From Isoetes taiwanensis (taxonomy: Eukaryota; Streptophyta; Lycopodiopsida; Isoetales; Isoetaceae): 64,000 nucleotides of DNA. Below the pieces are notes generated by a model, which saw only the letters and a list, made by a program, of their open reading frames with translations, made no database searches and was not told where the DNA came from. Below, piece by piece: positions 1-64,000 of this stretch; position 1 is the first letter of the stretch; every line of letters starts with the position of its first letter. Location of the stretch: positions 4,560,001 through 4,624,000 of the forward strand of contig JAJEKV010000073.1 in the NCBI GenBank assembly GCA_021234155.1, written 5' to 3'. Position numbers and translations under genes: made by a program.

Positions 1-211
1 AATTCAGCTCACCATTCACAGCATAAGAACATTTGTCCATGACACATCAAAGTAGCATCCCATTTCCTAAGCTTGCCAAGAAATATTGCACAGGAAATAT
101 TGCACCGGTAATTGCCACGATGACTTTGTGTAAACAGTAAAGGAATAATAAGAATAAATCTTCTTTATTATTTTGGGAGGGTGTTGGTATTGGTGCCGGG
201 ATGCCGCATGT

Positions 212-229
212 AACGCCGCATGCGGCGTT
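212..229. repeat. Perfect 18-bp palindrome in Helitron 5' end
   Basis: AACGCCGCATGCGGCGTT is its own reverse complement. It lies about 55 bp inside the Helitron 5' end. The second Helitron has the same palindrome at the matching place (58177-58198, extended there to 22 bp). It is therefore part of the conserved 5' subterminal region of this family. Confidence 0.85.
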
Positions 230-263
230 CCCCTTGCCCCTTGCGGGACGCTAGATTTGGAAC

Positions 264-567
264 TTGAGAGAGGAGGGAAACTTATGTCAGTTTGAGCAAG
301 AAGTGCCTGCAAGAAGCTTGCCGTTGATGCATAGCCGAAATCTTCATGGGCATTAACTTTCATTTTATGCTCACTAGGGTGCAGATTAGTCCACCTTCAT
401 CATGTAAGGTAAAACACGAATTGAGAGAGGAGGGAAACTTATGCCGGTTCGAGCAAGAAGCGTCTGCAAGGAGTTTGCCGTTGATGCATAGCCAAAACCT
501 TGCTAGGTATTAACTTTCATTTTATGCTTATTAGGGTGCGAATCAGTCCACGTTCATGTAAGTAAGG
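264..567 (+). repeat. Tandem duplication, period about 157 bp
   Basis: Copy 1 (264-420) and copy 2 (421-567) both start with TTGAGAGAGGAGGGAAACTT and both run through a GCCGTTGATGCATAGCC block to a GTAAGGTAAA end, with scattered substitutions. The duplication lies inside Helitron copy 1. No coding meaning is visible. Confidence 0.85.
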
Positions 568-1266
568 TAAAGAGTTAAGGGTCATTTGTTGGATGATGAT
601 TTTGTCGGACGTAATTCTTTATATTTAAGGGCATTATTAGAGAACTAAGCAGGTCGGATTTGCATCAGCGGAGAATCACGATACACAAGTCTTTTTGCTC
701 TTTCTTGGACAAACTGTTCGGGTCTATGAATGCTGAAGAAGGTAACAATACTTGCATAATGTACCTTCCATATACTTCAACAGCAGACTGGTCATTTTCT
801 TCAAAGGTTCCTGCAGCCGTTGGTGCAGTCAACATGCATAGTTCTAGATGCTTGCATGGCATCAGGTTTAACTGGGAAGAGAGGAAAGTTAGGCAACGTT
901 CTTCTTTCTATAATATCTTTTTTGAGAGTTAGCAGATGTTCTCAAAGATTCTTCCTTTCCATCTCTTCACGAAATAGATGAAATGAGCCAGTAATCATCT
1001 AGCCTTGAGAGGATGTCAATAGGGTTTTGGGCATAAGAGGGTTTCAGGGTATCATAAGATTCTGGGAAGCTCCAGATGCTCCAATTTTTGGTACGAAATC
1101 CTGTGTTTTTTCAAATAACCTCGGCGATGTTTTCGTTTGATCGGATATTTGTCTTCTCTTATGTTATTTCTCTAAGCAAGTATTCGTTTAATCTACAATT
1201 GTCATGCATCTGTTTGTTATCTGCTTATTGTAGAGAATACGTTTGACTATTGTATCTGAATTGCAG

Positions 1267-1940
1267 GAACTGGTTTTGCAGTCTTTGGAATATCTGCAAC
1301 AAACATTGTGTATTGCTTACAGGTAAGGTTTTGTTTATCATGCTGCAAATCTTTGACAGAATAGTATGTCTTTGTTCTAGAGAGGAATAGAGATTTTGAG
1401 AAGATTATGGAGGAATCTTCTAAAACACAAGTCTTTCTCTCCATCTTTTATTGCTACAAGGAATCAAGGATTCATACATTGATAATATTTTGTTTGTTCT
1501 TTGTGATTTGCATTATATATCACAGATGTTCGAGTTGTGTAGCTTCTTTCACGTGGGCCGACATGATGTGCTTGATGGAACCTGCTGAGGTAAGCCCTTG
1601 GGATCTAAACTGCTTATTTCGGGTTTGTTGTTTGTCTTCTAAGTTTTTGAGTGCTTAATCCAGATTTATGCCTCGGTCATCCACAACATTCAGGTAATTT
1701 CTTGCATGAGTTCACTAGAATCGTGTGTTTGAAGCTTTTGAAGCTATATTTGATTGTTTTTAGAGCATGGCTTTACTGGAATTCCGGATTTAGTCATCTA
1801 TCAATTTAGCATAAATGAAGTATTGATGTTGTTACTTTTTCCTAGACATTAACTTTGGCACGCCTGACTCCCATGACAGGCCCCATGTTGCCAATGATGG
1901 TCATGGACCATCTAAGTTCCTTTGATTCATTCGATGGAAG
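1267..1940 (+). pseudogene. Cluster of exon-like gene fragments in Helitron
   Basis: Several segments are bounded by good splice signals. 1267-1322 lies between TTGCAG and GTAAGG and reads TGFAVFGISATNIVYCLQ, a membrane-like stretch. 1526-1589 lies between ATATATCACAG and GTAAGC. 1664-1693 lies between CCAG and GTAATT. A fourth acceptor at 1845 opens a frame containing LARLTPMTGPMLPMMVMDHL. The frames do not join cleanly: the second exon meets a stop in the phase set by the first. I do not recognise the parent gene. The likeliest reading is a decayed gene segment carried by the Helitron. Another donor of the same quality stands at 2630/2631. Confidence 0.4.
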
Positions 1941-2990
1941 AAAGATCAAGCACAGATTATGGATGTTTCGTAATAGAGCATAGAAAAAGATTGCAGTGCT
2001 TAACTTGGAAGCAACTTATTTCTGTTTAGCAACTAACTCATTTATGTTGCACAGGAAACACACAGACGTATACGGATTTATCATGGATAATTGAAAACAA
2101 CTATTGTTGAACTCCAATTCTGATAAGTTGCGAGATTATTAGAGATTGTATGGCTCTATCAATATGTATTCTCTGTCCTTTCATGTATTCTCTATGTCCT
2201 AGACTTTGCGTTCACTTTAAAGTGGCTGCAAACAGCAATTGAATCACTGTTCCATTACGCAATGCCTGCATTGCATCTGTGCATCATATGTGTGAAGTTT
2301 TATGCGTTTTATTCCTTCAAACTTGCTGTTTTTTAAATAAGTCTTTGCCTACGTCTTATCTTGATTTTTTGCCTGCGGGAATGACCAGATAGATGAAACT
2401 TCAAGAAAGTTGCCAGCAGATAAAGAGTTGATTCATGCTTTTGTGCTTTTTGAAAACTGGAAATAATTTGCTCCATGGCATCAATGATTATTGGAGGAGA
2501 ATGAAGCTGGCCCTTTGGTGGAACTCAAGCTTCTTGCTTTTGTGCTTAAATATGGACCGCCTTTTGGTGTAAATGTGCACACACAACATTTATTGAAGCA
2601 ATGGGATTTCTGCAGCAGTTTGGTATGCAGGTAAGAAGATTGAACATTTTATTATTTCTTAAATTATGTGTTTTCTGCATATTCTTCTATCTTCATTCTA
2701 ATTATTGACTCGCTAATTCTATGTTCTTCCTTGCAGTTGAGAGGTAACAAACATCAAATTCCATCCCAAACCAAGACTTCCTTATAGGTATCCAGTTGGA
2801 TTGACCATATTGTGTAAAATACTCAGACATCCTAATGCCTGCGCATAATTTTAACTATTGCAGACTGGTTCAAATCAGTATACGCAAATCATATGGAGCA
2901 TCCATCATGAAGTTAATGTTCTACAATTTTCGCACTCCAAGGTACTTTCTTTCCTCCTTACTGCCCATGCAAAGAGAGGTTAGGATAGAG
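1941..2990. other. Non-coding Helitron interior
   Basis: No frame of useful length. It contains one more exon-like end (TTTGGTATGCAG followed by GTAAGAAG at 2631) and an acceptor-like CTTGCAG near 2737, so it may hold further intron and exon remnants of the same captured gene. Confidence 0.4.
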
Positions 2991-3286
2991 ATTTGTCTTT
3001 TGAAATGGTAAACAAATAAGATCACTGCAAGATGGTGGCACATTTAGATGGTATGCTGCAACTGCATTCTTATTGCAGTGCATTTAATCTCTAATATCTT
3101 CAAGTCTATTCCATAATGCAGGTTGTGATTAATTTGTGATTTGTCTTTTGAAATGGTAAACAAATAAGATCACTGCAAGATGGTGGCACATTTAGATGGT
3201 ATGCTGCAACTGCATTCTTATTGCACTGCATTTAATCTCTAATATCTTCAAGTCTATTCTATAATGCAGGTTGTGATTAATTTGTC
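2991..3286 (+). repeat. Tandem duplication, period 148 bp
   Basis: Copies at 2991-3138 and 3139-3286 are nearly identical, starting at ATTTGTCTTTTGAAATGGTA and ending at GGTTGTGATTAATTTGT. A third, partial and diverged copy (AAATGATAAACAAATAAGATC) begins near 3370. All lie inside Helitron copy 1. Confidence 0.9.
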
Positions 3287-3399
3287 TTTTGGGAGGTAGT
3301 TTTGCAACTTGACAGGTGCATCCTGCCCTTGCTACCTCTGCAGAGAAAGATTAGCATATAGATTTATTTTTCAAATGATAAACAAATAAGATCATATGT

Positions 3400-4800
3400 T
3401 TTAGCGTGGCGATGAGAATGTAATATAAGCATGCCATGGACAACATGCATGTTTGAAACAGAAAAATTGTCTCGGTCTTTGCATTAGATTTGCATGATGC
3501 TGCTCTGCAATTATACAATCTACATTGCATTGAGAAAAATATTGGCTTTGCCGAAAAAGTAAAATTTTTGCTTCCTATTTTTTATTCTCCATTACAAAGG
3601 AACCGCTTTTGGCGAACAGGGTAGAAAAACGCGTCTATACCCCTCTGAGAACACGAGAAAAGGCAATTGCACTTTATAAAGAGCACAGTATTCACATATA
3701 TTGGATTTCTGTTTCTGGAATAGTGGGCATGGTACCAACTGTACCCAATGCTCATCTGATTCTCCCGAATATAAAATGTTCCTAGGGACTCTTTTCATTG
3801 CAGATCAAACAAGTTTCTGTCAAATTAGCAAAGAAGTACATGGAGGATAATTAAAAAGTTATATGGCACGGCTTCACAAAAAAACGATGAAAGAATTTTT
3901 AGCATATAAACGCTAAGGCTTGCATAATTTTTTTAAGCTTGAAGAATAAAGGAAACGTACACAAGCCTCTGTTGCAGCTGGATGTGGAGTGTATTGGCAG
4001 CAGAACCCTTTCAGTGCCCACCTGTCTTTGCCTGGGTCGGAACAAATGCATTAACAAGCAGAAATTGCATTATCCAACATGATGTGAGGCATTAATAATG
4101 CAAAGAAGAATATGATCATATACAAGGGATGCTTTTAGAGACCTCCTTGGGTTTAATATGTAGCAGATAATAATTGTCCAGAACTATTTTTATGTGGAAT
4201 ATTATGTGGTAGTACCATGCAAATGACTAGCCAAGGAGCTCCATTTGTCAAATTCCTTAGATGCTATATTCCTTAGATGCTATATTCAGGGAACAATACT
4301 CCGGTGGTCAATTTCTTTTGAGAGTGGCATTTGTATCGGATTTGTTAACCCATCTTGCACCAAACATAAGAGCTCCAAACACCATTGCACCTATAGAAAT
4401 TACGCCCTTTTTTTTAATACAGTTAAACTATGTATTAACCACTTTTATCCCGACATACATTACACAAATGGATTTCTCTCTACTTTGATGTGCTAGCTAA
4501 CAATATTTCTAAGACTATATATGCTCTCTATGTACCCAAAAATTTTTAAAGTTGTAGATACGTATATGTGCATAACGTTTGTGATATACAAAATCTACTC
4601 CTTAAATTATTAGGTTAATTGATTTTGAGATAAATAAGAATATGAATCTTAAGGTCCCTCCCTTCCACCCTCCCATGCCTTTTGTTCAATCGTATGCAGG
4701 CCATATGCAGGCCACGTACATACACACAATGCCCTTCATATATTAATCTAGGAATATAATTACATCTATGTTCAACTCAACTCATTTCACACATCCATGC
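3400..4800. other. AT-rich Helitron interior, no gene seen
   Basis: The open frames here are short and look random. A small direct duplication (CCTTAGATGCTATATT twice) is at 4256-4285. Nothing else is recognisable before the 3' hairpin. Confidence 0.5.
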
Positions 4801-4803
4801 TAA

Positions 4804-4834
4804 TGCCCGGCATCGCCGGGCACACGTTTCTAGT
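4804..4834 (+). other. Helitron 3' terminal hairpin and CTAG end
   Basis: An 8-bp stem with a 3-base loop is followed by CACGTTT, CTAG and the flanking T. The same terminal sequence, on the minus strand, occurs at 52900-52925 and, slightly changed, at 58250-58275. Confidence 0.8.
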
Positions 4835-5811
4835 ATATATTTATGTTCCGCAATATGATGTCCCTGATTGCCTTGACGTTGTGGTAGTTGTAAGGCAGCA
4901 TAAGCAATCAAGAAGTGTGGTGGTGTAAAGTACATTTGAAGTGACATGCACAAAAGATTGTGGAGAACCTGCAAGGTAGGTCGGAAGTGGAAAAGGAGAA
5001 CTGATAGCACCATTGTTAATAGCATAGCCATTGATGTGGCATAAACCTAGCATATAATCGGCCGTGTCAGAAGCATGTATAGAGTTGCAAGTTTTGCCAA
5101 TACAGGGAATCATAATCCTTCTTCATTAGGAACTCCGTGTAAACTCCTGCTGATGCTGAAAGGCAGGCTGACAATATACCAAACATATACCCCTGTATTG
5201 GTGCAAAGAAAAGTTTGCCACAGTCCGACTCGCCACAACCCTTTATCTGCAGTACAAGGTCAGAGAGATAACTGTATAGGCCTTGTCCATACACCAGATT
5301 CCTCTTTGCCCATTCAAACCTAGCTTGTAGTTGTTCCAAGTGCCAACAAAATTATAGCTATCCACTGCAAATTTGAAAGATCAAACTAGGTACTATATTT
5401 CGGTATTGGTATCTCACTATAAAATTGTCTTACCGAAATAAGATGCCAGTTGTGATAATTTTGAGATTTCCCATAATTTGGTATGTTGATGTGTCCACAT
5501 ATGTGAGAGTTGCAAACTGTACATTGTTGTGAATGAGATAAATGATGGATGGAACCAGGTACAGCCGTATGCTTTTCCAGTCTACAGTCATTTTGATTGT
5601 TGGAGAACTTTTGCATTCTTTCCAAAGCAGCAGCTAAACTATCTAGCAAATATGGTTTTGCCCATAATGTGCATAAGCAGCAATCATGGCATCAGGATAT
5701 TATATTGGGTTTCAAACCTCCCATCTGCAATTTCTTTGAATAAATCAACTGCACAGATAAGACACAATCGTGATAGTCCAAGAGTACACATTTTTATGGA
5801 GACAAAACCTT
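4835..5811. other. Intergenic, no recognisable gene
   Basis: Overlapping short frames on both strands (for example 5067-5339 and 5386-5649, minus) have no recognisable motif. They may be untranslated sequence of the PPR fragment to the right, but nothing in the sequence proves it. Confidence 0.4.
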
Positions 5812-6072
5812 CTATGCTTGCATTACAGACCCACATTTACAATATATCTCAAGAAGTAAATTACACATTATTCTCTCTTGCTGAAATCCATTTCTACTAA
5901 CAGCAGCATGAACGCACTTACCCAATACGAAAGCCTTTTCTTTGATACACTGCCTAAGAAGGGATGCATAAGTAGCAGCATCGCTCTCCATTGCAGCCCA
6001 GAAAGAAGTGTCAATTCCTGCTTTAGCGATCCACACTGTCCAGAAATACCACCCGTTTATGCTTCTAAACAC
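5812..6072 (-). pseudogene. PPR protein fragment
   Basis: The frame contains ATYASLLRQCIKEKAFVLGK, then VHAAVSRNGF and LLLEIYCKCGSVMQA. These are the usual opening of a plant-type PPR protein: 'Y..LL+.C...+....G+.VH......G......+...L+.MY.KCG...A'. PPR proteins bind organellar RNA and act in editing, splicing or stability. Only one to two repeat units are present, after which the frame ends and no further repeats are seen on the minus strand to 4835, whereas intact members carry ten or more repeats. It is a truncated copy or the first exon of a decayed gene. Confidence 0.7.
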
Positions 6073-7469
6073 TTGAACAGGTGTGAAGATGCAGACAAAT
6101 AGTGTTACATGAATAAATTCGACAGCAAGACAAATGCACCATGCTCAATGAAGATGGGAGGCAACATTCTTGTTTGGAAGGGCAAGTTTAAGTTTTGAGC
6201 AAGTTTACGTTTTCTATGGATGATGCAAGTATGAGACAGAAGTGGAGCATTAATAATTAATAGGATTGAAAGGAAAGGGACTCAAACAAAAATTTAAAGT
6301 ATCCCATTCTGAGGCTTAAAGGTCTGTGCACAGCCATAAAATGAGTATTTGAGGCTCTATCTTGTCTTCCATCTACAGGTAAAAAAAGATTCTTATACTT
6401 CCCAACAAATAATCATCAGGACTTTATGATGCAGAGGCTTGCCTACAGCCTTTGTACAATGAAAAACTCCAGTCTGATGAGCCCAATGGACAGGTATGTA
6501 GTGGTGTTTTACGAGATCCAATCGGGCCCATGCCTTGTATGCAGTCCATTGCAACCTCTTACGACGAGGATTTTCCGCGTACATGGGCACTGAAACAAAG
6601 AGTTCTTGGAGAAAAGACGTAATGCTAGCAAAAGGGGAAGGAAAGAATAGCAGCAAAAGCTTAAGCATAATCAAAATGAGGTTATTAACAAGCTACAGAT
6701 TTGGGCTAGTTAGGTTAATATTTTGTTCGTAGCTTTCGAGAGCTTGAGCCTTGTTATTGGTGAGAAACAGAGAGAAAACAGCATTCGCAATACCCTAATA
6801 GTTTGCAGAAGAGAGTCGTTTGAAATCTTCCTTCATCTTATGCATCTCCAGCTTGGAATTGTGGTACTGTACAAAGTGCAGCATCAGTATAAGTAAAACA
6901 ATTTAGATTCTTGTAAAGAAATAATCTAGTATTGATAAGCTTGTGTTGATGGAAGAAGCAAGGGACGACCTTAGCTGCCTAGAGTAGGAATGAAGACTAC
7001 AAAGGCAAAGATATTTCTAAGAGCAATCATATGCAATTAAAAGACCTGTACCTTGCAAGCTGAACTGTGCATTATGTACCGAAACTCCTACATGAAAAGA
7101 AAAAGATTGTAATTGCAAAGATTGTAATTGCAAAGTGGTCCTTTTGCAGCCCGTCGGATGATAGAACAGTATAACCCAGCAAGGAACAAGAAATGCAGTT
7201 GTAAGGTTTTTCTACCATCAAAGGAGCTCTCTTTTGCATTAATACACAGCCGGAAGGAAGAATCTGAAAGAGGCAAAGTTAGGGTTATGACAATAATGGA
7301 GAAGCATGGGACGAAAGCCAAAAGTAGGCCGATTTGCCTTGGACAAATTTCCATTGAACTGGGAGGCCGATGCTTGGCGAAACCCTGGTTGCATGTGTAA
7401 ACAGCGCTAAATGATCCATCTGCCATTGGGCCAGAGCAAATTTCTCAGAGTAAATCCACATAATCCGGC
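6073..7469. other. Region upstream of the PPR fragment, no clear gene
   Basis: Minus-strand frames at 6393-6674 and 7088-7426 are open but have no recognised domain. The latter has a CCCTAACTTTGCCTCTTTCAG acceptor-like string, so this could be intron-containing 5' untranslated sequence of the minus-strand PPR fragment. A short tandem repeat of GATTGTAATTGCAAA lies near 7106-7135. Confidence 0.3.
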
Positions 7470-7711
7470 AAGGCTAATCCGGACGCACAGTTGGGAAAGA
7501 GAGAAAAATACAGACGAGTTCAACGTCCTTTTACATCTCCGTGTCCATTTTTAGTCAATTTTTAATTTTCATGACCGTAGGATGCATAAAATAGAGATCT
7601 AACGGTAGAAGATGATACCAACTCAGATTTTTATGATGTGGAGGTGACACGTGGATAGTCTAGAATTGCAAGGAGGGTTGCACGCTTGGTTAGGCTGGCG
7701 TGCTAAAAAAA
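7470..7711 (+). repeat. Poly(A)-ended dispersed repeat, copy 1
   Basis: The segment runs from CATCTCCGTGTCCATTTTTA through a TAGAGATCTAACGG block and CTAGAATTGCAAGGAGG to GGTTAGGCTGGCGTGCT and a run of A. The same ordered blocks recur at about 38780-38964, 46980-47147 and 47930-48107, all on the same strand. It could be a SINE, another retroelement end, or one terminus of a MULE family, since copies 3 and 4 bracket a MULE transposase fragment. I cannot decide between these. Confidence 0.7.
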
Positions 7712-8115
7712 AAATTGGGCGGGCGCCCAATTTGCCAAGTGTGAAGTATGGTGGAATGGTTCAAGGTAGCTGTCAAGTGGATGATCTGCGTAGAGATGCA
7801 CTTAAGCAAGAAATAGGGCTGGGCGCCAAGTGGTGTAGTGAAGTGGATGAACTTGAGGCATACAGACACTTATAGGGAAAATTGGGCACGCCCAATTTTC
7901 TTACTTTGCGATCAAGTGGAGGAGCTGCCCAGAGATGCACTTAATTAAGAAATTGGGTGGGCGCCCAATTTGCCAAGTGTGAAGTGTTGTGAAATGGTTC
8001 AAAACGAGGAGTTTGAAAGAAAAATTGGACGGTCGCCCATTTTGCCCCAGCTGTCCCTTCATGCCGTGGAAGCAGACACATATTCTTGGGACCAAAATGT
8101 GTGGGCGCCCAATTT
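7712..8115. repeat. Array of six AAATTGGGC palindromes
   Basis: Palindromic motifs start near 7712, 7811, 7877, 7950, 8022 and 8095, mostly 66-73 bp apart. The first is AAATTGGGCG-GG-CGCCCAATTT. The third has perfect 11-bp arms, GAAAATTGGGC and GCCCAATTTTC, round AC. The others are imperfect. The spacers are also related: AGAGATGCACTTAA and GCCAAGTGTGAAGT each appear twice, so the array grew by tandem duplication of a two- or three-motif block. Clustered inverted motifs of this type resemble the subterminal transposase-binding regions of CACTA/En-Spm elements. Confidence 0.8.
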
Positions 8116-9215
8116 CTCTAAGTTTCCCTAGGGGTAAGGGACTTCTGAAAGAGGTACTTAAAGAGAAAACAGTAGTTTATTGCAACAACTTCAAGACAGG
8201 CTCCGAAACAGGAGGTGTAGGCTTGTTTTCAAGCAAAGGGGGAACCAATATAGGATAGAATAGATGCCGTTGCAGTTTCAAGACGAAGTTTTAAACATAA
8301 AAGATAAGAAACAGTTACAGTATTCAGAGAATGATGCACGCACTACCTTTGCCTCCCTTGGTGGACCGACTTTCCATCAACAATTGACAAGAGGATGTGT
8401 CGCCTTGATGTGGATGGGCGCCTTGTCGTAGATGCTAGCGACAATAAAGCGTTTTTTTCGAAAGCGGAGCTGCAGTTATCCAGACAAAGGAATCTTTTTA
8501 AAATAGTCATGCACCGAGGTTCCACTGGGTTATGACAAGTGGCGACTTTCTGTTAAAATGGACCGTTGTAGTCCATAAATAATGGGGAGCCACTGTGGTT
8601 CCCAAGTCATGGGACGCCACGTGGCGATCCAGCATCCATGAATAGTAGGGCGCCACATGGCAACTGCTGTGTCCTTGGAGCAACCCTCTGAATTTGAAAT
8701 TTATAACGAGGGGTCGGTGGACCATGGGTCCACAATTCAAATTTCAGATTCAAATAAAATATGAATATCCACACATGCGCTAGATATAATGACCATGCGT
8801 ACGTGTTCTCAATAAAATTATAAAACATTGTCCTTTATTAAAAAGAAATAATTGGGGGGAAATTTGAAATCTGAATTTGAATTTGATGAGTAATTCAATT
8901 ATTATTCCTTTACGCCACCAAATTGCGTCCATTGCTTTCTGCATTTGAATCAACAATTCTTGAGCGCCTAGTTAGAATTCGAAAAGTTTCTCTCGCTCTT
9001 CGGGGGCACCACACTCCCATGGTAATTTTACTTTAAAGGTGTAGTTCTATAGTTTTGGTAGTGTTGGTTGAGTTCGAATTAATGCTTTTCTGCTATAGAA
9101 ACATGATTTTGAAGTTGTGTATGTTTTACCGCTGTAAAAGCATGATTTTCAAGTTGTGTGCTTCCATGCTTACTAGTTATATAGATTCACAAGGGAGCTA
9201 CGTAGACTTTATCTT
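8116..9215. other. Spacer between the two palindrome arrays
   Basis: No recognised gene. 8560-8680 has several loosely repeated GCCAC(G/A)TGGC-like strings (CGCCACGTGGCG at 8613, GCGCCACATGGC at 8650). The remainder is AT-rich. Confidence 0.4.
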
Positions 9216-9221
9216 GTTGAT

Positions 9222-9821
9222 TTGATTGAGCCCCCTTTTGCTCAAACAGGCTAGCTTTGAATGAACTGCCTCTGGGTGGCCCGCCAATTCAGTGTTGGTT
9301 TTAAGATTGCAGGTTCAGTGTTGAGTCCAAGTTTGATTCAAATTGAGCAGCTGCCCAATAAGAGGAGTCATGGTCTTAGAGTCTTGGCCTATTGAGCAGC
9401 CCCCTATTTTGGGTCCTCTACTCCATTTGTCTCATGACATGTGCACATTGCACATCAGGCAAACCAAATTGGGGGGGTGCCCAATTTGGCTTGCGTGGTG
9501 TTCGTAGAACATAGCAACCAATTCGGGCGAGTGCCCAATATTAGCTTTCATGTCCTGTGTACTAAACGGGAAACAAATTGGGTGGGCACCCAATTTGGAT
9601 TGCCTGGTGTGCACAGCACACGGGAATCAAATTGAGTGGCCGCCCAATTTTAGCTTTCCAGTCTTCTCCTGTGTGCTGCTTGGAAAACAATTGGGCGGCG
9701 GCCTAATTTGAGGTCCCCGGTAATGCCAAAAAAGCTTGGGGCTCAAATCAGGTAACCGCCCAATATGAGCTTCCGAATCGTGTGCATCATGGGTCAAATT
9801 GGGCGTCCGCCCAATATGAGC
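9222..9821. repeat. Second array of AATTGGGC-type palindromes
   Basis: The clearest units start near 9340, 9465, 9518, 9574, 9628, 9687, 9742 and 9793, with a spacing of about 46-59 bp through the right half. Examples are CAAATTGGGTGGGCACCCAA at 9574 and GTCAAATTGGGCGTCCGCCC at 9793. Weaker units appear near 9222, 9270 and 9386. Spacers share words such as TAGCTTTC and GAGCTTCC. The array ends 72 bp before the ATG at 9893. It shares the core motif but neither spacing nor spacer sequence with the array at 7712-8115. Confidence 0.8.
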
Positions 9822-9892
9822 TGCTGAATCGCGTCTGATTGTGTTGCATGAACTTCTGTTCTCACTAGCCCCAAGATCTGATTCAAAGTATT

Positions 9893-10648
9893 GTGCAGAA
9901 AGTGTATATCCTCAAGGATGGTCGTGCTATTGTGAAAGGATTCGTGAGGGACTCTCAGCAATGCCATTTCAGAGCCATCCCCGATGGAGCTGTCAGTGTT
10001 GGTGTTCAAGAGATGTTTGAGGGGCACCACGCCCTCCCATGCCCTTCTCCGGATGTAGAAACTATAGGAGAAGCTAAGGGTTCCTTCATTCTTTGGAGAG
10101 AGAAAGACGTCCGTGAATCCAATATGGAGGATGTGTTATGCATGGCCAAAAAACAGAGAGTAGGACCTACTACAGAAGCCATCACGCACACGAGATACAC
10201 TTTGCTTGAGAAGGACTGTGAAATTTGGCACTCTTACAACTCCATTCCTGGGGGAAAGGGTTTTATATCCTTTATTGGCCCAGATGATGCAGTATGCGAC
10301 CAGTTCCTAGGTTTGAAATGTATTGGAGTGTCTATTACTAAGGGTTTCCCCATTCATGCGGAAGTGAATTTTCGTTGTCAGGCTTGTTTACAGGTACCAA
10401 AAGCAGGCATGATTGTAAGGTGGAGTAATGAATATGTTAAAGTGGAAGGTGTCAAAGTGTCTGAGATCTTGACTACAAGGCCAACCGAGCAAGCAGATAC
10501 TTTATCAAGCCAAGGTAGCTCTGTTATTGAGAAGCATCCAGACTTCGAGAGGCGCAAGTACACTTTTCACTCCCGCCAGCGCAGGCAGTTCTTGAGACAG
10601 CCTAAGATTGGATGGCTCAGCACTAGGGAGGCTATTTTGAATTACTGA
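9893..10648 (+). CDS. Transposon-type protein with Tnp/DUF8039-like region
   Basis: This is a 251-codon open frame. Residues 6-75 (ILKDGRAIVKGFV, IPDGAVSVGVQEMFEGH, LPCPSPD, IGEAKGSFILW) follow the pattern of the plant En/Spm-associated Tnp1 or DUF8039 region: 'L.DGR.+..G.V...........+..G...V.V.......A.LP.P.......+.+A.G..I.W'. The rest is unrecognised but basic near the C-terminus (FHSRQRRQFLRQP). The start is the first ATG in frame; an in-frame stop shortly upstream limits extension. It precedes a DUF7869-like gene and follows a palindrome array, suggesting one mobile element. It may be an exon of the downstream gene rather than a separate protein. Confidence 0.55.
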   Translation: MQKVYILKDGRAIVKGFVRDSQQCHFRAIPDGAVSVGVQEMFEGHHALPCPSPDVETIGEAKGSFILWREKDVRESNMEDVLCMAKKQRVGPTTEAITHTRYTLLEKDCEIWHSYNSIPGGKGFISFIGPDDAVCDQFLGLKCIGVSITKGFPIHAEVNFRCQACLQVPKAGMIVRWSNEYVKVEGVKVSEILTTRPTEQADTLSSQGSSVIEKHPDFERRKYTFHSRQRRQFLRQPKIGWLSTREAILNY

Positions 10649-10708
10649 ACGATCTTGTGTTGCAAACACAGGTGTTGTGCAAAGTTCTCACAGAATCAGG
10701 TTATAAAC

Positions 10709-12937
10709 ATGCGCAAGGAATTCTATGCAATGAAGTCTAGTGACAGGGTAACACTTGTGTACGACATGCTTGGGAACAATATGAAAGGCCGACGAGTGGA
10801 ATGACTTGTGTTGCATGGAAGGCGAGTCTGTGAGAGACCCTGGTACCTTGGGCTTGGAATATCAAAGTCAGGGTATTTGAAATGGAAAGCGCAATACATG
10901 GAGGGTGCTCACAAAGCAAAGCATGGCAATTGTGGTAGTATGAAGCCTCGTGCTTCCACCTTAGCATCCGAGGTTGTGTTCTCCATGTTCGTAAGGGAGA
11001 ATTGCGAGTCCTTGCCTCACTGTAGTCGGAGGAATGAAGATGGCATCGGGGAGAACGTCAGGAAGTTGCCTGCAATGTTTACGAAAACGAGCATCCTAGA
11101 TGAGGTGAATGTAGAAGTTATGGCACTAACAGGCAAGAAAGTCTCGCCAACGGGTTTTCATATAACATGGAAAAGGAGCTTTAGGGATGTCAATATCACA
11201 AAAACGATTCCGTTCTCTAAATGTGACACGTGCGAGGTCATCCATACGAAGTTGTTGAAGACAAAGGATAGAAAGGAGGATATTGCATGAGCAGAGAAGA
11301 ACACACAGATTGGGGCAAGCCTCCTATCGCACCCAGTATTGGTCGTGGAGATTATATTCCCATAGGTATTTAAAGACTATATTTGTATTATTCATGACAA
11401 GATGGACCAGGCGAAGACAATGATTTCAAAATTGCAGCAGTCAATGAAGTCTCTTTGGAGACTGGATAAACTCAAAACATCCTTGACAGGTGCTCTCACT
11501 CATGGCCATGGAAGGGGAAGCTATGGAAATTTTGCTTTGACCTATGGCCAGACGACTCAAACTTCCATGTAGGTTCTCTGAATAGCATTCTGAAAAGGCT
11601 CGAGATGGTTCATGAGTATGCAGGAGGCCATCTTACAGTGCCCAAAACATCAGCTCCAGCTTGGGTAACTTCCCTGCATAACAATGCGGCACTCACCAAT
11701 AGAAACATCCTTGTAAGCTTGCCTAGACCAGAGGGACCTTCTTTCAAGCCGCTCCCCTGAACACTGATGCTGCAACTGGACAATGCTTCTGGTCAAAACA
11801 AGAATAGGTATGTATTCTCATATCTTTCATACCTAGTATATCTTGGTGTGTTTGAGGAGATAGAGTTGGGTTTCATGATGCCTGGCCATACACACGAGGA
11901 CATCGATGCTTTGTTTGACAACTTCTCCTCCACTCTAAAGAAGGCCGAGGTGCTGACCATGCCCGAATTGCTGTATGAGTTCCATACATGCAACCTAGAT
12001 GCACCTGTGCCTTATATTGTTGATAAAGTGCCAGATTGGAAGGGGTTTATAGAAGGGTACATTCCCGATGGGGATGATAGATTGACTGGCCACACCACCT
12101 CCCTGACATTCAAATTTGCTATGAATGGTGAGTGGCCCATCATGTACTACAAAACCCATCCGTGTTTCTTGGATTGGCTACCTACAGGTGGTATAGAAAT
12201 GTGAAAAGAAGGGGAAGACGGAAAGCCCATGATACCGACTGGAAGCCCTAAGCTCCACCGAAGGCATTAGTAAAAGACCGTGGCCAATTAAGAAACATCA
12301 TCTATAAGCATATTCTACATTGGGTTGCAATCTCCACAAGCAAGAAGGCACCCCAGAAACAACCAACTATTCCGCACAGTTCACGGCTACGATTGAGTAT
12401 TGGATGGATCTTTTACAAGAGCTAGAGAAGATCTTATGCATGGAGGGCACTTCTCTGGCCATGCACAAGGCAAGAACGAGCTCAACTACCAGAAATGGTG
12501 GCAATAGTGGAGCCAATTGCAAGCATCACTCCTCCCCACGTGGGACCGTTGAAGGACAAACCCATACCAGATCAATCCATTCAAGAACGTGAAGAAGGGT
12601 ATGTTCATTATGGCGTGTCTTGATGACGTGTTGTGTCCCATATGGGTAGGGTACGCCACTAAGGAGCCCCAAATGGATGATAAGAAGGAGAATTTTGAGA
12701 CAGTCCAGGTGACTTGGTGGGAGCCTGTCCCCGTGAGGAACCCAAGTGTACCCAGCCAATTATGTTAATTGTTGGAAGAAAAGATGGAGGCCAACAACTG
12801 CTCATGATTGCATTGAATTAGAGACAATCGACTTTACTTGGGCTCCATCAAATAGGAAGAAGCTCCCCAACACTATCAAGATTCCAGTGCTTTACGCGTT
12901 ACGGTACAAACATAATGAAATTGTGCTCTTGAACTAG
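10709..12937 (+). pseudogene. DUF7869-like transposon protein, broken
   Basis: A reading frame from MRKEFYAMKSSDRVTLVYDM continues past an in-frame TGA (10802) into RPWYLGLGISKSGYLKWKAQ and the FSKCDTCEVIHTKLL motif, to a stop at 11290. Further pieces follow in shifted frames: IIHDKMDQAKT near 11385-11417, LPRPEGPSFKPLP, then 11767-12204 with LQLDNASGQNKNRYVFSYLS and LGFMMPGHTHEDIDALF. CLDDVLCPIWVGYATKEP lies near 12615 and WKKRWRPTTAHDCIELETID near 12775. The 'LDN..GQNKN' plus 'GHTHEDID' pair is the hallmark of the DUF7869 family, found in many transposon-like plant and algal proteins. At least four frame breaks show that it is dead. The function of the family is not established; the acidic motifs are nuclease-like. 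Confidence 0.7.
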
Positions 12938-13289
12938 TTTGCATCATAGATAGACCATGTTCTTGACACACAAACATTGATGAAGAGCCTATTATGTGTG
13001 ACCGCTCCTTGCATAAGACAAGAACGACTTTTGTGCCTATTGTAATAATCATCTCTATGGTCTTTTTTCCAATGCGTGAAAACCATCTACAGCCCCAAAA
13101 ATATTGTCTATGCCTGTAGCTTCCTTAAAAGCTGCAATAATTTCCAGCAGCCGTTGGCATGTTGGTATTGCAATAAACCTAGAGCATAAGTTGGTCTTAG
13201 ATACTAAAGCCAGAGTGATCTCCTTAGTATAATTCTGGACTGTGAACTTTTCTACATCTCTCTGTCCTACATGCAATGGTGGGCTCAAT

Positions 13290-14560
13290 TATCTTCTGAC
13301 GGCAGAATCATCCTGAATTTCTGAGAATTAGAATGATGAATCCTGTATGGCCTTCTTGCCCGGGCACACTTCATTACCTGTCATTCACACTTCATAGCCT
13401 ATTGTGAAGCCTTCAAGTTGCATGGCACCCTTCAGTTTTTGCATCCGCGATAGAAAAAATCTACTAAAAAAATCTTGAAGGTTTTGAAATTTCATTTTTA
13501 ATCAATCAAAATTGCTACTTCAAAACAATACAATACTTGCTACCACGACTTTATGAAGATTGGCCTGAAGAAATCTTTGGTCCTTATCATAGAACAAGAG
13601 TTGCAAAAGTATAAGAAAATACATGTTTCTTGTAGAGGAGCAAAACATTGATGCATAGCCAAAGCCAAAGCCTCTCATCTATGACAAAAGTTTTTTGATT
13701 GGGATTGATCCACTAGTTCGCCCACCAATGCAAAAAAATGCCCTATTTGATGTTGTTGAAATGTCTGTTTCTTGGAGGAATCTAAATATGTAATGCATAC
13801 AGTTTAGTGGGTTGTGTGTTTGGTAGATTTACAGTGTTTGGCAAGTCCGGTCACACCAAAATGTAACTTTTTTTCTCTGCCTTGACAGAAAAATTTACAT
13901 ACCTCCTGGACTCCCTGTTAAATCTGAGAAAGCACATTATATAACCCCCTGTTCTTGAGTTTGATGCTTGTAAGGGATTTTTTATTTGTCTGCATTACTC
14001 TGTAATATTCCAATTTACAGTATCTTTAGTCTCGGTTTCTAGCGAGTATTCCAGAATTTAGCTTTGTTGGCTATGCGGAAGCAGGAATCAGGCTCAGACC
14101 CAAGAAAGCGATGCTAGTTTGAGACAGATCGAAAGCATCATAACATTTTTTTTTAATGCCAAGCGACCTGTGTTATTTTGTCGTAGGTGGTTATGGGTAC
14201 GTCTGATACCAATCTGGATTAGCAGCCTTTTTGCTGTGTTCCTTACGTCTCAAGATTTATGTGTTTTGCGCCCTACTTGATTTTTTTCCATTGCAATACA
14301 AAGGGTCGAATAAGAAGCCCCTGTCGGATTCGAGCTTGGATTTTGCATGGATGATCTAGTTTCGCGGATTCTGCAGAAGGATAAACTCGATTTGGATTGG
14401 CAATGCGGGTAATATCCTGTAAAATCCTACCTACATTTTCATTTTATTTGTGCAGCTTGAGATGAATGAGTGGTTTTGTTGAGGTGGTGTATGATTAATC
14501 ATGCTCTGTTACATATCTGCATTCCATTGTACGATGAATTATGATTCTGTACAAATAATG
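13290..14560. other. Insertion or intron within Harbinger copy A
   Basis: In copy B the N-terminal part of the transposase runs directly into the HVGQR block. Here about 1.27 kb separates the same blocks. The stretch is AT-rich, has no long frame and no recognised termini. Confidence 0.45.
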
Positions 14561-14972
14561 CTATTACTACCTCTTAATCATAAACTATAAAGAACCATTG
14601 CTCCTACTTTCCTGGGATCAACAACGGCTCAAACTTTTTGACCTGACCTATGGAGATAAGGAACAACAAGACCTATCAATTTCTCAAAGCTTGCCCTCTT
14701 CATTCTGTAGAATTGTTGCCACATATCGTCCTCGTAAGAAGGTAAGCAATTCCACGCATGATTATCTATGTTATTCCATTATGTGGTCTGTCTTGGATAG
14801 ACCCAGAACCTTTTGATGGCCCCTTGAGTCAGAAAGCAGTTGATAATAGCATTGGTGAGGCTTCACAAAGAAAAGTCATGTTATCTTCAAGCAGCCAGGC
14901 ATCGCCTTCATAGATATCTATGGGATTAAACAATTGACTTGCTTCAATGAGATCAAAACAAAGCTTTTGTAA

Positions 14973-15667
14973 ATAGAATAGAATAGAATAGGTTTTTAGC
15001 GTCCACGGAGACCAATTGGCCTATGGGACCCAAACAAAAAAAGAGCAGCAAGCGTATTACTGACAGGATTAAAAAACCCCCGCCCCGAAGGGTTTTCGAG
15101 GGAAAAACCTTAGCAGTAATAAGCATGCTGGCACACTGTACAATTGCATAGGACAGTTCAATACCGTCCCGTAGGACACAAACAGATTCCGTGCATCCAT
15201 GACCTCCTGGACGTATGACCCCAATAAACCTACTGACGTCGTAGTCAATAACTGATGCAACGGCTGGCCAGGCACTAGTAATCGAACATATCGCTCTCGG
15301 ATATGGGCAAATGCTGGGCAGATCTGGAGGGCATGACATTCATCCTCAATCGCGCCCTGATGGCAACACTGGCAAAGCCTTTGCTCTCGTGCTTCCCGAG
15401 CCCAACGCCCTGTTTCAATGTGGAGGCGATGTGCACCCGTGCGAATGGAAGCTATAAGTCTGCGCTTCTTCATGGGCAGCTGGGTGTATAAGTACTGGTG
15501 TGGGCCTCTTGTGAGCCTAGGATTGACTTGCTGCTGATAGTGTGCCAGCTTAAGGTGCGTCAGAGCCTCTGCATCCCAGAGCTTGCGAAGGAAAGTAGCA
15601 TCTAGGTACAGTTTAAGTGCCTCGCGATCTTTCTTTGTCCTGACCTGGACGCATCTGTTTGCCTGCA
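14973..15667 (-). mobile_element. 5'-truncated LINE 3' end
   Basis: The minus strand encodes the C-terminal end of a LINE ORF2: IASIRTGAHRLHIETGRW, then RLCQCCHQGAIEDECHALQI with CP, which is the C-x2-C ... H-x4-C zinc-binding tail seen in plant L1-clade elements. It is followed by a 3' UTR that ends GTCTCCGTGGACGCTAAAAA and a (TATTC)n tail at 14973-14992. The right edge is approximate, because the frame fuses to the Harbinger N-terminus. The 3' UTR closely matches that at 52341-52500. Confidence 0.8.
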
Positions 15668-16113
15668 CACCCCAGCGTGAAGCAAATCCACTAAAGAGAG
15701 CTCTAATAAGCATGGCGATTATGCCCAACAAAACCGGATCCATGGGAAAAAACCTTGTTTGCCGAGATTAAAAATTTCAAATCTGTCGGTACCCAGGAAG
15801 ATTCTGGTACATCCGGTAAACTGAATCCGGGAAATACCTCCTGGCCGGATCTGTTGCTACTTCCTATCCGGATCTGCAAGAACTAGAAATATCCCATATC
15901 CTGAATTTTTAGCAATGCCTAAAGAACAAATTATCCCATATTGGAGCACTTACTGAGAATGAAATGGAGGCAAGAAATTCGGCGACCAGGAGGTAGGGGC
16001 TGAGAGAAGAGTTTCTCTCGAGGTCTAACAGCGGCAGTTTGTCCTCAAGATCGACGAATATAGTATAAAAATTGTCTCTCACCATATAGCGAGAGAGACA
16101 CAAAATTTTCAAT

Positions 16114-16121
16114 CATGTGGC
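16114..16121. other. Candidate Harbinger terminal motif, copy A
   Basis: CATGTGGC stands about 370 bp upstream of the copy A transposase start. The same word lies at the right end of copy B (24227-24234) and, inverted, at its left end (19148-19155). A short motif alone is weak, but its position in all three cases is consistent with an inverted-repeat terminus. Confidence 0.4.
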
Positions 16122-16129
16122 CAAGCTCT

Positions 16130-18990
16130 GTGTGTAATTTCATATCATATGACATGAGAGAAAGCCACTTAAATTCATAAGCTCATCATGGAACAAGTGC
16201 ATCATTTGGAGTCATACCATAAAGTTGCATGAAATAATTTCCATTAAACAGCTCAACAAATATGTTTGCAGCATGGTTAAACTCAGCAAGTTCATAAGTG
16301 CAAGTTTATAAATGTTTACAAGAAGGATCTCACCACATCCTTAAATTTCAAAGAAGGATCTCACCACATCCTTAAGTTTCAAAACACGTATCTACATTTT
16401 TGCTCAAGGGTAGAGGCGTGGTACCTGCAGACCATCCAGGAGCTTAAGTTAGTATAAGAATAGTAACTAGACCTGGGAACTGCAGGTGTCATAGCCACCA
16501 CCCAGTTGTTATCCATGTCAAAGCTAAAATATAGATAAGAGCATAAAGAAAATCTTAAGAATGCTAGTATCTTTAAACCATAATTTTCAAAAAATAACAC
16601 TCTTGGAATTTATCAGCAAACTATTAACACCCTGCTCTGTTCTCTTGTATTAAGTTGTCTCAGCCAAATGTGCATTTCATCTGGCATGTTCCATCATGAA
16701 ACATGTTTTACTATTTGCATTCAAACATCTAGCATCCTTGTGTGTATTTCACAAGGTTTCTGCTAAATTTAATAGTGACGTGGCAAAGAAGCTAATATGA
16801 AGCAAGATCCACATAAATGGTCAAGCAGTTTGAAGAAGCTCAAAAGCAAAAGTAAGAACTAGACCCAGCAAACCGGCACCACAGTAGACTGTTACAATTT
16901 GGCAACATAAAAGCAAGAAGAAAATAGATACAGATGCACTGCAAATGGTAATCAAAGAAGCAAAGAAAAACAAAGGAGAAGAATAAGTGGTACAACCTGA
17001 AGACAACTTAAAACATGACAGAATACCATGATGCAGCAGAGTCTAAATAATTTGGCAGGGAGCAAGTTATACAGTAAGTAAAGGCTGCAATGCTCACTAG
17101 AGGCAAAATTTAGAAAACCAGTGGCCACGACTTATGCATGCAAATGTCTAAACAATAGATAGACTTATAAGCACAGCCAAGGCAGGAGGGCAAATTGTCA
17201 AAAGCAACCGACATAAAAAGACAATAGGACAAAGGAAAGAAGCAACCCGAGCAGGTTACAACCATGGCAAGAAAGGACATGACTTTAGCATGCAAGGGCT
17301 TGAACATAAATAGACAAGCAGTTTGCAAAAGCTCAAAAACAACCAGCACGAAAAAGACTATGGGACAAAGTTAGGAAGCAAACTGAGACAAAAGCAAGGA
17401 GCAAGCACTGCAAATAATACGCATGGCAGAAATGAAACACTAAAGAGAGGAAGATGTGTAATCAACATGAAAAGAAAACACAATGAAACCATGACTTGTC
17501 AAAAAGCTGCATCAGAGTCCTGCATTAATGGCAGCGAGCAGGTTAATCTAAAAGTAAAGGCTACTTTTCTCACTATTGGCAGAATTTAAAAAAACAAAGA
17601 GGGAAAGGCACAATTTAAGCACGCAAAGTCCAGAACAATTGAAAGACACACAGTCACAGCAAAGGCAACAAAAAGAGGGCAAAAATTCTCACGAAAAGAT
17701 AAAACTGCCAACAAAAAGTAACTAGGACTTGGGAAAAAGCAAGGTACAGGAATAAAGGGAAATTATGGGTAGCACTAAGGGCTAGAAGCCACTGAAAACA
17801 GCAAAACTTGAGAACCATTGTTGCACTAGACATGGGTAAAACGTCAGCTGGAGAAAGAAAGGCAAGGTGTAAAAATAGACAATACATCAGGAGAAAGAGT
17901 TGCTACACAGGAGGCCAGCTACAACAAGCTAAGACAGTAAAAAAATTTGAGCCTGAAATAATCAAGGGAAGAAATTGCAGAATTAAGAAAAAGGCCCAGT
18001 AAAGTGGCACCACAATAGACTGTTAAAACTTAGCAACATTAAAGCAAGAAGAAAACAGAAACAAATGCACCATTAAAGCAAGAAGAAAATAGAAACAAAT
18101 GCACTGCAAATAGTAAACAAGGAACAAAGGAAAGACAAATGAGAAGAAGACATGCTTTAAGAAAGAACAACATTAGAACGAAATGAAGAAAGAAAGAAAG
18201 AATGGACATACCTTAAAAACGTCCAAGGAGAAAGGAGTTCGTTGACGAATAAAAAAGACCAAAAACACAGGGATAAGGATCACCAAAACACAAGAATAGG
18301 GCCGAATAGAAACTCCCGGAATACACTACAGAAGAGAGGAGGCTTGTCTCCAAGAATGCACGGATATAAAGAGTACCGAGAAATGAAAGAAAATGGTGGA
18401 ACAAAAGCACGTCCAACCGAAAACCATAAAAGGGAAACCACTAAGATACATAAAGAAGGGTAAAGAAAAAGACAAACAAACAATAACCATCGAATCAAGA
18501 AAAAGAGGAGGGAAATATGTTGGTCATGCAACCACACAAAAAAAATGAAAAGTTAAAGGAAAAGGACGAAACACAAGGTAAGAATGAAATATAATAGGCA
18601 TCCAAAAAGGAGCTAAATGAAGGTATAAAGAAACAATGCTATAAAACTACAAACCCAACAACCAAGAGTAACTACTGGGTAAGCAAGCCACCAGTCCAAG
18701 GAAGGCCACGTTAAAAATTACCCCAAAGGTAGGCTATGAAATTAAATAATATTCAAAAAGGAGCCAGACCAAAGGGATAAGACCAAAGCCATAAAACCAA
18801 AAGGGAGCAACTGAGGGTCAAACAGAAACCCTGTTTAAAAGACTACAAGCCAAAAAATTAAAAGAACCAACCAAATAGCAAAGGAAATACTAGACCAAAT
18901 CATGCTTCTAGTCACTAGAGAGATGAAAATAGTAGGAGGGGTACTCTAGAGAGAGAGCATGGTGTGTATGAGAGAGTGAGATTTTGTTTT
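16130..18990. other. Purine-rich repetitive region, no gene
   Basis: The plus strand is rich in AAG/AGA words, which makes random-looking hydrophobic frames on the minus strand. Two diverged copies of one segment are visible: 16868-16990 and 17996-18160 share GCACCACA(G/A)TAGACTGTTA, GCAAGAAGAAAA and CACTGCAAAT. Inside the second, a 34-bp unit (TAAAGCAAGAAGAAAA...) is repeated in tandem at about 18039-18106. A related fragment is near 17310-17410. Confidence 0.6.
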
Positions 18991-19145
<155 letters not shown>

Positions 19146-19682
19146 TGGCCACATGGGGGTTGAGAGATGATTTGAGAGATGGGGAGAGATGGGAGATGGC
19201 GAGAGAGATGAAGGGAGAGTCAAAATTTGGCTCTCCCTTGAGAGATAAAATGCCCCTAACTATTGTTAGGGGCTGCCCCATTAACCCTCCCTACTGCTTT
19301 ATGGTTAGGGGCATAACGGCCTGCTTTTTGAGTTTTGCGTACCAAAACTCTCCTGAATCGAGCCACCACCCACCCCCCTTCAAGAAATGATCCCTGTTCT
19401 TTGATCCGCCACAAGACCTCCCGCTCCAATTCCGCGATGGGGGTGTCGAGATCGGCCTTGCAATCCAAATTCCTCAAGCATTTGCATTAAGATTTTTGGT
19501 CTCGTGTTCGAATCTTTCTTGTAAATTTCTGATTGAAATTGTGTTCAAGAAGTAATTTGCTATCAAATTCTATTACAGCAGACTCTAAATCATGACTAGA
19601 GCTTCTAGATCTGCTCTTCCAAAGCAACATGAAACCCTTTGTGCCCCCTAGATCCCAGAAATTACGCTAAGAGGCGAAGAAG

Positions 19683-20642
19683 ATGACCGGTCAAATTCAC
19701 GAGATCGATGCATTTTGCATCAGCTCGACTGAAGGTGCAAAGGATTGCAATCCGAGGAAGCAGAAGAAGGCAATGGTTCCAAAGCCTGGTGAGTCGATGC
19801 CCCCTGATAATTCTTTGGCCTTGATTGTTCATGGAAGTGATGCTGATGCCATTGAAAGCAAGAAAAGAAAGCGTCCTGTTGATTGGTCTGACAATGCAAT
19901 TGGCACAATGCTTTCCTTGATGAAAGAATATAAAGTGCATAATAATGGGAACATTAATCTATCCGCCAGTCAGTGGAGAGAGATCATGATAAAACTTCGA
20001 CATTCAGTTGAGGGCTTAGAAGATATAAGGCAGTTGAGAAACAAATGGGATAAATTGCAGATTAAATTTAGGGATGAAAAAGAAGCTTCAGAGAGGACTG
20101 GAGCAGAACCTTCGAGCTGGCCATGGTTTGAAGTCATGGAAGATTTAAAGCACGGACAGACTAATGAGAGAGACATACCTGGTGGTGGAGATGATGGATC
20201 TTTTGGTCCCGAGGCATTTCAAGAAGCTGATATGTTCACAAATGAATTTATGTCTCAAGCATTCTATGAGACAATTGGCACTGAAGCTTCCTTTGTTGAA
20301 GAAGAATTTGTAAATGTTGAGAATGTGAATGTTGAGAACAATGGAGGTGTTCCTGCCAGTCCATACAGTCCAATTGGGAATGGCAGTAAAGACAATACTA
20401 GTGCTTTAAAGAGACTCCAAGTGGCTGCAATATTTTTCGATACAAGCCCAAGATCTGCTGCTTGCAATAAACCAGGAGTTTATGGGAAGCCAACAACCAA
20501 AAGAAGATCTCGAGTTCATATAGATGAAGATATTGCAGCAGGCATATCTAAAATGGCAAACAGTTTTGGGGAAAATGAAGCAAGAAAATTGGAGTTCATG
20601 AGGAGGATTCGTGAAGAAAGCGTAATTGATCAAAAGAATTAG
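19683..20642 (+). CDS. Myb/SANT-like DNA-binding protein (Harbinger ORF1)
   Basis: This is a 319-codon open frame, the best preserved in the window. Residues about 65-145 form a Myb/SANT-like (trihelix-type) domain: VDWSDNAIGTMLSLMKEY, then SASQWREIMIKLR, QLRNKWDKLQIKFRDEKEAS and WPWFEVMEDL, with the spaced Trp residues of this fold. A KKRKRP cluster just before it could be a nuclear signal. The C-terminus (AAGISKMANSFGENEARKLE) looks helical. In PIF/Harbinger elements such proteins bind DNA and help bring the transposase to the ends. ATG at 19683 has a good plant context (AAGATGA). After the TAG the same frame goes on as QPAALKIAESMATMTQSICR, so the original protein may have been longer. A domesticated host gene is possible. 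Confidence 0.8.
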   Translation: MTGQIHEIDAFCISSTEGAKDCNPRKQKKAMVPKPGESMPPDNSLALIVHGSDADAIESKKRKRPVDWSDNAIGTMLSLMKEYKVHNNGNINLSASQWREIMIKLRHSVEGLEDIRQLRNKWDKLQIKFRDEKEASERTGAEPSSWPWFEVMEDLKHGQTNERDIPGGGDDGSFGPEAFQEADMFTNEFMSQAFYETIGTEASFVEEEFVNVENVNVENNGGVPASPYSPIGNGSKDNTSALKRLQVAAIFFDTSPRSAACNKPGVYGKPTTKRRSRVHIDEDIAAGISKMANSFGENEARKLEFMRRIREESVIDQKN

Positions 20643-22649
20643 AGACAATGAGATCAGCCAGCGGCTTTGAAAATTGCTGAATCAATGGCCACTATGACAC
20701 AAAGCATTTGTCGATGACAAAAGATACCCTCCGGAGATTGCCAAGCTTGCTTCATCGAAATCAAGTTCCTAAATTGAGGTAATTCACCTCTCAATTCTAT
20801 ACTGCTTTTTTTACGTTATTCTACGCAATACTCTGCATTCTGATCGCATTTATTTTGAGATTCTAAGTTGATGTCACATGTTTGTCTCATATTGTCTCAT
20901 GTGATGTAATGGTTAGGTAATTTTCAATTCTTTAAATTTTTTTCTATTTGCAAACCTGAGAAGTCGTCGACATAACGATGCTTGGTATTGGTCCGTAGTA
21001 TTGGTCTTATTATTCCAATATATGATTTCGGACCATTATAGATTCTGGTCCATTGTACCATCAGCCAGCAATACATAAATGCGTCTTCGTTTAGTGTGCC
21101 AAACATTATTTCTTCCTTTTTCTATTGAGGAGATGGCGAGGGCGAAAACAGTAGTGCGGGAGCGCTTCAGATTCCGCCATCGTTTGCCATCTCCAAGCTC
21201 CTCAAGCTCCTCAAGCTCTGCAGCCATGTCTGTCGGTTCCTCAAACTCTGCATGCACAGTAGAGGAGAATGAAGTTTCCATACTTCAAACAAGGAAGATC
21301 CACAATTCCATTACCGCACAAGCTTTTGTGCAGTATCTGGATATGGGGACCGTAAGAATAGAGGAAGAGTTGTTCGGTGGGCTATGAATGCACGTGCGTG
21401 AAGGTGCATGTGGAGTTCACGCTTGTCAAGGTTTCAGTGGGTGGGTGCTCATGGAGATCAGAACTCCGACAAACAGTTGTGTAGCTTGTTGAAGACGCCC
21501 TGCTATGTTTTTTTTTGGTTGCTGGCGACTGTAAACCCATGCAGAGGAAGACGATCCTTCCTTTTTTTTGTTTTTTTTGTACTTATGTTGTTTTAAGTAA
21601 AATTACAGCTCGGTTCTCTCTCTACTCGACTAAAGATATCCTCTAGTATAACCTCCCTGTAGAAACGTCTTGGCTTTCTTCACTCTGCTAACCCTGTGCT
21701 TTTTTGGTAGCACACCTTTTGTATATTACGGCACTTACATAAATAAAAGTAATTTAAGTACAATGTTCTACTGGTTTTCAGTTTTATTTTTCGTACTATT
21801 GAGTTGTTTCTGGTTTTTGTTCACAGATTGTCTTGCAAGTCATTGTCTTGCACTCTTCTAACGGTTTGACAGGGATCCTTGAGTTTCAGCAATGTTGCTT
21901 TACATTTGTAACAGAAAAGCAAATGTGAAAAGCATGTTACTTTAGGTTTGATAATCAAGTTTCGTAAGTTTTAAACAAACCCGTACTTTTGAGTTCATTT
22001 AGTACAAAGTTCACTAGTTGTGAAATTGTTTGTGCACAGATTTAAGTTTGTAGTTGTGTTATTAACAGGGATCTTTAAGTGTGTCCAACTCAATGCTTTC
22101 TGAACATAACATGGAAATAGAACTCTACATAGACATAACTGTTTCACAAAATGAGTTCACAAACAAAGTATTGTGTGTTTAAGTTTGCATCATTTCTTTG
22201 AATGTCATGTTATTCGAATAGTAGCAAATGTTACTTTAGGTTTCGTAAAAGCAAGAAACGTAAAATGAGAAAATACACATTTCAATGCCACAAAGCACAT
22301 TGCTTAATTCACAATCCACAATTCACAAAACACAATTCACAATACACAATATGTCCAACTCAATTGTATCTGCACATGGAAATAGAACTCTACATAACTA
22401 TTTAAGTTTGCATCATTTGCTTGAAAGAGCAATTATTGTCTTGCTGTTACACAGCAGAAACTGAGAACCAAAAACATTTAGAATTATGTACCAAGAGTTC
22501 AGTAACAAGAATTATGTAACAATAATTTGGCAGCATTCAATCTCCATTCACTTGTTCCAAATTCTGGAATATGACATGTCTAATTTGATCCCCTTCTTTC
22601 TTCATCCTTTTGTTCATTACCTCGTCTCATAATATTCAATTTCTCGGGA
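20643..22649. other. Harbinger interior between ORF1 and transposase
   Basis: A plus frame at 21079-21387 has a Ser-rich stretch (SPSSSSSSSSAAMSVGSS) and the overlapping minus frame is Glu/Leu-rich; neither resembles a known domain. 21500-22500 is T-rich and holds a run of CACAATTCACAA-type words at 22310-22350. No other gene is seen. Confidence 0.4.
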
Positions 22650-23884
22650 ATATCGGTTGCAATGGCAAGTAATCCAGTGAAGGTCCCGTGATGATACGTA
22701 AATTCCACAAGACACAAGTAGCATGGATTATTTTGGTCATTTATCAACATGGATAGGCAATGCCTTTAAAATTTGAATTTTTCCTTAACGATACCAAAAC
22801 CATTTTCTACACAAACTCTACCTCCGCAAATCCTTTTATTAAATCGCCATAGGCTCCCTTTCCATCGGGAATACTTTAATTTAGAAATCTTGAGAGGGAT
22901 ATGTTTGAATCCCCAAAGCAAAGATTTGTGGAATTGTAACACCACCTCGATCAGTCATTTTGATACGACTAATCTTTTACATCATCCGAATAGTAGGCTC
23001 TTGCATTATCGTTTGGTGACCAACCTCTTGTACAACAAACTTTTCTTAAATTGATTTGCATCATGCACGTAAAACCAGTCCTATTCACACAAACATTAAT
23101 AAAAATTCTTTGGTGAGTAAACCACACCTTGCATAAGGCGGGAATGTCTTTTTTGTGCCCGGAATAATAGTCATCACCCTTGTCTTTGCTCCATGGTTTT
23201 CTCAGACAAATATATATGAGATCCATCAACGACTCAAATATATTTGGTATACCGCATTGCATCTTCAAAATCTTTGTTTATGTCCAACAATCTTTGACTG
23301 TTGGTAAAGCAATGAACCTCTTGTAAAGCATAGTCTTGGATGCCAAGACAAGAGTTATTTTTTCGTGTATTTCAAGACGGTAGCTTTACCTACATAAAAT
23401 CTTTGACCTACATGCAAGGGTTTCTCGCCATGAGCTAAAAATAAAAGCACCATGGCCTTCGCTTTCACGGGATCAACAAGCGCCCGACCTTCATTCCGGG
23501 CCCGATTAAGTAAGGCACAATCGGCCGAACTAAATTCTCAAAAATGGACCTCTTCATCCGATAGAACGGTGCCACATATCGTCCTCAAAAGAGGGGAGGC
23601 AATTCCAAGCGTGATTATCAATGTTGTCCCAATCGCGGTTGCGCCTTGGACATACCCAAAATCTTCGGGGAGGCCTCCTTAATCTCGAACAAGCTGCTAG
23701 GAAGAGTGTGGATGCTCGCACACATGTGATGAATATTATCTTCCACCCAGATTCGCTCTAAAATATCCATTGACCCTTCTCGCTCATTCTCCTCATCAAA
23801 TGTAGACGAGAGCTTTGGAAAGCCAAGCCGAAGTTGAATAGCCCTCAAAAGCATGGCAATCATGCCCAAAATGACCGGATCCAT
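22650..23884 (-). pseudogene. PIF/Harbinger transposase, copy B
   Basis: Minus-strand blocks in order are MDPVILGMIAMLLRA (start 23884), DNHAWNCLPSFEDDMW, GEKPLHVGQRFYVGKATV, VVDGSHIYL with the first catalytic Asp, YYSGHKKDIPALCKVWFTHQ with RIFINVCV, and GGRVCVENGFGIVKEKFKF with the final Glu of the DDE triad and the usual 'VE.AFG.LK.RF' context. After that comes IIHATCVLWNLRI, the family's '+.ACC.LHN' block. Several frame changes and stops separate the blocks, so it cannot make a protein as written. It is coded opposite the Myb/SANT frame. Compared with copy A it keeps the C-terminal part. Confidence 0.78.
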
Positions 23885-24236
23885 CAAACAATGCAACCGG
23901 ACCAAGTCTGATTGTAGATTTGAGATTGAACAAAAATGGCTCTTGAACACAAAAAATGGGACAATGTAAATCGGAAAACAATGATATGGGATATTTCGAC
24001 ACTCACCAGAGGCAAAATCTTGCCGTGGGATAATTCGAGCTTGCGTGATGGCGCCAAGGAAGAGAGCGGGAAGAAAATCCTGGGTGGGACTCCTCCCTTT
24101 CCTGGGATCTCCTCCTTGGGCCTGTTAGTGGACTAGAGACATTTGTCTCGGGTCCATCTCTCAAGGCATATCAGATAATTTTTTATCTCTCGTCGTGATA
24201 CCACGAGAGATAAAAAAATTTCGTGGCATGTGGCTA

Positions 24237-24238
<2 letters not shown>

Positions 24239-24326
<88 letters not shown>

Positions 24327-24340
24327 AATGAAATGAAATG
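24239..24340. repeat. (AG)n microsatellite and (GAAAT)n LINE tail
   Basis: About 84 bp of AG is followed by three GAAAT units. On the minus strand this is the 3' tail of the L1-like element to the right: TTTCATTTCATTTCATC then (TC)n. It abuts the candidate Harbinger right end. Confidence 0.9.
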
Positions 24341-24488
24341 TTGTATTTATTACGCGCCCAGAGACCACCAGTGTCTATGAGACGATCAATGTACATATTC
24401 AACGTTATAAAGATATCCTCTAATGCATCTTTCCGACAAGAATGCATTAGACTCTTCCCATCTCTCATCATGTATAGCATTACAATCT

Positions 24489-27400
24489 TTAATACTCATT
24501 AACTGCATTCTCTCTCAGTATCAATATTTCCTTCAAGTATTTCCCAATGTGATGTCCAGGCATATCAAAAGAATTCCAAAGCAAAGAGTTTGAATGGATC
24601 TTTGTACTTATCTCGAATCCACGAAAGTATGACGGGCACCTTACGATGACATGTAATTCATCTTCTACTTCTCCTATATCGCATACTTTGCAAAATCTCA
24701 ATTCATGGGGAATATTACTCCAACGTCCTACTTCAACCCCAAGCTGTGGGAGCTAAGCCGCATCCCGCTTATCATCCGCATGGGCGCCAAAAGACACACC
24801 TTCCTTGAGGTATTTGGCCTCTTGGAGAGTGGGATTTATATCTTGTCTATAGAAATGTTTTTTGTCTCTGCGGGACTCTCCAACTTCTTCTAATGAGGTG
24901 CTCATGCACCCACTCTCTTAGATTGCCCTTATTCTCACGTGTATACCATGAATGTCCATCCCCACTTCCTCATCCATTCCCTAATATCCGAGTACCATCC
25001 CTTGTCTCTTGTTTCTTCTAATGCTAGCCTTGGTAAGCTATCTTCCGGCATATCAAATAGCAACTTAGAGAGATATGTAAGCTGTTCGCAGAGGGCTTCA
25101 GCCTCTAGTGGCATCATGCCACACTCTACAAGCAAAGATATCATATGGAGTTTGAGCTTTAGTACCCAATTCTCGTTCTCAAGAACTTTTCTCGCACTTT
25201 TCAACCTTTTTCCAGGATTCTACGATAATCAGGCCCCCACTTCACACCCATAGAGCAAAACCGTTTGGACCAAATTTCGATATAATGTACGCCGGGCTAA
25301 AGTCCCATATTTCTCGCTTTTTCCACTTTTTATTTGCATGCTATATAGTGCTTTCTTTAGGCCTCCATTTACTCTATGCTCAACAAAGAGTTCCAAATTT
25401 ATGCCCCTTTGTCCACATGTATACCTAGATACTTATATGAGGTGACAATTTCACGGTGTTCTCCATGATAGAGGAATTTAAGATGATCTACTTTATTTGT
25501 CCCAAATACCATCATCTTAGTCTTTGACATATTTACCCTCATACTTTTCGTTCCTCACGTAAATGTGCAAACAAGATCTAAATGCTTCTACATGCCTTCC
25601 ATCGAATGGGAAAGAAGAACAACATCATCCGCATATAAGAGCAATGAGAACCATGCATCTAAACAATGGGGTCCCCCCCCCCATATTAGGACATCCAAGC
25701 CCGCAATTAGTCTATGAATAGGCCAAATAGTGTGGGCGACAATGGGCACCCTTGCTTCACCCAATATTACTTTCTACCACATCTGCAAGATTGCTCAATG
25801 TAGGGGATGATAGTCGTACCAAAACTTTATCATAAAGTATCTTCTTTGCATGTCTAAGCTCAATTGGTACCCCTAGGGCCTCCATCCTCTCCCATAAATT
25901 ACTACGAGATACCGTGTCAAATGCCTTAGCATAATCAACAAAAAAGAGCATAAAGGGGTTTTTCTTACCCTTAACCGAATCAACCATAGCTTCGCAAATA
26001 ACCAAATGATCAACTGTAGATCTTTTTGGTCTAAAGCCTGCCCGTCAGTGGCTCTAACATTATGTTTTTCAGCCCAGTGCTCAATTTACAATTCAGCATA
26101 GCGTTAAAATAATTTGGCATATAAACTACTAACCGTAATCATTCGGTAATTTCGGGATCATTCTCATCTCCAAATTTTATGCAAGGGATAACTCGTTCAA
26201 CCGCCAAGTGCGAGGAAACCCCTTTCGCAAAAAACATTGTTAAATAATGACAACAATGCAACATGTATTGAGTTACCCGCCCATTTGAACATTTCAGCTA
26301 CCAGCCCAATTGAATCGGCCCCGCTTTCCCGCTGGCAAGATGACTTAACCCTTCTTCTAAGTTTTCCAAAATCAAAGCACTAGCCTACATCCCGTAAGTC
26401 AATATTACCGACATTGGCCTCCAGGCATGTGATACAACTTACGACTTGGCTTAATAAAGCCATGGTTTCCGTGTGGGCCTCTGCTTCATCTTAGGCTTAA
26501 GCTCATTCCAGAATTTTTGGGATCTCGCTATAGTGTCACGGATCAGCCCTCATTGCGTCTCGATATACATACTTTATCTTTTTTTTATTTCGCGGAGTGC
26601 AAAATATTCTTTCTTTAATCTCGCCTATCTTCCCCTTGCTCGCTTAAATGCCTCTTTTTGCTCTACAAGACGATCAAACCAACTATTGCATGGCAACCCC
26701 TTCATCTTTCAAGGCGTGAGACAAAACAATCGGTGGCAACATCTAGAACTAACTCTGCAATCTTGTCACTTAATTTATCAGTGTCGCTGGGCCAATTTGT
26801 TGTGGAGGCTCTTGCCTCACACTTCTTCATATAGCTTTCCACTTTATGATATTTCATACGTATGCGAGGCTTAGAGACACAACGTGCCTGGTGGCATGTG
26901 TAATTCTTGGTGCTTAACACAATCAAGTATCGGTGTATGATCCGAGATCTTTTCCATCTCTTCCCTATAGACATATGTAACACGTTGCTCCGCAGCTGGG
27001 ATGTAGCAAGAACGAGATCAACAACACTTGCATTTCTGCATGTGCACTTATCTGTACCTGGAAACCTCTGTGTGCCATTATAAACCAATAAATCAAGCCC
27101 GCTGCACATATTAAGCACATGGTTGCCTTGGGGTGTAGGCCATCTTATTCTATCTGCTTGAGTGGTTCTACTCCATCCTTCCCGGGATACTTCCTTATCA
27201 TCAAGCATTTCAACCCATACGGGATCCCCTTCCATGCTAGCGATAGCTGCTTGTTTGGTAGCAATGCGCCCATTGAAATCTCCTAATGCAGCAATGAAAG
27301 CACATCCTGTTCTAAGCTAAAAAATGGGTCATCCCGATCCGTGTGGTCCGAAGTCATAAACCGGTGATTCTCTCACCGAAAGTAACATCCCGCCACAAAG

Positions 27401-27710
27401 ATCTTACCTTTTCGGCCTTGTAACTCCACCCGTGATATGCTGCAATGATCCTCTTTCATTCATTATTTTCACTGGTGTTTCATGCCCGACCTTACATAGC
27501 ATGCAATCCCGCCATGTCCTTTTAGGGCCAAATTTTTTATTGTGCCAAACGAGTGCTGGTGTAAACCCATGTATGTGTCGGTAAACCTTTTTCTTCATTT
27601 TCACAAGTTTCTAAGAAGAACAAAACATCTACATTTGAAAATAGATCATCTACTACATCTATTTTATACTGACTAATAGAATTTATGTTCCAACACATTA
27701 TCCTAGTGGT
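24489..27710 (-). pseudogene. LINE ORF2: endonuclease and reverse transcriptase, broken
   Basis: RIMCWNINSI and DVLFFLETC (27705-27610) match the start of an APE-type endonuclease. GDFNGRI lies near 27280. The frame 26702-27235 has WPTPQGNHVLNMCSGLDLLV and ASVVDLVLATSQL, the family's end region. Frame 25757-26005 has MLFFVDYAKAFDTVSRSNLW, reverse transcriptase motif A. LLYADDVVL at about 25615-25640 is motif C, both Asp present. RFCKVCDIGEVEDELHVIVR with CP is the C-terminal C-x2-C...H-x4-C tail. The enzyme nicks DNA and copies its RNA onto the break. At least six frame changes are needed, so this copy is dead. Confidence 0.8.
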
Positions 27711-27719
27711 CTCAAATAC

Positions 27720-28600
27720 CTATGCATTTTCCGGATTTTCCACCATGACCTTCCCCCGCCGCCAAAGGCGCTTTTTCCCCCGCTTGCCTTGCTTCCTTGA
27801 GGATCTGACCGTTCCTTGTACTCTTTGAAACTGGTTCTTAGTAAGATCATCATTGATCCAGATCTTTTCCCTTGAGCATGGTCTTCTTTTTTCAAAAGAT
27901 ATTAATCTTGTCTTCCTTTGATCTGAATTTGACAATAATGTGACGATCCCTATCAGTTTGCTTGCCAATCCGAAATGCATCTGTAATGCCTGAATCTATC
28001 ACCGCCAGTTCATTTTCACAAAAAGCCTGAACAATGTCTTTGGTCTTTTCTCCGGTTGCGTTCGGTATGCCAATCAAACGGATGTTCAATGCTTTTTCTC
28101 CTTTCTTGCTCTTCTATAAAAGTTGATAATTGCTTTTGGATTCCAGAGATGTCCTTTTCTTCCTGCTCTTCTACATCATCTTCGCAATCACTATCTTCAC
28201 TCAAAACCTCTTGCTTGAAAGCTTCAAATTCTGCTTTAATCCCCTTCTTGAACTGCTCTAATTCCATTATCATATTGTGCTGACATTTCTCCACTGCTTG
28301 CACATGAGCTAACAAGAAAGATTTCAAATCACTTACCATGTTTTGGACAGAGGCCTCCATTGATGTCTTCATAGACAGGGTTGAGAATTCCATGGCTGCC
28401 CTCATCTCGCCAACGGCATCTAACAGATCTTGCTTGGTCACCGTGACCCTCGGTTTTCCTGGAGCTTCCGATTGGTGGAGGAAAACCAGGTTCCCCGCTT
28501 TCTTGATACTTCCGGTTCCCCCCTGTTCGGCTAATTCGAGTCTGATGACGACCCAGCATCCTCGGTTCCCTCTTTTTTGTTTCTACCAGTCCCATCTACA
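27720..28600 (-). pseudogene. LINE ORF1: coiled coil plus RRM-like protein, broken
   Basis: Frame 28016-28441 begins MTKQDLLDAVGEMRAAMEFS and goes through a helical stretch to an acidic segment (SDCEDDVEEQEEKD). One shift later, NIRLIGIPNATGEKTKDIVQ and ITDAFRIG...RHIIVKF (27892-28089) match the RRM-like core of L1 ORF1p (Transposase_22). IWINDDLTKNQFQ near 27860 matches the start of its C-terminal domain. ORF1p is an RNA-binding chaperone of the LINE particle. Presence of an L1-type ORF1 places this element in the L1 clade. Two or three single-base shifts break it. Confidence 0.75.
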
Positions 28601-28819
28601 GTATTTGTCCTACTACCCGCTGTCCGGTACACAGTCCCGGAAAATGCCAATTAGAGACTGTCAAACTGAATCAAAAGTATTGATGTTATACATCGTTGGA
28701 AAGAGCTCGAAATAAGCTTTCCAACGAGCCCAACCACGTTGTAACTGACACAGATGTGAGAGCTATGGCTTTCTACGAAGTTATAGCAGAGAAACCCTAG
28801 CACCCAGCCGTCCGGTCCG

Positions 28820-28980
28820 TCCACGCAGAGAGAGAGAGAGGGAGGGAGGGAGGGAGGGAGGGAGGGAGGGAGGGAGGGAGGGATGGATGGATGGATGGAT
28901 GGATGGATGGATGGATGGATGGTGAGAGGGAGGGAAGGAGCCTTTTGGGGGAGGAGGGAGGGAGGAATGGAAGGAGGGAA
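28820..28980. repeat. (GA)n(GGGA)n(GGAT)n microsatellite
   Basis: A run of GA is followed by about ten GGGA units, then about ten GGAT units, then degenerate GGGA. Pro/Ser-rich frames on the minus strand are products of the repeat. Confidence 0.97.
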
Positions 28981-30738
28981 ATTGAATCGAATTTTTATCA
29001 TCTGCAGAGAAAAGTAGAGAGAGAGGGCTAAATCAACTTATCTTCAGAGTCTGTCAATGTACATTGCCCTAGCTTACAGTTAGTTACTATAAGTAAAGAG
29101 TTTGGATATGAAGTCTCGAGGCCTTTCCTAAAGTGTTTATTGACTGGGTGGCAAGTTATATGCAATAAGGTGACATGTTATATGCAATAAGATAGATAAG
29201 GCTAGAGTGATTGGGTGGCAAGTTATATGCCATAAGAGTAGGATTCCACTTCCCCTCGCCCCTCTCCCAGACCATGAACATCTAGAGCTTAGGGACCACA
29301 TCGCACATAGAATAGCCCAGAATACTACATTCAATAATCTAGGGGCTGGCCAAGGCATATTCCTTGGCATCTTAGTTGAGTAAAGATCTAGGTGCCCCCC
29401 AGGGAACTATGGATTGTTGCCAATAGAACTGAACTCTAGACATGATTCCAAGGACAGAGGAACAATACTCAGCATCTAATTCTCAAGGCCTGCCTTTGTG
29501 GCATCCTCAACTAGCATGCCAATCACGTCGATGCTTAATTGAACTAGTTCTTGCTTGCACTACTACTCAGCTTGTGGCAACCCCTGGTTGGTCCATGAAG
29601 ATCACATGTGGGCTTGACTTGAGGGCCGAAATAGGTTCAAGGCATCCAAAACTAGAGCATACTAATAAATGCATAGCTATTCATTTAGGCAAGGATTTAA
29701 CTATGAGAGGGATTTTTTTTCCATGATATGCAATGAAAGTCAACATAACTACGATCGACCCTTAAGCTAGTAACATGCCAAATGGGGGAGATCAACTAAT
29801 CTTGGAGCATCTATAGGTAAGAGTTTGGTTGCTGAGAATTGTGGGGATTGACAAGGTGGACCCAAGGTGTTGGAACTGATGCAAGTTTGAGGTAGGAGGG
29901 GGGAAAAAGAGTAGAGTGCACAACAAGGGGTTTAAATGGGAGAGGTCAAGTTTTAGTTAAGGTACGTATAAAACTATAAGATCATAAAGGTGTATAAGGG
30001 GTAACTACATATATGTAAACATTATAATCTTTAATAACCAGAAAGATTATACATTCCGATATCACCCCCACATGGATAGAAACTGGATGTTACTAACGTG
30101 GAGGGTGTCTACAAAGCCATGCAAGTGACTCAGTTGTACGTGCAACATGGGGAGTGTTACACTCTCCCACCCCTTAAAGAAGACAAGCGTCATCCCCAGT
30201 GTCATTAACATTAATCTAACAAGATTAACTAGATATTTTAAATATGAAAATAATAATTTATCATTAAGAAAATTTATCCAAGATATCGCAAGGTCACAAA
30301 GTTTACACCATTAGAGTTTATATGCATATTATCTAGATTGCACACTTTTTTGATTAGGAATTTGGAAAGAGGAATAGTCCCTCTTGAAGTCTCTTTCCTT
30401 TTCCTAAGTGGCTTCCTCTTCATTTGCAATCTTCCACTTGATCAAGTAACCAGCTTCCCCAATTTAGTAGAATGATTTACTAATATCTATTGTTTAAATT
30501 TGGTTTTTCCGGCACCCCAAAAACTTTTTAAATTTTTTCTTTAGATTACTTTGGTTGCTGGAATTTTTTTCCAGATGAACCAAAAATGAGATAGAACGAA
30601 AAAAAAATAAATATTGGACTAAAAATTAGGGGTCCGAGGGCTTCGGATTGCCCTTCTTCACGTGTGAGGAGACGGCTAGATCTTCTTCATCTGTCGGGAG
30701 ATCGATAGGGATGGTGGCAGGCTGGAGCTACATGCAAA
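28981..30738. other. Non-coding, no recognised element
   Basis: 29151-29236 holds three imperfect copies of GGCAAGTTATATGC(A/C)ATAAG. 30148-30172 contains a GGGAGTGT/ACACTCTCCC palindrome. No gene is visible. Confidence 0.4.
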
Positions 30739-30780
30739 TTGGGCACATGCAAATTATGGAGCTATAAAAACATTGAAATG

Positions 30781-31172
30781 GCTGGTCGTGGTAGTTCTGG
30801 TGTTGGTAGTCTCGGTGCTGAGAGTTCTTTGCCAGGTAAAGAAATGGTTGGTAGCCTTGCTATTGCATGCTCTTTGCGAATTGATGAAAGTCCTGTTAGC
30901 TCTTTGCCCTATTGTGGGGGCTCTTATCGATCCCCAATTTTTAGCGGCATGAGCACAACATGAAAATATGAGCTACGATTTCAGCATGGAAGACTTCTTT
31001 GTTTTGTTGCATGTGTTCTTTGATTGTTCTGTGTCAATTTCAGTTTCTGTTTGATAGCTCTTCCAAAATCGGCTTGGAGGATGCATTCAATAAGAGTTTG
31101 TGGTTGGATCGTGCTGAATCTTTGATGTGTTTGGAATGGCAAAGATATTGCAGGCATAAGTCATAAGATGAG
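30781..31172 (+). pseudogene. Possible gene fragment of two exons
   Basis: ATG at 30781 opens MAGRGSSGVGSLGAESSLPG...SGMSTT, ending at 30963. After a stretch ending in TTTCAG, a second open piece (about 31043-31150) reads FLFDSSSKIGLEDAFNKSLW and RAESLMCLEWQRYCRHKS. It looks coding but meets a stop before the GTAATG donor at 31172. I do not recognise either part, and linking them is inference. It could be a decayed host gene. Confidence 0.3.
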
Positions 31173-34169
31173 GTAATGTAGACTTTTAGTTATAAGATTC
31201 GTTTCTTAATTCTCGATTTTTGGACTACAGCATGGTATCAGGTCATCCCAATTTTTCAAAAATCGTGGATCTGGATTTTTTAGCTCCACCGCATGGATGC
31301 CACATGATAAATTTGCCGAGGTTAAAACATAGTTTTCCTGAAGTGGACTGCCTTAGTTTTTATTGGCAAGAGCTCAAGTTTTCTCCCATTCTTCTGTTTT
31401 GGAAGCATGTATCTTCATTTGTATGGTGTTCCTTAATTTTTGTCTGCATCCCTAACTTTAGCATCTCTGTTATCCCTGCAGTTTAGAGAATCACATTTAT
31501 TGGTTTTATCTTTTATAGAATGGATTTAGTCGTGGCTGCAGAGTCCTAGGCGATGGTATTTCTTGGATTAAATTTCTTGACTGATTGCATCCCCACAGAA
31601 TTGTGTAACTATCGAGCTTTGATAACCATCACTCATACTTACCATGCATAATATAATTGCCAATGAATAGGGATCGCTGAATAGACTCAGGGTTTAGCTG
31701 TATCAAATGCATAATTGATTTATTGCTTCAAGAATTGGCACTTCATTCTTTATTATTGGGTTTGAAGGCACTGCAGAGTTGGCATTCAAGTAGATTTGTT
31801 CAACTACATCAATACGTTTTCATGGCTATCATTCTTGCATAACAAGGTAAGCATTTCATTGTATGCAACTTCTATTTTTACCCATTAATATCATTGATCG
31901 AAGAGTCAAGACCATGGAATTGCGGTACTTAGAGGTGCATTCTGAGCTATGTTTTAGAATTGCAGTGAGCTGAAGTTCACTGTATCTGCTGTGTAGGTAC
32001 TTTGTTCAGCATCTTTACTTGCCAATATGCATCCACTTTGGCTACATTTGCCATTCTCAAGGTTTGCCTTTTGTAGGTGTTGCATTATGAACACTTCATA
32101 TCCGTTTTAAACTCAGAGCAGGGATATAAATTGTATTGTGTTCATGAGGAAAACATATTGCATTGGACATTCAAAGATTTCAGTGCAGAGCACCAAACTT
32201 TGTCTGTCAGCAACTTCTTTTCCAAGATAACAACCAATGATTAGGTAAATAATTCCTTAATGTCATAGGTAATTCCCTTCTAATGTCATTCTTTTATTTA
32301 TTAAAAAGAGGATGAGAAGTTGACAAACTAATAGCTATGTAGCAAGGATGATATCCAAAGTGGTTACTAGAATGTGGTAATGTATGGGACTGGCAATGTG
32401 GTGATCTGTTGTATAGGACTGGAGATGTAGGTCACTCTTTTGATATGTATTTTTTCTCAATTTCGTCATGTATTTTTGATACATGGTTGTAATTCCAAAA
32501 AATGATGTGTATAGTAACAAACACGTAGAAGAATACCTTATACACATGATACTTCTAAATTCATGAACATGTAGTGGCAAATGCAAAAGTGGCTACCAGA
32601 ATCTAGAATCTGCTTCCTCTGTTGTATGGGATGGGAGATGTAATTCAGAAAGATTACTCTTTTGGTACGTAATTGTTTCTTAAATTTGTGAAGTATTTAG
32701 TAACACATTGTTATAATTCCAGAATTTGACACTAGAAGATGATATGCATAATTTTAAATGTGCAGAAGAACATTTTATACACAGACTATTTGCTCCAGAA
32801 TGGTTCAGGTAAGGCCACTGCTTTAGAGCGCCCTTTTGTTTATAAGTTTTATAGCAGAGTTTTCTGGCTCCCTTGAAGACAGTGGCTCCCTGCTGTGTCT
32901 TTATTTTTAAATCTTCTATTGTGTGGCTCTCAAAATGCTCTGCTTGGGTTGCTATATGGGAAGGCATGGTTGTTGTGTATGATACCTGCTTCCCAAAACA
33001 TAGAAGCTTCTGCAATAGGATAACTTTTCCTTGCAAGTGAGGCTTATAATATGGAGCATATAGTGTAGGTCTTCGAATCCCAAGTGGAATATACAATATG
33101 TTTCATTTTATGATTGATTAGCCTCTTTAGCCCCTATTTTGTCTTGCAGTTACTATGGTTAGATTCTTAGAACAGAGTTAGTCTCCATGGCTAGAGTTTC
33201 TTAAGTCAGGCTACTACAATATTTGACATTGAGCCAGCTGAAGTTCTCAAGGTATTGATGATGGGCATAATTGGTTCCTAGCACTTTGATATTGTGCACA
33301 AATATATCAACATTCCTTGTAAATACCTGTTTACTTTAAAGTAGGACATGTATGTGGCAGACACATGGATTCTACAAAGCTAATTTTGTTGACATTTCCA
33401 TGGACAGTTTTCTTAGCCAACCAGATATTCATTTTTGACATGCCTTATGGATTGTTTTGGGGCAGCTCCATATCTCCATGTCAGTTAACCATAGCACCAA
33501 ACGAATGCTTTGGCATCTTTGCAACTTACGAATGGTGGGAAGGGAAGAACACGTGCTCTGTATATTATGAAATATAAGGGCCAGGACCCAATCATGTTTC
33601 AACATTTGATGAGCTTCTAGGAATAGATCTCTTGCTTTATAGGTATATGAATTCGTTCAACTCAGAAAGTGCTTCATCAAGCAGAAAAGTAACGGAATTC
33701 AGTATTTATAGAGCAGCAATATTAACCATGTTCTCCAAGGCTTGGATTATTTTCAAGGACTTTGAAGACCAACATTCCAGGGAGTCTAAAACCCTGCCAG
33801 CTGGCTTGATTAACTATTTTGATAGTGTTGAAGTCAGCTGACCCATCATGCACACATGCTTCTATTCATGAATGAGATTGGCAAATTTTCTTCTTAAACA
33901 TAAAATTGAACAGAAAAGGGTGAAAATATGTGTGAATGACAGAGTGTCTCCACATTAGCTAAACCATCATTGATGGCAAACAAGCTCCTTCCAGCTGGCA
34001 GCAAACGCTGATTAGCAACAATTTCTTCCTTGACTATGTCATTTAGCTGCAAAAAGAATGAACAACAGATTTCCCGTCTCAGACACATGGCCACCACATG
34101 CAAGCAATTAAACCGCTTTAATAGAACACAAATGCATCTAGAAGTATCAGCTGAATTGGGGGAAAGAGG
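31173..34169. other. Non-coding, intron-like sequence
   Basis: Many acceptor- and donor-like strings, T-rich tracts and short frames (31220-31486, 33365-33577, 33632-33841) without known domains. 32330-32700 has two loosely related segments (AAAGTGG(T/C)TAC(T/C)AGAAT near 32355 and 32587). It may be introns of an unrecognised plus-strand gene. Confidence 0.35.
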
Positions 34170-34785
34170 GAAAACAAGTTGGCATAAAGATATCCATAGA
34201 TGGCTGTCACGTTTGCACCTTACCATGGCTGATTTTGGGAAGGCATTTAAAGAGAAGGCATTTGAGCGGTATGTTCAGTTTTGCATGAAAAAGAAAGTTG
34301 AATATTATTTGGCAGATTTTAATCCTGAAGCAAAACATGGCATACAATTATACCTTCGACATAAGGATATGCACCCAGGGATGATACGGGGGATTGCTCG
34401 GATGCGCATGAGCTCACATCATCTCATGATTGAAAGAGGGAGGTGGTTTGGTCTTCCTAGGGAAGCAAGGGTATGTGGATGCGGGCAAGACATAGAAACG
34501 GAATTGCATGCTATATTTCACTGCCCCTGGTTTGAGGCACTTCGGGCAAGGTATTCTCAGGTAAACTGGAGTACTGAGACTTTGGTGACTCTTTTCCAAA
34601 AATTTTCCACAATATGTCAAGTGGCAAAATTTATCAGAGAACTTCTTGCGAGCGTGGAGCTTAATGAAGTACATTAGATGATTTCAAAAGAAGCAATGAT
34701 GTAATACAGTAAAGTTTGTCCCATGACCTATGGGTCTTTGTTGGACGTAAATAATAAATTATTATTATTATTATTATATTATACA
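34170..34785 (+). mobile_element. 5'-truncated LINE with (TTA)n tail
   Basis: An open frame to 34677 encodes a LINE ORF2 C-terminus: FNPEAKHGIQLYLRHKDMHP, IARMRMSSHHLMIERGRW and VCGCGQDIETELHAIFHCPW, with the C-x-C ... H-x4-C tail. The 3' UTR reads GTCCCATGACCTATGGGTCT then TTGGACGTAAATAATAA and a (TTA)n tail, matching the other LINE ends. The frame opens at 34030, but the first 45 or so codons do not look like LINE, so the junction is near 34170. It is a typical dead-on-arrival insertion. Confidence 0.8.
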
Positions 34786-34786
34786 C

Positions 34787-35075
34787 TATAAGTGGGGCTT
34801 TAACTCAAGTGAATGTAATAGGAGTTGAAATATTGAAGCATGCTGAACACTTTCGTTTGCAATTATTATTATGTTAGTACCTCTACTACATAAAAAAATA
34901 CAAGCTCAATAGTTCCCAGTCTCAGGCCATGGCCAGACAACTAAAAGATCATAAATGCACCTATAAGCATATTACATACTATAAGTGAAGCTTTAGCTTA
35001 AATGGATGTGATAGGGGTCAAATAATGGAACATGCCCACAGCTTTCATTTGCAATCATTACATTAGTACCTTCAT
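34787..35075 (+). repeat. Diverged tandem duplication, period about 186 bp
   Basis: ACACTATAAGTGGGGCTTTA at 34787 and its counterpart ACTATAAGTGAAGCTTTAGC at 34975 begin two copies that share the order of all words through to TTAGTACCT. They differ at roughly one base in six. Confidence 0.75.
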
Positions 35076-35235
35076 ACACGACAAAGAAGACACCAAGTTA
35101 GGAAAATTTTGATTTATCCCTTGCATCAGTCGTAATGGTTCTGCTGCTTGAATGATTCTTTGAGCTGTCTGGTAACCAGGATCTGCCAAATCAAAGATCG
35201 CAGTAGCATTATAATTGCCCCGAGACTACAATTTT

Positions 35236-35660
35236 GCTTGCCTGGTTGATGGGACATATACAAACAAAAGAAAATTTGCAAAAAGCCCATCATGCTTTTT
35301 AAATCCAATGTGACTTTTTGTGCTCTGTAGTAGCATTCATGTCATTGGAAATAATTTGGCAATAACTTGAGAGGATAGTGCATCTAATTTGTTCATTGAA
35401 GTGTTCTTCATGCACAAGAGCCTTATCTTTGTTCTCTTTCTCCAACCTATGCTTTGCCTGGCTGATGGGGCATATGCAAACATGTGAAATGTGTACATGC
35501 AAAAAGACCATGTTTTTTAAAATCCAATGTCTTTTCCATGCTCTATAACAGCATTCATGTTAATGGCGATAAAATGAGAGGATGATGCAACTAATTTGTT
35601 CATTAAGTTGTTCTTCATGCAAGACCCCTATTTCCATTCCTTTCTCCAGCCTACCCAAAT
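35236..35660 (+). repeat. Diverged tandem duplication, period about 215 bp
   Basis: The first copy starts at GCTTGCCTGGTTGATGGGAC (35236), the second at GCTTTGCCTGGCTGATGGGG (35451). Shared blocks include AATCCAATGT, GCATTCATGT, CTAATTTGTTCATT and TTCTTCATGCA. No coding role. Confidence 0.8.
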
Positions 35661-35916
35661 TTTTATGTGTTACAACTTCAAGTCCCTCTCGACTTGAAGT
35701 TCAAGTCACATCCCCATGTACAATAGGAGGAGAGCACTGAGTATGAAGGAACGCCAAGACTGTAGCCATTCCCAATGCAATGATGTGCTGCATTGGCTGG
35801 TTTTCATTGGGCTAATAAATGGTCACTTCCCTTGGTGGTCTCTCAATATCCTTTGGTCTGAAAATATATGACAGAACTGCAAACACAGAATAGAACTACA
35901 AGATCCACCTCAATAA

Positions 35917-37175
35917 TTACAATGGCAGTTCTGCTGAGATGAACTCCATGCTTCCGAGAACAACTTTCCAATGGTCTGCCACATAGATGAGGATTATGTT
36001 CAAATGAATTAGAACCAATTTTTTCCCAAGAGAAGAAGGAATAGTGCCTTTCAGCTTGTTATTTGCAACATCAAACATCTTGAGGGAGGTTAGATTCCCA
36101 AGCTCGTAAGAAATGACTCCTGTGAGGTTGTTTCTTGAAAGATCAAGCACCTGCAACTTAACAAGCTTGGCAAGTGTCAGGGGGATATCACTGCCCAAGG
36201 AATTTCCTTCCAAGTGTAGCTCAACAAGTTGTGTCAACAACCCTAGCTCAGAAGGAATAGAACCATCCAGCTGATTGTTTCCAAGGTCCAGGTACATAAG
36301 CCTCTTACAACCAACGAGCGCCTCAGGTATGTTGCCTGACAGTGCATTGCCATTCAAGTTTAACTTCTGCAAATTTGAAAGATTTCCAATCTCTTTTGGT
36401 ACAGGCCCCTCTATCTTGGTGTGTTCTATTTTTAGAATAGAAAGCGCAGTGCAGTTACCAAATTCACTAGGAATATCATCAGTTAATGGATTATTTGAAA
36501 GAAAAAGTGTAGATAGCTGCACTAAAACATCCAAAGTTGCAGGTATTTTCCCAATGAACATATTCCCTCTCAAGTCTAGCACTTGCAAGTTCGAAAGTTG
36601 ACTCAATCCAGTATATATACTAGCATTTAAACGGTTATTTGCAAGGGACAGTACTTGAAGATTCAAAAGCCCTGTAAAAGTATCTGGAATGTTTCTTAAC
36701 AGAGTTTGGTTGCTAGCATCGAACAACTCCAAAGAACTACATTGGCCTATAGAAAGAGGTATCAGGCCTAAAAGTCCATTGTCACTTAAATCAAGTCCTG
36801 ATGAGGACCTAGCTGTGATGGAATATCGCCACTTAGACTATTCCTTTTTAAACTTAAGTACTCCAGATTGGCACATTAAGAAAGCTGTGACGGAATATTT
36901 CCACTAGCCTATTACTTGAAACTGTAAGATTCATTAGCTGAGACAAGGATCCGATCGCTAGGTGAATGTTTGCTTTTAAAATGCATTATTATCAAGGGAG
37001 AGAACCTGTAACTGAAGGAGCTTCCCAAAATGTTCTGGAATAGATCCCAAGAGTTTGTTACTAGAGAGATTCAGGCTTTTTAGTTGTGATAATGCACTCA
37101 ATTCTGCAGGAATGATGTCCGAAAGTTGATTGTCGCTCATATGGAGCACTTGAAGGTCGCTACACATCGCCCAAG
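35917..37175 (-). pseudogene. LRR receptor-like protein fragment
   Basis: About fourteen plant-type extracellular LRR units (LxxLxxLxLxxNxLxGxIPxxL) are readable, for example LQVLDLSRNNLTGVISYELG and LVELHLEGNSLGSDIPLTLA. One frame runs from 36732, or further upstream from LDLSDNGLLGLIPLSIGQCS, to 35917. A second (37175-36976) holds LQVLHMSDNQLSDIIPAELS. Stops at about 36840-36970 break the join. There is no signal peptide, transmembrane segment or kinase domain, so both ends of the receptor are lost. The family acts in cell-surface sensing of hormones, peptides or microbes. Confidence 0.85.
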
Positions 37176-37180
37176 CTCTT

Positions 37181-38130
37181 TTGCACGGTGAGCGATTAGA
37201 GGCTGACATCTCTACATCAAACAGCTTAATTCACATGCATGTGAATTGTGGCTCTCATGCAGAGGCACAAGAAGTTTTCAACAAGCTCAGTATTCCAAAT
37301 CTGGTGTCATGGAAGCACATGAAGTTTTTGACAATATGCCTGTCAGGGATGTGGTCTCATGGAATGTGCTAATATCAGGTTATGCTGAAAATGGGCTTGG
37401 ACTAGAAGCTTTGAAATGCTATAGAGATATACAATTAAATGGGATAGCCCCAAATGCTGTAACATTTTCTAGCTCACTCAAGGCATGTAGCAATGTTTTT
37501 TCACAAGAAGTTTTCAACAAGCTCAGTATTCCAAATCTGGTGTCATGGAATACACTAATTACCGGATATATCGGCTGTGGTGACAAACTGCCAGATCGAA
37601 ATTTTTTGTGTTGGAATATTTTGATTGCAGGATATGCTGAAAAGGATCTTCACTCCTGTTTGCATCTTAAAATCTTGTGAAAATAGAAGGGATATAGATA
37701 AAGGTCGTGAAGTACATATGGCTTAGTGGGCATGTATGCAAGCTGTGGCGCATTTGCAGAGGCACAAGAGGCCTTTGATAAATCGCGCCCTCGAGATGTC
37801 GCGATCTTGGACTAGACTAATTCGAGGATATGCTGATTATGGGTTTGCACAGAAGGCATTGCACTGCTTCAAAACTATGCAATTAAAGGGTATTTTTCCA
37901 GATGTTGTAGCACTTATTTGTATGTTTAAAGCATATGATAGCATTGGAGCCTTGGAAATTAATCAAAAAATCCACATTGAGATTGCACAAAGGGGATTGG
38001 AAATGGATCTCTTCGTTGCCAATGCGTTGATTGATATGTACTCCAGATGTGGGTCACTTGGTGAGGCAAAAGAATTATTTGACAGGATGCCTCTCTGAGA
38101 TCTTGTGTCATGGACGACATTGATGATGCG
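37181..38130 (+). pseudogene. PPR protein, frameshifted
   Basis: Several PPR units are recognisable: EVFNKLSIPNLVSW, FDNMPVRDVVSWNVLISGYA with ENGLGLEALKCYRDIQLNGI, WTRLIRGYADYGFAQKALHC, and VANALIDMYSRCGSLGEAKE with LFDRMP followed by a stop and DLVSWTTL. The canonical MP..+.VSWN.+I.GY pattern marks the PLS class. Frames shift near 37310, 37500, 37680 and 37740. A 46-bp stretch beginning CAAGAAGTTTTCAACAAGCT occurs twice (37267 and 37504), from an internal duplication or misjoin. There is no E/DYW domain. It sits head-to-head against the LRR fragment with no gap. Confidence 0.85.
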
Positions 38131-38779
38131 TTGATGCTGTGACTCTGAAGCCAGAAAAGGTTGGCGTTCGAGTGAATTAAATAAGGCACATCTCTGCGAG
38201 ACAATGCTATAGCAATAATTGCCATAGCCATTATAGATACAAAATAAAGCAAAGGGCAAGTAGGGCAAGCACTATATACCTCAGAAGGGATTTCTGAACA
38301 AAAGCATTTTGCTACAAGAATCTGTTGCCAGGATCTCCAGGAAAGCGCCCAAAATTTGCTACCTGCAATGTCGAACAAAAATAGAGTTGGACACAGGAAA
38401 AATTTCCTACAATCAGCCAGATACTACGAACAACAAAATTAAATCCAAAAATGCCAAAATGTGAAAATCTGGTGTAAAAGCAATGCCGGTAATAGATCTG
38501 TTGTCTTAATCCACTGTCTGTATATGCTCAGCCATCTGTTTAATGAAGCTAGGTGCATCCTAACTAATCCAACGAAGACATTTTTTGGCAATAGCATCTT
38601 ACCATATTGGGTAAACGGATGGATAGAGCCAATTCGCCACAGCCTTCGCAATGGGCGGCAGAAAGAAATGTAAAAAGACTATTCCTGAGCCGACGGGAAA
38701 ACTTCCGGATAAGGGAGGAACTTGCAGGAGGACCTGTATCGCGGAGGCAAATAAAATAACGAGCAGTTACTCGTGGCCT

Positions 38780-38964
38780 TTTCCATCTCCGTGCTTTTTT
38801 TAACCCATTTTCTAATTTTCTTGGCCGTAGATCTTTAAAGAAAAAAATCTGACGGCAAAACTATTGCCACATCAGTTTTTTATGAGGTGGACATGCTACG
38901 TGGATAGCCTAGAATTGCAAGGAGGCTTGCACGCTTGGTTAGGCTGGCGTGCTAAAAAAAAAAA
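38780..38964 (+). repeat. Poly(A)-ended dispersed repeat, copy 2
   Basis: It runs from CCATCTCCGTGCTTTTTTTA through GGCCGTAGATC and GCTACGTGGATAGCCTAGAA to CTTGGTTAGGCTGGCGTGCT and twelve A. Its last 60 bp are almost identical to copy 1 (7640-7711), which suggests fairly recent activity. Confidence 0.75.
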
Positions 38965-39210
38965 AGGGACTATCAAAAGGCACACCAGAAGGCTTTAGCA
39001 AGGTAAGACATTTTAAGTTTTTATTTAAATTTGGTGTTATTGGATTACGATTGGTGGCTAATCTTTTCCTTTGTACTTCATTTGAAGAAGCAATATTTCT
39101 TGTTTCTGTATTTCACTTTATTTAGCATTTTCTAGTAGTTAAATTGAAATACACATTTTGTTTAGCATTTTCTAGTTGTAAAATTTTACCTCTTTCGATA
39201 CCCTACGTCA

Positions 39211-39460
39211 CCCCCCGTGTGAATATGCACCCAAACCATAGGGGGTTTTAGGAGGATTTTAATTTTTATATGTTGGATGTTAATGGCTTGTATTGCAAAA
39301 AAAAAAATTTGGCCCCCTCGGGGCCTTAGGATGTCACTCCCCCGTGTGAATATGCACCCAAACCATAGGGGGTTTTAGGAGGATTTTAATTTAAAAGTGT
39401 TTTATGTAATGGTTTGTGTTGCCTAAAATTTTTTTTGCCCCTTCGGGGCCTTGGAGATGG
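39211..39460 (+). repeat. Tandem duplication, 127 bp, each with a GC-rich hairpin
   Basis: CCCGTGTGAATATGCACCCA starts the shared block at 39214 and 39341. Each copy continues with AACCATAGGGGGTTTTAGGA and ends in a palindrome, GGCCCCCTCGGGGCC near 39311 or GCCCCTTCGGGGCC near 39438, preceded by a run of A or T. Confidence 0.9.
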
Positions 39461-40517
39461 ACAACATAACAACAAAAAATGATATATAGCAATTGTGGAG
39501 CCTCAAAAAAGGTCAACAGGTTATTAAAGTAATTTAGAAGAGTTATCAATGGAATAAAGAACATTTGTTAAGAAGATGACCGTTAGATCATGTCATGAGG
39601 ATTGAACCCAGCATATCCTTGTGCTTTATTTTAACACTAACAACTTTGAATCAAACAATTTAAACTTAAATGACATGAAGTTTCAATAGTGCAAATGTGT
39701 TTTGCTTTAGCACTAAGGCCTTTGAATCCAACCATTTAAACTCAATGAATGTGAAGCTACATAAAACTAAGCATTTGCTTGATAATAAGAATTTAATTTG
39801 AAACAGCCTTAAGCAAAGTGTGAACCTACTCATTGCAACACACCAAATTTTATATGTTTCAAGCTTTCTTGCCAATTCTAGTCCCTAAACATTAGGCGGC
39901 CAGCAGATAAGTCATGACTAAGATCCAAATGCGAGATGCATTAGTGAAAGGACAGAAAATAAAGAGGCACAAACAAAAATTTTAGAATTCAAACCAGAAA
40001 AAAACTAGAATTCATTTGAGGCTTTCATCACCTGTAGCTTTTGAATTTGATCACAATAAAACAAATAGAACATAAGTAAAAGTTACCATAAAGATAGAGC
40101 AGATTGATCCCATTAGTTCTGAAAGTCATAAAGTTTGCAACACCCATACACAAACATTTTTCAACTGGAATTTAACAGCAGCCTTTGGCCTCCATGGATT
40201 CTTGTGGTGAGAAACCAAAGTGGGAAACTTTTCTGCTTGTTAGCACAAGGATCTAGAAGCCTTGGAATTTGCTTAATAACTGCCTTAAAATCTAAAAATG
40301 CATGGTAATTTTTTGCAAGCTTCATTCGGAATGAGCCATAAAACAATATCCAATAGCGCAATCCTGTATTAATCAGCTGGTAGGATGTGAAAGCCTATCT
40401 CGGAGAGAGTTTTCCAACGCAATAAAAATCATCTCAAACAGAGCTCTGGATCAAAAGTTATGATAAGAAATGTGTTGCCGGCGGGGAAACTGCACTACAT
40501 GCACCATTCAAGCCCTT

Positions 40518-40715
40518 CATGTGCCTATTATGCACCACACACACAAAAAGAGGGCTTTTGTTGTGAGTGATTGGTTGTTAACCATTGAAAAAAAAAGGCT
40601 AAAATCAATGGCCCTTTATGTGCCCATTACGCACCACATGCACAAAAAAAGGGCTTTTGTTGTGAGCCATTGGTTGTTGACCATTGAAAAAAAAAAGGCT
40701 AAAATCAATGGCTCA
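40518..40715 (+). repeat. Tandem duplication, 99 bp
   Basis: Two copies begin at CATGTGCCTATTATGCACCA (40518) and TATGTGCCCATTACGCACCA (40617). Both contain GGGCTTTTGTTGTGAG and GGTTGTTGACCATTGAAA (with small changes), an A-run and GGCTAAAATCAATGGC. Confidence 0.9.
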
Positions 40716-40976
40716 GAAATGGTGCACTCTAGATGTACGCATTAGTACATCCATTTGAATACATCACGAAATCATAGGAAAACCTTAGTGAAAAGCGTAC
40801 AAAAACACAAAAAAAACCCCTGTTATTGTGCTAGATATTCCTTCTAGAGATTAATGGATTTCTAGAGATTAAGGCTAATGGAAAGAAAAGTGCCTCAATA
40901 TGTAAATAGCATCTAGCATCAGAACCTTACTTGAATTTGTAGGACCTTGTGTCCAAAATTCAAGAATTTATAGAAG

Positions 40977-41080
40977 AGGAGGCTAACTTCCCCTTCAAGG
41001 GGGTTATGCAAAATAACCCTCGAGGCCGTAGGTCGAGAGGGTTATTTGCATAACCCCCTTGAAGGGGAGGTTGACCTCCC
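40977..41080. repeat. Composite palindrome H1
   Basis: Arms of about 47 bp: AGGAGGCTAACTTCCCCTTC then AAGGGGGTTATGCAAAATAA pair with TTATTTGCATAACCCCCTT then GAAGGGGAGGTTGACCTCCC. The centre is GAGGCCGTAGGTCGA. Inside, each arm itself contains a near-palindrome (GGGTTATGCAAAATAACCC), so a cruciform with side hairpins is possible. It shares plan and core words with H2-H5 but differs in most arm bases. Confidence 0.9.
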
Positions 41081-42573
41081 TTAAACTATTGGGTGAGAAG
41101 ATTGGAAAAAAAGATTAAAAAAAAGACGGCGGCCATGGTTTCACCGTTCACATTGTTTACACAGAGTTTTTTGGATGCGGATCCGGCCAACGTTTAGCGG
41201 CCATTCAAGGCCTGCCAAGGCCGATGCAGCCTGAAAGCAACGGCAAGCTAGAGGCGCCGTTTTTCCAAGCCCCAACCAGTATTATGTATGATTCTTTCTG
41301 TTTTATTGTTTCCTTGCAAAGATTGTTTGTTTCTACATTTTTTTGCAGATTTTTTTGCAGGTTTCTATGCTCGTGATGCATCAAACAATGCGAATCCTAA
41401 AGCACATCTTGGTTTTCAGCAGAGCAAAGGCAGGAACCGAATGCACGAAAGCAAAGTGGTGCCTCTTTTTCTAAAGCTAGTCGGCTATGGCAGAGCCATC
41501 CCTTGAAATCATGTTTTGCAGATGCAGCTTCTGGTTTGAAACCTTTTGGTAAGGTCGTCTATATTTTGCCAAGATTTAGAGCATATTCGCTGCTAAGAAG
41601 GCTAAGAAAATATACAGGATTCTCAGAATATGATTTTATAGAGGCCAGTAAGCAGCAATGGATATGTCCAGTGATTCATATCTTAGGAATTAGATTTCTG
41701 ATAAAGTTCTGTAGGAAAATCGAAAGCAGACTGACGTTTTTGTGCTTAGATGACTTACTGCATCTAATGATGGATAGGTTTGCAGATCATTCTGGTGGCC
41801 ATGTGCTAATAAGGATAAGGAAATATACAGGGTCTCAGGGTATGTTTTTAAAGAGTGTAGTAAGTACCAATGGAGATGTGCAATGTTCATTCAGGTAGCC
41901 AACATGATTTCAAGAGCCTAGACTGTGATTTCAAGAGATGGCAGCAAAACTGTTTATAACCAGTTTATGTTTATGTTTCTTCTCGCAGTAAACATTATAA
42001 ATTTTTATCTGTTTAAGCTTTTTAATGAGGGAATATTCTGAAGATTATCATCTCAATAAAGAATATTCTGAAGATTATCATTGATAATCTTTGTAATATT
42101 TCAAAGGTTATCACTGATAATCTTTGGAATATTCCAAGATGCTGCAAGTTACAACTTTTAACCTATCTAACGGTTGAAAATTAGATCGGAATAATCTTCG
42201 AGCCCAATGGTTTAAGAGATATTAATTGAAATAGCGGGGTTGGATCCTATGTACATAAGATACAATCTAAACAAGGATCATGCGCACAAGAATCTAAACT
42301 CAACCAGAATTGTTACTAGACAACACCAACCACAAAAGACAGGTATGTTCTTAGCCCAATTCCTAGCCCAGCAGAGTTCACTATTTATTAAATTTGGTTT
42401 TTATTGCTTCAAGTCGTTAACGTTGAGCCCCAAACCCCTGTCATTTGCCAAATCTCAGCAAATTTTAAGAGCTCACTTATAATTTTGATTTCACAGCTGC
42501 AGGTATTACCGTGGCTTCGTAACCTTCCAACCTATAATGGGCCCCCTGAAAAAAGGCCTGGGAATTGGCCCAC
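41081..42573. other. Region between H1 and the tandem units
   Basis: An open frame at 41503-41898 (131 codons, internal echo RLRKYTG / RIRKYTG) has no recognised domain. 42030-42135 holds nested inverted repeats: GAAGATTATCATTGATAATC and AAGGTTATCACTGATAATCT, each close to palindromic, flanked by GAATATTC words. No firm gene. Confidence 0.35.
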
Positions 42574-42689
42574 TTAAGAGGAGGATAACCCCTCCCTTGA
42601 GTGGGTTATGCAAAATAACCCACGAGGCCGTTAGGGCCGAGTGGGTTATTTTGCATAGCCCACGAAAGGGAGGGGTTGGCCTCCCTTAA
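42574..42689. repeat. Composite palindrome H2
   Basis: Left arm TTAAGAGGAGGATAACCCCT then CCCTTGAGTGGGTTATGCAA; right arm TTGCATAGCCCACGAAAGGG then AGGGGTTGGCCTCCCTTAA. The centre is GGCCGTTAGGGCC. The sub-hairpins GTGGGTTATGCAAAATAACC and CAC, and the reverse on the other side, fold on their own. The tandem unit starts here. Confidence 0.92.
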
Positions 42690-43081
42690 CCACGTGCCCG
42701 AGCAGATTAAGTGGAAAATTTCAAAGAAAGGTCATAGCAGGCAATACCATTTGCTCTGCTCTAGGTATGCCATGAATGATTTTTGATGAATCTGCAGCGG
42801 CTGTGGTGCAATGCTAACAATCTCCTCAAACGTGCGTAAGAAGAATCTAGCGAGAAAAATGATTCCTCAGCAGCCCAATTCCAATTCCAATGGAGTCCTT
42901 TGGAAGACCTCATTTAGTTAAATTTGATTCAAAGCAAGGCTGCAAAATGTTAAACAAAACCCAACCTATTGCTGGCCAAGAAGCAATAATCCTCTTGAAT
43001 CATTGGAAGGCCCTTGAGCTACAAAAGCTCGACCGCCCTAAATTTAACAAAGTTTCAAAGCCAACGAAGCCGCGAATACTC

Positions 43082-43348
43082 CTAATCGGACTTTCTTACT
43101 TCAGATCCGGCATCCACGATATGCTGCAAAGCCTGCGAAGAAGAAGAATTAGCTAAAGCACCAAACAGAGCTCCGGCTATGGTTTTTGCCCTATATTTCG
43201 ACATTTTCCTGCGATTTAAGCGTGGAAGAAACTGGCAGAATGGCTTTTGCAGAAATGCCGGCCTGCTTCTGGTGGTGGTGGAGAAGGTTTGCAGTGCCGG
43301 AACTCCTAGACCCCATCGCAGCAGATCCATCGCAGCAGAGAATCGCAA
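43082..43348 (-). pseudogene. Transit-peptide-like gene fragment, unit 1
   Basis: The frame starts MRFSAAMDLLRWGLGVPALQ and continues FSTTTRSRPAFLQKPFCQFL with PRLNRRK, a hydroxylated, basic, acid-free leader of the kind that targets chloroplasts or mitochondria. Then come MSKYRAKTIAGALFGALANS and a short Ala-rich helix, ending at SEVRKSD in this copy. Unit 3 carries a longer version. I do not recognise the family. Confidence 0.45.
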
Positions 43349-43506
43349 TGGAGCAACAGAATATTTGATGATTATGGCATATTCGAAAAGTTATTGCAAT
43401 AACCACTCGAATATTCTTCAAAAAAGTTTAATATTAAAAGGTTATGCAATATAACCTTCCTTGGACGGACGATTGGGCAACGATCGGATTAATTTAATCT
43501 GCAGGG

Positions 43507-43630
43507 CACGTGGTTAAGAGGAGGATAACCCCTCCCTGAGGTGGGCAAAATAACCCACGAGGCCGTTAGGCCGAGTGGGTTATTTTGCATAGCCCACGAA
43601 AGGGAGGGGTTGGCCTCCCTTAACCACGTG
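43507..43630. repeat. Composite palindrome H3
   Basis: Outer arms CACGTGGTTAAGAGGAGGAT and CCTCCCTTAACCACGTG, with the flanking words TTAATCTGCAGGGCACGTGG and CCACGTGCCCGAGCAGATTA extending the symmetry to about 155 bp. One sub-hairpin is shortened (GGTGGGCAAAATAACCCAC). Confidence 0.92.
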
Positions 43631-43665
43631 CCCGAGCAGATTAAGTGGAAAATTTCAAAGAAAGG

Positions 43666-44150
43666 TCATAGCAGGCAATACCATTTGCTCTGCTCTAGGT
43701 ATGCCATGAATGATTTTTGATGAATCTGCAGCTGCTGTGGTGCAATGCTAACAATCTCCTCGGCAGCCTGTGCAGAAGAAGAATCTAGCAGAAAAGATGA
43801 TTCCTCAGCAGCCCCAATTCCAATTCCGGCAATCAGTCCTTTGGAAGACCTCATTTAGTTCAGCTGATTCAGTGCAGGCTGCAAAATGTTAAACAAAACC
43901 CAACCTATTGCTGGCCAAGAAGCAATAATCCTCTTGAATCATTGGAAGGCCCTTGAGCTGCAAAAGCTTCTGACACAGCCCCTAAATTTAACAAAGTTTC
44001 AAAGCCAACCGAAGCCGCAATACTCCCTAATCCAGACTTTCTTACTTCAGATCCGGCATCCACGATATGCTGCAAAGCCTGCGAAGAAGAAGAATTAGCT
44101 AAAGCACCAAACAGAGCTCCGGCTATGGTTTTTGCCCTATATTTCGACAT
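43666..44150 (-). pseudogene. Gene fragment, unit 2
   Basis: Upper piece 43905-44150: MSKYRAKTIAGALFGALANS, LQHIVDAGSEVRKSGLGSIA and VGFETLLNLGAVSEAFAAQG to LLLLGQQ. Lower piece 43666-43854: MRSSKGLIAGIGIGAAEESS to IHQKSFMAYLEQSKWYCLL. The two lie in different frames about 50 bp apart. The leader seen in units 1 and 3 is damaged here. Family unknown; Ala/Gly-rich helices suggest a small membrane or organelle protein. Confidence 0.45.
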
Positions 44151-44453
44151 TTTCCTGCGATTTAAGCGTGGAAGAAACTGGCAGAATGGCTTTTGCAGTA
44201 AATGCCTACCGCTTTCTGGTGGTGGTGGAGAAGGTTTGTAAATCGCGAACTCCTAGACCCCATCGCAGCAGATCCATCGCAGCAGAGAATCGCAATGGAG
44301 CAACAGAATATTTGATGATTATGGCATATTCGAAAAGTTATTGCAATAACCACTCGAATATTCTTCAAAAAGCGAATATTCTGAAGGTTATGCAATATAA
44401 CCTTCCTTGGATCGGACGGTGGGCAACGACTGGATTAATTTAATCTGCAAGGG

Positions 44454-44580
44454 CACGTGGTTAAGAGGAGGATAACCCCTCCCTTGAGTGGGTTATGCAA
44501 AATAACCCACGAGGCCGTTAGGCCGAGTGGGTTATTTTGCATAGCCCACGAAAGGGAGGGGTTGGCCTCCCCAACCACGC
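44454..44580. repeat. Composite palindrome H4
   Basis: Same plan as H2 and H3, with GGCACGTGGTTAAGAGGAGG on the left. The right outer arm (GGCCTCCCCAACCACGC) is slightly altered. Confidence 0.92.
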
Positions 44581-44619
44581 TTGCCCGAAAGCGATTAAGT
44601 GGAAAATTTCAAAGAAAGG

Positions 44620-45254
44620 TCATAGCAGGCAATACCATTTGCTCTGCTCTAGGTATGCCATGAATGATTTTTGATGAATCTGCAGCTGTTGTGGTGCAAT
44701 GCTAACAATCTCCTCGGCAGCCTGTGCAGAAGAAGAATCTAGCAGAAAAGATGATTCCTCAGCAGCCCCAATTCCAATTCCGGCAATCAGTCCTTTGGAA
44801 GACCTCATTTAGTTCAGCTGATTCAGTGCAGGCTGCAAAATGTTAAACAAAACCCAACCTATTGCTGGCCAAGAAGCAATAATCCTCTTGAATCATTGGA
44901 AGGCCCTTGAGCTGCAAAAGCTTCTGACACAGCCCCTAAATTTAACAAAGTTTCAAAGCCAACCGAAGCCGCAATACTCCCTAATCCAGACTTTCTACCC
45001 CCGGATCCGCATCCATCCACGTTATATGTCGCGAAAGCCTGCGAAGAAGAAGAATTAGCTAAAGCACCAAACAGAGCTCCGGCTATGGTTTTTGCCCTAT
45101 ATTTCGACATTTTCCTGCGATTTAAGCGTGGAAGAAACTGGCAGAATGGCTTTTGCAGAAATGCCGGCCTGCTTCTGGTGGTGGTGGAGAAGGTTTGCAG
45201 TGCCGGAACTCCTAGACCCCATCGCAGCAGATCCATCGCAGCAGAGAATCGCAA
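44620..45254 (-). pseudogene. Gene fragment, unit 3 (longest)
   Basis: The frame 44859-45254 (131 codons) joins the targeting-type leader (MDLLRWGLGVPALQTFSTTT, RSRPAFLQKPFCQFLPRLNR) to MSKYRAKTIAGALFGALANS and VGFETLLNLGAVSEAFAAQG. The piece 44620-44808 repeats MRSSKGLIAGIGIGAAEESS. The middle (FATYNVDGCGSGG) differs from units 1-2 (LQHIVDAGSEV) through compensating shifts. The best reading is a nuclear gene for an organelle-targeted protein of unknown function whose fragment was amplified with the palindromes. A short real gene with an intron between the pieces cannot be excluded. Confidence 0.5.
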
Positions 45255-45412
45255 TGGAGCAACAGAATATTTGATGATTATGGCATATTCGAAAAGTTAT
45301 TGCAATAACCACTCGAATATTCTTCAAAAAGCGAATATTCTGAAGGTTATGCAATATAACCTTCCTTGGATCGGACGGTGGGCAACGGCTGGATTAATTT
45401 AATCTGCAAGGG

Positions 45413-45538
45413 CACGTGGTTAAGAAGGGGTTAAACCCCTGTGAGAGCCCATTACGGCAAATAAATGGGCGAGCCCGTGAGGGGCGAGCCCATTTATTTG
45501 CAAGAATGGGCGAGCATGTGGGTTTGACCCTTTAACCG
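45413..45538. repeat. Composite palindrome H5 (divergent)
   Basis: It starts like H3 and H4 (GGCACGTGGTTAAG), then changes to AGGGGTTAAACCCCTGTGAG and AGCCCATTACGGCAAATAAA. The right side changes to match: AGCCCATTTATTTGCAAGAA then TGGGCGAGCATGTGGGTTTG. The centre is GAGCCCGTGAGGGGCGAG. Pairing is kept although the arm sequence is new. Confidence 0.9.
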
Positions 45539-45739
45539 CAGGTGTCCGAAACCGTTTTCGGGCGACCGATCTTGCTTGCTACACTCCCTTGCAAATATGT
45601 TGGCGAGATTCCAAGGCACAACCTACATCCGGAAGAGATTTTCAGTAGATTTATGTGCGAGGCAAAGCACAAATCCCGCCAAGAATATATTTTTTAACAG
45701 ATTTGAATGAGGATGCAAACCGCCAGAAGAGAGTTTTCA

Positions 45740-45935
45740 AGTGATTCATGATTTGTAGGCAAGAACAAGAACAATTCATGATTCAGATTCATGATTTGCA
45801 GATTCATGATTTGTAGGCGCCAAGAACAAGTAGAATGGGAAAAATACTGGGCAAGTTATCCCTCACGACAAGCCGCTGCAGATGGTTTATCATGATAACC
45901 AGGCTGCAGATGGTTTATCGTGATAACCAGGCCAA
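45740..45935. repeat. Short duplications with palindromic cores
   Basis: GATTCATGATTTG(C/T)AG recurs three times at 45743-45820. GGCTGCAGATGGTTTATC(A/G)TGATAACCAG occurs twice at about 45868-45931, with a near-palindrome (GGTTTATCATGATAACC) at its core. Confidence 0.8.
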
Positions 45936-46007
45936 GGATCACTTGTTACGGCTAATCACCAGTCTAGATCTAACGGCTAGGATCTAAAATAGGCAAGGAC
46001 CTGCCGG

Positions 46008-46355
46008 TTAAGACGTATCTCGCTTTCTAGGAACAGCTATGGATTTGATAACTTCGGCATCATCGCCCATGAAATCATTCACCAATGCCGCTAACGAGCT
46101 TGGCTCATGTTCGCTTCCGCTGCTAAAATAACGGTTCCTTTCTGCTTTCATCTCGTCTCTAAGCAGCCATGCTTTCAGTATTTCTAAAAACCTCGGATCC
46201 TTTCCCTCTTCGGCATTCATGCCATGCCCAGAAGAATTGATTTGAGCCGGATATCGCAAATGCCCTACCGGCTGCCCTTGTTTGCATAAGTGGAAGAATC
46301 GGAAAAGTGGAAGAATCGGATTTGCTTTTTCCCGAACTCGATCAAATTTGGACAT
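46008..46355 (-). CDS. Uncharacterised 115-codon frame
   Basis: It starts MSKFDRVREKANPILPLFRF and holds EGKDPRFLEILKAWLLRDEM and SLAALVNDFMGDDAEVIKSI. The composition (charged helices, few Cys) is protein-like and unlike the repeats around it. No known domain is recognised. It follows the palindrome block and could be another exon of the same captured gene or a separate small gene. Confidence 0.35.
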   Translation of the reverse strand: MSKFDRVREKANPILPLFRFFHLCKQGQPVGHLRYPAQINSSGHGMNAEEGKDPRFLEILKAWLLRDEMKAERNRYFSSGSEHEPSSLAALVNDFMGDDAEVIKSIAVPRKRDTS

Positions 46356-46979
46356 GGTTATGCCCTTTGCATCCCCTTCTGTTTCCTCTGCCGAATGAAA
46401 TGGCTTGGTATGCTAAAAGACCTGGCATGATTCTGCTATTAAAAAAATAAGGTATACAAGAAATTTGAGCAAAAGAACTAATATTATTGAAGAAAGAATC
46501 AAAATCCTTGATGATCAAGCAAAAATATGAAGATCAAGTAGTCTATGCAAGCCGCATTCAAGCAGATAAGAAAGGAATATCCAGATTAGAAGAAGGGGGC
46601 ACGAAACAGAGAGGTATCAATACGATTTGATGGCTGTAACCAAGAATTTGAAGCATCTAGAAGCAGGGCAAATCCAAATTTTCTTGGAAGAATTCTTTTC
46701 AAACGGCAAGGCAAAGCCCTAGATCATCCACACAGAAGCAAGAAAAGCTAAAGCATGCCCTGAATAGAAATATCCAGATTGTAGATTCTTACATTGCAGT
46801 GATTGAATTGATAAAGGGAGATGAAATTCAAGGCGTTGCAGAGACGGATCAGAAAGCGCGGAAGAATCGTCGGACTTGCTATGGCAGTGAAGGGGAGCTG
46901 GATTTTTTTTGGTAAGAGGAAGCGAAGCAGGGGATAGAAACAATAGAGGAAGTTGCCAAATCCATTCCCATCTCCCGAG

Positions 46980-47147
46980 TATATTGTTAGGCCTTTTTTC
47001 TATTTTTTATAGCCCTAGATCTTACAAAATAGAGATTAATGGTGATAGTCAATGTCACATCCATTTTTGATGAGGTAGAGGTGCTACGTGGATAGGCTAG
47101 AATTGCAAGAAATGCTGTAGGCTTGGTTAGGCTGGTGTGCTAAAAAA
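46980..47147 (+). repeat. Poly(A)-ended dispersed repeat, copy 3
   Basis: Shared blocks are AAAATAGAGATTAATGG, GCTACGTGGATAGGCTAGAA, GCTTGGTTAGGCTGGTGTGC and a run of A. It lies 5' of the MULE transposase fragment. Confidence 0.7.
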
Positions 47148-47559
47148 AACCAGCAAACCCGACTTTACCTGTAACAGAAATCCTCTCATAGAAAATTGGA
47201 GATGGTCTTCCGAACAGCCGAGGCGATCCCGGCTTACTTTGTGGCCCAAAACAGAAAGAATCACAAAGCGAAGACACATACCCAGTGCCACCATCACCAT
47301 TTTCGCCATGCCCATCTCCCGACCACGTTAGAACACCCAGTTCCGACCAACCTAAGCAGAGATTTGAGCCCTAGATTCCCATTTCGAATCCAGACTGCCA
47401 ACATCATTTCCTACCGTATTTCTATACGAATATACATACCAACCATGCAAAAACTTAGGTTATAAACATACCCTTCCTCATTTCGGCCACGTAATATCCT
47501 GTGACATTTGGAATAATTGATGACGAGAATGCAGAGAATTGGATTTGGTTTTTACATCA

Positions 47560-47762
47560 TCTGCACAGTAGTTTATGCATGGCTTACATTTATATCAGAC
47601 AGAGACAAGGGTTTGCAGGAGGCTTTGTATGCTATTTTCCGTGGCTGCCCAAATGCCTATTGCATGAGACATCCTGAGGCAAACCTCAAGAAGAAATGCA
47701 ATAATATTGAGTTTCTGCATTTCTTTTGGGAAGAGGCGCGAGCAAAATTTCTGCCTCAATAA
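47560..47762 (+). pseudogene. MULE transposase fragment
   Basis: TFISDRDKGLQEALYAIFRG, then CPNAYCMRHPEANLKKKCNN and FLHFFWEEARAKF, matches the MULE transposase core: 'SD...GL..A+...FP.A.HR.C..H+..N+.KK......+...FW.AA.A', containing the second acidic residue and the C/H block. Only about 65 residues remain of a domain of some 100 in a protein of 600 or more, and no zinc finger (SWIM) follows. It lies between copies 3 and 4 of the poly(A)-ended repeat. Confidence 0.8.
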
Positions 47763-47929
47763 TTTCATCATCTCAATTTTGCAGGATGGTAATGGATTTC
47801 TGCAAATCCTAATATACATCAAGGCTAAGTTGAAATGAAGTTCTCATATGAACGGTCTATTTTAACCCTGACTTTTCCACACAACAGAGGTAAACCTGGA
47901 GATCGGCCTAATGGACCGGAGGCAGTCGC

Positions 47930-48107
47930 AGAGGTCGCACCTGCTCTTCAATGATTTTCTTGGGGCTTTTCTAATTTTCCTGGCCATTGGATGCAAAATT
48001 TAGAAGATCCAGGGTTGAGATGAAAATTAACCTAACGTGGCAGGACACGTGACATAGCTAGAATTGCAGCAAAGTGTGCACCTCGGGTTAGACAACCCTG
48101 CTAAAAA
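47930..48107 (+). repeat. Poly(A)-ended dispersed repeat, copy 4 (most diverged)
   Basis: TTTTCTAATTTTCCTGGCCA, GACACGTGACATAGCTAGAA with TTGCA, and GGGTTAGACAACCCTGCT with six A keep the block order of copies 1-3. Confidence 0.6.
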
Positions 48108-50156
48108 ATGTATATTTTGAGCATAATCATACAATTATCTTGTGCAATTGAAGAAAGGGTTAGATATTACATAAGATTTAGTATGGTTTTGGGAAGTATT
48201 TGTGTGCTAAATCCGTATAATGCTGATGTCAGTGATTGGATTCTCCTGTTTGCATGGTGGAGGGCTTTTGGGAAGTTTATTTCTAGAATATTTTGTTTGT
48301 GCAAAGGAAGGAGGCGGCGTGAAGGCGATGGCACCCACCGCCATGGGATAGGAGGAGATGGCGGAAGGCACTGCGCCTCCGTCCCGATCATCTTGTGGTG
48401 CGATTCGATCCTCTTTCCCCTATTCGTCTCTACAAATCGTGGAGTCTATCTAGCTATCCAGCCCACATCCTTTACCCTATCCACTCCATCTATCCTTTAC
48501 TATGGGCTTAAAGGATTTGAGGAATCATGTACCATATGTTTGTGTTTTGCAATGGATGGTTTTAGTAGATTTTGATTTCCAAATGAGTTGAGATTTCGAT
48601 TGTATTTCACAAGCTTGTCCATAAGCTTATCATTATTCAAAGTTTGCTCTTATGATGCACCCCATGTAAGCTTGAAGCTTCGATGGCCTCCTAGATATTT
48701 ATGTTATGTCTTCTATTGTTTTGTTCTTCTAAAACCTTAAATGACACGAATCCCCATGTCACATTCCTTTTGAAGGGCTCACATGCCATAGGGTTAGGAA
48801 GAGATTTTGTTTTTGTTATTGCTTGAGTTCTGTAGCGGGGTTCCCAATTTCTTTATTAATACCCCTTACGTCCCTTGTTCTTGTTGCATAGAGCTTTGTC
48901 CATGATTGTTCGTCACATTTTTAATGCAATTGGGCGATGTCTATATATATGCTATTCTTGAACTTGAATTACAAATATTTTGTGTGAGATTTCGTTTCAT
49001 GTTGCCGTCAAATATTTTGTGTGTAGATTTGCTTTCATCTTTGTACTACCTTGCTGTAGGATCCGGCAGGGCAATTTATGATGTTTGTATGTGAATGATC
49101 TTTGTTTTGTTGTAATCCAATTATGAGTACACATGATTTGAGGGGTACTTGTTATTCATGTTTGTATCTATAAAATTTGTATGCACTCACGGTATCAATA
49201 CATTGACTCCTATTGTGGTTTTGACAACCATGTCTTTGAGGTGTAAAATGGGGTTTGACCCCATCTTGTTTTTTACCTGAGGGCGGCTAGGGTTGTGAAA
49301 TTTGGCATATTCTGTGGTATATTCCATGGATCAAGGGTTGAGATGAGACGAGTATGGAGTATCAGTACTTGTTTGATTATTAGGTTCTTGGCATGGGAGT
49401 ATCAAAGAACCGAGTGCTTAGAAAATCCATCAATCTACACCATACAACCTTTTGCTTTGCACTTCCAATTCAAGTTTCCAAAATCCATATAATCCACTAT
49501 CCCGTAAGTATCTTTTCGATCATCAAAAACACATTATTTTAGACCTTTCTGCTAGAAAGAAAGGGTGGAAGAAAGGAAGAAACCCAACAAGTAAAGAAGA
49601 CCCAGATAAAATAGATGCATGGCCAAAACCTGAAACTGCATCATAAACTAGACTTTCACAAATCTATTCCACCTTATAGGCATATGCGCCTTTTTATAAT
49701 GTCTTTAATCAAAGACGAAAGAGAATAAACATTAAGAATGCCTAGTCTCACCTCTTAAAGCAAAGACATATTGCTTTTTAAAGAGCGAAGGACAATATTA
49801 CCACATTAATGGCCTATTGGGATATCCAGAAAATTGTCCTGATGTTGCTTCAAGATTTGGCTTCCTATATTCCCTGTTCCTTCAAAAAGCTTGACCCAAA
49901 CTCATTGGGTAAATGCTTAGGAATTTAATGTAATCATGTAAAGTTAACATCCAAAGAGTTCACTATCCTCACCAGATATAACATTTAACTGTGAACAATT
50001 CAACCCAGAAGTTTCGCTCAACCACGATCCCTAGCAACATTGTCTCCATTGCCCGACTACTGTCTTGCTTATTCACTGCACATGTACTTAATGGGGTTAG
50101 TGGGGGTTCCTGGATGCCTCTGCATGCATGGAAACATCTTGGAAATCTTGGATAAC
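48108..50156. other. Non-coding, no recognised gene
   Basis: The frame at 48108-48575 has no domain; its middle (48300-48400) is a GC-rich patch of GGCG and CCGCC words in AT-rich surroundings. Other frames are short. Confidence 0.4.
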
Positions 50157-50300
50157 AAGGAAGGAAGGAAGGAAGGAAGGAAGGTATTTTTATCGTCCAC
50201 AAGCACAAACATAGACAAAAGATCCTATGTGATTATAGTGCAAGACATTGACAACATGATCAAATGAAATACAACACATGAGCATCAGAAGCAACGAACA
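50157..50300 (-). mobile_element. LINE 3' tail, (TTCC)n type
   Basis: On the minus strand: GTGCTTGTGGACGATAAAAA, TACC and seven TTCC units. The GTGGACG.TAAAAA word is the hallmark shared with the other LINE ends here. The 5' limit is unknown. Confidence 0.6.
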
Positions 50301-52340
50301 TAGTCAAAATACCAAAACATTATAACCATAGCTCCGAAACAATGGGAAGCTCAACCAGCCTACATGCAAGCCCTGTTAGCAGATAAATGTCGAACTAGCT
50401 TACATTCCAAGGCCTGTACCGAACCTAGAATCCTGAGCCCGGAGGATCCAAGTACATAATAAAATGCCAAGACAACATTGAAACAATGCAAAGTTCGTGA
50501 CATGTCGTGTTCATTACATATGTGCTACAAGTGTATAAGTTATACTCTTGCCCCTTGTCGAGGTTTCCCATACAACCTGACCACGTTGAAGTAGCTAACT
50601 TATTGATGAATCCCATGATGAAGATCTAAACATGTCGAGGAAGTATGAAGCCTGGCTGTCATATTGATGTAGATGCAACACATATATACATCGAACAATA
50701 GAGATACTAACATTTCCCAATCTACAAATCTAACTTATAACCATTTTTTCCACGAGGAATACAACATTCCATACCATTTATCCATTGCCATGATACTTAC
50801 TTTTTTCTTATTCACAAGACCATAAAATAAGTTACTCTATTATTATGCCAACATTGCTCCACGCCACAGTCGTACTCAGAAACCCCCATAAGCTTCATAT
50901 GGTTCTCTTGGACAAACTACTCAATCTCATCTCACGCCTTACTTTCAAAAGTTCCATCTCAATAGCTATAATCAAATCATTAACCATGGTTTTAATATCT
51001 TTTTTAAAAAATCCCACTTTCCTTAGCAAAAATATTTATTCATGCAACTAACGACCCAACATTTCCAACTTAAAAATCAACATAATCTGATGATTGCAAC
51101 TACATATAATCCTTGCCACGTGATCCTGAACCATAGCTCCATCTCTAGGAGCCAAAAAACCCAGATGACACAATGCTTGAGCTTCATATTCAACTTACTG
51201 ATTATCTACCCAGATGCTCATATTTTCCTTTACTCGTGTCAAGCGAGATCTACTTAGGAGCCGTCTCAAAAGTCAATCTGCCATATTTTTTTACCATTTT
51301 AGACTTATTTATTCCTATATTTTATACTATTTTAGTCACATTACAATCATTTAAAGCATTGCATTCCCTTGCTATTACAATTCTTGTGACTGTTTTGAGC
51401 AATTTGTGGCAGTCTTCTTCCATCCACATGCAAGGCAATTGAACCCCACCCCAATAATTTGTTTCTTCATTAACTCCTTAGATTAGCAACAAAATATTAA
51501 ACCAAAGCAAAGAGACAATTCAACAACCAAATAAATATAAACAACTGAAACAAAATCATGACTTTTTTAATTAAATGTTGTAGACATCCAAGAAATAAGA
51601 TTGGAGACATGCCAAATCCATTGATTCAATCCCATATCGACCATTTCCAAGCAATTTCAGACCTTTCTGACTCAGAATTAGCCCTGTCAGAGATGTTTTC
51701 ACTCACTGGTTACCTTCCAATATGAGAGCAACAAGTCCAACACCTGTTAAAGCCTCTTACAATGCCAACTATGGGGAAGGGGACAAAAGCGTGTCGACTT
51801 CAAAGATAGAGGGCAGCGTGTACCCCAAAGTAATAAAAGTACTTCTTGCAGTCCATCCCAAAGGAGAAAAGGCAAGAATGTATAGAAAAGCAGGTGTGCT
51901 TGAGGTGCTTGCAATCGGGACATCGTATACACAATTGTCCATTCGTGACGAACGCAGTGCTCGCCGAGCTAGGAGGATGAAAGACTCCCCTGAAAGAAGA
52001 TGATAAAGAAGCTCACGGCTATATCCAAGGTGAGTCTCACACCCTTTCCACCATTGACATGGAGAATGTCAAAAGCCAGCATCATGTCATATCAACAATT
52101 GGGAAAGTAAAAGTTAAGTCCTTCATAGTGCTGATAGACTAGCTTTATGAGTGTCCAACAAATTCATAATTTATCATATTCACATGCAAAAATCATGTAC
52201 AGAATAATCACGGCAACTCATAGCACCTCGATTGATAAACAACAGAACCCCACCTGAGAATTTCTTCATGCATGGACCTTTGGATCCCTTACAACTGCTT
52301 GCGCCTCAGAAAGATCGACTTCTAGCTCTAAGAATCAAAC
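50301..52340. other. AT-rich intergenic sequence
   Basis: Short Ile/Leu-rich frames (50845-51051, 51173-51442) are typical of random AT-rich DNA. A frame at 51722-52003 is hydrophilic (EGDKSVSTSKIEG, RDERSARRARRMKDSPERR) but unknown; its opposite strand has a Cys-rich piece (LCIRCPDCKHLKHTCFSIHS). Neither can be assigned. Confidence 0.35.
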
Positions 52341-52500
52341 TATAGAATAGAATAGATTTTTTAACGTCCACGGAGACCAATAGGTCATGGGACCCATACA
52401 ATGGGCTAGTACAATCATTACTACTAGGATTAAAAAACCCCTGCCTCGAAAGGTTTTCAAGGGAAAAACCTTTGCAGTAATGATGATACTAGACAAGAGG
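52341..52500 (-). mobile_element. LINE 3' end, heavily truncated
   Basis: The minus strand gives AGGTTTTTCCCTTGAAAACC, GGGTCCCATGACCTATTGGT, CTCCGTGGACGTTAAAAAAT and a (CTATT)n tail at 52341-52355. It is about 75-80 percent identical by eye to 14973-15130. Only about 150 bp of 3' UTR remain. Confidence 0.8.
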
Positions 52501-52721
52501 AGATAATGACTACTGAGGGCTCAGTAATTGCAGACGTTTATCTAGAACCTCAAGTATGTATAAGGCCAAGTCATGCACATATGGAAGAAAATATATAATG
52601 CAGTCAATTCTGATCCAGCACCACAATTTTTGTCATAACTTTCTCATACATATGAGTTTCAACCTGATCAAACCAATACAAAAAGCTTACTAAAAAATCT
52701 TTCTGATAAATGAAAAATCAC

Positions 52722-52796
52722 CTGAAAAGGATCTCTGGTCGCCGAGATATGATGGGCTCTAATACTGCCCAGAATTGCGCCTTCTGCTTTCATGTT
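52722..52796 (-). pseudogene. Single 25-codon exon with splice sites
   Basis: On the minus strand CTTTTGCAG stands directly before an exon of exactly 75 nt (NMKAEGAILGSIRAHHISAT then RDPFQ), which is followed by GTGATTTTT. The length is a whole number of codons, it is free of stops, and it is protein-like. I do not recognise the family and find no neighbouring exons. It lies just outside the 3' end of Helitron copy 2. Confidence 0.5.
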
Positions 52797-52929
52797 CTGC
52801 AAAAGCTCTTGCAAAAATTCTTTTACATATAGGTAAAAACCCTTTCTTATGTATTCTTTATGCATGCCATGCATATGTACATACATACATAAGTACGTAC
52901 TAGAAACGTGTGCCCGGCGATGCCGGACA

Positions 52930-54010
52930 TTAGTCCTAGACTTGTGGAATCGGTAGATGTGATAGAATTTTTAGGTGGAATAAAGATCTGTAGATGTAAT
53001 TGTGTAAGTACTTGTAATGAAGTGCCAAGTGTGATGGTTTAAGGTTTAGGCATTATCTTTGGCCACGTGGAATGGCTAGGAATCATGGACTGTATATGTG
53101 TAGCAGCATGGGTAGACATAATGGAAATGCGTAAAGTTTAGGTTATTGGTTTATGATAGTTTAGAGCATTATGGAAGATGTAATTGTGCGTATGACTTCA
53201 TAGTATCTAATCTAAGTTGTAGTGTAACTTTGCAAACCCAAAATCATAGTAGTACGTGCCATATGCATGACCATTGAGAAAAATACTCATGTGCGTGAGA
53301 GTTGACATGATGTCAGTGAAGTTTGTTCTAGAGGGGTATTAAACACAAAAGGGAAAATTCGGTGTAAAGGGTTCCTCAAAAAAAATAATGGCAAATCTTA
53401 GAGTCTCGAATTTAGATGTTTGTAGCGAATTCACTGGTATGTTGAGACCTAATTTTATACTCATATGGCCTATAGTTCTAAAAGTGTAATCAATTTAAGA
53501 GAAAGAACTTAATTCTCAAAATTTGCGTTCACAAACTTAATTCTGCATTGTTTAATATTATCCATGCTTAAAATATTTGTTCTTGCAAATCAATGGCCGC
53601 AATTTCATAATAAGAGAAAACAACTGATAATAAGGGCAGGGAAATTTGATACTATTTCTTTGACCCTTAGCTTTGCAAACATCATTTAACACCTGTATAC
53701 TCTTGCGAATTATGGAACGCCATAGAAAACATAACTTTGCAAATCAAACCACAATTAGATGAATGACATGCAAGTACTAATATGTAAACAAATGCTAAAC
53801 TAAAATAGTCGTGGACGTGTGGACTGGATACACATAATGGTATTTGTAGGTGGATTAAAAGAGTTATAAATGTCATTGCCTTAGATATAATGGAGCCCAA
53901 AGTGTGAAAATTTTTTAGGTTTAGGAAGGTGGGGCATTAACTATGTCTTAAAGGGTTGGGCATTCCCGTGGAATGTGTAGGAATAATGAGAATGTATTGG
54001 GTGAAAGCAG
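52930..54010. repeat. Two diverged copies of a segment in Helitron 2
   Basis: 52930-53100 and 53815-53985 share the order ATA(G/A)AATTTTTAGGTGGA or GGTATTTGTAGGTGGATTAA, TAAATGTCATTG, CCA(A)AGTGTGA, TTTAGG, GTGGAAT and TAGGAATAATGA. Identity is low, so these are old duplicates. Confidence 0.5.
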
Positions 54011-55443
54011 AATGGAGATAGATGGCATGGTTTGCATGCACCTTAGGTGTTTAGTTGGTGCTTATAATGTTTTAGGATTTTATGGACTTAAGAACGCTTC
54101 AAGATGTTGTAGAAGATAGTATATCCGATGTGTAATCAACACAATAGCAATTGGAGTGGTAGTGGAATAATGGAGTGGCAAGTCAGCCCCTTTAGAATTG
54201 ACTTAACCTGAAAAGAAGTAACTTCATACCCTATAAGCTCCTATGCATGTAAGATTTAAAGTGATTCATCATAGATGTGTGGTTCGAGGTTTCTAGATAA
54301 CATAAATACAGACCACTACAAAATATGCATCCAATATCCCAAGAATAATGTGCACAACATTTTAAAAAACACAACCCTAAATCATAAGCTGGATGTTTTC
54401 GATAAATTCATTGTTCTTTTTTATAACGCTTACTGGGACATGGAAATCATACAATATTTTCTAGAAGACATCAAGTAGGGCATGGACTTCGCAAGATTAG
54501 CAGCTGAAGAGGCTTTATAAGTATTCCATTCTTAGACCATTCCAATTCCAGCAAAGCTTGCTTACTTGTATCAAAAGAATAAAACTGTGCACTTTGTTTG
54601 TCAAAATCCATCATCATAGTCGATACGGTTTTGAGCTTTAAACGACTAATAAAAACGTCTTTGCACATAGCTAGTCTACATTAAGAAATAGATCCGCAAG
54701 GTCGGTGCAAAACGATCTAAATACATTTCTCAATCAAGGATCACATCCATTGTGCATCCACTTCATGTATATGCTGCAACGCTGCGCCAAAGGAACTACC
54801 TACAAATCAGTCCTAGCATATAATGCCCTGCAGCTCCATTGAGCACCTGTCAACAAAGCAAGTTATTACCCTTTCAAAATATTCTTACACTTGAAATGAC
54901 AGAGCCACATATACCTCCGCTGCATAGTATTTTGATCCTGCATAATAAAGGACAAACACTTCAATCATAGCTATTCATGGCTATTCAGGTTATAAAGGAC
55001 TACAAACATTGTCCGGGCTCATTCCTTACTTATGCTATCAGCCATGCAAATCTTTGTTTGAGAGCTTTCTTGACAAATAAGGGGATGGTAAAAAGAGGGA
55101 CAATCATCCTATAGGACAAATTAATTTCACGCTTCGTTATGAGCGAAATCTCATATGACTTGCTATCTCTCTCAATGAAGATTTTAATTCAACTAAGGGA
55201 ATTTTCAACTATATAATCACATGAAATATTTAGCATGAGAACTTTACTCTACGAGCATGTGGAAAGAAAGTATAAAATATAAACCTACCATCACGAAATA
55301 TTTAGCAAGCAGAACGTTACTATGAGCATGTGAAAGAAGTGTAAAATACAAATCTAACCTTTCAAAAAAGGATATGCCCAATAAGCTTGATCATTACAAA
55401 AATAGCACGTAGCCCGACAAAGTGCAGATTAAATCGAACTAAA
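54011..55443. other. Helitron 2 interior, no gene
   Basis: Short frames only. 55218-55365 holds a tandem pair of about 90 bp sharing GAAATATTTAGCA, GAGCATGTG and GTAAAATA(C/T)AAA. Confidence 0.4.
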
Positions 55444-57830
55444 AGCTTATTTGCATGAGAACTTGATAAAGAAAACCCATTAACAGGTCACTACTTTTTG
55501 CGGACTAAATGCAAAGACGCCACAATGTACATTACATTGGAATGAATTCTTCAAAAGTAAATAAAGCTAACCTAAACTCGGAGAAAGCATGTCCATCTTG
55601 CTATTCGCAACAAACACAATTTTTGAGCTTCAAGAAATTTAACCAAAGCAAAAATATAGATCATAAATCTTTGAGTTTTCAGATACATCGCATGCAAGGC
55701 TAATGAATTTTATGCTCAGCTTATCGGCAAACCTTAATGGGCTTGTGACAAAGCACAAATTCTGTTCTCAGAGCTCATTGATCATAGAATATGGGTCCGG
55801 AAGGAAAAGCTTATTTGCATGAGAACTTTGATAAAGAAAAATCCATTAATAGGTCACTTTTCGGATTTGGATGCAAGACGCCACACGCTGCCCGGGCGAC
55901 ATTTTGCATCCGACATCATAACGTACATTACATTGGAATGAATTCTTCAAAAGCAAATAGGCGCACCTAGACTCAGAGAAAATAGGTCCACCTTGCTATC
56001 TGCAAATTCTTGAGCTTCAAGAAATTTGCAGCCAGAAAGGCTATGCACTACCTTATCTGAACTCAAAACCGTCCCTATATGACAACTATTTAGCCAAAGC
56101 AAAACTATAGATCATAAATCTTTGAGTTTTCAAATACATAACATGCAAGGCTAATGAATTTTATGCTCTAATATCAGCTTATTAGCAAACCTTAATGGGG
56201 CTGGTGACAAAAAGCTAATTCATCTCCTTGAAAGTCATGCAACTCGAATTCAATGAAAATCCCGCAAATAGTATTTGTCGAGTTAGTGGTTGTCGGGGGC
56301 TCATTGATCATAGAGTATGGGCATTCGGAAGTAAACAAAGATAGAGAAATGAAGCTGAAGTAATAGTCTTGAGATCTACAGGAAGGAAAAGTAGCCTCAT
56401 TAATAGGTCGATGGCTTGCTCCAAAATTTCAAGAGGGGCTCGGAATCTGCAAAAGAAAGTAGAAACAGTAAGAGCATAACTTTCCTGCTTTGGGAGGAGC
56501 ATAGCTTTCATGCTTTGGGAGGCCAAAATAAAACAAACCTTGGGGTCCAGGGAAGAGCTTCCTTATTGGAATGAATTCTTCAAAAGTAAATAGGCGCACC
56601 TGGACTCAGAGAAAATAGGTCCACCTTGCTATCTGCAAATTCTTGAGCTTCAAGAAATTTGCAGCCAGAAAGGCTATGCACTACCTTATGTGAACTCAAA
56701 ACTGTCCCTATATGACAACTATACCCAGCCAAAGCAAAATTATAGATCATAAATCTTTGAGTTTTCAAATACATACATGCAAGGCTAATGAATTTTATAC
56801 TCAAATATCAGCTTATTAGCAAACCTTAATGGGCTGGTGACAAAGCAACTCGAATCCAGCTCAATGAAAATCCTGCAAATAGTATTTGTCAGAGTTAGTG
56901 GTTGTCAGGGCTCATTGATCATAGAGTATGGGCATTCCTGCAGCGTAAACAAAGATAGAGAAATGATCCAAGTAATAGTCTTGAATCTGAGGAAGGAACA
57001 GGGAGTAGCCTCACCTGTGACTGTGATTCGATGGCTTGCTCAAAAAGTGAAGAGGGGCTCGGAATCGCAAAAGAAAGTAGAAACAAGAAGAGCATAACTT
57101 TTCCCGCTTTGGGAGGAGCATAGCTTTCATGCTTTGGGAGGCCAAAATAAAACAAACCTTGGGGTCAGGGAAGAGCTTCCTTATTGGAATGAATTCTTCA
57201 AAAGTAAATAGGCGCACTGGACTCGAGGAGAAAATAGGTCCACCTTGCTATCTGCAAATTCTTGAGCTTCAAGAAATTTGCGACCGAAAAAAACTATGCA
57301 CTACCTTATGTGAACTCAAAACTGTCCCTATATGACAACTATACCCAGCCAAAGCAAAATTATAGATCATAAATCTTTGAGTTTTCAAATACATACATGC
57401 AAGGCTAATGAATTTTATACTCAAATATCAGCTTATTAGCAAACCTTAATGGGCTGGTGACAAAGCAACTCGAATCCAGCTCAATGAAAATCCTGCAAAT
57501 AGTATTTGTCAGAGTTAGTGGTTGTCAGGGCTCATTGATCATAGAGTATGGGCATTCCTGCAGCGTAAACAAAGATAGAGAAATGATCCGAAGTAATAGT
57601 CTTGAATCTGAGGAAGGAACAGGGGAGTAGCCTCACCTGCAGCCAGATTCGATGGCTTGCTCCAAAAGCTGAAGAGGGCTCTGGAATCTGCAAAAGAAAG
57701 TAGAAACAATAAGAGCATAACTTTCGTGCTTTGGGAGGAGCATAGCTTTCATGCTTTGGGAGGCCAGAATAAAACGAACCTTGGGGTCCAGGGAAGAGCT
57801 ATCCAAATCTTCAAGGATCACCAAGCAACC
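55444..57830 (-). repeat. Four tandem units carrying gene fragments
   Basis: GGAATGAATTCTTCAAAAG marks units at 55539, 55935, 56568 and 57186 (periods 396, 633, 618). Units 3 and 4 are nearly identical apart from changes at CAG/CTG words. Units 1 and 2 share a different upstream block (GCTTATTTGCATGAGAACTT at 55447 and 55811). Read on the minus strand the units contain spliceable exons (see 57637-57846). Confidence 0.9.
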
Positions 57831-57846
57831 TTTCCTTATCTATTCG
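57637..57846 (-). pseudogene. Captured exon pair with a 92-bp intron
   Basis: On the minus strand an exon ending KGCLVILEDLDSSSLDPK stops at CCCAAG|GTTCG (57780/57779). A 92-nt intron rich in T ends TTTCTTTTGCAG at 57688, and the next exon (57687-57637) ends GGCTGCAG|GTGAGG. An acceptor seven bases on would give SPLQLLEQAIESGC. The same junctions recur, partly altered, in the other units, where the first exon is replaced by unit-boundary sequence. Upstream pieces (RWLSLMRPDVLILTIEIASI; DAPVAKRSAMAETAIRSG) near 57930-58130 may be earlier exons. The parent gene is not identified. Confidence 0.45.
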
Positions 57847-58176
57847 TATCTGTAATCGCTTTCCTGGAAATTTCAAAAGTTCAAAGGCATCTCGTTTGAC
57901 AATGGAAAGCTTGAGAATGCTTAGAATAGTACCTGAGCGTATTGCAGTCTCTGCCATAGCTGAACGTTTTGCAACAGGAGCATCATTCAGGTATAAACGT
58001 CATGCCAATGGAAGCAATCTCGATGGTTAATATGAGCACATCTGGCCGCATCAAGGAAAGCCATCGCCATAGGTAGCCGCTGTGCTTCCAGTCTTCCAAT
58101 TTTTTAGAGCTATAGGTCGTCTGGAGTGGTTTGAAATTGACGCATACAACCAAAAACATCCCGGAAGGGGGAAAGG

Positions 58177-58198
58177 GAACGCCGCATGCGGCGTTCCA
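58177..58198. repeat. Perfect 22-bp palindrome in Helitron 2 5' end
   Basis: The 18-bp palindrome of copy 1 (212-229) with one GG/CC pair added on each side, at the same distance from the TC end and in inverted orientation relative to copy 1. Confidence 0.85.
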
Positions 58199-58249
58199 TG
58201 CGGCTGCACAGGCACAATTACCAACACCTTCCCATTTTAAAAAAGAAGA

Positions 58250-58290
58250 CTAGTAAACGGGTGCCCGGCGTTGCCGGGCTAATGTCCTGG
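58250..58290 (-). other. Helitron 3' end abutting copy 2
   Basis: On the minus strand GCCCGGC-AAC-GCCGGGC, ACCCGTTTA, CTAG (58253-58250) is followed at once by TCTTC, the first bases of copy 2. Two Helitrons of one family therefore lie head-to-tail with no host DNA between them. Confidence 0.7.
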
Positions 58291-58450
58291 CATGTGTTTT
58301 TACTCGGCCTTTAATGTTCATATGCAACTTTGAGTGCACACTGATCTTAGATGCTCTGACACACCGCTACATCAGTTACTCGCATCACCTATGGTAGCGC
58401 GACTGGGAGCTTACATCCTCCAGATTTCGGCCGTCAGACTTGCTCTTCTG

Positions 58451-58590
58451 GGGCATGGTATTTGAGAGCCTACTGTTAGGGTTTTTCCTCCCAAGTGGGG
58501 GTTTTTTCATCCCGGTAGTAGGGCATGGTATTTGAGAGCCTACTGTTAGGGTTTTTCCTCCCAAGTGGGGGTTTTTTCATCCCGGTAGTA
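58451..58590 (+). repeat. Perfect 70-bp tandem duplication
   Basis: GGGCATGGTATTTGAGAGCC to CATCCCGGTAGTA occurs twice with no difference. It is either very young or an assembly product. It lies in the 3' UTR region of the LINE tail that follows. Confidence 0.98.
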
Positions 58591-58721
58591 GGGTTCTACT
58601 GTACAGTTACATTGTTTGTTCTTGGTGTTGGGGTTTTTGGCTTTTTGCACATTACGTGCCGTCTCATAGGCCTCTGGCCTCCGTGGACGTTAAAATAAAC
58701 TTCCTTCCTTCCTTCCTTCCT
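58591..58721 (+). mobile_element. LINE 3' end with (CTTC)n tail
   Basis: CATAGGCCTCTGGCCTCCGT then GGACGTTAAAATAAA and six CTTC units match the 3' hallmark of the other LINEs. The 5' limit is not visible and may lie left of the 70-bp duplication. Confidence 0.75.
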
Positions 58722-58768
58722 AAAGCATATCCGTGTAAACAACATCCCCTTGAGTAGACTTCCCTTGT

Positions 58769-59110
58769 GTAGTATAAGTGTGCCTGGCATTGCCGCGCTA
58801 ATCCAAGAGCATGTGTGTTTTCACTTGCTATTAATATAAGTGTGTTACTTTTGTGTGTCTGATGTTGTTACAATGACAAAGGTTGATGTGTGATATGATT
58901 TGCCTCATATGAAAATTAGGTACGCATACATTACATGTCTTGTATCCTAAAAATTTCACCAAACATGCAGAAAAAATTGGGTACGCATACATTACATGTC
59001 TGGTATCCAATTATTTCACCAAACAATGATTTTATGTGTCAGTGTGCTCTAGAGCTCTAGATCGCTATAATATAATAGGTGTTTCAGGTGCCCGATATTG
59101 CCAAGAATTA
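58769..59110 (-). other. Two degenerate Helitron 3' ends
   Basis: 58779-58800 and 59090-59106 resemble the hairpin end (GTGCCTGGCATTGCCGCGCT; GTGCCCGATATTGCCAAGAA) but have mismatched stems and lack CTAG. The first also shares the words CTAAT and GCATGTGT beyond the hairpin with 58250-58300. Confidence 0.5.
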
Positions 59111-62100
59111 GCAAGATCATGATAGGTTGGGATTGATAAAAGGTTGGATGGCTGGAATGTGCAGTTTGGCTAGGAATGAGATAGAGAGACAGATGCAAGA
59201 GTGAATATTATTGGTTGTTGATATGTTTAAATGCCTGTGTAGATAAAGGCTAGTATTGCATGTCCATTTTGTCTATCATGATTTATTGGCAACATTAAAT
59301 TTAGGGACATTTTTGGTGCATAACGTAAAGTGTAACAGTGTCGGTTATTATTTGAGGTCAAACTTAGTAAGGTTAATTGGGCAAAATAGGGTCTGTTATT
59401 ACAGAGGCTATGGTTATTTCCATTGTTATATATATCAACGTCATCACTTGAAGAAAGCAACGTAGTGCATTATTTACCTAAAGCTTCGCAATAAAGATTT
59501 TGGTCAGTGATGCAACTTATTTAAGAGTCTACATGAAGTTCAATAAAAATCTCGGTTTAGTGTGCAGCTTAATTAAAAGTTCCTGTGAAATTCCTATAGA
59601 ATCCCAACCGATTTACTAAACTTTAGCAGCACTATGATAAATGTGATTGACTGTTAAACTAAGCTAAAATGTCTAATGTGAAACAAATATGTTTACGTTA
59701 CGGTGAAGAAGATACCTTGATTCTTATAGAGGCTTAAAGATTCACATATCTTAATGCAAGACAACATGGTATCTCATTGGAATTTCTGTATCACCCAGAT
59801 GTGCAGAGATGACATTGTGTTGTTTCAGAGCAATGGGCCAGCCAAATAGAATGCAAAACTAAACCAGTAGAAGCCTGCCAAATAGAATGGCAAACTAAGC
59901 CAGTGTGTCTAGTCGCAATTTTATGGCAGTGTGATACAACTCTGATTTACCTGTACGAATGTGAGCCGTATGTTCCCTTGAGGTGTTCAAACTTGTTTTG
60001 AGCTCATAGTCAATGCCTATTGATGCAAACCATGAAAACTTATAAACTCAGCAATATTTCATTTAAGATTTTCAATACATTCAAGTACACACAATGAATG
60101 CACAAAGAATTGAAATGGGAGCTGGCGAATTTTCATAGATTGCTAACAAAATAAGCATTTGATCTATATAACAAAATAAGCAAGGATCTCCGCTCCACTC
60201 CAACAGCAAAATGGCAAACCACCGTGTACGCTTGCATAGAAAGCAAAATCAAAACAAATAGAAAGAGGAATCATCTGATCTAAAGATCCAGCTTTTTATC
60301 ATGTACAATCCACCTTTTACATCTTTGCCAGCGATTAATTTGCAGCTTTATATAACATTAGATGTGCCTTGCTCCTATCTACTTATTCAATAAATTTCTA
60401 TCAGCAGAAGCAAGGACGAAGTTATATATATAAGCTGGAATATAGATAAAACAGATCGAGGAAAACTGCCACCGGCTCCATTGCCGTACATCCCCTCACA
60501 TAGATCAGCGATCTCAGTCAGCACTATAGGATCTTAGTCAGCATATCATGCATTGATGAGAGGATTCGAACCCATTTCTTCATTAGCAATCACACTGATC
60601 ATAACTTTCACACTTATATCCCCATTTGGATGATTAATACTACAGAGTACTTTGAGATTAAACTACAGACACAGACTCTGGGTTGCTTGTCTTTGTGATA
60701 AAAAGACACTGACCTGTGAACACGTTTAACTGATTGCTTTAGATGCCTTGTACAATCACATGATGAGATGCATGTCCTGTCCATATAAAATTTAAAAGAC
60801 ATACAAACGATAGTTTACAACGCAGAGCAACTAACCTGTATGAGTTTGTAGCAGCAGCAGCAGCAAATTTTCACGTCTGGCATGACGTAGCATATGCAAA
60901 AATATTTATAAACTTTATTGATGTCCTTGCAAGCATGGCCTCACCTGTAAGTCAAATTAAAAGAAAGATTTAATTTTCACCAATCCATGTCTTAGAATCC
61001 ATTAATAGCATGCAATTTTCCCCACCAATAGCACATTGTTTTTTCTAATCTACATCACATGAGAAGGCCCCAGCAAAGCCACTAAAACTATAAATATTTT
61101 CTTGGCATTAGCACTAAGGATGCCAAGCTTTGCAACCAAGAGTAACCAGTGTCATTGGCATTAGCACTAAGGATGCCAAGCTTTGCAACCAAGAGTAACC
61201 AGTGTCATGCTCCAATCTTCTTGTAAAAAGAATCAGCAATAAGGCTAGAAAGCGGCCTTGGCTTACCTTAGCCTCAGCCTGCTAATATTATTAGACATGA
61301 AAACTAAAATGAGATGAAAGTAAAATATCATGCAGGGCATTCATTCAGATAAATGTACTTTGATTGCATTTTTAAAACGAAATTCTGCAAAGTAGTACCT
61401 GGAAAGATCTTGGTGCAATGACTTTGAAACTGAAAAACGAAACAGTAGAAAAAGGTTCTTCTAGCTTCAGCCATGACCGCTCCAAAGCTCCATTGGAGGA
61501 AAAAAAAACCATAAATATAGCATAACTGAGTTCAAGACCAGAAACGAATTCAAGAATAAAAAACGAAATGCATTTGCAAGATCCAAAAACGAAATGCAAG
61601 AAAAGGGCTTTCACGGATGCATGATAAGGATTGCATGCATGCTCCAATGCTCCTTTTTCTCAGAAGAGCTTTCACGGATTGTTTTGAAGAGCTTTGAGCA
61701 AAAACGAAATGTATTTGCTCCTGCAAGAACCAAAAACGAAATGCCTTTGCTCCTCCAAAAACCAGAAATGAAATGCAAAAACTACCTTGAAAATCAGCTT
61801 TCTAGAATACCGAGAAGTGCCTCTGCAAGATGAAATCGGTTTTTCATTTTAAACCAATAAGCTGCCGCTTGCTTGCTTGCTTGCTTGCTGCATGAACTGT
61901 GGTAAGAATCTCCAGCAAAAACCATTCTAATGACTAATAACTAATAGATTTACCTGTTGCTTCATGAATAATAACGGCCCCAAGCTCAAGCTCTGCTCTC
62001 AAGTCTCAGCTTCAAGCTTTGGCCTGATACCGTGACTACTAACATCTCCGTCTCCAACATCAAACTCAAGCTAAAAAATGTGAACTCCATCCACCACAAA

Positions 62101-62584
62101 GCCCTCTTCTTTTCTAGCACGAACCCTAACCAAGGAGGCGGTTTGCATTCAACCCAGCCGACCATCATCAAACCGAGAAAGGAAAAAACAGATGGAAGCT
62201 CCATAATGTTGCTCTTGCAAGTACCGTTTGCTAAGAAAGAAATAGAAAGTTAGAATAATAAAGCGTTCGAGGAAGGGTGAAGTGCCGAAAAACCAAGGCA
62301 TCGCCGGATTGCTGGATTGCTGTGCTCTGCTTTGGCGAACTCTGGCCACAGGCACCGCCCACACCCAAGCACCCACGGGCACCGCCCACGCGCAAGCAAG
62401 AGAGAGAAAGTTGATGCCGGAAAACGAAGAGAAGAAAAAAAAAATAGTTGGAAGAAGAAGTTTTGCCGGAAAAAGCGTTACATGGCCGGAAAAAGCGTAA
62501 CATCCGGCGGCCGGAAAGAGGAAACCGGCGTGAGAGAGAAAGGGCAAAAACTTTTTAAGTAGATGCTGGCCCATCAAGTGGCCA
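59111..62584. other. Non-coding with short repeats
   Basis: 61102-61207 is a perfect 53-bp tandem duplication (TTGGCATTAGCACTAAGGAT...). 61550-61780 repeats AAAAACGAAATGC words five times. 61867-61890 is (GCTT)n and 60849-60866 (GCA)n. Minus frames at 62149-62685 are long but low in information (Phe/Ser/Ala-rich over purine-rich DNA) and have no domain. Confidence 0.5.
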
Positions 62585-62715
62585 GGTCTGTTACACCTTG
62601 TGGACAAATTAAACATAGTTCTTGGAAATGTCGTTGTGAACATGTATGGAAAGTGTAAAAGGATGCACGAAATAGAATGTTTCACATGCTACCCAAGACA
62701 ATTGTCTAAAGTTGA
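62585..62715 (+). pseudogene. PPR remnant
   Basis: VDKLNIVLGNVVVNMYGKCK with RMHEIE fits the PPR pattern 'D..+GN.LV.MYGKCG....A'. One frame over, VSHMLPKTIV continues it as the usual 'VF..MP.+.VSW'. A single shift and loss of neighbours make it a relic of about one and a half repeats. Confidence 0.65.
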
Positions 62716-63122
62716 AGACACCCGAAAAAATGATGGGAATATACAAGCTTCTTGCCATTATACAGTAAGACTAAGATTGGGATATTCCAACTGGTGAATA
62801 TGTTTTTGAAGTCATTACGTTGGTTCCTATAAGTAAAACATATAGTTATGGGGTATAGTAGACAAAGTATATATGCATTATATGGTTTCGTTTGTCTCTC
62901 ATGCTTTCCATTACCTTTTCATCCTATGCTTCGTTAGCCCCTTTACTATAGATTCATTATTAGAATTATGTATCACTTGGGAGCTTGTCATTGCCACATT
63001 TCTGCTCGAAATATGCTATATCCTTTTCTACCATTATCGTAGTACTTTCTTTTCCCTGATGTCGACCAACTCCAAGCAAACAGGATGAAATGTAACCAAA
63101 AGAATTCAAGGACAAGCTGTAC

Positions 63123-63254
63123 CTGGTTCCAGGCCCGATGAAGCCGCCTCCTGCCCCACCCAAAAAACCAAGAATAGCAAGCTATAAGACACTTAGTGTC
63201 CCCAAAAATTGCTTCAGGGCTCCTCCTAGGTTCATCTTTACCAAGATCGGCCAT
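63123..63254 (-). CDS. Possible first exon of an unidentified gene
   Basis: Minus strand: ATG at 63254 opens MADLGKDEPRRSPEAIFGDT, and 132 nt on, GGAACCAG|GTACAG is a good donor. In the other frame the downstream half reads ILGFLGGAGGGFIGPGTR, a glycine-rich membrane-type stretch, which suggests a one-base shift within the exon. The family is not identified. Confidence 0.3.
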
Positions 63255-64000
63255 GTTGCCATCTCGCAATAGAACTATACAAAAAGACATCCTCGAAAAT
63301 CATCCCACATGCATATACCATATGTTTTTGGGCAAAATATTGCCCAGAATAGCAACTTTAACCAACTATACTGCCAAGACCATTGAAAATTTGGGGTCAC
63401 TCTACAATTTTTCCAGATTACGTAGGTTGTGGATATAATTCGCCTATATGTAGATGGTGTTAGAGAATATAATCTACATGGGAAACACTTAACTACAAGT
63501 ACTATGCACTGATAATAAATGTATGTCTTTAACACACTGGCAGAAAGAATTATACTATGGAGAGATCAATAATTGCGTTGGAAAACATATTGCATATCAG
63601 CTGGATATATGATAGATATTAGGATCAAAATGCAGGACACAGTGTAATGTGCAATCTTGAGGAGAAGATTGCATAGGAACAATTAGTGGAAGATATGAGA
63701 GTGTTGCTTATACCATTGTCAAATGTCATTTATCCCTTTGGTCAAATAAAGAGGATGTGGGAAATCTTTATTTTCTTCTTCTCCGCGATGTGCTTTTTAT
63801 CATCAACTAAACTTAGGTGTTTGATTTATGTCACATTCAAGAAAAACTAGTTTTTGAATTGGCAAAGAAGGGATAATAAATTTATAACCAACTACTATTT
63901 GGGTAAGCAAAGTTTCATAATCCTTTCCAGGAATTGCTATCTTTCTTATCAGAGGAGAATACGAAGTATTAAGCATGAACAGATAGGTAGGTTCAAGCCA
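63255..64000. other. Window end, no gene seen
   Basis: AT-rich with short frames only. Confidence 0.4.

Follow-up and report, generated by a model that had tools for sequence, protein, structure and literature searches.

How one short stretch of a genome comes to hold five large palindromes, and how their two arms stay matched while the bases in them change, is the question raised by a locus in the 1.66-Gb genome of Isoetes taiwanensis. The window analysed here, a stretch of 64,000 nucleotides, contains the palindromes H1 to H5, which an initial annotation had placed at positions 40977-45540. All five lie where they were placed, but the elements to which they belong reach past that range, E1 to 42215 and E3 to 46011. 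The palindromes are hairpins that close the 3' ends of small elements of three families (E1, E2 and E3), and these elements are very probably non-autonomous transposons of the rolling-circle kind, working like Helitron2 or Helentron.

All these elements read on the minus strand. E1 is a 1240-bp non-autonomous element (40976-42215), with its 5' end at 42215 and its 3' end at 40976. E2 is present as three directly abutting copies spanning 42578-45423, namely U1 (42578-43517, 940 bp), U2 (43518-44464, 947 bp) and U3 (44465-45423, 959 bp), which bears out the earlier description of three units of about 950 bp bordered by palindromes. The 588-bp E3 (45424-46011) adjoins the 5' end of U3 with its own 3' end. 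Elements of the same or of different families are thus found end to end, all in one orientation, and each has one giant hairpin, at its 3' end only.

The hairpins, likewise on the minus strand, occupy 40976-41084 (H1, in E1), 42578-42689 (H2, in U1), 43518-43623 (H3, in U2, with a 5-base loss in one arm), 44465-44574 (H4, in U3) and 45424-45537 (H5, in E3). An ungapped palindrome scan finds H1, H2, H4 and H5 and misses the gapped H3; all five were recovered by folding and by a match to the hairpin model R1, the matches of H1, H2, H4 and H5 holding by construction, as these four were among the rows from which R1 was built. Their true length is 106-114 nt rather than the 100-155 bp first given, and the ~155 bp of H3 and H4 is only apparent, because D', the end of the neighbouring element, forms pairs with D, the subterminal repeat. 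Folded as single-stranded DNA, H1-H5 have energies between -35 and -52 kcal/mol, with z-scores from -8.8 down to -15.9 and none of 200 shuffles as good for any of them. One plan is indeed common to H1, H2-H4 and H5. As to the further proposal that the inner arm is itself a hairpin, nine of the ten half-arms, folded alone, beat dinucleotide shuffles (at most 3/500 as good), the left arm of H1 being the exception (61/500); the folded set comprised these ten half-arms plus two stretches that are the centres of H1 and H2. Palindrome scans and folding show the nested plan again, in an AT-rich form, near the non-hairpin end of E1 (42061-42134, no strand assigned), and single hairpins related to it lie near the 5' ends of the E2 copies (U1 43438-43458, U2 44383-44405, U3 45342-45364, no strand assigned). 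A 19-mer hairpin core had no match in viral contigs and four bacterial matches in prokaryote contigs, about chance level by estimate.

On the minus strand, the elements begin with TTAA(A)CC, and their 3' hairpins end in ...CTCCTC or ...CCCTTC. The 5' terminal sequence, 20-26 nt long, recurs inverted just upstream of the 3' hairpin, making the inverted repeat asymmetric. In E1, the 5' terminal copy lies at 42193-42215 and the 3' subterminal copy at 41080-41103; in E2, repeat comparison places the 5' copies at 43494-43517 (U1), 44440-44464 (U2) and 45399-45423 (U3), and the 3' copies at 42685-42710 (U1) and 43619-43644 (U2), the matching stretch of U3 being altered and giving no exact match; in E3, the copies are at 45992-46011 (5') and 45531-45549 (3', degraded in this copy), again all on the minus strand. 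A 5' terminal hairpin is absent in E1 and weak in E2 and E3, whose first 40 nt fold with -2.6 and -4.3 kcal/mol, respectively, compared with -0.8 kcal/mol for E1. A hairpin with its flanking repeat resembles the 'double-D' junction of adeno-associated-virus-like terminal repeats; this candidate was rejected, as only one end of the element carries the hairpin.

The initial annotation had considered the unit to be either an element whose inverted ends abut in tandem or a foldback-type element. It is a mobile element in tandem, but its palindromes are not abutting terminal inverted repeats. In a foldback or MITE-type element, such repeats would stand at both ends, be cut by a DDE transposase and leave a target duplication. 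Inverted repeats at both unit ends and the TTAA beside several palindromes would suit this explanation; however, the palindrome occurs at one end only, the inverted repeat is asymmetric, and the TTAA belongs to the element, because the 22 copies of the site test end in GGTT(T)AA although, as printed, 14 of them have AT at the end of the opposite flank. The insertion sites weigh against it further. The 22 copies used for the site test were those with both ends recognisable (L015, L018, L019, L020, L022, L029, L030, L031 and L064 were not used). The 22 joined sites were searched, with 40 of 2055 candidates scored; 12 of the 22 had an empty site among the matches listed and 10 did not. All 12 insertions with an empty site are seamless and without target duplication, at a target of approximately C|WT. 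A foldback or MITE-type origin is largely refuted by these data, and we regard it as highly improbable.

The palindromes are not confined to a single locus. The 26-nt core of H1 has 78 exact copies in the genome, and copies of E1, E2 and E3 that share both ends with them are dispersed elsewhere. When the 78 cores were compared with 41 listed E2-type 5' ends within 15 kb, core and end were paired at six further places, 0.5-1.1 kb apart, on one strand and in the expected order; the remaining matches all fall in the window itself. One E3 copy has gone in precisely where the 3' hairpin of a different family lies, and its empty site was found (L068/L081). Several resident copies have lost the hairpin centre or more (L017, L020, L028 and one L031 copy), a point that weighs against the explanation favoured here. 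L022 is the same insertion as L016, duplicated together with its surroundings.

E2 also carries cargo. The gene fragment previously noticed in the units proved to be a piece of psbY, a photosynthesis gene, of which ~0.5 kb is held in sense (minus strand) at 42807-43310 in U1 (88% to L090), 43741-44257 in U2 (92%) and 44695-45216 in U3 (92%). Frame pieces of U2 and U3 match PsbY, and a donor-like intact psbY frame matches the interior of E2 only. That the palindromes are promoter palindromes of psbY copies was considered and rejected, as hairpins of this kind also terminate elements whose bodies are very dissimilar.

Both read-through and serial insertion were considered for the origin of the arrays. 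U2 and U3 are mutual nearest copies (96.3%), whereas some dispersed copies are at least as near to them as U1 is, and the units of an array on C1038 are as close to L030 as to one another; these similarities favour neither route. Part of the variation among U1-U3 looks like assembly error, because the differences are strongly clumped, a pattern expected of long-read consensus errors: between U1 and U2, 92 columns fall into 23 clusters, with a random expectation of 50.7 and a minimum of 40 in 1000 draws. The 5-base loss of H3 may be one such consensus error. The arm changes of H1 and H5, in contrast, preserve pairing and are met with again in other copies, so that the suspicion of assembly error raised at the outset does not extend to them.

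What, then, holds the arms together? The reported joint change of both arms in H1 and H5 relative to H2-H4 is real and affects 20 of 45 pairs. A wider comparison used alignment A3, with 20 hairpin copies from five families, in which 22 of 42 pairs show two-sided change and 97.6% of 840 cells are paired, against 41-56% when slid. This share is raised by the selection of copies: the 37 copies comprise 28 distinct hairpins, of which A3 takes in 20, and L017, L020, L022, L026, L028, L029, one L031 copy and H3 of the window were omitted for indels or strong divergence, L022 and L029 having several unpaired changes and three of the omitted copies lacking the GA/GA centre. Between family consensus sequences, 104 changes are two-sided, 19 one-sided and 24 unpaired, as summed over ten non-independent comparisons; two-sided changes are the majority in eight of the ten, the exceptions being E1/E4 (2/6) and E2/E4 (5/10). 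Within families, 0 of 21 changes in the kept copies are two-sided. Close to the hairpin centre, 19 of the 20 copies across the five families retain a GA/GA step that is not paired.

Symmetry is thus maintained, for which the initial annotation had offered selection or a copying mechanism. In the latter case, template switching or gene conversion between arms would hold the symmetry without selection. Template switching can make stems and multi-base compensatory changes, according to one account (PMC8794818), and whole blocks of arm bases are changed between E1 and E3. Arm copying would, however, erase the unpaired GA/GA step that is so widely kept, and the lack of two-sided changes within families, among the 20 copies kept, speaks against it as well; we consider it improbable. 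The absence of two-sided changes within families, their prevalence between families and the conserved GA/GA step point to selection on structure, and selection on the folded strand is favoured over arm copying. Resident copies decay one-sidedly while lineages differ by two-sided changes, and this contrast provides a clean way to tell the two apart.

Selection could also act on the hairpin as RNA, as a small-RNA precursor or structured transcript, and not as transposon DNA. The strong covariation is compatible with this possibility, yet no Rfam match occurs anywhere in the window, and the hairpin coincides with the very end of E1, of E2 and of E3 despite their different bodies, which transposition explains directly. 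A role as RNA therefore appears quite improbable. The joint changes of paired bases between families suggest that jumping depends on the folded shape.

For a 3' hairpin selected as transposon DNA, a plausible course can be outlined. An enzyme supplied in trans, most likely of RepHel type, would nick the 5' end, whereupon one strand may be peeled off and replicated, with the hairpin in the displaced strand serving as a stop mark. Strands that fold well would be favoured, such that lineages hold pairing by two-sided changes and resident copies decay one-sidedly. Tandem arrays could arise because a C|WT site is recreated at each 3' end, or because the stop is read through. A more specific proposal, which we put forward as a less probable reading, is that these elements form a distinct plant rolling-circle lineage, in which a structured motif of 110 nt in single-stranded DNA makes up the 3' end. 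Conserved tandem G-A mismatches would lie between its three stacked stems, and the mobilising enzyme would recognise these stems as a specific signal to stop and cut; arrays would grow since each inserted 3' end recreates the preferred C|WT target. The covarying hairpin, with 78 exact cores of one type, offers a natural data set on the features read by transposition machinery, including the GA/GA mismatch. Helitrons reshape genomes by carrying gene pieces, and search tools built around TC/CTRR ends miss those whose ends are non-canonical, as stated for Fusarium (PMC5148889).

The enzyme itself was sought through its Rep domain. No autonomous partner with RepHel was found among the best 150 of 1813 Rep candidates, compared with the hairpins listed, and one may have been missed. 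The comparison took 75 of the 78 H1 cores and 39 E3 places; of these 114 hairpin places, three lie within 40 kb of one of the 150 listed Rep matches: C1080 has two of them, at 6.3 and 10 kb from a single Rep match, and C907 has the third, at a distance of 30 kb. At 30 Rep loci, no hairpin was found within ~1.5 kb. C1080 was rejected as an autonomous element, its hairpins ending two elements of ~1.07 kb to neither of which the Rep is tied; this Rep shows 95% identity to a second one in the list. Another rolling-circle or single-strand transposition class, Replitron-like or unnamed, could be at work instead of Helitron2. The missing RepHel partner among these candidates would fit it, as would a C|WT target and a hairpin length unlike those of described Helitron2, but an asymmetric inverted repeat upstream of the 3' hairpin is a Helitron2 signature; we hold a different class to be unlikely. 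Membership in Helitron2 proper is not established, because the candidates scored yielded no autonomous element and because two Helitron2 traits, the 5' hairpin and the T-rich target, are not shared.

Comparison with known systems places the elements closest to this group. Canonical Helitron1 elements, as represented in the account of Helraiser (PMC4778049), also have a 3' hairpin that acts as terminator, with read-through capturing flanks; they begin with 5'-TC, end in CTRR-3', insert at A|T, have a 19-bp hairpin and no inverted repeats, whereas the 3' ends here are CTCCTC or CCCTTC, the target is C|WT and an asymmetric repeat is present. Helraiser without its hairpin keeps ~35% activity, and strong selection on 110 nt fits poorly with a hairpin that is not strictly required. 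The description of Fusarium FoHeli (PMC5148889) includes asymmetric inverted repeats, hairpins and one element inserted 2 bp from another, but its repeats are 12-16 bp long and lie ~20-51 bp from the 3' end, its termini and target differ, and its host is a fungus. Helentron and DINE-1/HINE elements, as presented by Thomas et al. (2014, PMC4067079), share subterminal inverted repeats, a 3' palindrome, an unmodified target site and clustering, and some bear gene pieces according to a figure legend. They are described there from animals, with an oomycete intermediate, and differ in their T-rich or TT target and short 3' palindrome, mite HINE palindromes measuring 5-10 bp with subTIRs 38-60 bp from the 3' end.

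Helitron2, in the description of Bao and Jurka (2013, PMC3627910), has asymmetric repeats, a 3' hairpin and compensatory changes between related elements. Its 3' repeat lies 20-30 bp from the end, compared with ~105-110 bp here (the hairpin taking up 106-114 nt), and measures 8-15 nt rather than 20-26 nt; its target in Chlamydomonas is TTTT|T/C rather than ~C|WT, a 5' terminal hairpin involves the repeat, and the elements CRe-1, 2 and 3 do have target duplications. Against these differences stand a 5' end beginning with T, a 5' repeat copy at the very end (0-2 bp), as in E1, E2 and E3, a 3' copy that is subterminal and immediately precedes the hairpin, and the insertion of Chlamydomonas Helitron-1N1 without target duplication, as in the 12 sites here. 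The view that no described family has this plan is therefore correct only in part, as the terminal plan is shared with Helitron2 and Helentron elements; the hairpins here are several times longer than those described.

The five composite palindromes of the initial annotation (H1–H5, window positions 40977–45540) lie where it placed them and fold much better than shuffled sequences; they are read here as the 3′ terminal hairpins of small non-autonomous elements, all on the minus strand. The genome that holds the window comprises 1.66 Gb in 1110 contigs, and from the PPR and LRR frames and a nuclear psbY we infer that the window derives from the nuclear genome of a land plant. Querying this genome with 40977–45540 yielded 1315 candidates, of which 40 were scored and contained 130 matches; copies L013–L032, fetched with flanks and compared, made two dispersed families evident. 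E1 (40976–42215) begins at H1, while E2 (940–959 bp in the window) begins at H2, H3 or H4 and stops immediately short of the palindrome that follows. With the H5 region as query, 40 of 454 candidates were scored and a third family, E3 (45424–46011), was identified. Two further hairpin types were recognized: E4, a 1.07-kb family on contig C1080, and E5, known from its hairpin only, beside an E3 copy in locus L068. The 26-nt H1 core has 78 exact occurrences in the genome, and its reversed pattern has 0.

Some loci display particular arrangements. At C1080:340617–344410 (L075), two ~1.07-kb E4 elements in opposite orientation flank a frame that by eye resembles an ankyrin-repeat membrane protein. 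Contig C919 (1077519–1429666) contains five H1 cores in one orientation with ~81–97 kb between neighbours, perhaps a large tandem duplication. L015 is an E1 copy without most of its hairpin, adjoined by E2-like 5′ end sequence, a state perhaps due to hairpin-driven deletion.

Each element carries one such palindrome, at a single end. At the opposite end, the minus strand reads TTAA(A)CC..., and the 20–26 nt of this end have an inverted second copy immediately internal to the palindrome: 42193–42215 with 41080–41103 in E1, 43494–43517 with 42685–42710 in one E2 unit, and 45992–46011 with 45531–45549 in E3, where the pair is degraded in the window copy and better preserved in L064. The palindromes at H3 and H4 reach 155 bp because, in an array, each element's end extends the palindrome that follows. 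The third E2 copy has its 5′ end directly against the hairpin end of E3, and in a second array, on contig C1038 (L031), four units related to E1 (~70–77% identical to the E1 group) follow one another head to tail. Such arrays may have originated by read-through, or by insertion at a C|WT site that every 3′ end regenerates; sequence identities among array units and dispersed copies favour neither. Differences among the three E2 units of the window (U1–U3, 42578–45423) are strongly clumped, with stretches of up to 309 bases otherwise identical. Some of them are probably long-read consensus errors, and the real array may therefore be more uniform and of more recent origin than it appears.

E2 also carries a psbY fragment: 504–522 bp match locus L090 at 88–92%. 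L090 has an open frame of 234 codons with two PsbY modules, and the match ends inside E2, which makes L090 donor-like. The fragment has the same 5′ to 3′ orientation as the element, and its frame is interrupted by breaks and a stop.

Several other features were noted in the window. A 99-bp unit in two tandem copies (40512–40712) lies ~260 bp left of E1, and a tandem repeat at 55932–57800 has units of ~630 bp, 86–91% alike. Short palindromes of another, unrelated set, AAATTGGG..CCCAATTT with varying centres, occupy 7711–8116 and 9465–9818: five places match exactly, and with up to three mismatches to a consensus allowed there are seven distinct places (none expected in shuffles); further weak ones are visible by eye. 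An open frame at 11767–12204 encodes a DUF7869 domain, and a frame at 19683–20642 a Myb/SANT-like (trihelix-type) DNA-binding domain.

For 22 copies, 70 + 70 flank bases were joined and used as genome queries, with 40 of 2055 candidates scored. Among the scored matches, 12 of the 22 had an empty site, and the 13 stretches covering these 12 were aligned. All 12 insertions are seamless, and no target duplication beyond shared end letters was found in the 12 alignments; these letters are not counted as duplication because the element ends in GGTT(T)AA at every target. The target approximates C|WT on the minus strand: C precedes the element in 17/22 copies with the L023 boundary reset (16/22 before), and the second base past the element is T in 21/22. 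Both this reset and a three-base shift of the L027 boundary were made from the empty site. L070 lies in a 38-bp stretch that is duplicated in tandem, and by eye the other copy serves as its empty site. In L068, the E3 copy sits exactly at another family's 3′ hairpin, and its insertion there is confirmed by an empty site.

Hairpin pairing was analyzed in 20 hairpins from the five families. The resulting figures are pair counts rather than probabilities, because 8 of 28 distinct copies, which have indels or diverge strongly, are omitted, the alignment itself supplied the structure and its rows are related: across 42 pairs, 97.6% of 840 cells are paired, and 22 pairs display two-sided change, a number reached by 1 of 500 shuffles; with partners slid by 1–3 columns, 41–56% of cells are paired and 2–6 pairs show two-sided change. 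Further pair types number 39, below the shuffled mean of 42.5. Summed over ten pairwise comparisons of family consensuses, which are not independent, 104 changes are two-sided and kept, 19 one-sided and 24 unpaired; two-sided changes make up 2/6 in E1/E4 and 5/10 in E2/E4. Within families, 0 of 21 changed cells are two-sided, 13 being one-sided and kept and 8 having lost the pair; four of these changes are common to two copies. This pattern favours selection acting on the copied strand, with pairing kept in lineages and decaying in resident copies.

GA/GA steps can adopt stable sheared pairing in DNA. At the centre, 19/20 hairpins have a CGAG/CGAG step in which G-A faces A-G, and a similar GA/GA step lies between the outer and middle stems in E2–E5 (exceptions L024 and L074), E1 having CAAG. 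The nested self-hairpins noted in the initial annotation were tested in H1–H5 and are present by eye in E4. The inner arm of the E5 hairpin (L068, 2082–2191) is, by eye, hardly self-complementary, which suggests that nested hairpins are not obligatory.

The elements probably move by replicative rolling-circle transposition with a trans-acting enzyme. A search for an autonomous element among 150 scored of 1813 Helitron-type Rep candidates found none. In the open-licence literature, none of the 15 listed of 54 papers matched in full text for Helitrons with long or imperfect palindromes, and none of the 12 listed of 124 matched for psbY capture, describes this plan in its title or abstract opening. 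According to PMC4778049, the 3′ hairpin of Helraiser, a canonical Helitron1, signals the stop, and flanking DNA is captured when it is bypassed; Helraiser without this hairpin keeps about 35% activity. The elements share with Helitron2/Helentron, as described in PMC3627910, PMC4067079 and PMC5148889, a 5′ repeat at the very end, a 3′ repeat just upstream of the 3′ hairpin, and no target duplication. Unlike Helitron2, E1 is without a 5′ terminal hairpin and the target is different; hence, we do not claim identity with Helitron2, and the comparison indicates that the elements most likely work like it.
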